A stretch of 42,213 nt of DNA from a bacterium ADurb.Bin243 (lineage in GTDB: Bacteria > Muiribacteriota > UBA9980). The position numbers were made by a program, and so were the translations under genes. How positions within the stretch are numbered: the stretch's first letter is position 1; each line of letters begins with the position of its first letter. Shown here piece by piece: positions 1 to 42,213 of the stretch. Location: positions 1-42,213 of the forward strand of contig MWBZ01000005.1 in NCBI GenBank assembly GCA_002069765.1, given 5' to 3'. The notes below the pieces were generated by a model that was not told the origin of the DNA, made no database searches, and worked only from the letters and a program-made list of their open reading frames with translations.

Positions 1-1
1 A

Positions 2-211
2 TATCAGGACGGCCTTCGCTACTACGAGTCCACAAAAGACACGTCGACGCATTTTTATATAGACTACCTGCCGAAAGGCACTTATGTCTTCGAATACCAG
101 CTGCGTGTTCAGCACCGCGGCAAATACCAGAACGGAATGGCCCACATAGAATGCATGTACGCGCCGGAGTTCAACAGCCATTCGGCCAGCGTCGTGCTTG
201 AAGTAAAATAA
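2..211 (+). CDS. Alpha-2-macroglobulin family protein, C-terminal end (5' partial)
   Basis: The open frame enters from the left edge and ends with TAA at 209-211; about 69 residues are visible. They include 'YLPKGTYVFEYQLRV' and 'MYAPEFNSHS', which match the last domain of bacterial alpha-2-macroglobulins, where a 'MYAPEF..HS' motif follows a 'G.Y.FEY.L' strand. Family members are large periplasmic or surface proteins thought to trap foreign proteases, often paired with penicillin-binding protein 1C. The thioester and bait regions lie outside the window and cannot be judged. The gene ends 38 bases before the next start on the same strand, so the two may be co-transcribed. Confidence 0.72.
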   Translation, partial: YQDGLRYYESTKDTSTHFYIDYLPKGTYVFEYQLRVQHRGKYQNGMAHIECMYAPEFNSHSASVVLEVK

Positions 212-249
212 CGGTTATTAATTAACGAACAGATCGAGGTGTATCTATT

Positions 250-1599
250 ATGGTAAAGAAAATTTCGGCGGCCGCCGCGATTTTAATTTTAGTCAATTTA
301 TTCGGTATGGTGACGGTTTTTGCCCAGTCGGACCAGCTTTTGAGCGACTCCGGCCTGGTTTATTATTATAAAAACCAGTTCCAGCAGGCGTTGAAAGAAT
401 TCGAGTCCGCGCTTAAAGTCAACCCTAAAAATCCTGAAATATACTACAACATTGCCAGGGCCCAGAACCAGCTCAACAATCCCAAAGCGGCCGAAGAGGC
501 GCTGAAAAAAGCCATAGAACTCAAGCCCAACTATGCGGTCGCTAAAAACATGCTTAAAAAAATACAGGCCGATTTGTCTAAACAGGATAAATCGAGCGTC
601 AGCACTTTTTCTAAAAAACTTAAAGTGCAGATCCCTTCCGAGCTCTCATATCCTTACGACGATTTCACCGAGGGGTTTTACGCCTATTACAGCGGAGATA
701 TGAGCGGCTCGCGCGAAAAATTCGACGAGGACATCAAAAATAAATCGAAAGAAGTCCAGGCGAGAATGGACCAGGGCATTATTTACTATCACATGAGAAA
801 TTTCGATGAAGCCGCGAATTACTTTAAAAAAGCGCTCGAAAAAGACCTGCAGAACGCCAACGCGTTGTTCAACCTTGGCCTTGCTTACGAGCAGTCGGCG
901 CAGCCCGATCTCGCTATTTCCATGTACGAAAAGGCCTATAGCGTTAATCCCGCCCTTACCCAGGCTAAAGAGCGCCTTAAAATGGTCAAGGACAACGTTT
1001 TAATGAACCAGATGAACCTCGCGGATTCATACTTCAACAAATCCGACTGGAAAAAAGCCGTGGAAGCATATGAAAAAGCTAAAACCTACGCTTTGAAAAA
1101 TTCCGTCGAATATTCCAAAGCCGACAGCAATATGCGCGTCGCCAAACTTGAAATCGAGAAAAAAGGCGAACAGCGCAGCCAGATCAACAAGGGCTTTCTG
1201 GCCAGAAACGTCGAATTTATAGACGCCGACGCTAATCCCGGACGCTATACCGGAAATATAGTCACATGGAAAGGGCGCATATATAAAATTGAAAAATCTG
1301 GCTACATAACCGATTTTTTAGTGGTATATCTGCCGTCTTTCCGCTCCGACCTTGACAGCACAGAATATTCGAAAGATTTGATATTTGTCGTCCGTTTCGA
1401 AAAACCGTTCAGGCAGCATGAACTTTTGCGCGAAGAGTCCGATATCACTATAGTCGGAAAAATCAGCGGAAGCGAACAGCTTAAAAATGCGTTTAAATAC
1501 AATAACTATACCGATAAGCTGATACTCGAGCCGCTCAAAATGACGGTGACTAACAGGAGCTATTCAGGCGAGTACGTGTGGGAATCCACCGAAAATTAA
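250..1599 (+). CDS. Secreted TPR-repeat protein with C-terminal beta-rich domain
   Basis: A protein of 449 aa with an N-terminal signal peptide (basic MVKK, a hydrophobic stretch to about residue 24, likely cut after 'VFAQ'). TPR units lie at about 30-110 ('YYYKNQFQQALKEFESALKVNP', 'AEEALKKAIELKPNY') and again at about 140-300 ('FDEAANYFKKALEKD', 'WKKAVEAYEKAKTY'). Residues about 325-440 form a different, beta-rich domain beginning 'NPGRYTGNIVTWKGRI', which resembles an OB-fold-like small domain, though I do not recognise a named family. TPRs mediate protein-protein contacts, so a periplasmic scaffold role is likely. The start is ATG 250, 38 bases after the macroglobulin gene. The biological role is unknown. 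Confidence 0.85.
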   Translation: MVKKISAAAAILILVNLFGMVTVFAQSDQLLSDSGLVYYYKNQFQQALKEFESALKVNPKNPEIYYNIARAQNQLNNPKAAEEALKKAIELKPNYAVAKNMLKKIQADLSKQDKSSVSTFSKKLKVQIPSELSYPYDDFTEGFYAYYSGDMSGSREKFDEDIKNKSKEVQARMDQGIIYYHMRNFDEAANYFKKALEKDLQNANALFNLGLAYEQSAQPDLAISMYEKAYSVNPALTQAKERLKMVKDNVLMNQMNLADSYFNKSDWKKAVEAYEKAKTYALKNSVEYSKADSNMRVAKLEIEKKGEQRSQINKGFLARNVEFIDADANPGRYTGNIVTWKGRIYKIEKSGYITDFLVVYLPSFRSDLDSTEYSKDLIFVVRFEKPFRQHELLREESDITIVGKISGSEQLKNAFKYNNYTDKLILEPLKMTVTNRSYSGEYVWESTEN

Positions 1600-1631
1600 T
1601 TGCGTTTGCGTTAATGTTTTTTATTTTTCCG

Positions 1632-1680
1632 CCGATATATGAACAAAAGGCTTAATTTAAAAATGTAAAAAATATATCGG
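1632..1680 (+). promoter_or_regulatory. Inverted repeat just upstream of the small ORF's ribosome binding site
   Basis: A perfect 9-base inverted repeat, CCGATATAT (1632-1640) and ATATATCGG (1672-1680), is separated by 31 bases. The right arm runs directly into the G-run (to 1684) that serves as ribosome binding site for the ORF at 1693. If the arms pair in the RNA, access to the site could be affected. It could equally be a chance AT-rich pairing or a remnant terminator of the preceding TPR gene. Confidence 0.3.
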
Positions 1681-1692
1681 GGGGAATAAAGA

Positions 1693-1815
1693 ATGAAAGA
1701 CGTAAACAATTTTAATGTGTTAAAAGATCTCTACAGCCTCAAAAAAATGGAATTGAACGGCGACCAGCTTTACGTGGTCAATAAATTCATTTCATATCTC
1801 GAAATGAATAAATAA
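1693..1815 (+). CDS. Small protein, 40 aa, unknown function
   Basis: ATG at 1693 is preceded by a G-rich Shine-Dalgarno run (CGGGGGGAA, 1678-1686) at suitable spacing. It ends at TAA 1813-1815 and is followed by a perfect stem-loop at 1843-1874. The peptide begins MKDVNNFNVLKDL and ends ISYLEMNK. It is soluble, mixed in charge, and shows no signal peptide or membrane segment. The good ribosome site, protein-like codon use and following terminator-like hairpin argue for a real gene. I recognise no family. Confidence 0.5.
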   Translation: MKDVNNFNVLKDLYSLKKMELNGDQLYVVNKFISYLEMNK

Positions 1816-1842
1816 TATAAAAATCAATATTAAAAATTCACT

Positions 1843-1874
1843 AAATAGAGGTTTGTGCATTCAAACCTCTATTT
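1843..1874 (+). terminator. Stem-loop, probable intrinsic terminator of the small ORF
   Basis: A perfect 13-bp stem: AAATAGAGGTTTG (1843-1855), loop TGCATT, CAAACCTCTATTT (1862-1874). A's precede it and T-rich sequence (AATTTAT) follows, which is the layout of a bidirectional intrinsic terminator. It overlaps the only ordinary start codon (GTG 1855) of the downstream racemase ORF, which complicates that gene's start. Confidence 0.6.
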
Positions 1875-3009
1875 AATTTATGGAAGTGCCGTCATTAGCA
1901 GTTATAATTCAACGCCACGATATCCTTTAATTAAAATTAACGCGGATAAAATTACGCAGAACGCGCGAAAGATAATCCGGATGTGCTCTAAACACGGAAT
2001 AGAAGCCTATCCTGTCTTAAAAGCCATGTGCGGTTTCGCGCCGCCGGTCGAGGCGGCCTTGAAAGCATCTCCTGAAGGCGTTTTTGATTCGTCGATAACC
2101 GATCTGGCGTCGGCCGGCGCGGCCGGAAATTTAAATATGCGCCGCGGCCTTATCAGGCTGTTTTCCAAAAGCGAACTGGCCTGCTACAGAGAATATCTTA
2201 ACGCGGTCGATTATTTTTTCGTTTCAGATATTTATCATTTAAAAGCGCTCGGCGAGTTAAAACCTGGCGCCGCAGTTATTCTGGCCGTGGATTCAGGCGA
2301 TCTGCGCGAGGGAATACCCCTCGGCGAGCTCGATAGATTTATCGCGGCTGCGCTTAAAATCAAGACTATCCGGATATTCGGAGCGGCGACCAATCACGCC
2401 TGCTTTTCTGGCATAGTGCCGACCGCTCCCATCATAGATAAATTTGTCGAAAAAATCGAAGAGGCCGAGCGGAAATTCGGTTTTGAATTTCAGATGGTTT
2501 CCGGCGGCAACAGCTCTCTTATAGGGCTTATAGAAGAAAATGCCGCCAACGCCCGAATCAATAACATCAGGGTCGGCGAAGCGCTCTTTCTCGGCACCGA
2601 CGTCCTTACCAGAAAACCCATCAAATGGCTCGCGCATGATACTTTCAGGGTTGAAGCCGAGGTCATCGAGTGCCGGGAGAAAGATTCTATTTTAGAAGGC
2701 GTGCGCACCCAGAACGCTTTTAACGAGGTTATAGATTTCGATAAAAGAAATATTAAGCCCGGCGCTAAAACGCTGCGCGCGATAGTCGCCCTCGGCAAGA
2801 AGCATTTTTACGTGAACGGGATAAGGCCCATGGAAAAAGGCGTTTTTGTTGTGGGCGCGTCTTCCGATTACCTCATAGCCGACGTCACCTGCTGCGATCG
2901 GCGCATAAAATGCGGCGACACTCTGGAATTTTCCCTGGACTACGCGGCCCTTATGAGCGCGATGCGCGCCGCGGGAAAATATATGTCTTACTCGATCGTC
3001 AACTCATAA
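1855..3009 (+). CDS. orr: PLP-dependent ornithine/alanine racemase-like enzyme (N-terminal alanine-racemase fold)
   Basis: Numbered from GTG 1855 the ORF is 384 aa. The first barrel strand is 'PRYPLIKINADKI' (residues 21-33). The PLP lysine is K56 in 'YPVLKAMCG', matching the 'TKGVCG' type of ornithine racemases, and 'GGNSS' (217-221) and 'RVGEALFLG' (239-247) are the phosphate-site and late-barrel motifs of that family. There is no separate alanine-racemase C-terminal domain, as expected for ornithine racemase-like or YhfX-like enzymes. These interconvert D- and L-amino acids, commonly ornithine. The start is doubtful: GTG 1855 sits inside a perfect hairpin, no ATG/GTG/TTG occurs in frame again before the conserved first strand, and the next in-frame ATG (1981) would delete that strand. 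An ATT at 1894 preceded by GGAAG (1882-1886) is a possible rare start. Substrate is inferred. Confidence 0.75.
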   Translation: MHSNLYLIYGSAVISSYNSTPRYPLIKINADKITQNARKIIRMCSKHGIEAYPVLKAMCGFAPPVEAALKASPEGVFDSSITDLASAGAAGNLNMRRGLIRLFSKSELACYREYLNAVDYFFVSDIYHLKALGELKPGAAVILAVDSGDLREGIPLGELDRFIAAALKIKTIRIFGAATNHACFSGIVPTAPIIDKFVEKIEEAERKFGFEFQMVSGGNSSLIGLIEENAANARINNIRVGEALFLGTDVLTRKPIKWLAHDTFRVEAEVIECREKDSILEGVRTQNAFNEVIDFDKRNIKPGAKTLRAIVALGKKHFYVNGIRPMEKGVFVVGASSDYLIADVTCCDRRIKCGDTLEFSLDYAALMSAMRAAGKYMSYSIVNS

Positions 3010-3011
3010 AA

Positions 3012-3029
3012 CGCCCTTTTTTTAGGGCG
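3012..3029 (-). terminator. Possible terminator between convergent genes
   Basis: The stem CGCCCT / AGGGCG with a six-base loop lies between the racemase stop (3009) and the adenine deaminase stop (3033). Read on the minus strand the stem is followed by TTTT, so it can act as a short intrinsic terminator for the deaminase. The T run is short, so strength is uncertain. Confidence 0.45.
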
Positions 3030-3032
3030 GCT

Positions 3033-4667
3033 CTAACAATCGAAAAGGTCTATCACTTTATAATTTTGCGAATCGAACAGGCCGGCCGAGCTCATTTTAA
3101 GCGCCGGTATGACGAACAACGACATGAACGAAAGCGTCATAAACGGCGCCGTGAGACTCGTTTTAATTTGAGTTTCGACTATCTCTTCGAGCCGGCGGTA
3201 CTTTTTTTCTACCGCTTCGCAAGGCATATCGCTTATTATGCCCCCTATCGGAAGCTCCAGCATATCGCATTCGCCGCCGGCCGAGACCGCGCTGATGCCG
3301 CCCCTGGCTTTTATGACCATATTTACGGCTTTCGCCAGCGATTCGTCGTCGGTGCCCGCGGCTATTATATTATGCGCGTCGTGATTGACGCTGGAGGCTA
3401 TAGCGCCGTTTTTAAACCCCGTATTTTTGATAAAGCCTATGACCGGCGGCGAATCTTTATAGCGGCTTATGAGCGCTATTTTTAAAATATCGTTTTCTAT
3501 ATCGGCGGAGGCTTTTCCGTCCTCGGTTTTTATCTCGTGAACGCCCCGCGCTGTGACCAGGCTGCCGTTGAAAGCTTCTATCACATTGGCTTTTTTACAA
3601 TTCGCCTTTACGGCGAAGTCTTCGGGTTTTTTGAGACCCGCGTTGAAAGCGTATTTGAAAGAGGTTTTTTGCGATTCGACGTAAACCCCGCCCGAATCGC
3701 TTGCTATTTCGCCGCGGATGAAGCATTTTAAAACGTTGAAATCGCGAAGATTGTCCACTATGAGAAAATCCGCGCTGTCGCTCTGGCGCAGTAACCCACA
3801 GTCAAGGCCGTAATGAAGCGTAGGATTGAGCGACGCCGCCTTCATGGCGTTTAACGGATCGATTCCCAGCGCCACAGCTTTTTTTACGAGAAGGTTTATA
3901 TGGCCTTTCAAAAGGTCGTCCGGGTGACGGTCGTCGCTTGAAAACATGCAGCTTTCTGGATGCGTGCCCAGAAGCGGATATAATTTGTCGAAATCTTTGG
4001 CCGCGGAGCCTTCGCGTATCTGTATCTTTATTCCGCAAGCTATCTTTTCGAGCGCTTCGCTCATTTCAACGCATTCATGGTCGGTTGTGATTCCCGCGGC
4101 GGCGTACTTTTTGAGCGCTTCGCCGGAGAGGCCCGGCGCGTGGCCGTCCACCGCTTTTTTATATTTTCGGGTTATGGCTATTTTTTCCATGAGTTCTTCG
4201 GACGAATTAAGAACGCCCGGAACGTCCATTACCTCGCCCAGATGGTTGACGTCGGGGAGTTTCATAAGCTCTTCAACGTCTGCGGGCGTTATGCTGAACC
4301 CGGCGCCGGAATCGAACGGGACGCACGACGGGGCGCTGAAATAAAATTTGAGAGGCGACTGTCTGGCGTTTTCTATCATGAACATAACGCCTTCGATCCC
4401 GCTGACGTTGGCGATTTCGTGGGCGTCGGAAACGGTCGCGATCGTGCCGTGACGGAGGGCGACCCTCGAAAATTCCACTGGCGTTAGCATCGAGCTTTCT
4501 ATGTGGATATGCGAATCGACGAAACCCGGTATTATATATTCGCGGCCTTCACGCGGGCCGCCGCCGCTGAGAATCTCTACCGCAGATATTATTCCGTTTT
4601 CAACGCTCACGGCGCCGTAATAAATTCGCGAATTTATTAAATCGACAATGTTGCCTTCTATTCTCAT
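3033..4667 (-). CDS. ade: Adenine deaminase (EC 3.5.4.2)
   Basis: A protein of 544 aa, close to the family's usual length. It belongs to the amidohydrolase superfamily: the metal-binding strand 'GFVDSHIHIES' carries the HxH pair at about residues 53-55, followed by 'SMLTPVEFSR' and 'GTIATVSDAHEIANV', which are characteristic of adenine deaminase. Family-typical blocks continue through 'DGHAPGLSG', 'SSDDRHPDDL' and the C-terminal 'GGECDMLELPIGG'. It hydrolyses adenine to hypoxanthine and ammonia in the cytoplasm for purine salvage. ATG 4667 has a purine-rich site (AAGGGCGG) six bases upstream. It is transcribed divergently from anmK. Adenine phosphoribosyltransferase occurs elsewhere in the window (29535-30050), so adenine has two possible fates in this cell. 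Confidence 0.95.
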   Translation of the reverse strand: MRIEGNIVDLINSRIYYGAVSVENGIISAVEILSGGGPREGREYIIPGFVDSHIHIESSMLTPVEFSRVALRHGTIATVSDAHEIANVSGIEGVMFMIENARQSPLKFYFSAPSCVPFDSGAGFSITPADVEELMKLPDVNHLGEVMDVPGVLNSSEELMEKIAITRKYKKAVDGHAPGLSGEALKKYAAAGITTDHECVEMSEALEKIACGIKIQIREGSAAKDFDKLYPLLGTHPESCMFSSDDRHPDDLLKGHINLLVKKAVALGIDPLNAMKAASLNPTLHYGLDCGLLRQSDSADFLIVDNLRDFNVLKCFIRGEIASDSGGVYVESQKTSFKYAFNAGLKKPEDFAVKANCKKANVIEAFNGSLVTARGVHEIKTEDGKASADIENDILKIALISRYKDSPPVIGFIKNTGFKNGAIASSVNHDAHNIIAAGTDDESLAKAVNMVIKARGGISAVSAGGECDMLELPIGGIISDMPCEAVEKKYRRLEEIVETQIKTSLTAPFMTLSFMSLFVIPALKMSSAGLFDSQNYKVIDLFDC

Positions 4668-4778
4668 TTCATACCGCCCTTAATATTTTTATATCATGAC
4701 CTTTTTTGTCATTTGGCAATTTTATAAGTGATAGAATATTATTTTTTAGATAAAAAGTCAACTTTTTTGCATTTATTA

Positions 4779-4807
4779 TTGAAACTATTTATTAAATTTA
4801 ATATAAT
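4779..4807 (+). promoter_or_regulatory. Sigma-70-type promoter for anmK, placed for a leaderless transcript
   Basis: TTGAAA (4779-4784), a 17-base spacer and a perfect TATAAT (4802-4807). The next six bases are AGCCCC, so the expected transcription start falls on 4814, the first base of the anmK GTG codon. No Shine-Dalgarno sequence precedes that codon. Confidence 0.7.
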
Positions 4808-4813
4808 AGCCCC

Positions 4814-6055
4814 GTGGTAAAGATAATTTCTAAAAAAATCACTGAATATAAAACAGTCATAGGCATTATGACCGGAACTTCTCTCGACGGCGTAGATACG
4901 CTCGTTACGCGCATAAAAGGCCGCGGCGTTTCAACGCGCCACGAAAATTTATGCTTTAAGGTGTTTGAAATACCATCCGCCCTCAAAGAACGCATGCGCT
5001 CTATTATGAGAGATAAAACCGCCGCGCTGGAAGAGATATGCCGCATCAATTTCGAGCTGGCGTCTCTTTACGCCGGCTGTATAAAAAAAATCTGCCGCGC
5101 TTCGGGCGTTGGAATCGAAGATATAGATTTTGCCGGCATTTCAGGCCAGACGTTTTTTCACGTGCCCGGCGAGGCCACTTTACAACTCGGATCGGGTTCG
5201 GCGCTTTCGGGCATTTTAGATTTGCCCGTAGTGTGGGATTTCAGGGCCGCCGACATAGCCGCCGGAGGTCAGGGGGCCCCGCTTGTGCCGTATCTGGATT
5301 TCGTTCTTTTTTCGGCGCTTAAAAGAGATATCATAACGCTTAATATAGGCGGAATATCGAATATAACGCATATACCCGCGGCCGGCGGTTTTCACGCGGT
5401 TAAAGCTTTCGACTGCGGGCCGGGCAATATGATAATAGATAAAATGGTCATCGAAATGACCGGGGGCCGTAAGAAATACGATAAAGACGCCCTGATCGCG
5501 CGTTGCGGAAAATCGGCGCCGGAGCTTTTTAATATGATGAAATCCCATCCGTACCTGCAAAAAGCGCCGCCTAAAAGCACCGGCCGCGAGGCCTTCGGCG
5601 ACGGCTACGCCAGAGGGCTTATCGACTTCTGCAAAACCGCGGGCATAAGCTTTCCCGCTATGATTAGAACCGCCGCCGAATTTACGGCTTACTGCGTTAT
5701 AGAGGATATAAAAAAACATATCGCGCCCGGCTTCGCCGCTTCGGGCGTTAAAAAAACGCCCGACCGGCGGCCCCTGCTCGTATGCGCCGGCGGCGGAGCC
5801 GATAATCCCCTGATATTTGAAGCGCTTAAAAAAGGCGCCGCGGACGCCGGAATCGAAACCGTCCACTCTAATTCCATGGGCGTGGATTCGAAATCAAAAG
5901 AAGCTTTGCTGATAGCCGTTCTGGCCAATGAAACTATTTACGGCCACGCTTCAAACGCGCCGTCGGCTACCGGCGCGAAAAAAAGCGTCGTGTGCGGCAG
6001 CGTGGCATATCAACCGCGTCGGCCCCATCCCAAAAATGCCCGGAGGATAAAGTAA
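4814..6055 (+). CDS. anmK: Anhydro-N-acetylmuramic acid kinase
   Basis: A protein of 413 aa; the family is usually near 370, with the surplus at both ends. The ATP-site signature 'GIMTGTSLDGVD' is at about residues 17-28. Further family blocks are 'SGQTFFH', 'LQLGSGSAL', 'VVWDFRAADIAAGGQGAPLVPYLD', 'NIGGISNIT', 'FDCGPGNMIID' and the C-terminal 'NAPSATGA'. The enzyme phosphorylates 1,6-anhydro-MurNAc with opening of the anhydro ring, returning cell-wall sugar to MurNAc-6-P. The start is GTG 4814; the first internal ATG lies inside the signature, so GTG must be used or the frame extended. There is no ribosome binding site, and the promoter position fits a leaderless message. An ion-channel gene begins one base after the stop codon. 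Confidence 0.93.
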   Translation: MVKIISKKITEYKTVIGIMTGTSLDGVDTLVTRIKGRGVSTRHENLCFKVFEIPSALKERMRSIMRDKTAALEEICRINFELASLYAGCIKKICRASGVGIEDIDFAGISGQTFFHVPGEATLQLGSGSALSGILDLPVVWDFRAADIAAGGQGAPLVPYLDFVLFSALKRDIITLNIGGISNITHIPAAGGFHAVKAFDCGPGNMIIDKMVIEMTGGRKKYDKDALIARCGKSAPELFNMMKSHPYLQKAPPKSTGREAFGDGYARGLIDFCKTAGISFPAMIRTAAEFTAYCVIEDIKKHIAPGFAASGVKKTPDRRPLLVCAGGGADNPLIFEALKKGAADAGIETVHSNSMGVDSKSKEALLIAVLANETIYGHASNAPSATGAKKSVVCGSVAYQPRRPHPKNARRIK

Positions 6056-6056
6056 A

Positions 6057-7115
6057 TTGAATAAATATAACAGGCTTTTAATTATATTCGTGTTTTCTAT
6101 ATTATTATTTTTTATAATATTCAACCGCGCTCTGGACAGCGTTCCCGTTTTTTCCGACACGCTCAACTTAACCTCCGATACGGCTTATAACGAGGCCATG
6201 AAAAAAGACCGCGCGTTTTTAAAAAACCTCGGCACTAACGAAGTAAAGGTCGGCGCATACGTTCTCAATTATAAAAATCTCAATATAAACAACGGCACGT
6301 GCACGATCGATTTTTACTTCTGGCTCATCTGGAGCAACCCCGAACTAGACCCGCTTCAATTCGAGGTAATGAACGCGGCCGTAGATTATAAAGACCTTAT
6401 CTCCGACGAAACCGTCGAAGTGGAAGGCAGGACATTTAAATGGGTGAATTACAGAATCGTCGCCACCACGTCCAACGACTTTAATTTTAAAAATTATCCG
6501 CTCGATAAACAGGCCGTCAATATCGAAATAGAAGATAAAGAACTGGATATAAGCAAGATGAATTACGTTATTTCTACCTATGAAAACTCCATCGATTCAA
6601 GAGCTAAAATCCAGGGCTGGGAAATACGCGATAAAGACTGCCACATAACGACCCACAAATACGACACCAACTTCGGATTTACGCCCGAAAACGCAGCCAG
6701 CAGCGATTATTCCAGATACGTTTTGAAAACCGTAATATCGCGCCCTTATTTTTCCTCGATGCTCAAGGTAATGCTGCCTTTAACCGTTATTCTATCGCTT
6801 TCGTTCATATCTTTTTTCCTGAGCCTCGATAAATATTCCCAGCGAATATCGCTTGCCGTTTCAACGGTCTATACCTCGGTCGCCTTTCACATCAACCTTT
6901 CGGCAGCTATCCCCCAGGTAAGCTACCTTACCCTCGCCGACCGGCTTATGATCTCCATCTACTTCATGCTCGCCGTGAGCATAGTCTCGATCGTCGCCAT
7001 GACGGTGCTCGTCGATAAGAAAAAAGACGAACTCGCTTTGAAAATAAACAGAATTTTAATAATTCTATTTCCCGTTTTATGCTTCGTAGTGATTTCATCA
7101 CAATTTGGAAAATAA
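6057..7115 (+). CDS. Pentameric ligand-gated ion channel (prokaryotic Cys-loop-receptor homologue)
   Basis: A protein of 352 aa. Residues 6-23 are a hydrophobic signal or anchor. Residues about 60-228 form a beta-sandwich ligand-binding domain with 'VKVGAYVLNYKNLNI', 'TIDFYFWLIWSNPEL' (83-97, equivalent to the W-x-D-P-x-L strand) and 'NYPLDKQAVNIEIED' (146-160, the shortened Cys-loop region without the cysteine pair, as in GLIC and ELIC). Four membrane helices follow: M1 about 234-255 with the conserved proline P241, M2 about 262-285, M3 about 294-319 after the typical 'PQVSYLTLADRLM' loop, and M4 about 331-348. Start TTG 6057 has GGAGG at 6042-6046. It begins one base after the anmK stop, so the two are almost certainly co-transcribed. 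The ligand and ion are unknown. Confidence 0.85.
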   Translation: MNKYNRLLIIFVFSILLFFIIFNRALDSVPVFSDTLNLTSDTAYNEAMKKDRAFLKNLGTNEVKVGAYVLNYKNLNINNGTCTIDFYFWLIWSNPELDPLQFEVMNAAVDYKDLISDETVEVEGRTFKWVNYRIVATTSNDFNFKNYPLDKQAVNIEIEDKELDISKMNYVISTYENSIDSRAKIQGWEIRDKDCHITTHKYDTNFGFTPENAASSDYSRYVLKTVISRPYFSSMLKVMLPLTVILSLSFISFFLSLDKYSQRISLAVSTVYTSVAFHINLSAAIPQVSYLTLADRLMISIYFMLAVSIVSIVAMTVLVDKKKDELALKINRILIILFPVLCFVVISSQFGK

Positions 7116-7537
7116 TTATTGCTTTTACTTTTCTATTGCTATAATTATTGCCGTTACGATTATTTTTTTATTTTAACGCTAAACTATAAACTATATTCGC
7201 TTTCGATGATAAGGGAAGGCTAGAGGCCAAAGGCCCCTGCCTTCCCTTAAAATCCCTTCCAACCCCGGATTTGCCTGACGCTTTATTTTTGCGGGGTGCC
7301 GGCTTTTCTGCCGGCGCTTTAATTCAGTTACTCTATTTTTGCTAATAGCCTTATTTTTTTAGCGTTCTGTCGTCTATCTTCTATTTTCTTTCATCGCTCT
7401 TCTTTCTGTTTTATTTTTAAATTTTCTTCTTTTTCTTTTTTTGCAGACGCGCGCTTCGCTCGCGCCTGCGCAGCAATAATGGCTGATAGGCAATTAGGCT
7501 TTATAGTTTTATGACAAGCCTTTTTTATGGTTGCCGC
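7116..7537. other. Gene-free stretch between the ion channel and the giant lipoprotein gene
   Basis: No coding region was found. It holds, in order: AT-rich sequence to 7206, the left copy of a long inverted repeat (7207-7327), a pyrimidine-rich tract (about 7370-7442), and a GC-rich hairpin (7443-7469, GCAG...CTGC around alternating CG). The hairpin is followed on the minus strand by A's rather than T's, so it is not a classical terminator of the lipoprotein gene. It may still stall polymerase or protect the 3' end. Confidence 0.6.
7207..7327 (+). repeat. Left copy of a 121-bp inverted repeat bounding the lipoprotein gene
   Basis: This 121-base block aligns without gaps to the reverse complement of 14151-14271; I count 13 mismatches, about 89% identity. 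It contains two stem-loops: AAGGGAAGGC...GCCTTCCCTT (7211-7248) with an inner GAGGCC/GGCCCC pairing, and GCCGGC-TTTTCT-GCCGGC near 7298-7315. In both copies a pyrimidine-rich tract follows on the inner side, containing similar 'TTCTTTCTGTTTT' and 'TTTTCTTCTTTT' segments, so the related region is nearer 235 bp. The first hairpin may also end transcription of the anmK-channel operon. Confidence 0.9.
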
Positions 7538-10500
7538 TTACGGCGCCGCCGTAACAGAAACCGTAAATGTTCTAACGCCTGTCGTTTTGCCTGCTTCCGT
7601 CGTCGTTACAATGATCGTAAGGGTCGAAGCGGCTCCAATTGTATAATCATTACCGCTAGTATATGCGACGTCGTTTATTTTGATTGTAGATGAAGCGCTT
7701 CCGGCATCGGTCACGGTGAATTTTATTTTGTCCGCTGTGACTGTTACCCATCCTGTTACCGCGCCTGTTGTATCAGTTGCTCCGGCCGCGGGAATGGCTA
7801 CGTTTGTGATTCCGCCAACCTGGTTTGTGCTGCCAGCCTCTAATACTATGGAGCCTGGCGCCGATGAGTACTCGGGCGCTATATCCGGCGGAAGAAGCAC
7901 AATGCCGGCGAATTTAACTATCTTGTTGGTACCGTCTAGTATTTCATACAAGGCGATACATTCACCGGCCGCCGCGTCTGTTATATTTGATCCTGACACA
8001 TATGCTGTCGTGCTGATCATGCTTACATCGTCATTGATAAGAGGAATCATGGTCGGGAAGGCCTGTTTGACGTACTTCAGGCTGTTGCTCCCAGCGCTGT
8101 ATGTTAACTTTACGGACCCGGGTACTGAGCCCGGAGCTATAACGAGCCCTGTTATGGGATCGGCCGGCGCAAGAAGAATGTCGACGAATTTAACCACAAG
8201 ATTGCTCGCGTTTATCTCATATATCCCGATATGTTGCGTAGGCGCGGCTCCGGTAATATTATCGCCGGAAGTATAAGCCGCTCCTATCGCGCTCGCGTCG
8301 GCGCCTAACAATGGCGTGGTGAACGCGCCTGCCTGCTTGACATATTTCAGGCTGTTGCCCGCTCCTGCCGCATAAGTTACTTTTACGGACCCGAACACGG
8401 TGCCCGGAGCAGCCGTATAACCCGTTATGGCTGGCGCTGGAGGGGCTATCGTAGTGAACTTGACGCCCTGCGCGGTGCTTATAGTGTTTCTGGATGAATC
8501 ATATACTTTGTTGGCTTGAAGCTCTATATAGTATGACTGGTTATTCTTCAAATCAGCGCCGAAGGTTACCGTAAACTTCCTGTTGGCCGAATCATAGGCA
8601 ACAGTGAAATGAACATTATCGGCGACGGCGCCTTCTGTAAGCGCCGTGCCGGTATTGTCGTTTCCTTCATATACTTTTATTATGCCTGTGGGCGAGGCTT
8701 CCATAGCTGTCGAAGCCGTATAAAGAGCTTCCGAAAATGTGAGCGTCGGAGCGATATTTAAAACTATTCCCGCGGCATTGTTGGCGGGCGAATATACCGG
8801 TGACGATGGCGGAGTAATATCCGGATAATAAATGGTATATGTCGCGCTTGCCGTCGCGGAATCGCTCATGCCGTCTTTAAAGGCTATCGCTTTTACGGTC
8901 GTGGTCGAGTTTATGTTAAAAGGCGCTGTATAAACCGTTCCGTTTGCGGCAGCGGGTTCTGAACCGTTTGTCGTGTAATATATGACGGCGTCGGGCGTCG
9001 CGCAGATGATCGTCACTGTCTTGTAAAAAGCGGCCATGCTTGAAGGAGCTAAAACGGGCGTCGCGACCTGCTTATTATCGACTATCGGCACCGCTAGGCA
9101 AAGCGATGAATCGCCATAAGCGTTATACGGATAAATCAGAAAATGTGTCGCGCCCGCCGGAACCGAAGTGTTTATGGCAACCTCCTGAGAATTTGCCGCC
9201 GCGCCTGAGATTGTGTAAATGGCCGTCGCGCTGCCGGTCAATTTATTCAAAACATCCTGCCCCCAATAAATCTTGTAGCCGGTTATGCCGGTCGATGGGT
9301 TCGACGCGGTCCAATTAATGGTGCCCGAAACTTCAGACGAATCCATGTCGGCATCTGTAAAGGAGCCTGCCGTCGGCAGTACCGTGGGAATCGCTTTTAC
9401 AATATCTTTTATAGGCACCGCCAGGCGCGCTGCCGAATCGCCCTTGGCGCCATAAGGATATATTAAAAAACAGTCTGCGCCTTCGGGAATCGAAGTGTTT
9501 ATGGCAATCGTCTTTAAATTTGTCGATGCGCCCGTCACTGTATAAACGGCATCGGGGTTACCTGATAATTTAGTTCCCGAATTAACTATTGAATTCTTGG
9601 CTCCCCAATAGATATTATAACCGATGACGCCTTCCGCGGGATCTACCGCGGCCCATGTCAAATTACCCGCGATCTTTTTAGCGTTATAATCGGTGTCGGT
9701 GAAACTGCCGGATGCAGGAACTTTTATTCTCGGAGCATTAATGTCAAATGTCACCGTGGCATTGTACGCTCCCGTGGTAGAATTTGCCATCCATTTCGGC
9801 GTAGTCCAGCCGGTTTTATCTGCGGCGTAGTGAAATATTTCGTTGTCAAGGTAGAATGGACGTATACCATAGTTTAGCGGCGCATTGCCTTCAAAATAAA
9901 CATTCAATAAGTTTTTGCAATTACCGAATGAATAATTGCCTAAGGTTGTTAAGCTGGCCGGAAAAGAGATGTCATACAAAGATGAACAATAATTGAACGC
10001 ATTTGCGCCAATGCTCGTAATGCCGTCGAGAAAAACAAGTCTTTTTATGCCGGAGCATCCATAAAACGCGTTATCGCCAATACTCTTAATGCTTCTGGGA
10101 AATACGACGTCCGTAATGGCGATTTTATTTACAAACGCCGAGTCTCCTATGGCGACTACCGGTTTGCCATCTATTGTATCGGGTATCACTAACTGAATGT
10201 CCATTCCTATCTGGTCTACATAGCCTGTAATTGTTATGCCGTCGCCGTTGTCGTTGTAAATACAATTTTTAAAAGCTTTTATATCGGTTATATTCACCGC
10301 GAGACATGAGGTAGAACTGCCGTTAGCGTTAAATGAATAAATTAAAAAATGCGTGGCGCCCGCCGGCAGCGCCGTATTGGCAGCTACAATCTGTAATGTT
10401 TTATCCGCGCCCGAAACCGTATAAACTTCCGAGGTATTGTCCGCTAATTTAGTCGTAGCGTTTTGCCCCCAAAAAATCTTATAGCCCGTTATATCGGTTA

Positions 10501-13500
10501 CGGGACTTGCCGGCGTCCAGGTGATGATACCAAAAATTTCCGTCGAATCCATGTCGCTATCTATAAAAGTTCCCGATGTCGGAATCGCCATCGGGGCTGA
10601 TTTATCGACGATGGCTACCGCAAGGGCAGCCGCAGAATTGCCGTTAGCGTTAAATGAATAAATTAAAAAATGCGTTGCGCCCGCCGGCAGAGAGGTATTG
10701 GCCGCAACCGTCTGAGAGGCCGCAGCTGCGCCTGAAACCGTATAAACTTCCGAAGTATTGCCTGTTAGTTTAGTGGTGGCATTTTCTCCCCAATAAATTT
10801 TATATCCGGTTATGTCGATCGCGGGACTGGCCGGCGTCCAGGTGATGTTACCCGAAACTTCCATTGAATCTATGTCGGCATCCGTAAAAGTTCCCGATGT
10901 TGGGATTGCCGCCGGTATAGAATTATCGGTGATGCCTACCGCGAGAGCAGCCGCAGAATTGCCGTTAGCGTTAAATGAATAAATTAAAAAATGCGTTGCG
11001 CCCGCCGGCAGAGCGGTATTGGCCGCGACCGTCTGAGAGGCCGCAGCTGCGCCTGAAACCGTATAAACTTCCGAGGTGTTGCCCGATAATATAGTCGTCG
11101 CATTCTGTCCCCAGTATATCTTGTAGCCGGATATGCCGGTTGCCGGATTTGCCGGCGTCCATGTAATTTCGCCCGAAATCCTTGAAGCGTTAATATCCGA
11201 GTCGGTGAAAGCGCCGGATGTTGCAAGTATAGTTGGAGAAGATACCGTCAAATCGAGTATCGGCACGGCCAGGCACAGTGAAGAATTGCCGCTGGCGTTG
11301 TATGGATAAATCAAGAAATGTGTGGCGCCTGCAGGAAGAGCGGTATTGACCGCGACCGTCTGAGAGGCCGCAGCTGCGCCTGAAACCGTATAAACTTCCG
11401 AGGTATTGCCCGATAATATAGTCGTTGCATCATGTCCAAAATATATCTTGTAGCCGTATATGCTTTCTGTTGTAGCCGACGGGTTCCAGGTAATATTACC
11501 TGATATCTTAGAGACATTAATATCGGTGTCCGTAAACCTGCCATTCGTCGGAAGCACTGTAGGGATAGGCTTGACGATATCTTTTATGGCAACCGCGCAG
11601 CGCGCCGCCGAATCGCCGTTAGCGTCAAAAGAATAAATCAAGAAACATTTAGCGCCCTCCGGAATTGAAGTGTTTATGGGAACCTTCTGAGACGTTGCCG
11701 CCGCGCCCGCCACTGTATAAAGAATTTCCGCATTGTCGGATAATTTATCTCCTGTTCTGTTTGAGTCAGCTACACGCATGTCCTTGCCCCAATAGATATG
11801 ATATCCGAGAATGCCTTCCGCTGGATCTATAGCGGTCCAAGAGATAGTTCCAGATATTTTTTTTGCGTTATAATCGGTGTCTTTAAAACTGCCGGAATTC
11901 GGGATCCTTATTTTTGAAGAATTAATATCATATGATGCCGCGGGCTGGTTGTTTGGCCGTGTAGTCCAGCCTTTTTTATTTGCCAGATAGTAAAATATAA
12001 CTCTAGCGCCAAAATTATAGTTGCCTGATGTATTTGTAAATGTTGGAATGTCGCCTTCAAAATAAACGTTTCTAAAATTAGACAATCCATCACCCATGCT
12101 ATTGACACTGGCCGGAATAGTTATGTCATACATAGACGAGCAACTCCCAAAAGCATTGCTACCAATACTATTAACTTTGCCTGGAATAATAATCTTTTTT
12201 AGTCCGGTGCATGAAAAAAATGAATGATTGCCGATGCTCGTGAGATTTTCTGGTAAAGTCACGCTTGTCAAGTTGGGGCATCTTGAAAATGCAGAATTAC
12301 CAATACTTGTAAGGCTATCAGGCAAAATGATGTTTTTCAGGCTGGTGCAACCTGAAAATGCAGAAAGATCAATATTTGTAATGTTTTTTGATAAAGTGAC
12401 GCTTTCTAATGCTTGGCAATTAAAAAATGCGATTGATTGAATACTGGTAACGCTGTCTGGCATGACTATGCTTGTTAAATTTGATGTACAAAATGCGCCG
12501 TTTCCTATGGTGACAACAGGCTTGCCGTCGATTGTGTCGGGTATTGTAACATTAACGTCAGTTCCTCTGTAATATGTAATGGTTATGCCGTCGGCTTTAT
12601 TTATGTAAACAAAATCCGATCCAGATGAAGCGGGGAGCTTAATTGATAAATTCAGGCAGGCGGCTGGCGAAGCTACCGATCCGGATTTAAAGGCCGCGGC
12701 TTTTATCTGCGCGCTCATGCTTATTGAAAATGGCGTTTCGTATTTGATTCCAAAGGATTCGGAGGGAGACGAGCCGTCGAGGGTATAATAAATCACCGCG
12801 CCTGCTGTGTTAGTGCTCATACTGATGGTTTGAGCACTGCTATATTCGCCGTCCTTAATGTTGAATACGGGAGTATCGTTGATAGATGCCGCCGCAATGC
12901 CCGTTACGGCGTCCTTGTTCGTCGATGCAGTGGAACTGCCGTTGACCACGGTAGTGCCGCCGGCCGTCGAGAGTTTTAACTCGGTCGGTATTAAATTTTG
13001 AGTAATGATAGTTGAAACGCTCTGATCATCGCTTTGGGCTATGAGGCGCGAATATGTGTTAAGAGCTTCAGAAGCGTTCTGGACTGGTCCCTGAAGTATA
13101 TCGGATTTTAAGGTATCGCTTACATTCGATGCCGCCAAAATAGCTAACGCTCTTACGGCGCTTGCTACCTGGGCTACATTCTCGGCGCCGCCGGATTCGG
13201 ATTCGATCTTTTTTTGAAACGCGTTATCGGTTGAAAACGACTTTGAAACTGTCTTGCCCGCCTGTACCTCGGACGTCGAGACCGAAAAGAACGGTTCGGC
13301 CGGATCTTTATCGAGGCCTTTTTCCATCGCGAAAAGCGCTTTGGCGGTGGATTCGAACGACACGTCGACGTCGGTTATTTTCACCGAATCCATAGCCGTG
13401 GAATCAGGAATTTCGGTCGCTTTAGGCATTCTGCCCAGAAGGCATTTATAGATCTGAAGGCCTTTACTGCCGTCCGCGGTCTTCAATCCGATCACGAGCA

Positions 13501-13864
13501 TAATGGTTTTTCCGGCATTCGCCCGGATATCCACCTGCACGGTAAAAGTTCCGTTAGCGGCTATAGAACCCGTGCCTACGGAATTTCCGGTCGCGCAGTC
13601 TATCACGTCTATATAATTTTTGGAGGCGTCGAAAGCTATTAATCTTAATACTGCGCTATTTGCGGCCGCGTTTAAAAAGCCCTCGGCAGTATCTGCAGGG
13701 TCTAAAATACTGCCGGAAATCTGGAGATTCATCACTCCTGCGGGCGTATTCGCCGTAATTTCGCTGTCTTCATCCGTGCCCAAACAGCCCGTGAAAAAAG
13801 AAGCGCACGCTATTAAAATAACCAAAACCATCCAATTTCCGAACTTGGCGTTGTGACTTATCAT
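7538..13864 (-). CDS. Giant surface lipoprotein with BspA-type leucine-rich repeats, Fn3-like modules and Ig-like domains
   Basis: Using ATG 13864 (AGGGGG site seven bases upstream) the product is about 2108 aa; the open frame runs 48 codons further but without a credible start. Residues 12-27 are a lipoprotein signal ending FFTGC, with C27 lipidated. In approximate residue order: chitobiase/HEX-C-type 'IYYTLDGSSPS' domain (330-408); BspA/TpLRR repeats of the 'L.SI.LP..LTSIG..AF..C' type (421-606); five Fn3-like modules of about 105 aa (653-1195) carrying 'GYKIYWG' and 'AGATHFLIYSFNANG'; a second leucine-rich block (1203-1330); two more Fn3-like modules (1376-1600); a second chitobiase-like domain (1603-1678); an SbsA-type Ig-like domain (1680-1806); two repeats with 'NSLKYVKQA' (1808-1991); and a C-terminal beta domain. 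It probably acts as an adhesin or surface binder. It lies between two inverted repeats. Confidence 0.85.
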   Translation of the reverse strand: MISHNAKFGNWMVLVILIACASFFTGCLGTDEDSEITANTPAGVMNLQISGSILDPADTAEGFLNAAANSAVLRLIAFDASKNYIDVIDCATGNSVGTGSIAANGTFTVQVDIRANAGKTIMLVIGLKTADGSKGLQIYKCLLGRMPKATEIPDSTAMDSVKITDVDVSFESTAKALFAMEKGLDKDPAEPFFSVSTSEVQAGKTVSKSFSTDNAFQKKIESESGGAENVAQVASAVRALAILAASNVSDTLKSDILQGPVQNASEALNTYSRLIAQSDDQSVSTIITQNLIPTELKLSTAGGTTVVNGSSTASTNKDAVTGIAAASINDTPVFNIKDGEYSSAQTISMSTNTAGAVIYYTLDGSSPSESFGIKYETPFSISMSAQIKAAAFKSGSVASPAACLNLSIKLPASSGSDFVYINKADGITITYYRGTDVNVTIPDTIDGKPVVTIGNGAFCTSNLTSIVMPDSVTSIQSIAFFNCQALESVTLSKNITNIDLSAFSGCTSLKNIILPDSLTSIGNSAFSRCPNLTSVTLPENLTSIGNHSFFSCTGLKKIIIPGKVNSIGSNAFGSCSSMYDITIPASVNSMGDGLSNFRNVYFEGDIPTFTNTSGNYNFGARVIFYYLANKKGWTTRPNNQPAASYDINSSKIRIPNSGSFKDTDYNAKKISGTISWTAIDPAEGILGYHIYWGKDMRVADSNRTGDKLSDNAEILYTVAGAAATSQKVPINTSIPEGAKCFLIYSFDANGDSAARCAVAIKDIVKPIPTVLPTNGRFTDTDINVSKISGNITWNPSATTESIYGYKIYFGHDATTILSGNTSEVYTVSGAAAASQTVAVNTALPAGATHFLIYPYNASGNSSLCLAVPILDLTVSSPTILATSGAFTDSDINASRISGEITWTPANPATGISGYKIYWGQNATTILSGNTSEVYTVSGAAAASQTVAANTALPAGATHFLIYSFNANGNSAAALAVGITDNSIPAAIPTSGTFTDADIDSMEVSGNITWTPASPAIDITGYKIYWGENATTKLTGNTSEVYTVSGAAAASQTVAANTSLPAGATHFLIYSFNANGNSAAALAVAIVDKSAPMAIPTSGTFIDSDMDSTEIFGIITWTPASPVTDITGYKIFWGQNATTKLADNTSEVYTVSGADKTLQIVAANTALPAGATHFLIYSFNANGSSTSCLAVNITDIKAFKNCIYNDNGDGITITGYVDQIGMDIQLVIPDTIDGKPVVAIGDSAFVNKIAITDVVFPRSIKSIGDNAFYGCSGIKRLVFLDGITSIGANAFNYCSSLYDISFPASLTTLGNYSFGNCKNLLNVYFEGNAPLNYGIRPFYLDNEIFHYAADKTGWTTPKWMANSTTGAYNATVTFDINAPRIKVPASGSFTDTDYNAKKIAGNLTWAAVDPAEGVIGYNIYWGAKNSIVNSGTKLSGNPDAVYTVTGASTNLKTIAINTSIPEGADCFLIYPYGAKGDSAARLAVPIKDIVKAIPTVLPTAGSFTDADMDSSEVSGTINWTASNPSTGITGYKIYWGQDVLNKLTGSATAIYTISGAAANSQEVAINTSVPAGATHFLIYPYNAYGDSSLCLAVPIVDNKQVATPVLAPSSMAAFYKTVTIICATPDAVIYYTTNGSEPAAANGTVYTAPFNINSTTTVKAIAFKDGMSDSATASATYTIYYPDITPPSSPVYSPANNAAGIVLNIAPTLTFSEALYTASTAMEASPTGIIKVYEGNDNTGTALTEGAVADNVHFTVAYDSANRKFTVTFGADLKNNQSYYIELQANKVYDSSRNTISTAQGVKFTTIAPPAPAITGYTAAPGTVFGSVKVTYAAGAGNSLKYVKQAGAFTTPLLGADASAIGAAYTSGDNITGAAPTQHIGIYEINASNLVVKFVDILLAPADPITGLVIAPGSVPGSVKLTYSAGSNSLKYVKQAFPTMIPLINDDVSMISTTAYVSGSNITDAAAGECIALYEILDGTNKIVKFAGIVLLPPDIAPEYSSAPGSIVLEAGSTNQVGGITNVAIPAAGATDTTGAVTGWVTVTADKIKFTVTDAGSASSTIKINDVAYTSGNDYTIGAASTLTIIVTTTEAGKTTGVRTFTVSVTAAP
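10626..11083 (-). repeat. Near-identical tandem copies within the lipoprotein gene
   Basis: Positions 10626-10762 and 10947-11083 are 137 bases each and differ at only 4 positions by my count, at an offset of 321 bases. A third, shorter copy of the same segment occurs at about 11338-11425 (offset 327). These encode the second half of successive Fn3-like modules. Identity this high at the DNA level points to recent module duplication or ongoing gene conversion. Confidence 0.88.
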
Positions 13865-13908
13865 TGTAATCCCCCTGCAATTTAATCTAGTATTAATATA
13901 TTGGGACG

Positions 13909-13938
13909 AGTATATCATTATATTGTAAATTCCGTCAA
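13909..13938 (-). promoter_or_regulatory. Sigma-70-type promoter of the giant lipoprotein gene
   Basis: On the minus strand TTGACG (13938-13933) is followed by an 18-base spacer and TATACT (13914-13909). The predicted start near 13902 leaves a leader of about 38 bases before ATG 13864, including the AGGGGG ribosome site. The promoter lies inside the inverted-repeat-bounded block, so it would move with the gene if the block inverted or transposed. Confidence 0.6.
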
Positions 13939-14150
13939 CTAATTTCATAAATGTTTTCAAGAAATTTTCAGGTTGATTACATCGCGATCCGACGTTTTTC
14001 TTGAGCAATTTTTACACGGAATTAAAGCTACGCGATAAAAAAATAAAAAAAAAGAAATAAAAAAAAAGATAAAAGGAAAAGAAGAAAATAAAAAAGAAAA
14101 CAGAAAGAACTTGAAAAAGAAATTCGAAGTGATTGGCTGAAAGGCCACAT

Positions 14151-14271
14151 CTAAATTAAAGCGCCGGCAGAAAAGCAGGCACTTAACATTAATAAAGCGT
14201 CAGGCGATTCAGGGGTTGGAAGGGTTTTTAAGGGAAGGTAGGGGCCTTTGGCCTCTAGCCTTCCCTTATCA
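14151..14271 (-). repeat. Right copy of the 121-bp inverted repeat
   Basis: The reverse complement of this block matches 7207-7327 without gaps, with about 13 of 121 mismatches. The outermost 32 bases are identical and most changes cluster near the middle. The polypurine tract at 14034-14129 is the inner extension, equivalent to the pyrimidine tract beside the left copy. One base change (GCAGGC for GCCGGC) weakens the second hairpin. Confidence 0.9.
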
Positions 14272-14417
14272 AAAAAAATAAAAAAATGCATACATATTTT
14301 ATAAAACGGTGCGCGTTAAATTTTTTCATTTTTTTTCCGATAGCTTACATATAAATAGTGCAGGCGTAATTTGCGTCATGTTATGCTATATAAATATAAA
14401 ATAAAGAGGGGATAAAA

Positions 14418-16265
14418 ATGAGAAAGGGTTTGAGACTATTCGTATTTTTACTTATCGCAATTTTTCTTTTCAGTTCGCCTTACGGTGAAGCGTGTGCGCA
14501 GGGCGCATCGAAAACCGCTTCGGCCGCGGCCGTTAAATCGGCAAAGAAGGGCGTTAAAAAACAGCCTAAAAAATCGCCGGTGGCGGCTAAAAGTTCGAAG
14601 CTTCCGGCGGAAGTGATAAATGTCGCTGAAGAGCAGAAAAAGAATCTTGCCGAAGAAAAGGGCAAGGTTTATGATCTCGGCAATATTGTTGTTCATGGCG
14701 AGGATAAGACCAAAATAAAAGACGCCAGCAAGAAGAAGACTGCTTATCTTACGCCGGACACCGATTCGGACACGGGCGAAAAAAAAGGCAGCGCGGCGTT
14801 TGTAGCCGGCGCAGTTCCTACGGCTGCGGGCGGCGGCGAGGTTACCAATACTATGAAGGCGTTTTTCGAAGGCGGCGCGGGCAGTGATTCTACGGCCAGC
14901 GCGGCGGGGATGTTGACGTTTGAAAGGAACGCTCCGGCGGACGGTTTAAAATCAAGGTCTACCGTCGGCGCGCGCGGCGAGAAAACGGGCGGTTACAGAT
15001 ATAAAAGCGATTCGAGCGCGCTCAACGTCAATTACAGATATGAGAACGAAAAAGCTTCGGATTCGTCCACTTACGCGGAGATCAACTATGACAAAACGGA
15101 CCGCAATCTTCCGGGGTTCGACCGGTTCGAGAATAATTTCACGAACGTCCAGAACGGCGTTATGAGTCTTGACGCGAGATACTCTGAAAATTCGCAGCGC
15201 TTTAGAGCCGGCGTAAAAAAAGCGTCGAGTGAATTTAAGGTGAACGCTCTACCGGTGGATGAAAATTATGATTCATCGATACTATCGTTAGGATATTCAA
15301 AAGATATAATATACGACCACAGCGATCTTTCGCTTCCGCTGACGCTCGAGTTCAACTTTCAGAACGACGCCCTGGATGTCAGATCGGCCCAGTCTTCATC
15401 GGCTGTATCCACGCAATTCGGCGCTAACGCGGAAAAAGCGCTCAGCGAAAAGACGATGCTGCAGTTTGCGCCGCAGGTATATAAAAACGGCGAGAACAGC
15501 GCTAAGATAGGCGGCAGCGTTTCTTTCATATTAAAGGAAAACAAGGGGCCGGACGATAAATTCAAGGCCAGGTATATGATAACGGGCGGCCGGCAGGCGA
15601 AAAAATACGACACCGCGGATTTTTTATTTTCTGATGAAAATGCCGTTATCTGGGCAAAAGACAATGCGGGCGCGAACCGTTTTGACGGAAAGACTTATGA
15701 AAACGACGAAAAGTTCATTCAGTTTTCGGCGGATACCGATCTTGGCGAAGACACTAAAGCCAGCATTTCGTTTAAAAATTCCAAAAGCGACGGGTTATTA
15801 TATTTAAGCGATTTAAATGGCGTCGATTCGAGGTTCGCCTTTAATTCTTTCGCGTCGGGCGCGAGCGTAAACAGGATAAATTTAAAAGCGGAGCATAAGC
15901 TGGACACGGGATTGACGGCGGACGCCGCGGTCGAGACGGTGAAAATAACCGACAGTGTGAATGATTTAATGCCGTACGTGCCGAAATATAAGTATGATCT
16001 GGGTTTGAGTTATAAGCATGAAAACGGGCTTTTTACGAGGTTCAGCTATAAGATAAAAGACGCGATGGATACTTCGAGAAATCCGGCGGCTAATGTAAAA
16101 GTTGATCGTTTCGCGACGGCCGGCATCTATGCGGATAAAAATTTCATCGATAATGGAAAAATTTATTTTAAGGCCGATAATATATTTAACGCCGATTTAA
16201 AGTTACGGCCGGGTTATAGTTACAAAGCGAGAACCTTCGGCATAGGCGTGAATTATATATATTAA
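14418..16265 (+). CDS. Outer-membrane beta-barrel, probable TonB-dependent transporter without a recognisable plug
   Basis: A protein of 615 aa. Residues 1-28 are a signal peptide ending in 'ACAQ'. A Lys/Ala-rich linker leads to 'VYDLGNIVVHGED' (84-96), which looks like the TonB-box start of TonB-dependent receptors ('DLGEIVVTG'). The usual plug domain of about 130 residues is not recognisable. From about residue 140 the sequence alternates like antiparallel barrel strands, ending '...FGIGVNYIY' with the aromatic C-terminal residue used for barrel assembly. Start ATG 14418 has GAGGGG just upstream. exbB, exbD and tonB follow directly, so this barrel is very likely energised by that complex. 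The substrate cannot be told from sequence. Confidence 0.75.
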   Translation: MRKGLRLFVFLLIAIFLFSSPYGEACAQGASKTASAAAVKSAKKGVKKQPKKSPVAAKSSKLPAEVINVAEEQKKNLAEEKGKVYDLGNIVVHGEDKTKIKDASKKKTAYLTPDTDSDTGEKKGSAAFVAGAVPTAAGGGEVTNTMKAFFEGGAGSDSTASAAGMLTFERNAPADGLKSRSTVGARGEKTGGYRYKSDSSALNVNYRYENEKASDSSTYAEINYDKTDRNLPGFDRFENNFTNVQNGVMSLDARYSENSQRFRAGVKKASSEFKVNALPVDENYDSSILSLGYSKDIIYDHSDLSLPLTLEFNFQNDALDVRSAQSSSAVSTQFGANAEKALSEKTMLQFAPQVYKNGENSAKIGGSVSFILKENKGPDDKFKARYMITGGRQAKKYDTADFLFSDENAVIWAKDNAGANRFDGKTYENDEKFIQFSADTDLGEDTKASISFKNSKSDGLLYLSDLNGVDSRFAFNSFASGASVNRINLKAEHKLDTGLTADAAVETVKITDSVNDLMPYVPKYKYDLGLSYKHENGLFTRFSYKIKDAMDTSRNPAANVKVDRFATAGIYADKNFIDNGKIYFKADNIFNADLKLRPGYSYKARTFGIGVNYIY

Positions 16266-16331
16266 ACGTGAAGCGCCGCGGGCGGCGTAGAGTGAAGATA
16301 AAAATAAAATAAGACAACGGGAGTGATAAAA

Positions 16332-16940
16332 ATGTTTGAATATTTCCAGAAAGGCGGCCCTGTAATGTATTTTATACTGCTGCTTTCAGTATATGGCGTA
16401 AGCATAGTTATAGAGCGCTTTTACTTTTTTTATAAAGCGAGTTTTAATTACAGGGCGTTTATGCTCGACATCAAAAGGATGATAATGAATAAGGAAGTGG
16501 AGCACGCGCTGATGCTTTTAAGAAGAACGCCGGGCCCGCTGGGCGCGATAATGTCTCAGTCGTTGAATCTGGTTTCGAACGGCTCGGCCGACTTAAGAAG
16601 CAGGATAAATGAGATCGGCGCGTATGAGGTTCAAAAATCGGAAGGCCGTTTGAAGCATCTGGCCGTAATAGGCAATATAGCTCCGCTGCTTGGGCTTCTG
16701 GGTACGGTCACAGGAATGATGACGGCTTTTTCGGCGATATCTTTAAAAGGCGCCAACACGCCGACGGTGGTAGCGGGCGGCATATCCGAAGCGCTTATAA
16801 CGACGGCGTACGGGCTTATAGTGGCGATACCGGCGGTGTTCGCTTATAATTACCTGAGTTCGCGCTATGAGAATATAGTGCTCGAAACGGAGCGCGCGGC
16901 GTCTGAATTTGTGGACTTTATCGAAAAAGGGATGAAATAA
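16332..16940 (+). CDS. exbB: ExbB/TolQ/MotA-family proton channel subunit
   Basis: ATG 16332 gives 202 aa and has CGGGAG at 16318-16323; the frame can begin at GTG 16323, but that codon overlaps the ribosome site. The protein has three membrane helices: an N-terminal one ('VMYFILLLSVYGVSIVI') and two after the cytoplasmic loop. The signature 'LAVIGNIAPLLGLLGTVTGMMTAF' is diagnostic of the MotA/TolQ/ExbB proton channel. ExbB forms the pentamer that, with ExbD, uses proton motive force to energise TonB. The exbD gene starts one base after the stop. Confidence 0.92.
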   Translation: MFEYFQKGGPVMYFILLLSVYGVSIVIERFYFFYKASFNYRAFMLDIKRMIMNKEVEHALMLLRRTPGPLGAIMSQSLNLVSNGSADLRSRINEIGAYEVQKSEGRLKHLAVIGNIAPLLGLLGTVTGMMTAFSAISLKGANTPTVVAGGISEALITTAYGLIVAIPAVFAYNYLSSRYENIVLETERAASEFVDFIEKGMK

Positions 16941-16941
16941 T

Positions 16942-17403
16942 ATGAGTTTCAATTTCAGAAAGCCCAAGAAATTGAGGGCGGAAATCAATATAGTAAATTT
17001 GATCGATATTATTTTCACGATCAATATATTTCTGCTGGTGACCACTTCGTTTACTGCGACGCAGGCGAACGCGATCGACGTAAATTTGCCGGCGACGACG
17101 CAGGCGAAGGTGTTAAAGGCGGACGAGAAGAAAACTTTAAGCGTGACGATAGACAAGATGGAAAAAATATATCTGGGCAGCGAAAAGATAACTATCGAAA
17201 AGCTGCGCGATATATTCGCTGAAAAGCATATGCTTTCGCAGCGGGTAGATCTGGTTGTAAGCGCGGACGCGATGTGCTCGCACGGGCGCATTGTAGAAGT
17301 GCTGGATCTGGCTAAAAAGTATGGAATAACTAATTTAAGCATAGCTACGAAAAACCTGAGCGGAGAAAAAAATGCAAGAAAAACGACTGCACTGGCTAAC
17401 TAA
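16942..17403 (+). CDS. exbD: ExbD/TolR-family protein
   Basis: A protein of 153 aa. One membrane helix near the N-terminus contains the essential aspartate (D22 in 'NLIDIIFTINIFLLVTTSF'), followed by a periplasmic domain ('LPATTQAKV', 'LSVTIDKMEKIYL', 'VDLVVSADAMCSHGRIVEVLDLAKKYGI') typical of ExbD/TolR. The aspartate carries protons within the ExbB channel. Its 3' end overlaps the tonB start by 32 bases, indicating tight translational coupling. Confidence 0.92.
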   Translation: MSFNFRKPKKLRAEINIVNLIDIIFTINIFLLVTTSFTATQANAIDVNLPATTQAKVLKADEKKTLSVTIDKMEKIYLGSEKITIEKLRDIFAEKHMLSQRVDLVVSADAMCSHGRIVEVLDLAKKYGITNLSIATKNLSGEKNARKTTALAN

Positions 17404-18559
17404 ATTAATATACGCGGCCGGTCGCATAAAAAAAAGCTTCAGGGAAAATCCGGAAGGCTCTTCGATGGCGCTTTCGGTGGGGCTGCATCTGCTGGCGTTC
17501 CTGATGCTTTCATTTTATTGTTTCGATTATCAGGGGAGCATATTCGGCAACGGCGAAGAGATATCGGCGGGCGAGAACCTTATAAAGGTGGACTTTATAG
17601 CCGAAGAGAAGCCGCAGTCGGCGGCTTCGAATTCCACCTATTCGAAATTCGCCGCGACGAGCAGGCTTAAAGTATCGCAAAATATAAAAAAGGGCGCAAA
17701 GGCGGAAGCTAAAACCCAGCGCAAGCAGGTGCCGAAAGCGCTGGCGGCGGTAAAACCGGAAACGCCTGCGGTCAGGCCTGACATCAAAAAAGAAATGGCG
17801 GTCATCGAGCTCAACGAAAAATTAGCGTTATCCGAAACGCGTAAAAATATAAAAGCCATAGAGATACCTGAGGAAGTAAGCCGCCAGCTGGATAAAAAGT
17901 TAAAGAGTACGGCTATGTTCGAAGATAACGGTCAAACGAGCGCTGAAGCCGTTGTAAAAAAGGTCATCGAAGCAAGCGACGCTATTGAAAACATAAGCCT
18001 GAGCAAGACCGAAGTCAAAACGCTCGACCCGGAGGGCGAAATGATAGCATCGGCGGCCGTAGGGCCGGTTTCGAAGCCGGTTTCGGATATAGAAAGCGAC
18101 GAGGACCTTATACCGGAAGCGTCGAGCGAAACGGCATCGGACGTAAACGCGAACAATTCCAAAAACGGCTCTTCGAGCCGCAAGGCTAAGTCGGGAAGCG
18201 GCGCGCACGGAAAACCTTCGGGAAAAGGCCAATCGGGTTTAGTATTTGAAATGGTGGCCAACAGTTCGTACGATGAAATACCGAGCTTCCTCAACGGCCC
18301 GCCTGCTATTGATTATCCTAAGTGGGCGCAGGAGCAGGGCGTCGAAGGCACCGTAAAAATACTTCTGGAAATACTTCCGAACGGCGAGGTGGGCACGGTT
18401 TCAAAATTTGAATCGCCGATATCCGACCGGCTGGCGCAGTATCTGATAAAGCAGTCTGAAATGTGGCGTTTTAAACCGATTTATAAAAACGGAAGGCCGC
18501 TTTCGGGAACTGTCATGGTAGCGGTAGACTTCGCGCTGGGCGCGGGCAGGGCTAATTAA
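17372..18559 (+). CDS. tonB: TonB-family energy transducer
   Basis: A protein of 395 aa. The single membrane helix at about residues 31-51 contains 'SVGLHLLAF', the S-x3-H signature of TonB helices that contacts ExbB/ExbD. A long, charged periplasmic spacer follows (about 60-300; Lys/Glu/Ser-rich rather than the classical Pro-rich). The C-terminal TonB domain runs from 'PPAIDYPKWAQEQGVEGTV' to 'FKPIYKNGRPLSGTV'. It spans the periplasm and pulls on the TonB box of outer-membrane receptors. ATG 17372 is preceded by GGAG within exbD. The sole barrel gene in the cluster is the likely partner. Confidence 0.9.
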   Translation: MQEKRLHWLTKLIYAAGRIKKSFRENPEGSSMALSVGLHLLAFLMLSFYCFDYQGSIFGNGEEISAGENLIKVDFIAEEKPQSAASNSTYSKFAATSRLKVSQNIKKGAKAEAKTQRKQVPKALAAVKPETPAVRPDIKKEMAVIELNEKLALSETRKNIKAIEIPEEVSRQLDKKLKSTAMFEDNGQTSAEAVVKKVIEASDAIENISLSKTEVKTLDPEGEMIASAAVGPVSKPVSDIESDEDLIPEASSETASDVNANNSKNGSSSRKAKSGSGAHGKPSGKGQSGLVFEMVANSSYDEIPSFLNGPPAIDYPKWAQEQGVEGTVKILLEILPNGEVGTVSKFESPISDRLAQYLIKQSEMWRFKPIYKNGRPLSGTVMVAVDFALGAGRAN

Positions 18560-18566
18560 ATCGGCC

Positions 18567-20003
18567 ATGGCTGAGGATAAAAAGCTGAAGCGTATGAACG
18601 GCGAAAATAAAATCATGAATTATATATTATATTCGGAGGCGGAGCATAATGTTCTGCCTCTTTGCTCTTTATGCCATAACGGCTGCGTCTTTTGCAGCCA
18701 TAAGAATATAGGCCGTTCGGATTACCTGTACGGTTTTTACGACTATAAAAGAGAAACGGATGAAATTATCGAGCATATAGATTTTCTGGACCCTTCAAAA
18801 AAAGTATTCATAGGCGAATCTGCCACAAAGATTTTTGAAGGCGAGCCTTTTTTATTCAAAGGCCTTATGGAAGTGTTAAAAGCGGTCAGGAAACGCGTGA
18901 AAAAGTCCGCGATTTCGATTACGACATCGGGCGGATTTATAACGGATGAATTTTTCGATGCGGCCGCTTCGCTCGGGCCGGTTGAAATGAACTTTTCGCT
19001 AAATTCGTTCGATGAAAAGATACGCGACAAAATTGTACTGGATAAAAAGACGCAACGGGTTTTCGCCAATTTTGAAAGGCTTTGCGCCATGGGAGATTAT
19101 TTGAAGCTGAGTGTAAGCCTGATGGCGATAAACGAAAAAACGACGCCCGTGGAATCGCTGCTTGAAGACATAAGGAAATTAAGGCTTTATTCTAAAGTAT
19201 CGGTAATAAAAGTTTTTCTGCCGCGCTTCGCGGAAAATCAGTTTTTGAATTTCTTTACGGATTACGGCGCTTTTCGGGATTACTGCGAAAAGGTAAAATC
19301 ATCGTTCGCGAATATTAACGGCGGGGGCGGAGCGCCGGTCATACTGGAGCCTCTGGAGCCGGATTGCGGCGGTGAAATTATAGTCCATTCGGTGATGGCG
19401 GGTTCTAAAGCGGCTGAAGTTTTTATAAAGCCGGGCGACCGAATTAAAGAGGTGAACGGCGCGGCGCCGGTTTCTAAAACTCATGCGTACAAGCTGATCA
19501 CTTCGTCTAAAAAGCGGGTGCTGGTAACGGTGGAAGATTCGGCCGGCGGGCCGCCGAAAAACATTGTTTTTTCCGAATATAACGCGGAAAGAGACGGCGC
19601 GTGCGGCATAGTTTTTACCGCGGACATGCCGGCGCAGACGATAGAAAAGTTAAAGCACGCCGGCGAAGTTATCGCGGAGAATGGGAAGCGGGGGATTATC
19701 GTTACAACTCCGCTTTCGCTGGGATATATCCGCGGCGTTCTGGAAAGGTTTGAAATACCGGCGCTGGAGGCGGCCGCGTTTAAAAATTGCAGGTTCGGCG
19801 GAAATATCGACTGCGTGGGCTTATTGACTTTAAACGATATAAAGTTAAATATCGGGCTTGACGCGTTCGAAAGCCTGCGCAAAGATAAAACTGCGGCTCT
19901 GGTGCTTTCTTCGTTGATGTTTGACCATCTCGGCTACGATCTAAACGGCGAGAATTTAAGCGAGTTCATAAGCAAAACTGAATATAGCGTGATAACCGTA
20001 TGA
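18567..20003 (+). CDS. Radical SAM protein with internal PDZ and DUF512-like C-terminus
   Basis: A protein of 478 aa from ATG 18567, seven bases after tonB. Starts at 18594 or 18615 are also possible because none has a strong ribosome site. 'CHNGCVFC' (C36, C40, C43) is the CxxxCxxC cluster of radical SAM enzymes, followed by a TIM-barrel-like region ('VFIGESATKI', 'ISITTSGGF', 'EMNFSLNSFDE'). At about 270-310 lies a PDZ-like segment ('VHSVMAGSKAAEVFIKPGDRIKEVNG'). The C-terminal part ('FKNCRFGGNIDCVGLLTLNDI') matches the end of DUF512 proteins. Known DUF512 proteins usually have PDZ first, then radical SAM; here the order differs. The reaction is unknown. Confidence 0.75.
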   Translation: MAEDKKLKRMNGENKIMNYILYSEAEHNVLPLCSLCHNGCVFCSHKNIGRSDYLYGFYDYKRETDEIIEHIDFLDPSKKVFIGESATKIFEGEPFLFKGLMEVLKAVRKRVKKSAISITTSGGFITDEFFDAAASLGPVEMNFSLNSFDEKIRDKIVLDKKTQRVFANFERLCAMGDYLKLSVSLMAINEKTTPVESLLEDIRKLRLYSKVSVIKVFLPRFAENQFLNFFTDYGAFRDYCEKVKSSFANINGGGGAPVILEPLEPDCGGEIIVHSVMAGSKAAEVFIKPGDRIKEVNGAAPVSKTHAYKLITSSKKRVLVTVEDSAGGPPKNIVFSEYNAERDGACGIVFTADMPAQTIEKLKHAGEVIAENGKRGIIVTTPLSLGYIRGVLERFEIPALEAAAFKNCRFGGNIDCVGLLTLNDIKLNIGLDAFESLRKDKTAALVLSSLMFDHLGYDLNGENLSEFISKTEYSVITV

Positions 20004-20017
20004 TTAAAGGAACCGGC

Positions 20018-20083
20018 ATGGCTCGAAAAAATATGTTGACAGTATTTATCGTATTTTTGACCGGAGTTTTGCAAAAAAAATAA
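20018..20083 (+). CDS. Possible 21-aa hydrophobic peptide
   Basis: ATG 20018 follows the radical SAM stop by 14 bases and has AAAGGA (20006-20011) at good spacing. The peptide MARKNMLTVFIVFLTGVLQKK has a hydrophobic core with basic ends, like a very small membrane peptide. It ends TAA 20081-20083. At this length chance cannot be excluded. Confidence 0.3.
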   Translation: MARKNMLTVFIVFLTGVLQKK

Positions 20084-20100
20084 GGACAAAAAAGTAAATA

Positions 20101-20130
20101 TTGATTGATTTATTTTATCATTTGTAATAT
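20101..20130 (+). promoter_or_regulatory. Probable promoter of the receiver/CheX operon
   Basis: TTGATT (20101-20106), an 18-base spacer and TAATAT (20125-20130) lie in AT-rich sequence. Start ATG 20175 has AAGGAG at 20161-20166. The predicted leader is about 38 bases. Confidence 0.45.
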
Positions 20131-20174
20131 CATAAGGTTCATATGTTTTAAATAAACTATAAGGAGCCGCTCGA

Positions 20175-21032
20175 ATGATAAAATTTGATGAGCCCTGTAA
20201 TATTTTACTTGTTGACGATTCTTCAACCGCGAGGATTTTTTTAAAGAAAACATTTGAAAAAGCCGGATTTACTAATAAAAATTTTATAATGGCCAGCGAC
20301 GGCCAGCAGGCTCTCGAAAAACTTCCATCCGAAAATATCGATCTGATCGTTACCGACCTTATAATGCCTAATATAGACGGCCACGAGCTTATCAAACGCA
20401 TTAAAAGCATGCCCGAGCACAGCTACATACCGGTTATAGTGACTACCAGCTCCAGCAACCGCGCCAAAGAAGAAGAGCTTCTGGAGGCCGGCGCCGAAAT
20501 GGTTTTGCCGAAACCTATCGAGGCCGAGGCGCTTTGCGAGGCATGGAAAAGGGCGCGTTATAAAATGCGTTTTAAAAACGAAACGATAAGGGCTTTTAAG
20601 ACTGCTTTTTGCGACGTATTAAACGCGATGACCTCCATCACTTTGAACGATATCGTCCTGGGCGCAAAAATAGACGACTCTTTTTTTGAAGACAGTTTAC
20701 AGTATGCCATTTCCACTTTAAAGCCGCCCGGTTTCAAATTCATAATAACCATGAAAAGGCCGCTTCTGAGAAAAATAACTTCGATAATATGCGATCTCAA
20801 ATCGGACGAGATAACCGGAGAAAACGAAAAAGAGACTCTCGCGGAATTGCTTAACGCCTCCGCGGGCGCTTTCGTAAAACAGGTGACTTCATCCGATCAG
20901 GTATTCGAGCTTAACCTTCCGGTCGAGGCGAATTATCCTCTCAACGACCCGGAGGTGAGCAACTGCGCGTTTAAATTGAAGGAAAATATATATATAGTGC
21001 TATCCCTGGTTGAACCTGCGGCAGTGATCTGA
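20175..21032 (+). CDS. Response regulator: receiver domain fused to a CheX-like domain
   Basis: A protein of 285 aa. Residues 8-125 are a receiver domain with the acidic pair D14/D15, phospho-acceptor D61 in 'DLIVTDLIMPNIDGHE', the T/S switch near T90 ('VIVTTSSSN') and K113 ('LPKPI'). Residues about 135-285 form a second domain resembling the CheC/CheX phosphatase fold (for example 'LNAMTSITLNDIVLG'), though its catalytic E..N motif is not clearly conserved ('ELLNASAGAFVKQV'). The stop overlaps the start of the CheX-like gene (TGATG), so the two are translated together. Together they look like a chemotaxis- or motility-type phospho-relay; no kinase gene is in the window. Confidence 0.8.
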   Translation: MIKFDEPCNILLVDDSSTARIFLKKTFEKAGFTNKNFIMASDGQQALEKLPSENIDLIVTDLIMPNIDGHELIKRIKSMPEHSYIPVIVTTSSSNRAKEEELLEAGAEMVLPKPIEAEALCEAWKRARYKMRFKNETIRAFKTAFCDVLNAMTSITLNDIVLGAKIDDSFFEDSLQYAISTLKPPGFKFIITMKRPLLRKITSIICDLKSDEITGENEKETLAELLNASAGAFVKQVTSSDQVFELNLPVEANYPLNDPEVSNCAFKLKENIYIVLSLVEPAAVI

Positions 21033-21505
21033 TGAGCGACATAAAAAACATCGATTTACAATTAAAAGCTTCGGTTACCGATGCTCTGAAGTCTATGACC
21101 AGCGGCATGCCCGATTTAAAATGCGGCTCGGAAATGCTCGCCCCGGAGCCGGCCGACCCTGTGAACTTCGTTAAAATAGGCATTATGGCTCAAAGCCCGG
21201 TTAAGTTCAAATTCTCGTTAAAAATATCGCGCGGCCTTCTTATATCGCTCGCGTCGAATATACTTGAAATAAGCCCTGAAGAAATAAGCGAAGAAGAGTA
21301 TATGGACACCGGCGCCGAGATACTAAACGTTATCGCCGGCAATTGCGCGAAAAAGCTTGTCGGCGAGTGTCTGGGCCTTGTCCTGGGGCTTCCGGAAAAG
21401 AACAAGTGTTACGGCGACGGCGGGGCGGCGCCGATCGCAAGCTGCAGGATGGGCATCGATCACGAAAATTATATGATAATGTCGGTATTCAGTCCCGACG
21501 CATAA
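21032..21505 (+). CDS. CheX-like chemotaxis phosphatase domain protein
   Basis: A protein of 157 aa. The segment 'MDTGAEILNVIAGNCAKKL' (about 91-109) carries the E96-x2-N99 catalytic pair of CheC/CheX/FliY phosphatases, and 'LVLGLPEKN' matches the following strand. CheX removes the phosphate from CheY-type receivers; the obvious partner is the receiver protein whose stop codon overlaps this start. A strong terminator follows. Confidence 0.8.
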   Translation: MSDIKNIDLQLKASVTDALKSMTSGMPDLKCGSEMLAPEPADPVNFVKIGIMAQSPVKFKFSLKISRGLLISLASNILEISPEEISEEEYMDTGAEILNVIAGNCAKKLVGECLGLVLGLPEKNKCYGDGGAAPIASCRMGIDHENYMIMSVFSPDA

Positions 21506-21510
21506 AATAA

Positions 21511-21544
21511 AAAACCTCCGTTCGAAATCCGGACGGAGGTTTTT
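21511..21544 (+). terminator. Strong bidirectional terminator
   Basis: AAAACCTCCGT (21511-21521) pairs perfectly with ACGGAGGTTTT (21533-21543) around an 11-base loop. A's and T's flank both sides, so it can end both the CheX-like operon (+) and the DUF3352-like gene (-), which converge here. Confidence 0.85.
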
Positions 21545-21570
21545 ACTTTATACGCAATTGAAGCGCCGGT

Positions 21571-23301
21571 TTATTTTATTCTGCCTTTAACGCTTTCTAC
21601 GGCTTCTTTGAGCTGGGCCGAACCGCTTATCTGATTGAGGACGTCGAGTACGAACTTAATCGGGACGGCTTTTATGGAAGCGTTGCCCGTTATGGTTTTT
21701 GAATCGCATTCTGCGTGCATGGCGTAGGTTTTGAGGAACTTGTTGAGGTCCTGGCCTTTAAATTCGGCCGAATTTTTAGCCGCGAGGTCTGAAACGCTCA
21801 ATTTGAATTTATCGAAATCCATATAAACGCTCATAAATGAAGACGCGGGCCATTCGGTTATTTTTTTGAATTCTTCGCCGGCCGAAAGGCTGGACTGTTT
21901 ATTGGCGGCCGAAGCGGCTATTTTTTCGAAAGCCGATTTGCTGGATGCTATAACCAGATGGTCTTTGGTATGGCCAATCGTCACGAGGAAGTCTTTAACG
22001 TATTTTTCCATTCCGGCTGCCGCGCTGGTTTTAACTTTAATGCCCGAAAAATTATCGTCTTTGAAATCGAAGGGTGCGCCGGCGATTTTAAGGACTTTAG
22101 AAAATTTATCGAAAAATTTCCAGGCGTTTTCCTGGTTTTTAGAGCCGAATCCGATATAAAACTCTGAAGTTCCGGCCAGGTTGGCGCCGAATATTTCGCC
22201 GTTCATCCACGAAAAGAGGTCTTCTTCTACGGACAAGCCGAACATCATGGCTACCGTGGGTTTCGCTTCGTCGATCATCGGTTTGGCGAATTTTAAGAAC
22301 TTTTCTCCCAGAGCCAGTTTTAGGCTGAAAAACGCGGCGGTATCGGCCGGCAGTATTTCCGAAATATGGGCGCTTTTGCTTTCGCCCGAAATGAGGTTTT
22401 TAATGAAATTGCTTTTTCCCTGCGTCGCCTTGTCTTTGATATCTCTTAAATTAATTATCCATCTGGATTTGATGTCTGAGAAGTCCGCGCCGATAAGCGC
22501 CGACAGCGCTATGCTCGAAACGTATTCGGACTCTTCTTTATGGCCGCTTTCGATAGCGCCCTGGCGGTAGATTGCGCCGTCGAAGTAGAAAAACAGGTTG
22601 GCGTCGGCCGCTATCTTATCGAAGTCGGCTTTGATCTGTTTGTTAGTAAATACGGTTGCGCCGGATTTAAAAGCATCGGCTACGGATTTTAAGATTTTGT
22701 CGCTTTTGGCGGTGTCGTATTTTTGGTATATGAAAAGCCCGGAGAAATTCATATATTCAATGAAACGCGGCTCGAAGAGTTTGAAAACGTTGTCTTTGTC
22801 GCCGCCCTTGAACGACGGCGTCGAAGTTTTGAGAACGCCTTCGTTTTTATCGGTGAATATCATATCTCTCGAATGCGCTTTGGAAGCCGAAACCAAAATT
22901 TCCTTGAACAGGGCGTTGAATTCTTTTGCCGAGTTTTCATCGCCGAATTCGGTGCAAAGCAAAACGTCGGGCTGCTGGCCGAGGTTTGAAGTGTTTAAAA
23001 AAACGGCCATAGTGAAAGATTTAAGTTTTTTGATATTTTCCAGCATTTTATCGGGGAATTCTGCGCCCGTTTTCTTTTTAAAATCCGACAGGTGCTTTTC
23101 GAAGTCTTTATCTTTTTTTAAATCGTCGATGAGCCTTGAAAGTTCGGCCTGATGGGCCGGGGTCATGGAAAGATGAACAAGAAAAGGCACCGAGGCCGGC
23201 ACTCCCGGCATCGCGGCTATCTGCGCGGCCGCGAGGCAGGACGTTAAAAAAATAAAAGCCAGCGCGAAACCGAAAGCCCTGAAAATAAGAGTTTTGCTCA
23301 T
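21571..23301 (-). CDS. Secreted lipoprotein resembling DUF3352
   Basis: A protein of 576 aa. The N-terminus is a lipoprotein signal with the lipobox LTSC (C22). Features of DUF3352 include 'LPADTAAFFSLKL' in the middle, and 'GFGSKNQENAWKFFDKF' followed by 'HLVIASSKSAFEKI' later, a repeated layout of 'x is the model, measure the residual' strands seen in this family. The function of the family is unknown. Start ATG 23301 has AAAGGAG eight bases upstream. It lies downstream of the HIT gene on the same strand, with an inverted repeat in the gap. Confidence 0.65.
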   Translation of the reverse strand: MSKTLIFRAFGFALAFIFLTSCLAAAQIAAMPGVPASVPFLVHLSMTPAHQAELSRLIDDLKKDKDFEKHLSDFKKKTGAEFPDKMLENIKKLKSFTMAVFLNTSNLGQQPDVLLCTEFGDENSAKEFNALFKEILVSASKAHSRDMIFTDKNEGVLKTSTPSFKGGDKDNVFKLFEPRFIEYMNFSGLFIYQKYDTAKSDKILKSVADAFKSGATVFTNKQIKADFDKIAADANLFFYFDGAIYRQGAIESGHKEESEYVSSIALSALIGADFSDIKSRWIINLRDIKDKATQGKSNFIKNLISGESKSAHISEILPADTAAFFSLKLALGEKFLKFAKPMIDEAKPTVAMMFGLSVEEDLFSWMNGEIFGANLAGTSEFYIGFGSKNQENAWKFFDKFSKVLKIAGAPFDFKDDNFSGIKVKTSAAAGMEKYVKDFLVTIGHTKDHLVIASSKSAFEKIAASAANKQSSLSAGEEFKKITEWPASSFMSVYMDFDKFKLSVSDLAAKNSAEFKGQDLNKFLKTYAMHAECDSKTITGNASIKAVPIKFVLDVLNQISGSAQLKEAVESVKGRIK

Positions 23302-23323
23302 TGATTTGCTCCTTTCTTTATAT

Positions 23324-23347
23324 GCCGGAAAAATCCTGCTGTCCGGC
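23324..23347 (-). promoter_or_regulatory. Inverted repeat between HIT and DUF3352-like genes
   Basis: GCCGGA (23324-23329) and TCCGGC (23342-23347) are perfect inverted arms with a 12-base loop, just upstream of the DUF3352-like start. No T run follows on the minus strand, so it is more likely an RNA processing or stability element than a terminator. Confidence 0.3.
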
Positions 23348-23385
23348 GCGGTTAGGTGTTGAAAAAGTCTTCGGGACTATGGAAA

Positions 23386-23727
23386 TTAACCCGGGGGCCA
23401 CATTAACAGGCGGCCTGCGAGCACGTGAAAATGGATGTGAAAGACCGTCTGGCCCGCCGCGCGGTTAGTGTTTAATACCACCCTGAAACCGTCTTCGGAA
23501 TAGCCTTTTTCCTTCATGACCTTCGATATGGTTTCGAAGGCCTTGAAAAGATAATTCGAGTGTTCGGCTTTGAGCTCCAGAACGGTCGGAACGTGTATCT
23601 TGGGAATCGCCAGGGCGTGAAAAGGCGCCTGAGGATTGATATCTTCGAATATTAAAATATTGTCGTCCTCGTATATGATTTTCGAGGGTATTTCTTTGTT
23701 GATGATTTTACAGAAAATGCAATCCAA
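23386..23727 (-). CDS. HIT-family (HinT-like) nucleotide hydrolase
   Basis: A protein of 113 aa from TTG 23727. This start yields the family-typical 'MDCIFCKIINKEIPSK' N-terminus and has AAAGGAG at suitable distance, whereas the longer open frame has no ribosome site. The histidine triad is H97-H99-H101 ('HIHFHVLAGR'), and the C-terminal 'WPPG' is typical of HinT. 'NPQAPFHALAIPKIHVP' is the conserved nucleotide-site region. HinT proteins hydrolyse adenosine phosphoramidates and related AMP adducts in the cytoplasm. Confidence 0.93.
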   Translation of the reverse strand: MDCIFCKIINKEIPSKIIYEDDNILIFEDINPQAPFHALAIPKIHVPTVLELKAEHSNYLFKAFETISKVMKEKGYSEDGFRVVLNTNRAAGQTVFHIHFHVLAGRLLMWPPG

Positions 23728-23768
23728 TAATGTCACACTCCTTTTAAAGTAATGATTTTTATTTTTTA

Positions 23769-23797
23769 AAGATAACAAATTTTATTAATATTGTCAA
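23769..23797 (-). promoter_or_regulatory. Sigma-70-type promoter of the HIT gene
   Basis: On the minus strand a perfect TTGACA (23797-23792), a 17-base spacer and TATCTT (23774-23769). The predicted start near 23762 gives a 35-base leader to TTG 23727. Confidence 0.65.
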
Positions 23798-23876
23798 ACC
23801 ATATTTCGTTTTATATTATTTTTCCGATATTCACATAAGGTCAATAATATTTTTTTAATGAACCGGGTGATTTAAT

Positions 23877-25139
23877 TTGATTAAAAGCGATAAAGAAAAC
23901 TTGAATAAAAACGAACCGGTCCCAGATAGAAAGCCGGGCGGGCCGTCCGAGGAACAAAAAAAGTTCGAGCGGGCGGTGGCCGATATTTATATCAAAGGCG
24001 CTCACAGAAATAAAAGCGGAGTTTTTAAAACTAACCGCGCGATATTTTTCATGCTGGCGCTGGCGTTTCTTATACTGGCGGTTAACGCCGGCTGTACGCA
24101 GCCTGAAATAGATTCGGGGCGAAACACTATCGGCAATCCCACCGTGGCGCTGGTTATAGAGCCAAAGGACGCCCGGGTTATAACGGGCTCTTATAAGCAG
24201 TTCGCCGCTAACGCCGTGGACCTCGAAGGCAAATACACAAAAGTAAAACCCGTCTGGTCGGCCACTTATGGAAGAATAACGGCCGACGGAGAATACGTGG
24301 CCCCCGAAGCGCCCGGCTATTCGGTTATAACCGCCAAGTTCGGGACGGTCGCGGCGAGCACTCAGATTTATATAGACAGCAGCAACGAGATAAAGAATTT
24401 TTTCATAATTCCGGAATCGGGAGAGATAGAAGTGGGCAGGTCCATACAGCTGGTGTGCCGTGCCCAGAACGCCGGCGGAGATTTTATGCAGGTCCTTCCC
24501 TCGTGGGATTCGGATATAGGCAATATAACGAACACCGGATATTTCAGCGCGCCCGGCTCGCCGACCACCGCTAAAATAACGGCCAGGTTCGGCCGTCTGG
24601 AGGCTTATTCGAATATCACCGTAATAAGCGTGCGGCCGCGTTCGATTTCTATAACGCCCAACCAGGTGACGCTGGCCGCCGGGGAGAGCCAGAAATTTTA
24701 TCCGATCGTATATGACGGGTACGGAAACGTGATGTCGCCCAAAAATATAGTATGGTCAACCACTTATGGCAAGATCTCTTCCGACGGGGTTTATACGTGT
24801 CCCGACACTCCGGCGGCGGCCCAGGTCATAGCGCGCATAGAAAACGTCCACGGGTTCGCGTACGTAAATTCGTCTTCGGGCTCGACGGCGGTGAGAATCG
24901 ATATAAGCCCCGCCAACGCGGTTTTACGCATAGGCGAGTCCAGGCAGTTCACGGTGAGCGCCTATGACGTCAACGACAATCTCGTGGCGCTTCCGGCGGC
25001 GGCCACGTGGAGCGCTATAAACGGAACGGTAACTTCTAACGGAGTGTTTACCGCATATCCGGCGTCCGCGGGACTGGCGACGCTCAAGGCTTTTTCCGGC
25101 ACGCTGAGCAAGGAAATAACGCTTTTAATAACCGAATAA
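23877..25139 (+). CDS. Lipoprotein or membrane-anchored protein with four Ig-like repeats
   Basis: A protein of 420 aa from TTG 23877 (GGGTG seven bases upstream). An unusually long charged N-terminus (about 1-53) precedes a hydrophobic segment ending 'LAVNAGC', a lipobox-like site at about residue 73. Four repeats of about 85 aa follow, each of the form 'I.P..A.....G....F...A.D..G.....P.WS...G.I...G.Y.AP', the pattern of bacterial Ig-like (Big_2-type) domains. Such repeats present or space surface domains. DUF3109 and EamA genes follow on the same strand. Confidence 0.75.
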   Translation: MIKSDKENLNKNEPVPDRKPGGPSEEQKKFERAVADIYIKGAHRNKSGVFKTNRAIFFMLALAFLILAVNAGCTQPEIDSGRNTIGNPTVALVIEPKDARVITGSYKQFAANAVDLEGKYTKVKPVWSATYGRITADGEYVAPEAPGYSVITAKFGTVAASTQIYIDSSNEIKNFFIIPESGEIEVGRSIQLVCRAQNAGGDFMQVLPSWDSDIGNITNTGYFSAPGSPTTAKITARFGRLEAYSNITVISVRPRSISITPNQVTLAAGESQKFYPIVYDGYGNVMSPKNIVWSTTYGKISSDGVYTCPDTPAAAQVIARIENVHGFAYVNSSSGSTAVRIDISPANAVLRIGESRQFTVSAYDVNDNLVALPAAATWSAINGTVTSNGVFTAYPASAGLATLKAFSGTLSKEITLLITE

Positions 25140-25163
25140 TTTATAATTCGCGGAGTAAAATTT

Positions 25164-25724
25164 ATGTTTATGTATAAAAATATCGTCGTGTCCGACGAAG
25201 TGATAGAAGCCCGCTTCGCGTGCGATCTTAAAACATGCCGGGGCATATGCTGCACCAACGGCGACGCCGGAGCGCCGCTTTTAAAGGAAGAAGCCGACTA
25301 CTTTTTAGACCACAAAGATAAGCTGATGAAGTTCCCGCTGGAATATATCCAGAGGTTCGAGCGTTACGGCATCGTCGAAAAAGTTTACGTAAAGCGCCTT
25401 AACGGCAACGTGTTCTGCACGGCCACGTGCGAAAACGGCGATTGCGTTTTTTCTTTCGTGGATAAAAATATCTATTACTGCTATCTGCAAAACTCATCTA
25501 AAACTTTTAAAAAACCGCTTTCGTGCTATCTGTTTCCGATAAGGGAAAAGATCGCTAACGGCGTGACGTATCTTAACCTGTATGTTTACGACGAATGCGA
25601 AAGCTGCTACGGCAAAGGAAAACCTTTGCTGGTGCCTTTTTTGAAAGACGTTCTGACGGGGCGTTACGGAGAGGATTTTTACGAAGAACTCATGAAAGAG
25701 GTAAATGCGCGTAATGTCAAATAG
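25164..25724 (+). CDS. DUF3109 family cysteine-rich protein
   Basis: A protein of 186 aa; ATG 25164 has GGAG eight bases upstream. The N-terminal 'FACDLKTCRGICCTNGDAGAPL' is the hallmark of DUF3109, with further cysteines in 'FCTATCENGDCVFSF', 'YYCYLQ', 'LSCYLFPIR' and 'DECESCYGKG'. The pattern suggests a bound metal or iron-sulfur cluster, as in the related YkgJ family. No reaction is established. The last 20 bases overlap the EamA gene. Confidence 0.82.
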   Translation: MFMYKNIVVSDEVIEARFACDLKTCRGICCTNGDAGAPLLKEEADYFLDHKDKLMKFPLEYIQRFERYGIVEKVYVKRLNGNVFCTATCENGDCVFSFVDKNIYYCYLQNSSKTFKKPLSCYLFPIREKIANGVTYLNLYVYDECESCYGKGKPLLVPFLKDVLTGRYGEDFYEELMKEVNARNVK

Positions 25725-26649
25725 CGTGGAACGGGCTTCGGCCGAAAAAGAATCACGGGAAAGCGGCCAGTTTTTAACGGGGATTTTATGCGCGGTTGCC
25801 GGGGTTTTATGTTTCGCGCCCGGAGCTCTTTTTATAAGAATGGCCGGCGGCATAGACCCGCTCGAAATAACGCTTCACCGCATGGCGATCGCGTCTATCG
25901 CGATATTCGTATTTTCGTTATTTTATAAATCTGATACGGGCGCTAAAAATTTAAAAGAGTGCCTGGAGCTGGGCTCTTTCGGGATGATCGCGGCCGTGCA
26001 TTTCGGCTGTTTCGTGGCTTCGCTTTCTTTTACGTTCGTTTCTCATTCTCTCGCGCTGTGCTATACCGCGCCTATTTTCGCGGCGCTGTTTTCGCGCGTT
26101 ATTTTATCGGAAAGATGCACGGTTAAGCAGATGTGGGCCATAGCTGTCACTTTCGGAGGCATTTTCATACTCGTCGGTTTCGAGCCGCTCATAAGCCCGA
26201 AGGTTTTGTTCGGCGATTTCCTGGCTTTGATTTCGGGCGTTGCGCTGGGGCTGTACCATACGGTCAGCAGAATGTACCGAGACAAGTACACTCTTTTAAA
26301 GTACAAGGCCAACGCGTATTTTTTTGCGGCAGTTTATCTATTTATAGTTCTTATGGTTTTGAGGTTTTCTTTTTACGGCGGTTTCGGCTCGGTTTATTCG
26401 GCCTATTCGGTGGCGGGCGTGGCGGCTTCGGCTATACTGTGCACACTGGCGGGCCATGCGCTGATCAATTTCGCGCTGAGGCGGGTAAGCACGGTGCTTG
26501 TATCGCTTATTACCACGCAGGAAGTGACCGGCGGAATAATATTCGCCATGATTTTTTTGAATGAAACGCTGAGCGCGGCTTCGTTTGCGGGAATAGCCGT
26601 TTCACTGGCGGGGATTACTCTGGTAATCCTGGGAGCGGAAAAGAAGTAG
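25705..26649 (+). CDS. EamA/DMT-family transporter
   Basis: A protein of 314 aa with about ten hydrophobic helices in two repeated EamA halves ('GILCAVAGVLCFAPGALFIRMAGGIDPLEITLHRM' and 'GDFLALISGVALGLYHTVSRM'). The drug/metabolite transporter superfamily exports amino acids, nucleosides or other small molecules across the inner membrane. The frame opens at ATG 25705; ATG 25714 is an alternative at better distance from GAGG (about 25698-25701). It overlaps the DUF3109 gene by 20 bases, implying coupling. The substrate is not inferable. Confidence 0.88.
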   Translation: MRVMSNSVERASAEKESRESGQFLTGILCAVAGVLCFAPGALFIRMAGGIDPLEITLHRMAIASIAIFVFSLFYKSDTGAKNLKECLELGSFGMIAAVHFGCFVASLSFTFVSHSLALCYTAPIFAALFSRVILSERCTVKQMWAIAVTFGGIFILVGFEPLISPKVLFGDFLALISGVALGLYHTVSRMYRDKYTLLKYKANAYFFAAVYLFIVLMVLRFSFYGGFGSVYSAYSVAGVAASAILCTLAGHALINFALRRVSTVLVSLITTQEVTGGIIFAMIFLNETLSAASFAGIAVSLAGITLVILGAEKK

Positions 26650-26661
26650 ATGGGCTGCGGC

Positions 26662-27027
26662 TTATCTGCGGCCGTACCTGACGGCGATGCGCTGCCCGGT
26701 TTTTTTGATCGTGCAGTACGCTTCTAGTTTTACCGTGTCTAATTTATAGGGCGTTCCCCAGGGGTCTATGGGGTACTGGGAAAGGTATTTGCCCACCAGG
26801 GCTTCTATTGAAGGCGGATACTGCCCGCCGCTCTGGACGTGGTACATTTTGATGGCTTGCTTTATGCCTTCTAAATCCTGTCCGGCTTTGGTGCGCCTTG
26901 TGTCTTCGGTGGTGGACGAGTAGTACTGCATGGCGAAAGTAGCCATGATGGAAAGTATCATTATAACCACCATGAGTTCGGTGAGAGAAAATCCTTTTTT
27001 TTCAGAGAATTTAATTTTTTTTATCAT
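26662..27027 (-). CDS. GspG-like pseudopilin (type II secretion/type IV pilus family)
   Basis: A protein of 121 aa. The prepilin-peptidase site 'KKGFSLTELMVV' is at residues 10-21, with cleavage after G12, F13 methylated and E17 as the conserved glutamate. It is followed by a long hydrophobic helix. The C-terminal 'YPIDPWGTPYKL' resembles the GspG end that binds calcium. ATG 27027 has GGAGG six bases upstream. It lies downstream of the TPR gene; no other secretion or pilus genes are in the window, so the assembly machine is encoded elsewhere. Confidence 0.85.
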   Translation of the reverse strand: MIKKIKFSEKKGFSLTELMVVIMILSIMATFAMQYYSSTTEDTRRTKAGQDLEGIKQAIKMYHVQSGGQYPPSIEALVGKYLSQYPIDPWGTPYKLDTVKLEAYCTIKKTGQRIAVRYGRR

Positions 27028-27062
27028 AAACGCCTCCGGCGGTTTCTTTTTTATGCTGTGCC

Positions 27063-27090
27063 TATATATATTTTATCACAAATTTCGCAA
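27063..27090 (-). promoter_or_regulatory. Possible promoter of the pseudopilin gene
   Basis: On the minus strand TTGCGA (27090-27085), a 16-base spacer and TATATA (27068-27063). The sequence is AT-rich, so chance matches are easy. Confidence 0.3.
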
Positions 27091-27119
27091 TAATTACAAT
27101 TTTTATTCAGGAACCGGTT

Positions 27120-28499
27120 TTATTTAACTGAAGTTCCGTGGATGCTGCACGAGACGAACCCGTTGGCGTCGAGTGAAAACTTCCCCCCTACGGGGCATTC
27201 AGGCAGGTCGCGAAGATAATTGCTTTCTACGAGCGATTTTATGACGCCTGCGTCGATGGCGCCGGTTTTTTCGCCCGGCCTGTCGATGTCTTTTAAAAAC
27301 AAGGCATAGTCGAGCATTTTACGGCACTCGGCGCAGATGTTGCGATGGTAGTTGTTTCTGAGCTGCTTTATATTCTGCACTTTGTCGGTGAATATGGAAA
27401 GGCTTCCGTGGACGGGGCATACCACGTGATTGATGTAGTTGGTGTAGTATTTTCCGGTTTCCGGGCAGCGCAGTTCGGTGCCTTCGAAAAAATAAAAAAG
27501 GTTTTTCTTCGAAAATTCCTCGTATGAAATGAGATATTCGGAAGGCGCTATGAAAGTTTCTTTTTCTCCTCCGCCGGCCGAGCTTTCTACGAGGGTCATT
27601 TTTTTTATTTCCGCGTTGAAGTTTATTGCGACTTCAACGATGAATGCTTTTAAATTGCAGATTATCTCGTTTTCCACGGCGGTCCTTTCGTTTGTATCCA
27701 CCCTGGAGCCGGCCTTTAAAATTTTAAAGATGCTGAACAGATAATTGGCCATAAGAGGCCTGTCGTCGATTTTTGAGTAAATTTTGAAAAGACGGTAATT
27801 TGCCATCAAATGATCGCGCCGCATGGAAATGACTTTGAGGTATTCGGCTATGGCCGCTTTTTGCCGATCGTTGGTTTCGTAGAGATAGCCGAGGTTGTAA
27901 ACCGGAGTGATCAGCGTACGGTCTATGAGGCTGGCCGTTTTAAATTCCACTTCGGCCTCTTTGATGAAGCCCAGGCGGTGGTAGCCGAGGCCCAGCGAAT
28001 CGTGATAGCTGGCGTTGTCGCGGTTTTGTTCTACGGCGCGTTTTAGATATTGCAGGCCCATCTGGGCGGTGGCTATATTTTCGGAATAAATAAGGCCCAG
28101 GTTATTCAGCGCATCCGCGAAATCGGGGTTAAGGCGCAGCGCGTTTTTGAACTCGAAAATGGCTTCCTGGTTTTTTTTCAGCTTCATTCTGGCGTAGCCG
28201 AGGTTATTATAAGCTTCGGCGAATTCGTATCCGGCTTCGATTATTTTTTTGAACACGGCTTCCGCCGCTTCGAAATTGGACTCGTTGATGTAATCCACGC
28301 CGGCTTTATAAAGCTTTCTGATTTCTTCGCGGGTTTCGGCCAGAACTGAAAGTGCGCCCGGAAATAAAAATTGATAAAAAAGGAGCGCGCAAAACAAAAA
28401 TGCATATAAGCGGATTGTTTTCGCTGTATATGCAAATTGGCCGATGTATTTTTTAATAACTTTTTTTATAAACATAATAAATTGCGGCGCAGGCGGCAT
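27120..28499 (-). CDS. Membrane-anchored TPR protein with two CPxHG-like Cys motifs
   Basis: A protein of 459 aa. A membrane segment (about 28-48, 'IRLYAFLFCALLFYQFLFPG') is followed by TPR units over about 60-260 ('FEAAEAVFKKIIEAGYEFAEAYNNLGYARMKL', 'QEAIFEFKNALRLNPDFADALNNLGLIY'). The C-terminal part carries two similar motifs, 'CPETGKYY...VVCPVHG' and 'CPVGGKFSLDANGFVSCSIHG', and 'CAECRKM' between them. Paired Cys with 'HG' is a likely zinc ribbon. The start is uncertain: ATG 28499 or ATG 28475, neither with a strong ribosome site. The pseudopilin gene is next downstream. Confidence 0.75.
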   Translation of the reverse strand: MPPAPQFIMFIKKVIKKYIGQFAYTAKTIRLYAFLFCALLFYQFLFPGALSVLAETREEIRKLYKAGVDYINESNFEAAEAVFKKIIEAGYEFAEAYNNLGYARMKLKKNQEAIFEFKNALRLNPDFADALNNLGLIYSENIATAQMGLQYLKRAVEQNRDNASYHDSLGLGYHRLGFIKEAEVEFKTASLIDRTLITPVYNLGYLYETNDRQKAAIAEYLKVISMRRDHLMANYRLFKIYSKIDDRPLMANYLFSIFKILKAGSRVDTNERTAVENEIICNLKAFIVEVAINFNAEIKKMTLVESSAGGGEKETFIAPSEYLISYEEFSKKNLFYFFEGTELRCPETGKYYTNYINHVVCPVHGSLSIFTDKVQNIKQLRNNYHRNICAECRKMLDYALFLKDIDRPGEKTGAIDAGVIKSLVESNYLRDLPECPVGGKFSLDANGFVSCSIHGTSVK

Positions 28500-28531
28500 G
28501 AACCCTATGTTTTTAACGCTTTAAGCGGAGA

Positions 28532-29500
28532 TTATAATAAATTATCTTTTTTTTCCTGGATTTTATCTATAACCGATTCGGCGTGCTGGCGCAGATCGCC
28601 GCTTTCATCGTTTAAAAGCGGTATGAGAAGCTTCAGGCATTCGGACGTGGCGAGTTCACCCAGCACGCTGACTATGTTCATTTTAATGGTAGATGAAACC
28701 TGAGGATCTTTCAGCTTTTTTTCGAGAAGCGGGATTATTTTATCGCCTTTTCTGACCAGGGATTTTATGGCGTTTTTAATTACGAACCAGCAGTTGTCGT
28801 TTAAAATATCGATCAGATGTTTCACGCTGTCTTCGTAGTCTATAACGCCGAAAACGTATGCCGCGGAAGCGCGCATCCAGTCGTCTTTTGATTTTATCAT
28901 GTTTTTAAGGACTTCGATAGCTTTGGCTTCGCCCATTTTGAACAGCGCCTTGACCGAGTTGGCTTTGACCCTGTTATTTTCGTCGTCGAGAAGAGGTATT
29001 ATGTGTTCGCGCATATCCACGCTGGTCGTGCCGGATATTCTTTCTATGGCTTCGACGGCGTTAGCCCTGACGCGAGCGTTGGAGTCTTTGAGGTAAAGCG
29101 TGATTATAGGCAGAACCTTGGCGCCGCCGAGCTCTCCGAGCACTTTAATGAGAGTGGCGCGGACTTTATCGCTTTCTTCGTTTTCGAGAAATTGCGAAAG
29201 CAGCTCTATATGCTTTCTGTCTTTATACATTCCGATGGTTTCTACGGCGTGGACCCTTACCCATTCGGACGGGTCGGCGAGAACGCGTATCAGGTGCTCG
29301 AGTATTTTCTTGCCGCTGAAGGATTTAAGCGCGATCACAACAGAAATTCTGACCTGTACGTTATCGTCGTCAAGCAGCTCCAGCAAAACCGGCACGGCTT
29401 CTTTGATTTTTTGTTCGCCTGCCGTTTTAGCGGCTATAAACCTTTCGACCCAGTCATGGCTTTTAAGTTTTTTCAATATGTCTTCGACTGATGATAACAT
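28532..29500 (-). CDS. HEAT-repeat protein
   Basis: A protein of 322 aa from ATG 29500; the ORF can start at ATG 29506, but CAGGAG lies one base from that codon and seven bases from 29500. The whole length is alpha-helical HEAT/PBS-lyase-type repeats of about 31 aa ('VRISVVIALKSF', 'VRVHAVETIGMY', 'VRATLIKVLGELG', 'VRANAVEAIERI', 'VKANSVKALFKMG', 'MRASAAYVFGVI'). It is a likely protein-protein scaffold. The order of these repeats parallels part of the 703-aa HEAT protein at 38127-40238. It sits in the recJ-apt gene run. Confidence 0.85.
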   Translation of the reverse strand: MLSSVEDILKKLKSHDWVERFIAAKTAGEQKIKEAVPVLLELLDDDNVQVRISVVIALKSFSGKKILEHLIRVLADPSEWVRVHAVETIGMYKDRKHIELLSQFLENEESDKVRATLIKVLGELGGAKVLPIITLYLKDSNARVRANAVEAIERISGTTSVDMREHIIPLLDDENNRVKANSVKALFKMGEAKAIEVLKNMIKSKDDWMRASAAYVFGVIDYEDSVKHLIDILNDNCWFVIKNAIKSLVRKGDKIIPLLEKKLKDPQVSSTIKMNIVSVLGELATSECLKLLIPLLNDESGDLRQHAESVIDKIQEKKDNLL

Positions 29501-29534
29501 TGGCATGCTCCTGTTTATAATTACCGAACGAAGT

Positions 29535-30050
29535 TCAATAACTTAAAATGGAATTCACTTTGTAATTTTTAAGCGAGTCGCGTCCGTTTAAAAACGAAAG
29601 CTCGATAACGAACTGGACGCTGTTTAACTTTCCGCCCGTTTTTTCTATGAGCTCGCAGGCGGCTTTAGCTGTTCCGCCGGTGGCGAGGAGGTCGTCTACT
29701 AAAACGGCCCGCGCTCCGCCCGCGAAAGCGTCGTTATGGACTTCTATTACGTCCTCGCCGTATTCGAGGCAATATTTGACTTTAGTGGTTTCCCATGGAA
29801 GCTTTCCGGCTTTGCGTATGGGCACGAACCCTTTTTTTAATTTGAGCGCGAGAGCCGAAGCGAAAATAAAGCCGCGCGATTCGATGCCGCAGATGACGTC
29901 TACGTCGTTAGGGTTGAAATTGGCCGCCATAAGTTCTATGGTGCGGTTAAACCCTTCGGCGTTCTTTAAAAGGGGAGTGATATCTTTGAACATAATGCCG
30001 GGTTTCGGAAAATCGGGAACGTTTCTTATTAAATCTTTTACCTTATCCAA
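29535..30050 (-). CDS. apt: Adenine phosphoribosyltransferase
   Basis: A protein of 171 aa, normal for the family. The PRPP-binding motif 'VLVDDLLATGGTAKA' is at about residues 116-130, and 'PDFPKPGIMFKDITPLL' is the conserved N-terminal block. The enzyme makes AMP from adenine and PRPP. Start TTG 30050 has GAGGTG six bases upstream. It lies 22 bases downstream of recJ and probably shares its promoter. Together with adenine deaminase (3033-4667), adenine can be salvaged directly or after deamination. Confidence 0.95.
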   Translation of the reverse strand: MDKVKDLIRNVPDFPKPGIMFKDITPLLKNAEGFNRTIELMAANFNPNDVDVICGIESRGFIFASALALKLKKGFVPIRKAGKLPWETTKVKYCLEYGEDVIEVHNDAFAGGARAVLVDDLLATGGTAKAACELIEKTGGKLNSVQFVIELSFLNGRDSLKNYKVNSILSY

Positions 30051-30072
30051 TTAATTCACCTCGTGAAAAATA

Positions 30073-32169
30073 TTAATTAAAATGGGCGGCATTATATATT
30101 TTTTCGATCATGGCCTTGGATTTTTTTATGAGCTCGCTGTTTTCATCGGGATATCTGTCTTTTTCGATGGATATGACCTTTTTGAAACTTTCTACGGCTT
30201 TTTCATATTCGCCCTGGCATTTGAAAACCAGGCCTATATTATAATACAAAGACGGATGATCGTTTATTTCGAGCGCCTTGCAATAAGTTTCGTATGCCTT
30301 GCTGTAATTTTTCTTCATGTAGTATTGGTTGCCGAGATTTTTCAGGTTGAACATTTTCGTCATATTGTCTTTGGCGAAATTGCCGCTCCTGGCGGCCGTG
30401 TCTGTGCCTTCGGAATTTTTGGCCGCGCTCATGCCGTCCTGCATGAATTCGAAGTTGCTCATTTTATTGAAGCGGATGTCTTTTAATTTCATCTGGATTT
30501 TCTTGTGGCCTTCCCAGAAGGTAAAATCGTCGAGCTCGAAAACAAGGTTTACGTATTGCGCCGGCGATATTATCTTTTCGTCGAAGGAGCCCATGTTGAA
30601 TCCGATGCCCTCCACCATGCTTCCGGTCTGCTTGACCTTTAAAAGCAGGTGCGAGGATGAATTGTTGCCGATTTTTTTATGGTCGGTTATGAACACGTTT
30701 TCGGCGTAGAAAAGCGGTTTGGGGTTCTGCTGGCCGAATGGTTTCAGCAGGGCTATTTCGTTTATGAGATCGTTGTTTATCTGCTTGAGCTTGATTTCGG
30801 AATCCACTTTAAGCGTGGGGATGAGATCGTCGGGTTTAATGTGCTCGGAAGCCAGATGGTTTATTTTTTTTCTGAAAATATCTATTTTAGGAAATTCGAT
30901 CGAAAAGCCGGCCGCGAGTTTGTGGCCGCCGAAGCGTTTTAATATGTCGGAACATTCGGTGAGAGCGTCGACTATCGAGAACGAATTAATGGAGCGGGCC
31001 GAGCCCACGCAGTTTGTTTCGTCTTCTATGGAAATTAAAATTGTCGGCTTGTAATATTTTTCTTTTATTTTAGACGCCACTATGCCTATAACGCCAACGT
31101 GCCATTTATCTGACGCGAGCATGATGACGTTGTCGTGATGGCCGGGGGCGAGCTGTTCTTCTACGTCGGTCAGGATGTCGTTTTCGAGCGACTGGCGCTT
31201 GAGGTTGTCTCCGTTGAGGACTTTTACATAGTGGTTGGCTTCTTCGTAGCTGGAGGTGAGAAACATCTTTATGGCTACGTTAGGGTCGCTGATGCGGCCT
31301 GCGGCGTTTATGCGCGGCGCTATTATGTAACCGATGTGGGTGGTGTTTATCTGCGTGTTTCGCAGATTGAGCGAATCCAGAAGCGCTATGATGCCAACGT
31401 TTTTGGTGGTTTTAAACATGTCGATGCCGTATTTGGTAAGGATTCGGTTTTCATCGACTAAAGGCGCGATATCGGCCACCGTGCCGAGCGCCACGAGGTC
31501 TAAAAGGGTGTCGGCGCCGAGGTCTCCGTAATGCTTTTCGAGCGCGCACGCCAGCTTATAGGCGACGCCGACGCCGGCGAGCATTTTGAACGGATACGGG
31601 CAGTCGCCCTGCTTGGGGTTTAAAATCGCGAACGCGTCGGGAAGCTTCTGCGGCACTTCGTGGTGGTCGGTTATTATGGCCTGCATGCCGAGCTTGTTGG
31701 CGTATTCGATTTCTATATGGTTTGAAATGCCGCAATCGACTGAAATTATAAGCGAAATGCCGTCGTTTTTGGCGTTGAGGATATCGGTTTCGTTAAGGCC
31801 GTAGCCGCCCTCTATGCGGTTGGGGATGAAATAGCTGACGTCTACATTCAATTTTTTTAATATAGAATATAGAACGGCCGTAGACGTTATTCCGTCCACG
31901 TCGTAATCGCCGAATATTCTTATTTTTTCTTTTCTGGAGACCGCGAGCTGGATGCGTTCGCAGGCCTTGTGCATATCCTTCATGAGGAAAGGATCGTACA
32001 CGTCGGTCAATTTGCAGTTAAGAAAGAGATTGGCCTTTTCAAGAGTCACGATGCCGCGGTTGATGAGCAGCTTCGATAAAATCGGAGATATCTTGAGTTC
32101 GTTGGAGAAAAGCGATATTAAGTTGTTGTCTTCTGGATAAAATTCCAAACGTTTTTCAATAATTTTCAT
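30073..32169 (-). CDS. recJ: Single-strand-specific exonuclease RecJ with a fused C-terminal TPR region
   Basis: A protein of 698 aa; ordinary RecJ is near 560-580. DHH-family motifs are present: 'IFGDYDVDGITSTA' near residues 84-97, 'SVDCGIS', 'ITDHHEVP' and 'RFGGHKLAAGFSI'. The extra C-terminal part (about 600-690: 'LKNLGNQYYMKKNYSKAYETYCKALEI', 'LYYNIGLVFKCQGEYEKAVESFKKVIS') is clearly two TPR units plus a helix. RecJ degrades single-stranded DNA 5' to 3' in recombination and repair. A good promoter lies upstream, and apt, a HEAT gene, a TPR gene and the pseudopilin follow on the same strand. Confidence 0.93.
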   Translation of the reverse strand: MKIIEKRLEFYPEDNNLISLFSNELKISPILSKLLINRGIVTLEKANLFLNCKLTDVYDPFLMKDMHKACERIQLAVSRKEKIRIFGDYDVDGITSTAVLYSILKKLNVDVSYFIPNRIEGGYGLNETDILNAKNDGISLIISVDCGISNHIEIEYANKLGMQAIITDHHEVPQKLPDAFAILNPKQGDCPYPFKMLAGVGVAYKLACALEKHYGDLGADTLLDLVALGTVADIAPLVDENRILTKYGIDMFKTTKNVGIIALLDSLNLRNTQINTTHIGYIIAPRINAAGRISDPNVAIKMFLTSSYEEANHYVKVLNGDNLKRQSLENDILTDVEEQLAPGHHDNVIMLASDKWHVGVIGIVASKIKEKYYKPTILISIEDETNCVGSARSINSFSIVDALTECSDILKRFGGHKLAAGFSIEFPKIDIFRKKINHLASEHIKPDDLIPTLKVDSEIKLKQINNDLINEIALLKPFGQQNPKPLFYAENVFITDHKKIGNNSSSHLLLKVKQTGSMVEGIGFNMGSFDEKIISPAQYVNLVFELDDFTFWEGHKKIQMKLKDIRFNKMSNFEFMQDGMSAAKNSEGTDTAARSGNFAKDNMTKMFNLKNLGNQYYMKKNYSKAYETYCKALEINDHPSLYYNIGLVFKCQGEYEKAVESFKKVISIEKDRYPDENSELIKKSKAMIEKIYNAAHFN

Positions 32170-32198
32170 GTTCCTTTAAATTTTCAAAAATTTTTGAA

Positions 32199-32227
32199 AT
32201 TATAACATAAAAAAAAGATATAAACAA
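32199..32227 (-). promoter_or_regulatory. Sigma-70-type promoter of the recJ gene run
   Basis: On the minus strand TTGTTT (32227-32222), a 17-base spacer and a perfect TATAAT (32204-32199). The predicted start near 32192 leaves a leader of about 22 bases before ATG 32169, with AAAGGA just upstream of the start. Confidence 0.6.
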
Positions 32228-32311
32228 GCATTATTTTACTTATTTATTCTTTTTTTTAGTTATCACGTTTTAAATGGAATTTTATATGATTTTTTACTGG
32301 CGTTAAAAAAG

Positions 32312-32440
32312 TTAGTTATTCACGCTCTTGCGGGAATAAAAAAGATCGATGACCTTGAATACGCTGAAATTAATGAAAAAACTAGCCATTAAGGGTATTA
32401 CGAATAACAGTAAAACCAGGTAAAAAATGTCGATTAACAA
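32312..32440 (-). CDS. Possible 42-aa membrane peptide (or gene remnant)
   Basis: From TTG 32440 to TAA 32312. The peptide starts MLIDIFYLVLLLFVIPL, continues with a second hydrophobic stretch, and ends with a basic tail (FYSRKSVNN), so it reads as a one- or two-pass membrane peptide. A weak ribosome-site candidate (GTGGTG) lies about nine bases upstream. The coherent hydrophobicity is unlike random AT-rich sequence, but TTA-rich DNA naturally encodes Leu, so chance or a decayed gene end is possible. Confidence 0.35.
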   Translation of the reverse strand: MLIDIFYLVLLLFVIPLMASFFINFSVFKVIDLFYSRKSVNN

Positions 32441-32560
32441 TTAATAACACCACTTCTAATAAAAATTTCCGCAGTATGTAAGTTGAACAAGGATGCGAAG
32501 CAATTTAACGCGGATTTAAATTCCCGGATTAAATATCGGCATGATTTCAAAAAGCAAAAG

Positions 32561-32572
32561 TATGTTAACATA
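32561..32572. promoter_or_regulatory. Palindromic possible operator
   Basis: TATGTTAACATA is a perfect 12-base palindrome about 60 bases upstream of the -35 of the phosphofructokinase promoter. This form (a GTTAAC core) is common for dimeric regulators, but no regulator gene is nearby. Confidence 0.3.
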
Positions 32573-32633
32573 TTTTTGCGTAAATATCAAACTTTTTTTT
32601 TGATATAAAAAAACACAAATAATTAAACTGATA

Positions 32634-32662
32634 TTTACTTTTTATGGTATTTTTGCTAAAAT
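32634..32662 (+). promoter_or_regulatory. Promoter of the phosphofructokinase gene
   Basis: TTTACT (32634-32639), a 17-base spacer and TAAAAT (32657-32662) with an extended -10 (TGC before TAAAAT). The leader to ATG 32719 is about 50 bases. Confidence 0.5.
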
Positions 32663-32718
32663 TATTACGTTATAAAATTATATGCAGTTCAAATTCAAAT
32701 GATTTTTCGGAGGATTAT

Positions 32719-33954
32719 ATGACGGCTAAACTGATTGGAAAAGTTATGGTAGCGCAGGGCGGCGGCCCGACCGCTGTAATAAATCAAAGCCTTGTAGGCG
32801 TGGTTTTAGAATCGCGCAAATTTTCGCAGATCACTTCCGTATACGGCGCTATAAACGGCGTGCGCGGAATAATCAACGAAGACTTTCTAGACTTGACTCA
32901 GGAAACGACCCACAACCTCGAGCAGGTCGCCGATACGCCTTCTTCCGCCATGCTTTCTACCCGCGACAAACCCGACGTGAAATACTGCCGCGAAATATTC
33001 GAAGTCCTCAAGGCGCACGACGTTCGATATTTCTTTTACATAGGCGGTAACGATTCTTCGGACACCGTCAGAATCGTCAACGAAGAGGCTCAGAAAACAA
33101 ATTACGAGTTCCGCGCGATACACATTCCTAAAACCATAGATAACGACCTTGTTTTAAACGATCATACCCCGGGTTTCGGTTCGGCCGCCCGTTTCGTGGC
33201 GAGCGCTTTTATCGGCATCAATCTTGATAACCGCGCGCTTCCCGGAGTATATGTCGGCGTCGTAATGGGCCGCCATGCGGGATTTTTAACCGCCGCTGCA
33301 GGCCTGGCAAAAAAATATCCCGACGACGGCCCGCACCTGATTTACATACCCGAAAATCCTTTCGATACGGAAAAGTTCCTGCTCGACGTGGACCGCGTTT
33401 ATAAGCAGTACGGCCGCTGCGTTATAGCGGTGTCCGAAGGCATACAGGACGAAAAGGGAGTGCCGATCCTTCAAAAACTCGCTGGCGAAATAAACGAAAA
33501 AGACGCCCACGGCAATATACAGCTGTCGGGCACCGGGGCTCTCGGCGACGAATTGTGCAATCTGGTTAAAAACAGGCTTAAAATCAAGCGCGTCCGTTCG
33601 GATACATTCGGCTACCTGCAGCGCTCTTTCGTAGGCTGCGTCAGCGACGTAGATCAGCACGAGGCCCGCGAAGTGGGCGAAAAAGCAGCTCAATTCGCTA
33701 TATGGCACAACCTTGACGGCTCAATAACCATACAGCGCACCGGCCAGTATTCCGTAGATTACAAGCTGGTCAAGCTCGAAGAAATAGCGGCTAAAACGAG
33801 GCACATGCCGGCCGAATTCATGAACGCCGACGGCACCAACATTTCGGATGCGTTCAGGATGTACGCCCGCCCGCTTCTCGGTTCGGGAATGCCTACGGCG
33901 CACCGCATAAGGGCTCCGCGCGTGGATAAAATACTCAACCGCACGAGGGAATAG
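32719..33954 (+). CDS. pfp: 6-phosphofructokinase, probably pyrophosphate-dependent
   Basis: ATG 32719 (411 aa) is chosen because GGAGG lies at 32709-32713, five bases upstream; the open frame reaches back to 32644 but without a ribosome site. Motifs: 'AQGGGPTAVINQSL' near residues 12-25, 'IGGNDSSDT' (108-116) and 'PKTIDNDL' (137-144). Asp112 in place of the glycine of ATP-dependent enzymes, and Lys138 in 'PKTIDND', are the known marks of pyrophosphate use. The enzyme interconverts fructose-6-P and fructose-1,6-bisphosphate reversibly, fitting an energy-limited anaerobe. The gene has its own promoter and terminator. Confidence 0.85.
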   Translation: MTAKLIGKVMVAQGGGPTAVINQSLVGVVLESRKFSQITSVYGAINGVRGIINEDFLDLTQETTHNLEQVADTPSSAMLSTRDKPDVKYCREIFEVLKAHDVRYFFYIGGNDSSDTVRIVNEEAQKTNYEFRAIHIPKTIDNDLVLNDHTPGFGSAARFVASAFIGINLDNRALPGVYVGVVMGRHAGFLTAAAGLAKKYPDDGPHLIYIPENPFDTEKFLLDVDRVYKQYGRCVIAVSEGIQDEKGVPILQKLAGEINEKDAHGNIQLSGTGALGDELCNLVKNRLKIKRVRSDTFGYLQRSFVGCVSDVDQHEAREVGEKAAQFAIWHNLDGSITIQRTGQYSVDYKLVKLEEIAAKTRHMPAEFMNADGTNISDAFRMYARPLLGSGMPTAHRIRAPRVDKILNRTRE

Positions 33955-33989
33955 TAATTTTAAATAACCGGCGAACCGCGCCGAAGAAT

Positions 33990-34029
33990 AAAAAAGGCCG
34001 CTCAAATTACTTTTGGGCGGCCTTTTTTT
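33990..34029 (+). terminator. Strong bidirectional intrinsic terminator
   Basis: AAAAAAGGCCGC (33990-34001) pairs perfectly with GCGGCCTTTTTT (34017-34028). Followed by T's on the plus strand and flanked by A's for the minus strand, it separates phosphofructokinase from the tiny minus-strand ORF at 34078. Confidence 0.9.
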
Positions 34030-34077
34030 ACTCAATTGAATTTTAAAATTTAACTTTTTCGGAAAATTAAGAAGGAT

Positions 34078-34167
34078 TTATTGCGCGGCGCAGCCAAGGC
34101 CGGCCATTATCATCATAAGCGACATAAGCGCTATGAAAAGCATGCTCTCGTTTAAAAAACGGCTCAA
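34078..34167 (-). CDS. Probable 29-aa hydrophobic peptide, lipoprotein-like
   Basis: TTG 34167 has AGAGG seven bases upstream (minus strand). The peptide begins MSRFLNESMLFIALM and its hydrophobic part ends 'MAGLGCAAQ'. The 'GLGC' near the end resembles a lipobox but has glycine at -3, so lipidation is not certain. It ends at TAA 34078, with the bidirectional terminator downstream. The short length and good ribosome site recall entericidin-like or other small membrane peptides. Confidence 0.4.
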   Translation of the reverse strand: MSRFLNESMLFIALMSLMMIMAGLGCAAQ

Positions 34168-34199
34168 TTCGATACCTCTTTTCTATATTGATTTTTGTC

Positions 34200-35087
34200 C
34201 TATATGATTTTTTTCTTACAAATTTCATCCAGCGGGCAGTTTTTACAATTCTTTCCTTCGGAGCCTTTTTTGCACAAACCCGATATCCCTATGTGGCATA
34301 TGGCAAAATCGTATTTGACGGGATCATGCGGGTCAAGAAGCTTTAACGATTCGGTTATTTCTACGGCGGTTTTTAGCGACTGGTCGCGGCGCCCTGTCAG
34401 CCCCAGCATTCCGGCGATTCTGTATATGTGAGTGTCTAACGGGATTATCAGTTTCGAGGGCGGAATTTTTTTTATTATGCCGAAATCTATTTTATCGGGT
34501 CCGCGCGTGAGCCACCTTAAAAACATGCAAAGCCTTTTGCAGGTGGAGTTTTTATCGGGGTCCGGCGCGAGCTGCGATACTCCGGCCTGAAGCGGCAGCG
34601 AATGTTTACGCATGCTGATTTCTTCCGCCGCGGCGAGTATCTTTTTTACGAACGCCGAAGCGGCCGGCATAATATTGGCGTCTTCGCGGCGGTATTCTTT
34701 TTCGATGATGGCGGCGGGCGGGCCGTATTTTTTAAAAGCGGCGCCGGCGGCCTCCAGAAAAATTTCTATGTCAAGGCTTTTGTTGAAACGGTAATTTATG
34801 CCGTCCATCAGCCCTTCGCGCGAGTCGAAGTTTAAAAGCGCTTCATAAACGGAACTTTTATCGGCCGCTTCGAGCCTTTCGAGGACGCCCCCTATTACCG
34901 CGAAAAACTGGCTCATTTTGCCGTATGCCAGGCAGGACGCGATGAAAGCCGCTGCCTGGACGTCCTCGGATTTATAATAGCGGTGAGGGTAATAAACCGG
35001 ATCGTTGTTCAGGCGGTCTTCGAAGTCGAAGGCCTTCAGGTGGCCGTCGAGAATAGATTTGATTTTTTTAATTTTTATCTTGTCCAT
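34200..35087 (-). CDS. DUF2400 (TIGR02757) family protein
   Basis: ATG 35087 is chosen (295 aa): AAGGATG gives six-base spacing to it but none to ATG 35093. Family blocks: 'YYPHRYYKSEDVQAAAFIASCLAYGKM' near the N-terminus, 'MFLRWLTRGPDKIDFG', 'LIIPLDTHIYRIAGMLGLTGRRD' and the C-terminal cysteine cluster 'GLCKKGSEGKNCKNCPLDEIC'. The fold is related to HhH-GPD base-excision glycosylases, with a probable iron-sulfur cluster. Function is unproven. The outer-membrane barrel gene lies upstream on the same strand. Confidence 0.85.
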   Translation of the reverse strand: MDKIKIKKIKSILDGHLKAFDFEDRLNNDPVYYPHRYYKSEDVQAAAFIASCLAYGKMSQFFAVIGGVLERLEAADKSSVYEALLNFDSREGLMDGINYRFNKSLDIEIFLEAAGAAFKKYGPPAAIIEKEYRREDANIMPAASAFVKKILAAAEEISMRKHSLPLQAGVSQLAPDPDKNSTCKRLCMFLRWLTRGPDKIDFGIIKKIPPSKLIIPLDTHIYRIAGMLGLTGRRDQSLKTAVEITESLKLLDPHDPVKYDFAICHIGISGLCKKGSEGKNCKNCPLDEICKKKII

Positions 35088-35150
35088 TTTCATCCTTGAT
35101 TTTAAATGCAGTCTGTGAACGCGGCTTTTTGCGGGCGGCCGCGACGTCTT

Positions 35151-36689
35151 TTACCAGCTTATCTTCATCTGTAAAAAAGTGTGGTTGTTATCGAAAAATT
35201 CGCTGATGGCGCCCATGTGATCGTACCCGCCGTCGTTTATATGCTTTCCTATCAAGTATTTTATCATGTCCGAATATCTGTATTCCACATGTGTTTTTAT
35301 GAAATATTCTTTCGTGCGAATATTTTCAAAGCCCTGAAATTCCACCTGGTATTTGTCTTTGAGATAACCTTTCTGCACCCTGAGCGCGACCCCCGATTCG
35401 CTTCTGAACTTTTGTCCCGAGGCCGGGATGGCCAGGTCGTAAATATGAGTGAAAACGCCCTGCAGATTGATATAAAGACTGTTGGCAAAAGTGCGGTCGA
35501 TGCCGAGCAGGCCCGATATCTGGTCGCTTTTAAAAGCTTCGCCGAGCTTAAGCTTATCGTAAGCCGTAAACCGGCGGGACTGGTACCATGCCATTTCTCC
35601 GCGCAGCAAATACTCTCCGCCCAGATCCACGTTGCCGTCCACGCCCAGGACCCTGAACTCAGGATAGGTCAATTCCACTACCGATTGGGAAACCTGGTTC
35701 GCCACGGCGATATTTTCCTTCATTTTAAAAAAATGGGCCCGCGCCTGAAAGCCTTCGAATGAGCCGTTGAGCGAAAAATGCAGCTGGGTGTTCGAAAGCC
35801 CTCGCGGCACATCTTCTTCTTTGATAGTACCGCCGCCGAGCTGAAAAAGCCCCAGGTATTTCTGCAGCCCCGTGGCCCAGACGCCCCGGATATCGGCCAG
35901 CTCCGATTTTTCAAATACCGGCATAACGTGCATTTCGAGGTTGATTTGATCGCTGAGATAGGCCGTTGTTTTAAGCATCGGCAAAGCTTTTTTAGTTTTG
36001 TTGTAATCGCCGGTGAGTCCTTTATTATAGCGGCGCGGGTTCAGGATATCGATAAAAGAGATGTTGTCGCCGCTTCCGATAGACTCTATGCAGTTACCCG
36101 CTTTTATATCCAGCGCGCCCAGTTTGATTTTTCCAAAAGTGTCGTCCAGATAGACCTTTCGTAAATCGTAACGGTCGCCGTTTTCGCTGAACGCTCCGAT
36201 TTTAAAAAAGAAATGTTCTTTACGCGGCGAAGATTCGTTTTTAGAATCCACCCAGAAATTAAAATCGGTGTTGTGAAAAGCCGGAGTCAGATTGTCGTCC
36301 AGGCGGTTGATGCGCTTGTACGCTCCGTACCAGGCCAGCTCGCCGTTGACCGTATAATCGGCTTTGTTGGTTTTCGCTCGCGGCGAATAAAAAACGTTTT
36401 CAATCAGAGTTTTCTTCTTAGGCGGCCCAACTCTGGATTTGACTATTTTTTTATAATTTTTTACGTCGAGTTCGCCGCCCACTTCGCCGTAGCCGAAACC
36501 GGTTTCGCCGGCGAGATCGCCTTCGGGTTTGAGGTCTTTCGAGGCGAGCTTGCGGAACTCTTCGTCCGGCGCGTACTTGCTTTTAGCGCCGGCTTCGGGG
36601 CAAATAAAAACGGAAACGGCTATGAAAATGGCCGCTGATATAATTATCCAGCTTTTTTCCGCGTATATTTTAAAATTAAAACCGTTCAT
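35151..36689 (-). CDS. Outer-membrane beta-barrel protein, DUF1302/porin-like
   Basis: The open frame begins at GTG 36707; ATG 36689 gives 512 aa with a signal peptide ('IIISAAIFIAVSVFICPEAGAKS'). Neither has a clear ribosome site. The mature part alternates hydrophobic and polar residues in strands, and ends '...HTFLQMKISW' with the aromatic terminal residue needed for barrel insertion. 'ESIGSGDNISFIDILNPRRYNKG' resembles the conserved 'WG.ad...viNP.d' block of DUF1302-type proteins. The substrate is unknown. It is an outer-membrane protein on present evidence. Confidence 0.7.
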   Translation of the reverse strand: MNGFNFKIYAEKSWIIISAAIFIAVSVFICPEAGAKSKYAPDEEFRKLASKDLKPEGDLAGETGFGYGEVGGELDVKNYKKIVKSRVGPPKKKTLIENVFYSPRAKTNKADYTVNGELAWYGAYKRINRLDDNLTPAFHNTDFNFWVDSKNESSPRKEHFFFKIGAFSENGDRYDLRKVYLDDTFGKIKLGALDIKAGNCIESIGSGDNISFIDILNPRRYNKGLTGDYNKTKKALPMLKTTAYLSDQINLEMHVMPVFEKSELADIRGVWATGLQKYLGLFQLGGGTIKEEDVPRGLSNTQLHFSLNGSFEGFQARAHFFKMKENIAVANQVSQSVVELTYPEFRVLGVDGNVDLGGEYLLRGEMAWYQSRRFTAYDKLKLGEAFKSDQISGLLGIDRTFANSLYINLQGVFTHIYDLAIPASGQKFRSESGVALRVQKGYLKDKYQVEFQGFENIRTKEYFIKTHVEYRYSDMIKYLIGKHINDGGYDHMGAISEFFDNNHTFLQMKISW

Positions 36690-36797
36690 AAAAAAATAAT
36701 ACCGCACTATTAAAAAAATAATAAAGCGATATTATTATCGGAACTAAAATATTATTGGTTATAGATATTGACGTTATAATTTTTGTTAATTTAAAAT

Positions 36798-37310
36798 TTA
36801 TTTAGCGGCTTTTTTCCGCTCCGAATCTATTATATACATTTCGCCGATCGCTAAAAGACGCGCCTGGATGAATGTGGGCTTTTCGCTGATCACTTCTTCA
36901 AAGCTGTCCGTAGCCATATCTACGTTGCCGAGTTTGAGGTTCAATAACCCCATGTAGTAATGTGCGGCGGGGTGTTTGGAATCTATTTTCAATGCGGCGT
37001 TAAGCGCCGCGCCGGCCTCTTCGAGCCTGTCGAGCTTGTATAAAGCGTAGCCGAGCATTATCGCGGGCACGGGGTTTATAGAGGAAGCTTTTTCGGCGGC
37101 CGTTTTGAGGTATCCGACGGCCTCTTCGAACTTTTTGAGCTCGAAGAGCGCCTGGGATATATTTAGCAGCAGGCTTTGATCGAAAGGCGCTTTTTCGAGG
37201 GCCGTTTTAAAATGAGAGGCCGCTTCTTCGTATTGTTTGTTATCTAGAAACTCGAGCCCCTTTTTTTTATTTTCATCGGTAAAAAGGAGCGATTTGATAA
37301 AAGAAAACAT
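36798..37310 (-). CDS. TPR protein
   Basis: A protein of 170 aa with about four TPR units ('YEEAASHFKTALEKAPFDQSLLLNISQALFEL', 'FEEAVGYLKTAAEKA', 'LEEAGAALNAALKIDSKHPAAHYYMGLLNLKLGN'). There is no signal peptide. The start codon overlaps the stop of the upstream LysM/M23 gene (TAATG at 37308-37312), with GGAG eight bases upstream, so the two are co-translated and probably act together in or near the cell envelope. It is a scaffold rather than an enzyme. Confidence 0.85.
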   Translation of the reverse strand: MFSFIKSLLFTDENKKKGLEFLDNKQYEEAASHFKTALEKAPFDQSLLLNISQALFELKKFEEAVGYLKTAAEKASSINPVPAIMLGYALYKLDRLEEAGAALNAALKIDSKHPAAHYYMGLLNLKLGNVDMATDSFEEVISEKPTFIQARLLAIGEMYIIDSERKKAAK

Positions 37311-38143
37311 TACTTCTTCTCCGCTTTAAGGTACTTTAAAGGATCTACCGATTCGGGCTCGCCCGTATTGGAATTTATATTCCTGAGTTCGAAGTACAAT
37401 TTAGAATAGCCGGCGGTGATTTTATCTCCGCCTATTGCCACTTTGGATCCGGTTTTTACCGTGTCGCCTTTATTGACGAGGTTTTTGGCGTTAAGGCCGT
37501 AGATCGAAAATAATCCGTTTAAATGGTCTACGATAATGAGGTTGCCGTAGCCTTTCATCTTTCCAGAATACACTACTTCGCCCTGGGCGACCGATTTTAT
37601 AGCTGCTCCGGGCGCTATTTTTATATAAATGCCTTTGGATGCGGGCGAAAATTTGGAAATTTGAGTTCCGGATACGGGCCAGTTGAGTTTTTCGACGCCT
37701 TCCGGTTCTGACTGGCCGCCGCCTTTTTTATTTTTCGTGTAAGAGTCGCGTCTGGCTTTCAGCACCGCCGATGAGCCGGGTATAAAAACCTTCTGGCCGA
37801 TTTTTAACGGCTTGTTTTCGGAAACTTCGGGATTATATTTTTTGATGGCCTGTATGGATATGCCGTATATATCTTTTAAAGCGATAAGCGACTGTCCGGC
37901 CGTGACCGTATGCGTCAATCCGTCAACGGATGCTTCTTCTTCGTGGGCTTTTTCGCGGGAGCTGTCGGAATACTGCCGGTCGGCGCTCTGATAAGGCGCG
38001 CCGTCTTCGCCGGCGCCGCCGCGTTTGCAACCGCTCTGTGTTACGGCCACCAATAAGCATATCAGCAGCAATAATATTTTATTGGCCGCTCTTTCGGTTT
38101 TATTATAATTGGATTTAGTTTTTGCATCATTTGCTTTGACCAC
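37310..38143 (-). CDS. LysM lipoprotein with degenerate M23 (LytM) domain
   Basis: A protein of 277 aa from GTG 38143 (GGAGG ten bases upstream). The lipobox is 'VTQSGC' (C39). A LysM peptidoglycan-binding domain is at about 78-122 ('HTVTAGQSLIALKDIYGISIQAIKKYNPEV'). The M23 domain at about 155-277 has lost its zinc ligands: S169 and Y173 replace the His and Asp of HxxxD, and 'KLYFE' (248-252) replaces HLHFE. That pattern fits NlpD/EnvC-like amidase activators rather than active endopeptidases. It overlaps the HEAT gene by 17 bases and the TPR gene by one base, so the three are translationally coupled. Confidence 0.85.
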   Translation of the reverse strand: MVKANDAKTKSNYNKTERAANKILLLLICLLVAVTQSGCKRGGAGEDGAPYQSADRQYSDSSREKAHEEEASVDGLTHTVTAGQSLIALKDIYGISIQAIKKYNPEVSENKPLKIGQKVFIPGSSAVLKARRDSYTKNKKGGGQSEPEGVEKLNWPVSGTQISKFSPASKGIYIKIAPGAAIKSVAQGEVVYSGKMKGYGNLIIVDHLNGLFSIYGLNAKNLVNKGDTVKTGSKVAIGGDKITAGYSKLYFELRNINSNTGEPESVDPLKYLKAEKK

Positions 38144-40238
38144 TGTTTTTTATCCTCCTCTTAATCTGTTCTATGGAATCTTCTGCGGAATTTCTTATTA
38201 TGACGTTGCCGTCGCTCAATAATTCGGTCAGCAGCGGAATCGTGGAATCGTTGCCCACTTTGCTCAAAAGCCTTGCGGCGACGACCTTTATTATCCATAG
38301 ATCGTCGCTCAGCGCGCGTGACAGCGTCAGTAAAAAACGCGAATCTATGGCTTCCATGAGCGAATCGACCACGAGGTCGATGAGCTTCGAATCGTTCTGC
38401 TGCTTTAAAAATTTTAAAAGCGGTTCGAGGACTTCCGGCGTTCCTATGGCGCCGAGCGCCCTTACGCAGTCTTCGCGGACGCGTTCCGACGGGTCTTCCA
38501 GCAGAGGGATTATGGAATTTATGACTTCGAACGCTTTGGTTTTTCCGAGGGCTTTTACTGCGTTTCCGCGCACGCAGTCTTCGGAGTCGCCGAGCGCCAG
38601 GGTAAGGCTTTTTATTACCTGGATGGCGCCGATTTCGCCCAGGGCGAATGCGGCCGAAGCCCTCTGCCATTTATCTTTTTCTTTTAAAAGCATATTTTCG
38701 AGCGCTCCGACCATTCTTATGCCGCCGAATTTCCACAACGTTTTAGCGGCGTTGGCTTTTACGCGGTTATTGGAGTCGCTTTGAAAGAGCGGATAAATTA
38801 ATTCCACTATTTCTTCGCCGCCGAGCATTTCGAGCGATTCGACGGCGTTGGCCCTGACGCGGGCATCGGTGTCTTTAAGCGCCGTTTCTACCGTTTTGAT
38901 ATATTTTTTATCTCCGGTCGCGCCCAGGATTTCTATTATGGTGGCCCTGACTTTATTCGAGTCTTCGTTTTTATAGCAGTCCACGATTATATCTATGCAT
39001 TTTTTATCTTTGAAATGGCCGGCCACCTTGATTGCGCATACTCTTATGCTTTCGGATTTATGCTTGAAGTGCATCATGAGCATATCTATTAAATTTCTGG
39101 CTTCGAGTATGCTGACGGCGTTAAGCGCTTCGTAAAGCACGTCTTCGTTTTCGCTTCTGAGGGCTTCCTTTAAAAAATTGGACACTTCGTCGTCCATAAA
39201 TTTTATTTTTGAAATAGATTTGCATATGAACAGCTTTATGTTATCGTCGGACGTAGTGAAATATTTTTTTAAATTGGCCATATCGGCAGGGGTAATAAGC
39301 TTTTCGAGCGAGCCCATCGCCGCCGCCCTTATTTTATCGGAAGGCGTTTTAAGAGAATTGATTAGCGCGGCCGTGACTTTGGGCTCGGGGAACGAGGCGA
39401 GAGCTTCTATGGATTTGGCTTTGATGTCCTCGTCGTCGGTTTTGATGACCTGGATAATTGCGCCCAGCGCGCGTTTGTCGCCGATTTTCTTGAGCGCGTC
39501 CAGGCAGGCGAGCTTGACTTCTTTTTCGTCGTTTTTTAAAAGCGTTATCATCAGGGGCTCTACGTTCTGCACGAGCCCCAGCGCGCCGAAAATATTTATC
39601 ACGCATATCTTTTTAGGCGTATCTTCGGTTTTTAGCAGTATATAATTCAGGCGTTTGAGCAGAAGCGGCCCTTCGTTGCGCCACAATATATTTGCGGCGC
39701 TGGTGCGGATTTTATCGTCGGGGCTGAATAGCAGCGGATAAAGCAGGGTCGTAACCCGCTCGTCGTTTTTGGACGAGATGTATTTGAGCGCAAGCATCTG
39801 CACGGACGGGCTCGGATATTGTATGCAGGCCGGAATTATCTGATAAACGTCGTCGAAAGAACCGAAATCGGTTATCAATATGAATATGGCCGACTTGACC
39901 TGCTCGTCGTCTTCTACCTGGAAAAGCTGGATCAGCGTGCCGACGCATTTGTTATCGCCTATGCGCCTGAGCGCCTTAACGATTTCTATCTTTACTTTCG
40001 TGTCGGATTCGAACATCGTCGCCAGAAGGTATTTTGTAGATTTGGGATTGGCGAGTATTCCGAGCGCGTGTATGATATCGAGCCTGAGAGTGTAATCGGG
40101 CAATAAATCGACGAGCGCGTCGACGGCGAGTTCGGAGCCGCTCTGGCCGAGCAGCTTGATCGCTTCGCGCCTTTCGTTCGGCGATTTGTTCTGGCTTTTA
40201 ACTTTTTCTATTACGCTTTCTACGTTTATGAATGACAA
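38127..40238 (-). CDS. Large HEAT-repeat protein
   Basis: A protein of 703 aa from TTG 40238 (AGAGG nine bases upstream). It is nearly all HEAT repeats of about 31 aa ('VRATIIEILG', 'VRANAVESLEML', 'VKANAAKTLWKFG', 'QRASAAFALGEIG', 'VRGNAVKALGKT', 'VREDCVRALGAIG'). It lacks a signal peptide and looks cytoplasmic. The 3' end contains the ribosome site of the LysM/M23 gene and overlaps it. HEAT solenoids bind other proteins; its partners may be the products of its coupled neighbours. A block of its repeats matches the shorter HEAT protein at 28532-29500 in order. Confidence 0.85.
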   Translation of the reverse strand: MSFINVESVIEKVKSQNKSPNERREAIKLLGQSGSELAVDALVDLLPDYTLRLDIIHALGILANPKSTKYLLATMFESDTKVKIEIVKALRRIGDNKCVGTLIQLFQVEDDEQVKSAIFILITDFGSFDDVYQIIPACIQYPSPSVQMLALKYISSKNDERVTTLLYPLLFSPDDKIRTSAANILWRNEGPLLLKRLNYILLKTEDTPKKICVINIFGALGLVQNVEPLMITLLKNDEKEVKLACLDALKKIGDKRALGAIIQVIKTDDEDIKAKSIEALASFPEPKVTAALINSLKTPSDKIRAAAMGSLEKLITPADMANLKKYFTTSDDNIKLFICKSISKIKFMDDEVSNFLKEALRSENEDVLYEALNAVSILEARNLIDMLMMHFKHKSESIRVCAIKVAGHFKDKKCIDIIVDCYKNEDSNKVRATIIEILGATGDKKYIKTVETALKDTDARVRANAVESLEMLGGEEIVELIYPLFQSDSNNRVKANAAKTLWKFGGIRMVGALENMLLKEKDKWQRASAAFALGEIGAIQVIKSLTLALGDSEDCVRGNAVKALGKTKAFEVINSIIPLLEDPSERVREDCVRALGAIGTPEVLEPLLKFLKQQNDSKLIDLVVDSLMEAIDSRFLLTLSRALSDDLWIIKVVAARLLSKVGNDSTIPLLTELLSDGNVIIRNSAEDSIEQIKRRIKNSGQSK

Positions 40239-40307
40239 ATTATTCTACCTCTTGCGTCGATATTTGAATCCGTGGAAGGCCGCCGCGGCGGTTTATGAAG
40301 ATACGGA

Positions 40308-41513
40308 TCAGTCGAGTATTCTGGAACTAAGGTCTTCGCCTTCTATCTGCGAAAGGTATTCGCCGCTAAGTCCGAGCAGTGAGCCTATAGTCCTGGCTAT
40401 GCATGTAAAGCCTTTGACGGTGTTCAGGTTCAATCCCTTGCGGACGCGTTGACCGTAAATCAAAAGCGGAACGTACTCGCGGGTGTGGTCGGTAGTTTTA
40501 GTATAAGTGGGGTCGCAGCCGTGATCGGCCGTTATCATAAGAACGTCTTTTTCGTTCATGTTTTTAATTATTTCCGGAAGACGTGAATCGAATTCCATGA
40601 GCGATTTGGCGTATCCTTCGACGTCGCGGCGATGGCCGTAAACCATGTCGAAATCTACCAGATTGGTGAAAATAAGGCCTGTGCTGAACCGGTGCATATA
40701 ATCTATAGTTTTATTTATTCCGTCGAGGTTCGAAGAGCTTGTGACGTAGTCGCTCAAGCCGCGGCAGGCGAATATGTCGTAAATTTTTCCTACGCCGGCC
40801 GTGCGGATATCGGATTCTTTCAGGAAGTCCAGAAGGTTTTTGGGCGGTTCGAGGGAGTAATCGTGCCTGCGCGAAGTTCTTTTATACGCGCCCGGCGCGC
40901 CGTCGAAAGGCCTTGCGATAACGCGGCCTACCGCGTGTTTTCCGCGCAGAATGCTTCTGGCTATTTTGCAATATTCATACAGCTGATCTATGGGAACGGT
41001 CTGTTCGTGGGCGGCTATCTGAAAAACCGAATCGGCAGAGGTATATACTATAAGCGCACCTGTTTTCTGGTGCTCTTCGCCCAGGCGTTCGATGATTTCC
41101 GTGCCTGAAGCAGTGCAGTTGCCGAGCGTTTTGCGTCCCGTGCGCTTTTCGAATTCTTCTATGACGTCGGCCGGAAATCCCTGCGGATATGTGGGGAATT
41201 CCTGCGTGAGCCTTACGCCCATCATTTCCCAGTGGCCTGTAGTGGTGTCTTTGCCGGGCGAAACCTCTTCTAATTTTGCGAATGCGCCTTCGGGCGCGGG
41301 GCATTGCGGAAGGTGCGAAACCCCTTCTATATTGGAAATTCCGAGTTTGACGAGATTGTCCACTTTAAAATTTTTGTAATCGCGGGCTATATTTGAAAAT
41401 GTGTTTACCCCGTAGTCGCCGTACTTCGCGGCGTCGGGCATTTCGCCGATTCCGACTGAGTCGAGAACTATCAGTATAACCCTTGCTATAGATTCTTTCG
41501 TTCTGCTGGTCAT
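40308..41513 (-). CDS. deoB: Phosphopentomutase
   Basis: A protein of 401 aa, family length. Alkaline-phosphatase-fold motifs: 'VILIVLDSVGIGEMPDA' (about 12-28), 'GKDTTTGHWEMMGV' with the catalytic threonine, and 'MITADHGCDPTYTKTTDHTREYVPLL' at the C-terminal metal site. It interconverts ribose- or deoxyribose-1-phosphate and the 5-phosphate, linking nucleoside breakdown with central metabolism. Start ATG 41513 has AGGAG eight bases upstream. Its place in purine metabolism fits the adenine deaminase and apt genes elsewhere in the window. Confidence 0.97.
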   Translation of the reverse strand: MTSRTKESIARVILIVLDSVGIGEMPDAAKYGDYGVNTFSNIARDYKNFKVDNLVKLGISNIEGVSHLPQCPAPEGAFAKLEEVSPGKDTTTGHWEMMGVRLTQEFPTYPQGFPADVIEEFEKRTGRKTLGNCTASGTEIIERLGEEHQKTGALIVYTSADSVFQIAAHEQTVPIDQLYEYCKIARSILRGKHAVGRVIARPFDGAPGAYKRTSRRHDYSLEPPKNLLDFLKESDIRTAGVGKIYDIFACRGLSDYVTSSSNLDGINKTIDYMHRFSTGLIFTNLVDFDMVYGHRRDVEGYAKSLMEFDSRLPEIIKNMNEKDVLMITADHGCDPTYTKTTDHTREYVPLLIYGQRVRKGLNLNTVKGFTCIARTIGSLLGLSGEYLSQIEGEDLSSRILD

Positions 41514-41592
41514 TATTTTCTCCTGTATCGATTAAAATATACGGCTATTATTTAATGGAACCGTTCAGCAATTAAGCGTGCGCGGGCCGGCT

Positions 41593-42213
41593 TTACCATG
41601 CGTCGAATATCTTTTCCAGCGCGTCTTCGCTGAAACCGAAAGCGCTTTTTGAAACTGGGTTCGGCGCCTCGTAAAATATCCGCGGCAGAGACGGCCGGTT
41701 TTTTCCGCCGGCCGCTTTGTTATAAAGCGATTCTTCTTTGATCATCTTTTTGACGAATTTAGTTATGTCCTGAACGCTCAATTTTATATTATACCTTAAA
41801 GAAATTAATTTTACAAGCAAATTCCATAAATCAGGATTTTCGAGCAGAGGATAGACTGCGTTATGGCATATCCCTATGGTGTCCATGAGGTAATAAGCCA
41901 CCTGCATGTTACGCGAAAGCTCGAGCTGGCCTTCCGTCTTATTGCCTGCGACGAAGCCGCCGGATTTTTGTACGCTGACCGGCACGGTAAATCCCGCGCT
42001 TTTTTCCTCGGAGCCGATGGGCGAAGTGAGATACGATACGCCCAGGCTCATAAGGGCGCGCGGATCGTAAGGCGGCAGGGCTTCGCCCGCTACTGTCATG
42101 GGGGCGTCTTTGCCGAAAGCTATAGCCGAGGCGAACGCGCCTTTGAGCAATATTTTACCGGCTATGGTCTGCTTTTCTATTTCCGAAAGGCATCCTGTTA
42201 ATATTTCCTGGGG
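41593..42213 (-). CDS. Aldehyde:ferredoxin oxidoreductase-family protein, C-terminal part (5' partial)
   Basis: The open frame continues off the right edge and 207 residues are visible. 'EALPPYDPRALMSLGVSYLTSPIG' matches the AOR-family block 'PYDPRA..G.GL.YATS.RG', and the remaining helical C-terminus ending 'FSEDALEKIFDAW' fits. AOR enzymes use a tungsten or molybdenum pterin and a 4Fe-4S cluster to oxidise aldehydes with ferredoxin. The metal and cluster residues are outside the window. deoB follows 79 bases downstream; a shared operon is possible but not shown. Confidence 0.62.
   Translation of the reverse strand, partial: PQEILTGCLSEIEKQTIAGKILLKGAFASAIAFGKDAPMTVAGEALPPYDPRALMSLGVSYLTSPIGSEEKSAGFTVPVSVQKSGGFVAGNKTEGQLELSRNMQVAYYLMDTIGICHNAVYPLLENPDLWNLLVKLISLRYNIKLSVQDITKFVKKMIKEESLYNKAAGGKNRPSLPRIFYEAPNPVSKSAFGFSEDALEKIFDAW

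Follow-up and report, generated by a model that had tools for sequence, protein, structure and literature searches.

The 42,213-nucleotide stretch analysed here (the window) contains a giant lipoprotein gene enclosed by two inverted sequence blocks, which raises the question of whether gene and blocks form one mobile or invertible unit, or whether the blocks came to lie on either side of the gene independently. The original prediction, made from the sequence, offered three readings: a mobile or invertible cassette acted on in trans, an insulated gene with matching terminator-like ends, or two members of an extragenic repeat family. In a repeat search, 7207-7327 and 14151-14271 came out as inverted copies of each other, 121 nt long without gaps, 89% complementary and with 6823 nt between them, and the outermost 32 bases, read from the sequence, are identical in the left and right blocks, both as described at the outset. 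A 25-nt probe from the outer end, allowing up to 3 mismatches, matches just these two blocks in the window, with no match in shuffled sequences. The sole long ORF between the arms is indeed that of the lipoprotein, and no transposase or integrase lies there. The claim of two shared hairpins holds for hairpin 1, which is highly stable in both blocks (fold z-scores of -2.9 to -4.9 for both strands of both blocks), and only in part for hairpin 2, which is intact in the left block but weakened in the right one. Similarly, the inner pyrimidine tracts said to be related are 73-88% alike in short pieces only, and hairpin 3 occurs in the left copy only. The features of the region are as follows.

4814-6055: anmK, upstream of the channel gene
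6057-7115, plus strand: pentameric ligand-gated channel homologue, upstream neighbour
7207-7327, plus strand: left copy, repeat end block, outer end at 7207 (family match; RNA-model score 151 bits)
7210-7249, plus strand: left-hand hairpin 1, with its purine arm at 7211-7219 (AAGGGAAGG) and its pyrimidine arm at 7240-7248
7253-7260, plus strand: mirror box TCCCTTCC, proposed third strand (triplex scan match at 7211; arm-box statistics)
7273-7285, plus strand: conserved box GCCTGACGCTTTA, found in all four species
7298-7315, plus strand: hairpin 2, GCCGGC-loop-GCCGGC (folding)
7328-7442, plus strand: pyrimidine-rich tract, present in most copies
7443-7469, plus strand: hairpin 3 (GCAGACGCGCGC...), then conserved GCAGCAATAATGGC (sequence, copy comparison)
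7538-14008, minus strand: giant lipoprotein ORF, ATG form 13864-7538 (2108 aa), a neighbour and not part of the repeat
13909-13938, minus strand: promoter-like site of the lipoprotein gene, TTGACG-18-TATACT, a consensus match only, outside the repeat
14151-14271, minus strand: right copy, repeat end block with its outer end at 14271, shared in position with the sister species
14218-14225, minus strand: mirror box of the right copy, ACCCTTCC, with a single A opposite an arm A
14418-16265, plus strand: conserved downstream neighbour, a 615-aa protein without a Pfam or NCBIfam match; each of the four genus members has an orthologue

The third of the three readings proved right: BLAST and a covariance model built from 58 copies both revealed many dispersed copies of the block, scattered singly over the contigs of its own genome (G000), a draft of 317 contigs (96% complete, approx. 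5 Mb). BLAST detected at least 40 full copies with a common outer boundary in this genome. The covariance model gave 87 matches there, 92 in the nearest relative, a sister species (G001), and 34 and 108 in two further species of the genus (G002 and G003, respectively), some of these being antisense matches of the palindrome; at least 54 copies in the own genome are high-scoring. The outer boundary is sharp and mostly features a T run followed by TGATAAGGGAAGG. Copies are intergenic and of mixed orientation, with upstream genes pointing away from the repeat in 26 cases and towards it in 20 according to simple ORF calls. The repeat was found only in this genus of Candidatus Wallbacteria (the group name borne by relatives of the channel); 33 further genomes from the phylum gave no copy, and the copies in G002 and G003 are diverged. 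An Rfam scan of the region gave no match, and viral contigs scanned with the hairpin pattern yielded none.

That the 7.06-kb block should still be one unit, with inverted ends and the lipoprotein as cargo, inverting or moving by means of an enzyme supplied in trans, is very improbable. Its outward-facing geometry recurs in the complete elements of G002 and G003 (see below), the outer 32 bases of its arms are identical, and the orthologous gap in G002 lacks the block. Nevertheless, about 54 good copies lie singly across many contigs, and for 54 copies in 5 Mb chance predicts approximately four pairs of neighbours no more than 7.07 kb apart, and four are seen (three direct, one inverted). An outward-facing neighbour within this distance is expected about once by chance (P of about 0.63). 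The arms are not especially close kin either: the left arm ties as the nearest relative of the right arm, whereas the right arm ranks only 13th among relatives of the left, with twelve closer. No target-site duplication is visible by eye at the window block, which is some 10 times longer than a typical complete element, and the recombinase expected inside or beside the repeats of an invertible cassette is absent, the flanking genes encoding the channel homologue and the 615-aa protein. Moreover, the sister species already has the right copy at the same site, with a different gene behind it. Pairing around the lipoprotein gene is most likely a coincidence, and nothing shows the repeat moving or flipping the variable gene that it borders. 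The notion of an insulated gene with terminator-like ends fares no better, as a scan for intrinsic terminators gave no such site at either end. The cassette reading gives way to that of a dispersed family of repeats whose triplex-type ends covary.

The lipoprotein contains BspA-type leucine-rich repeat (LRR), fn3, CHB_HEX_C (chitobiase C-terminal) and SbsC C-terminal domains, and its gene is convergent with that of the channel homologue, itself located 3′ of anmK. The position of the channel gene directly 3′ of anmK recurs in relatives (L053-L055). In G002, the orthologue of the gene at 14418 comes immediately after the channel gene, and the gap between the two holds neither repeat nor lipoprotein gene. 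G001 has the right copy at this position too, oriented alike, but the gene behind it is another one; the G001 channel gene is found on a separate contig, without the left copy. In G003, where a contig ends, a triplex-type end lies 228 bp upstream of the orthologue of the 14418 gene and faces it. Searches for the lipoprotein gave no orthologue in G001 or G002; in G003 they gave a relative of the N-terminal part only (49% over residues 60-445), and the surrounding 6 kb that were read contain no repeat end. The lipoprotein is lineage-specific, and the nearest relatives of this genome have no orthologue at the site, so the repeats border a variable region. The right copy is thus old, and it is the gene behind it that has changed. 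No obvious enrichment of repeats beside giant surface-protein genes emerged from ORF sizes at the repeat loci.

Repeat positions are for the most part fixed between the two closest species. The orthologous flank in G001 is readable for 23 copies of the own genome, and the repeat is at the same site in 21 of these, one of them interrupted by foreign DNA; the two exceptions without a repeat in G001 are the left copy of the window and one other. On the tail (inner) side, 8 of 12 testable sites are collinear with G001 and 4 are not, including the right copy of the window, a figure without a matched control set, which leaves the association with rearrangement anecdotal. Similarity between the two species is no higher for copies that share a site than for those that do not (same-site copies rank 4 to 18 of 18), a result compatible either with an old burst shortly before the two species diverged or with gene conversion within the family. 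No clean empty site indicative of recent movement was found in G001.

The repeat begins with hairpin 1, a short A-rich spacer, a pyrimidine box, GCCTGACGCTTTA, hairpin 2 and CTTTAAT; further in lie the pyrimidine tract, then hairpin 3, and last a tail that is also conserved. The pyrimidine box is the mirror of the hairpin's own pyrimidine arm. Within hairpin 1, the stem pair 15-35 is GC in 34 copies, CG in 11, UA in 5 and AU in 3, with 20 sequences changed on both sides, a count that no shuffle equals. Mixed pairs at this position, the one covarying position of the hairpin, occur in 5 of 58 copies, among them the left copy of the window, where a T-G mispair at 7220/7239 looks as if the outer 32 bases derived from another copy type. 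In G002 and G003 the hairpins are altered (e.g. AAGGGGAGG, AGGGGGAAGGGAAAGG, AAGGGAGGGAG), and so are the boxes (CCCCTCC, CCCCCTTCCCTATCC, CCCTCCCTC).

Clues on the significance of the box were obtained from its relation to the hairpin. A strict triplex scan, requiring a purine hairpin of 8 bp accompanied by a mirror box that matches it, gave 38 matches in the 543 kb of own-genome loci covered. Each of these is an end of this family, and shuffled sequences gave none. With one box taken per distinct purine arm (22 arms), the purine-motif rule (G*GC, A*AT, T*AT) is obeyed at 92% of positions, compared to 75% (maximum 82%) for boxes swapped between arms in 2000 permutations; the register was re-optimised for the swapped boxes and set from G positions only in both cases, and as copies share ancestry the permutation p-values overstate independence and are indicative only. 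A pyrimidine-motif triplex (T*AT, C+*GC) was also considered and rejected, with a poorer fit of 82% of positions in the same 22 arms (swapped boxes 67%, maximum 74%) and the A letters of the box left unexplained. It is these A letters that cause the difference between the two rules: all 25 are opposite an arm A and none opposite a G, against 67% for swapped boxes, and on the complementary strand they give T*AT triads, which are permitted in an antiparallel purine motif. Of 102 arm/box pairs, 76 have a mirror run that is better than the antiparallel Watson-Crick run, and 3 have one that is worse. Three adjacent strips on one strand thus obey triplex rules, as in an intrastrand triplex. The loop to the third strip is short, but purine arm and partner are separated by 16-21 nt in G000 and G001, more than the 1-6 nt that the ITxF search rule allows for both loops; in G003 the hairpin runs beyond the triplex part. 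According to Holder et al. (PMC4666352), purine-motif triplexes cannot form in RNA, and the fit to this motif would therefore point to DNA.

Two such ends also occur together. Outward-facing end pairs numbered ten in 20 loci of G002 (0.42-0.92 kb in length) and ten in 40 loci of G003 (0.59-0.83 kb); shuffled sequences of either species yielded no ends. A complete element in these species accordingly measures 0.4-0.9 kb and has two inverted ends; its two arms often differ in sequence, each box matching its own arm. In the own genome one complete element was seen (L152, with counterpart L126 in G001), and most copies have one recognisable end. The best explanation for the blocks around the lipoprotein gene, with a probability of about 0.75, is that they are independent single-end copies of a genus-specific, dispersed, non-coding repeat with putative triplex-type ends, a reading drawn from sequence comparison. 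The complete element, of 0.4-0.9 kb and with two inverted ends, would be MITE- or REPIN-like. One DNA strand is predicted to fold such that the purine arm of the hairpin is also bound by the adjacent purine strip, giving an intrastrand purine-motif triplex. This triplex may form in the cell when the DNA is single-stranded, and an enzyme that acts in trans to mobilise the element may recognise its ends. The repeats may also attract insertions and rearrangements, which would account for the changing gene neighbours, including the lipoprotein.

It is tempting to speculate that selection keeps intrastrand triplexes as mobile-element ends, their strips matched by the purine-motif rule and read by a transposase or a replication-coupled enzyme, but this is put forward tentatively, as a possibility for which the odds are below even. 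Whether triplex motifs are selected or merely foldable has been a question since BoxC/PIT were described. Within the single genus studied here the three strips have remained matched while the motif diverged, the substitution involved, A opposite A, being the one that tells the purine from the pyrimidine motif. Such three-strip covariation in diverged copies constitutes evolutionary evidence of a kind for which no published case was found in the literature searched; third-strand covariation turned up just in a riboswitch paper (SAM-V) and a review, and the text of PMC4666352 contains neither "covari" nor "compensat". If the idea is true, this would be the first mobile-type element with triplex ends, as far as we found. 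As for the starting observation, the cassette is replaced by an ordinary chance pairing.

Two other accounts of the structure were weighed against a triplex in DNA. The mirror box might reflect shared ancestry and a low-complexity pyrimidine tract rather than selection for a triplex. The boxes are C-rich and the subfamilies related, and part of the match does come free, as seen from the 75% reached in permutations; yet the match of 92% in 22 distinct arms exceeds every permutation, the A letters of the box stand solely opposite arm A letters, mirror runs outdo antiparallel Watson-Crick runs far more often than the reverse (76 vs 3 of 102 pairs), and the motif appears nowhere else in 543 kb, which makes this account unlikely. 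Still less probable is that the structure works as RNA, be it a small RNA, a cis-regulator or a terminator. Both strands have strong hairpins, and unpaired segments such as GCCTGACGCTTTA are conserved, which would suit such a role. Against this, orientation relative to flanking genes is mixed (26 vs 20 for upstream genes), neither block has terminator-like sites or an Rfam match, and substitutions follow the purine motif, which according to PMC4666352 cannot form in RNA.

Among known systems, the triplex-type ends may be compared to the BoxC/PIT/TM-ECO motifs (Holder et al. 2015, PMC4666352), which have been linked to gene-content change nearby. Like these, they are intergenic, present in many copies and without strand bias, comprise three purine/pyrimidine strips that could fold as a triplex of one strand, with a short TTA-like loop to the third strip, and also occur as inverted pairs. 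The strip order is R'-R-Y (the type 1 order of PMC4666352) as opposed to Y-R-R' in TM-ECO, and the hairpin is longer than the triplex part, so that the inner loop exceeds the 1-6 nt limit of BoxC/PIT. Unlike in the BoxC/PIT description, the motif is the end of an element of 0.4-0.9 kb, and its strips differ between species with matching kept. With REPINs (REP doublets; PMC3116915) the repeat shares pairs of inverted hairpin ends, intergenic location, dispersal and a probably non-autonomous nature, but its spacer is far longer, and the RAYT (Y1_Tnp, PF01797) that defines REPINs is absent from the own genome (96% complete draft). The REPIN-type inverted doublet is encountered in G002 and G003 and is rare in G000 (L152). 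MITEs are likewise short, non-coding and present at many sites with inverted ends, whereas the ends here are alike in structure more than in sequence. No target-site duplication was visible by eye in six G002 elements or at the window block, and a search of the own genome for an autonomous partner through Y1_Tnp found none. The best reading is that of a BoxC/PIT-like triplex repeat within a MITE- or REPIN-like element, filed as a variant form and a member of neither BoxC/PIT/TM-ECO nor REPINs.

Four group II intron copies were found in the own genome by means of their own sequence, three of them exactly after hairpin 1 and the fourth 3′ of a terminator hairpin behind a ribosomal S9-like gene (named from sequence reading alone). 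The complete intron, at L140:3463-5355 on contig C28, encodes a group II maturase and has hairpin 1 on its 5′ side and the third strip, AATCCCTTCC, on its 3′ side; the orthologous G001 copy (L129) is intron-free. In G002, one intron lies directly after hairpin 3 of the same repeat family. The RF00029 search of the own genome gave no match despite the complete intron being present, and is uninformative. The hairpin is in use as a landing site for group II introns. Group IIC introns are known to insert after stem-loops such as terminators and attC (PMC7923331), and the insertion directly after a stem-loop seen here matches this behaviour. In the present case the stem-loop is part of a dispersed repeat, and insertion parts the hairpin from its third strip.

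Other rearrangements were noted at individual copies. In G001, foreign DNA with the possible start of an insertion-sequence gene cuts a repeat inside hairpin 1 (L160:1785-1951), suggesting that the hairpin of this copy draws in other elements. In G000, a single repeat at L153:7417 joins two gene blocks that G001 has on separate contigs (L134 and L167), one of which adjoins a repeat in the opposite orientation. A second repeat, AGCAGGGGCCAGA...TCTGGCGCCCTGC, is absent from the window and occurs 29 times in the loci examined (in the own genome L102, L105, L142, L145, L158 and others); it is approx. 190 bp in length, forms a long hairpin, is at times in tandem and often lies 3′ of the first repeat.
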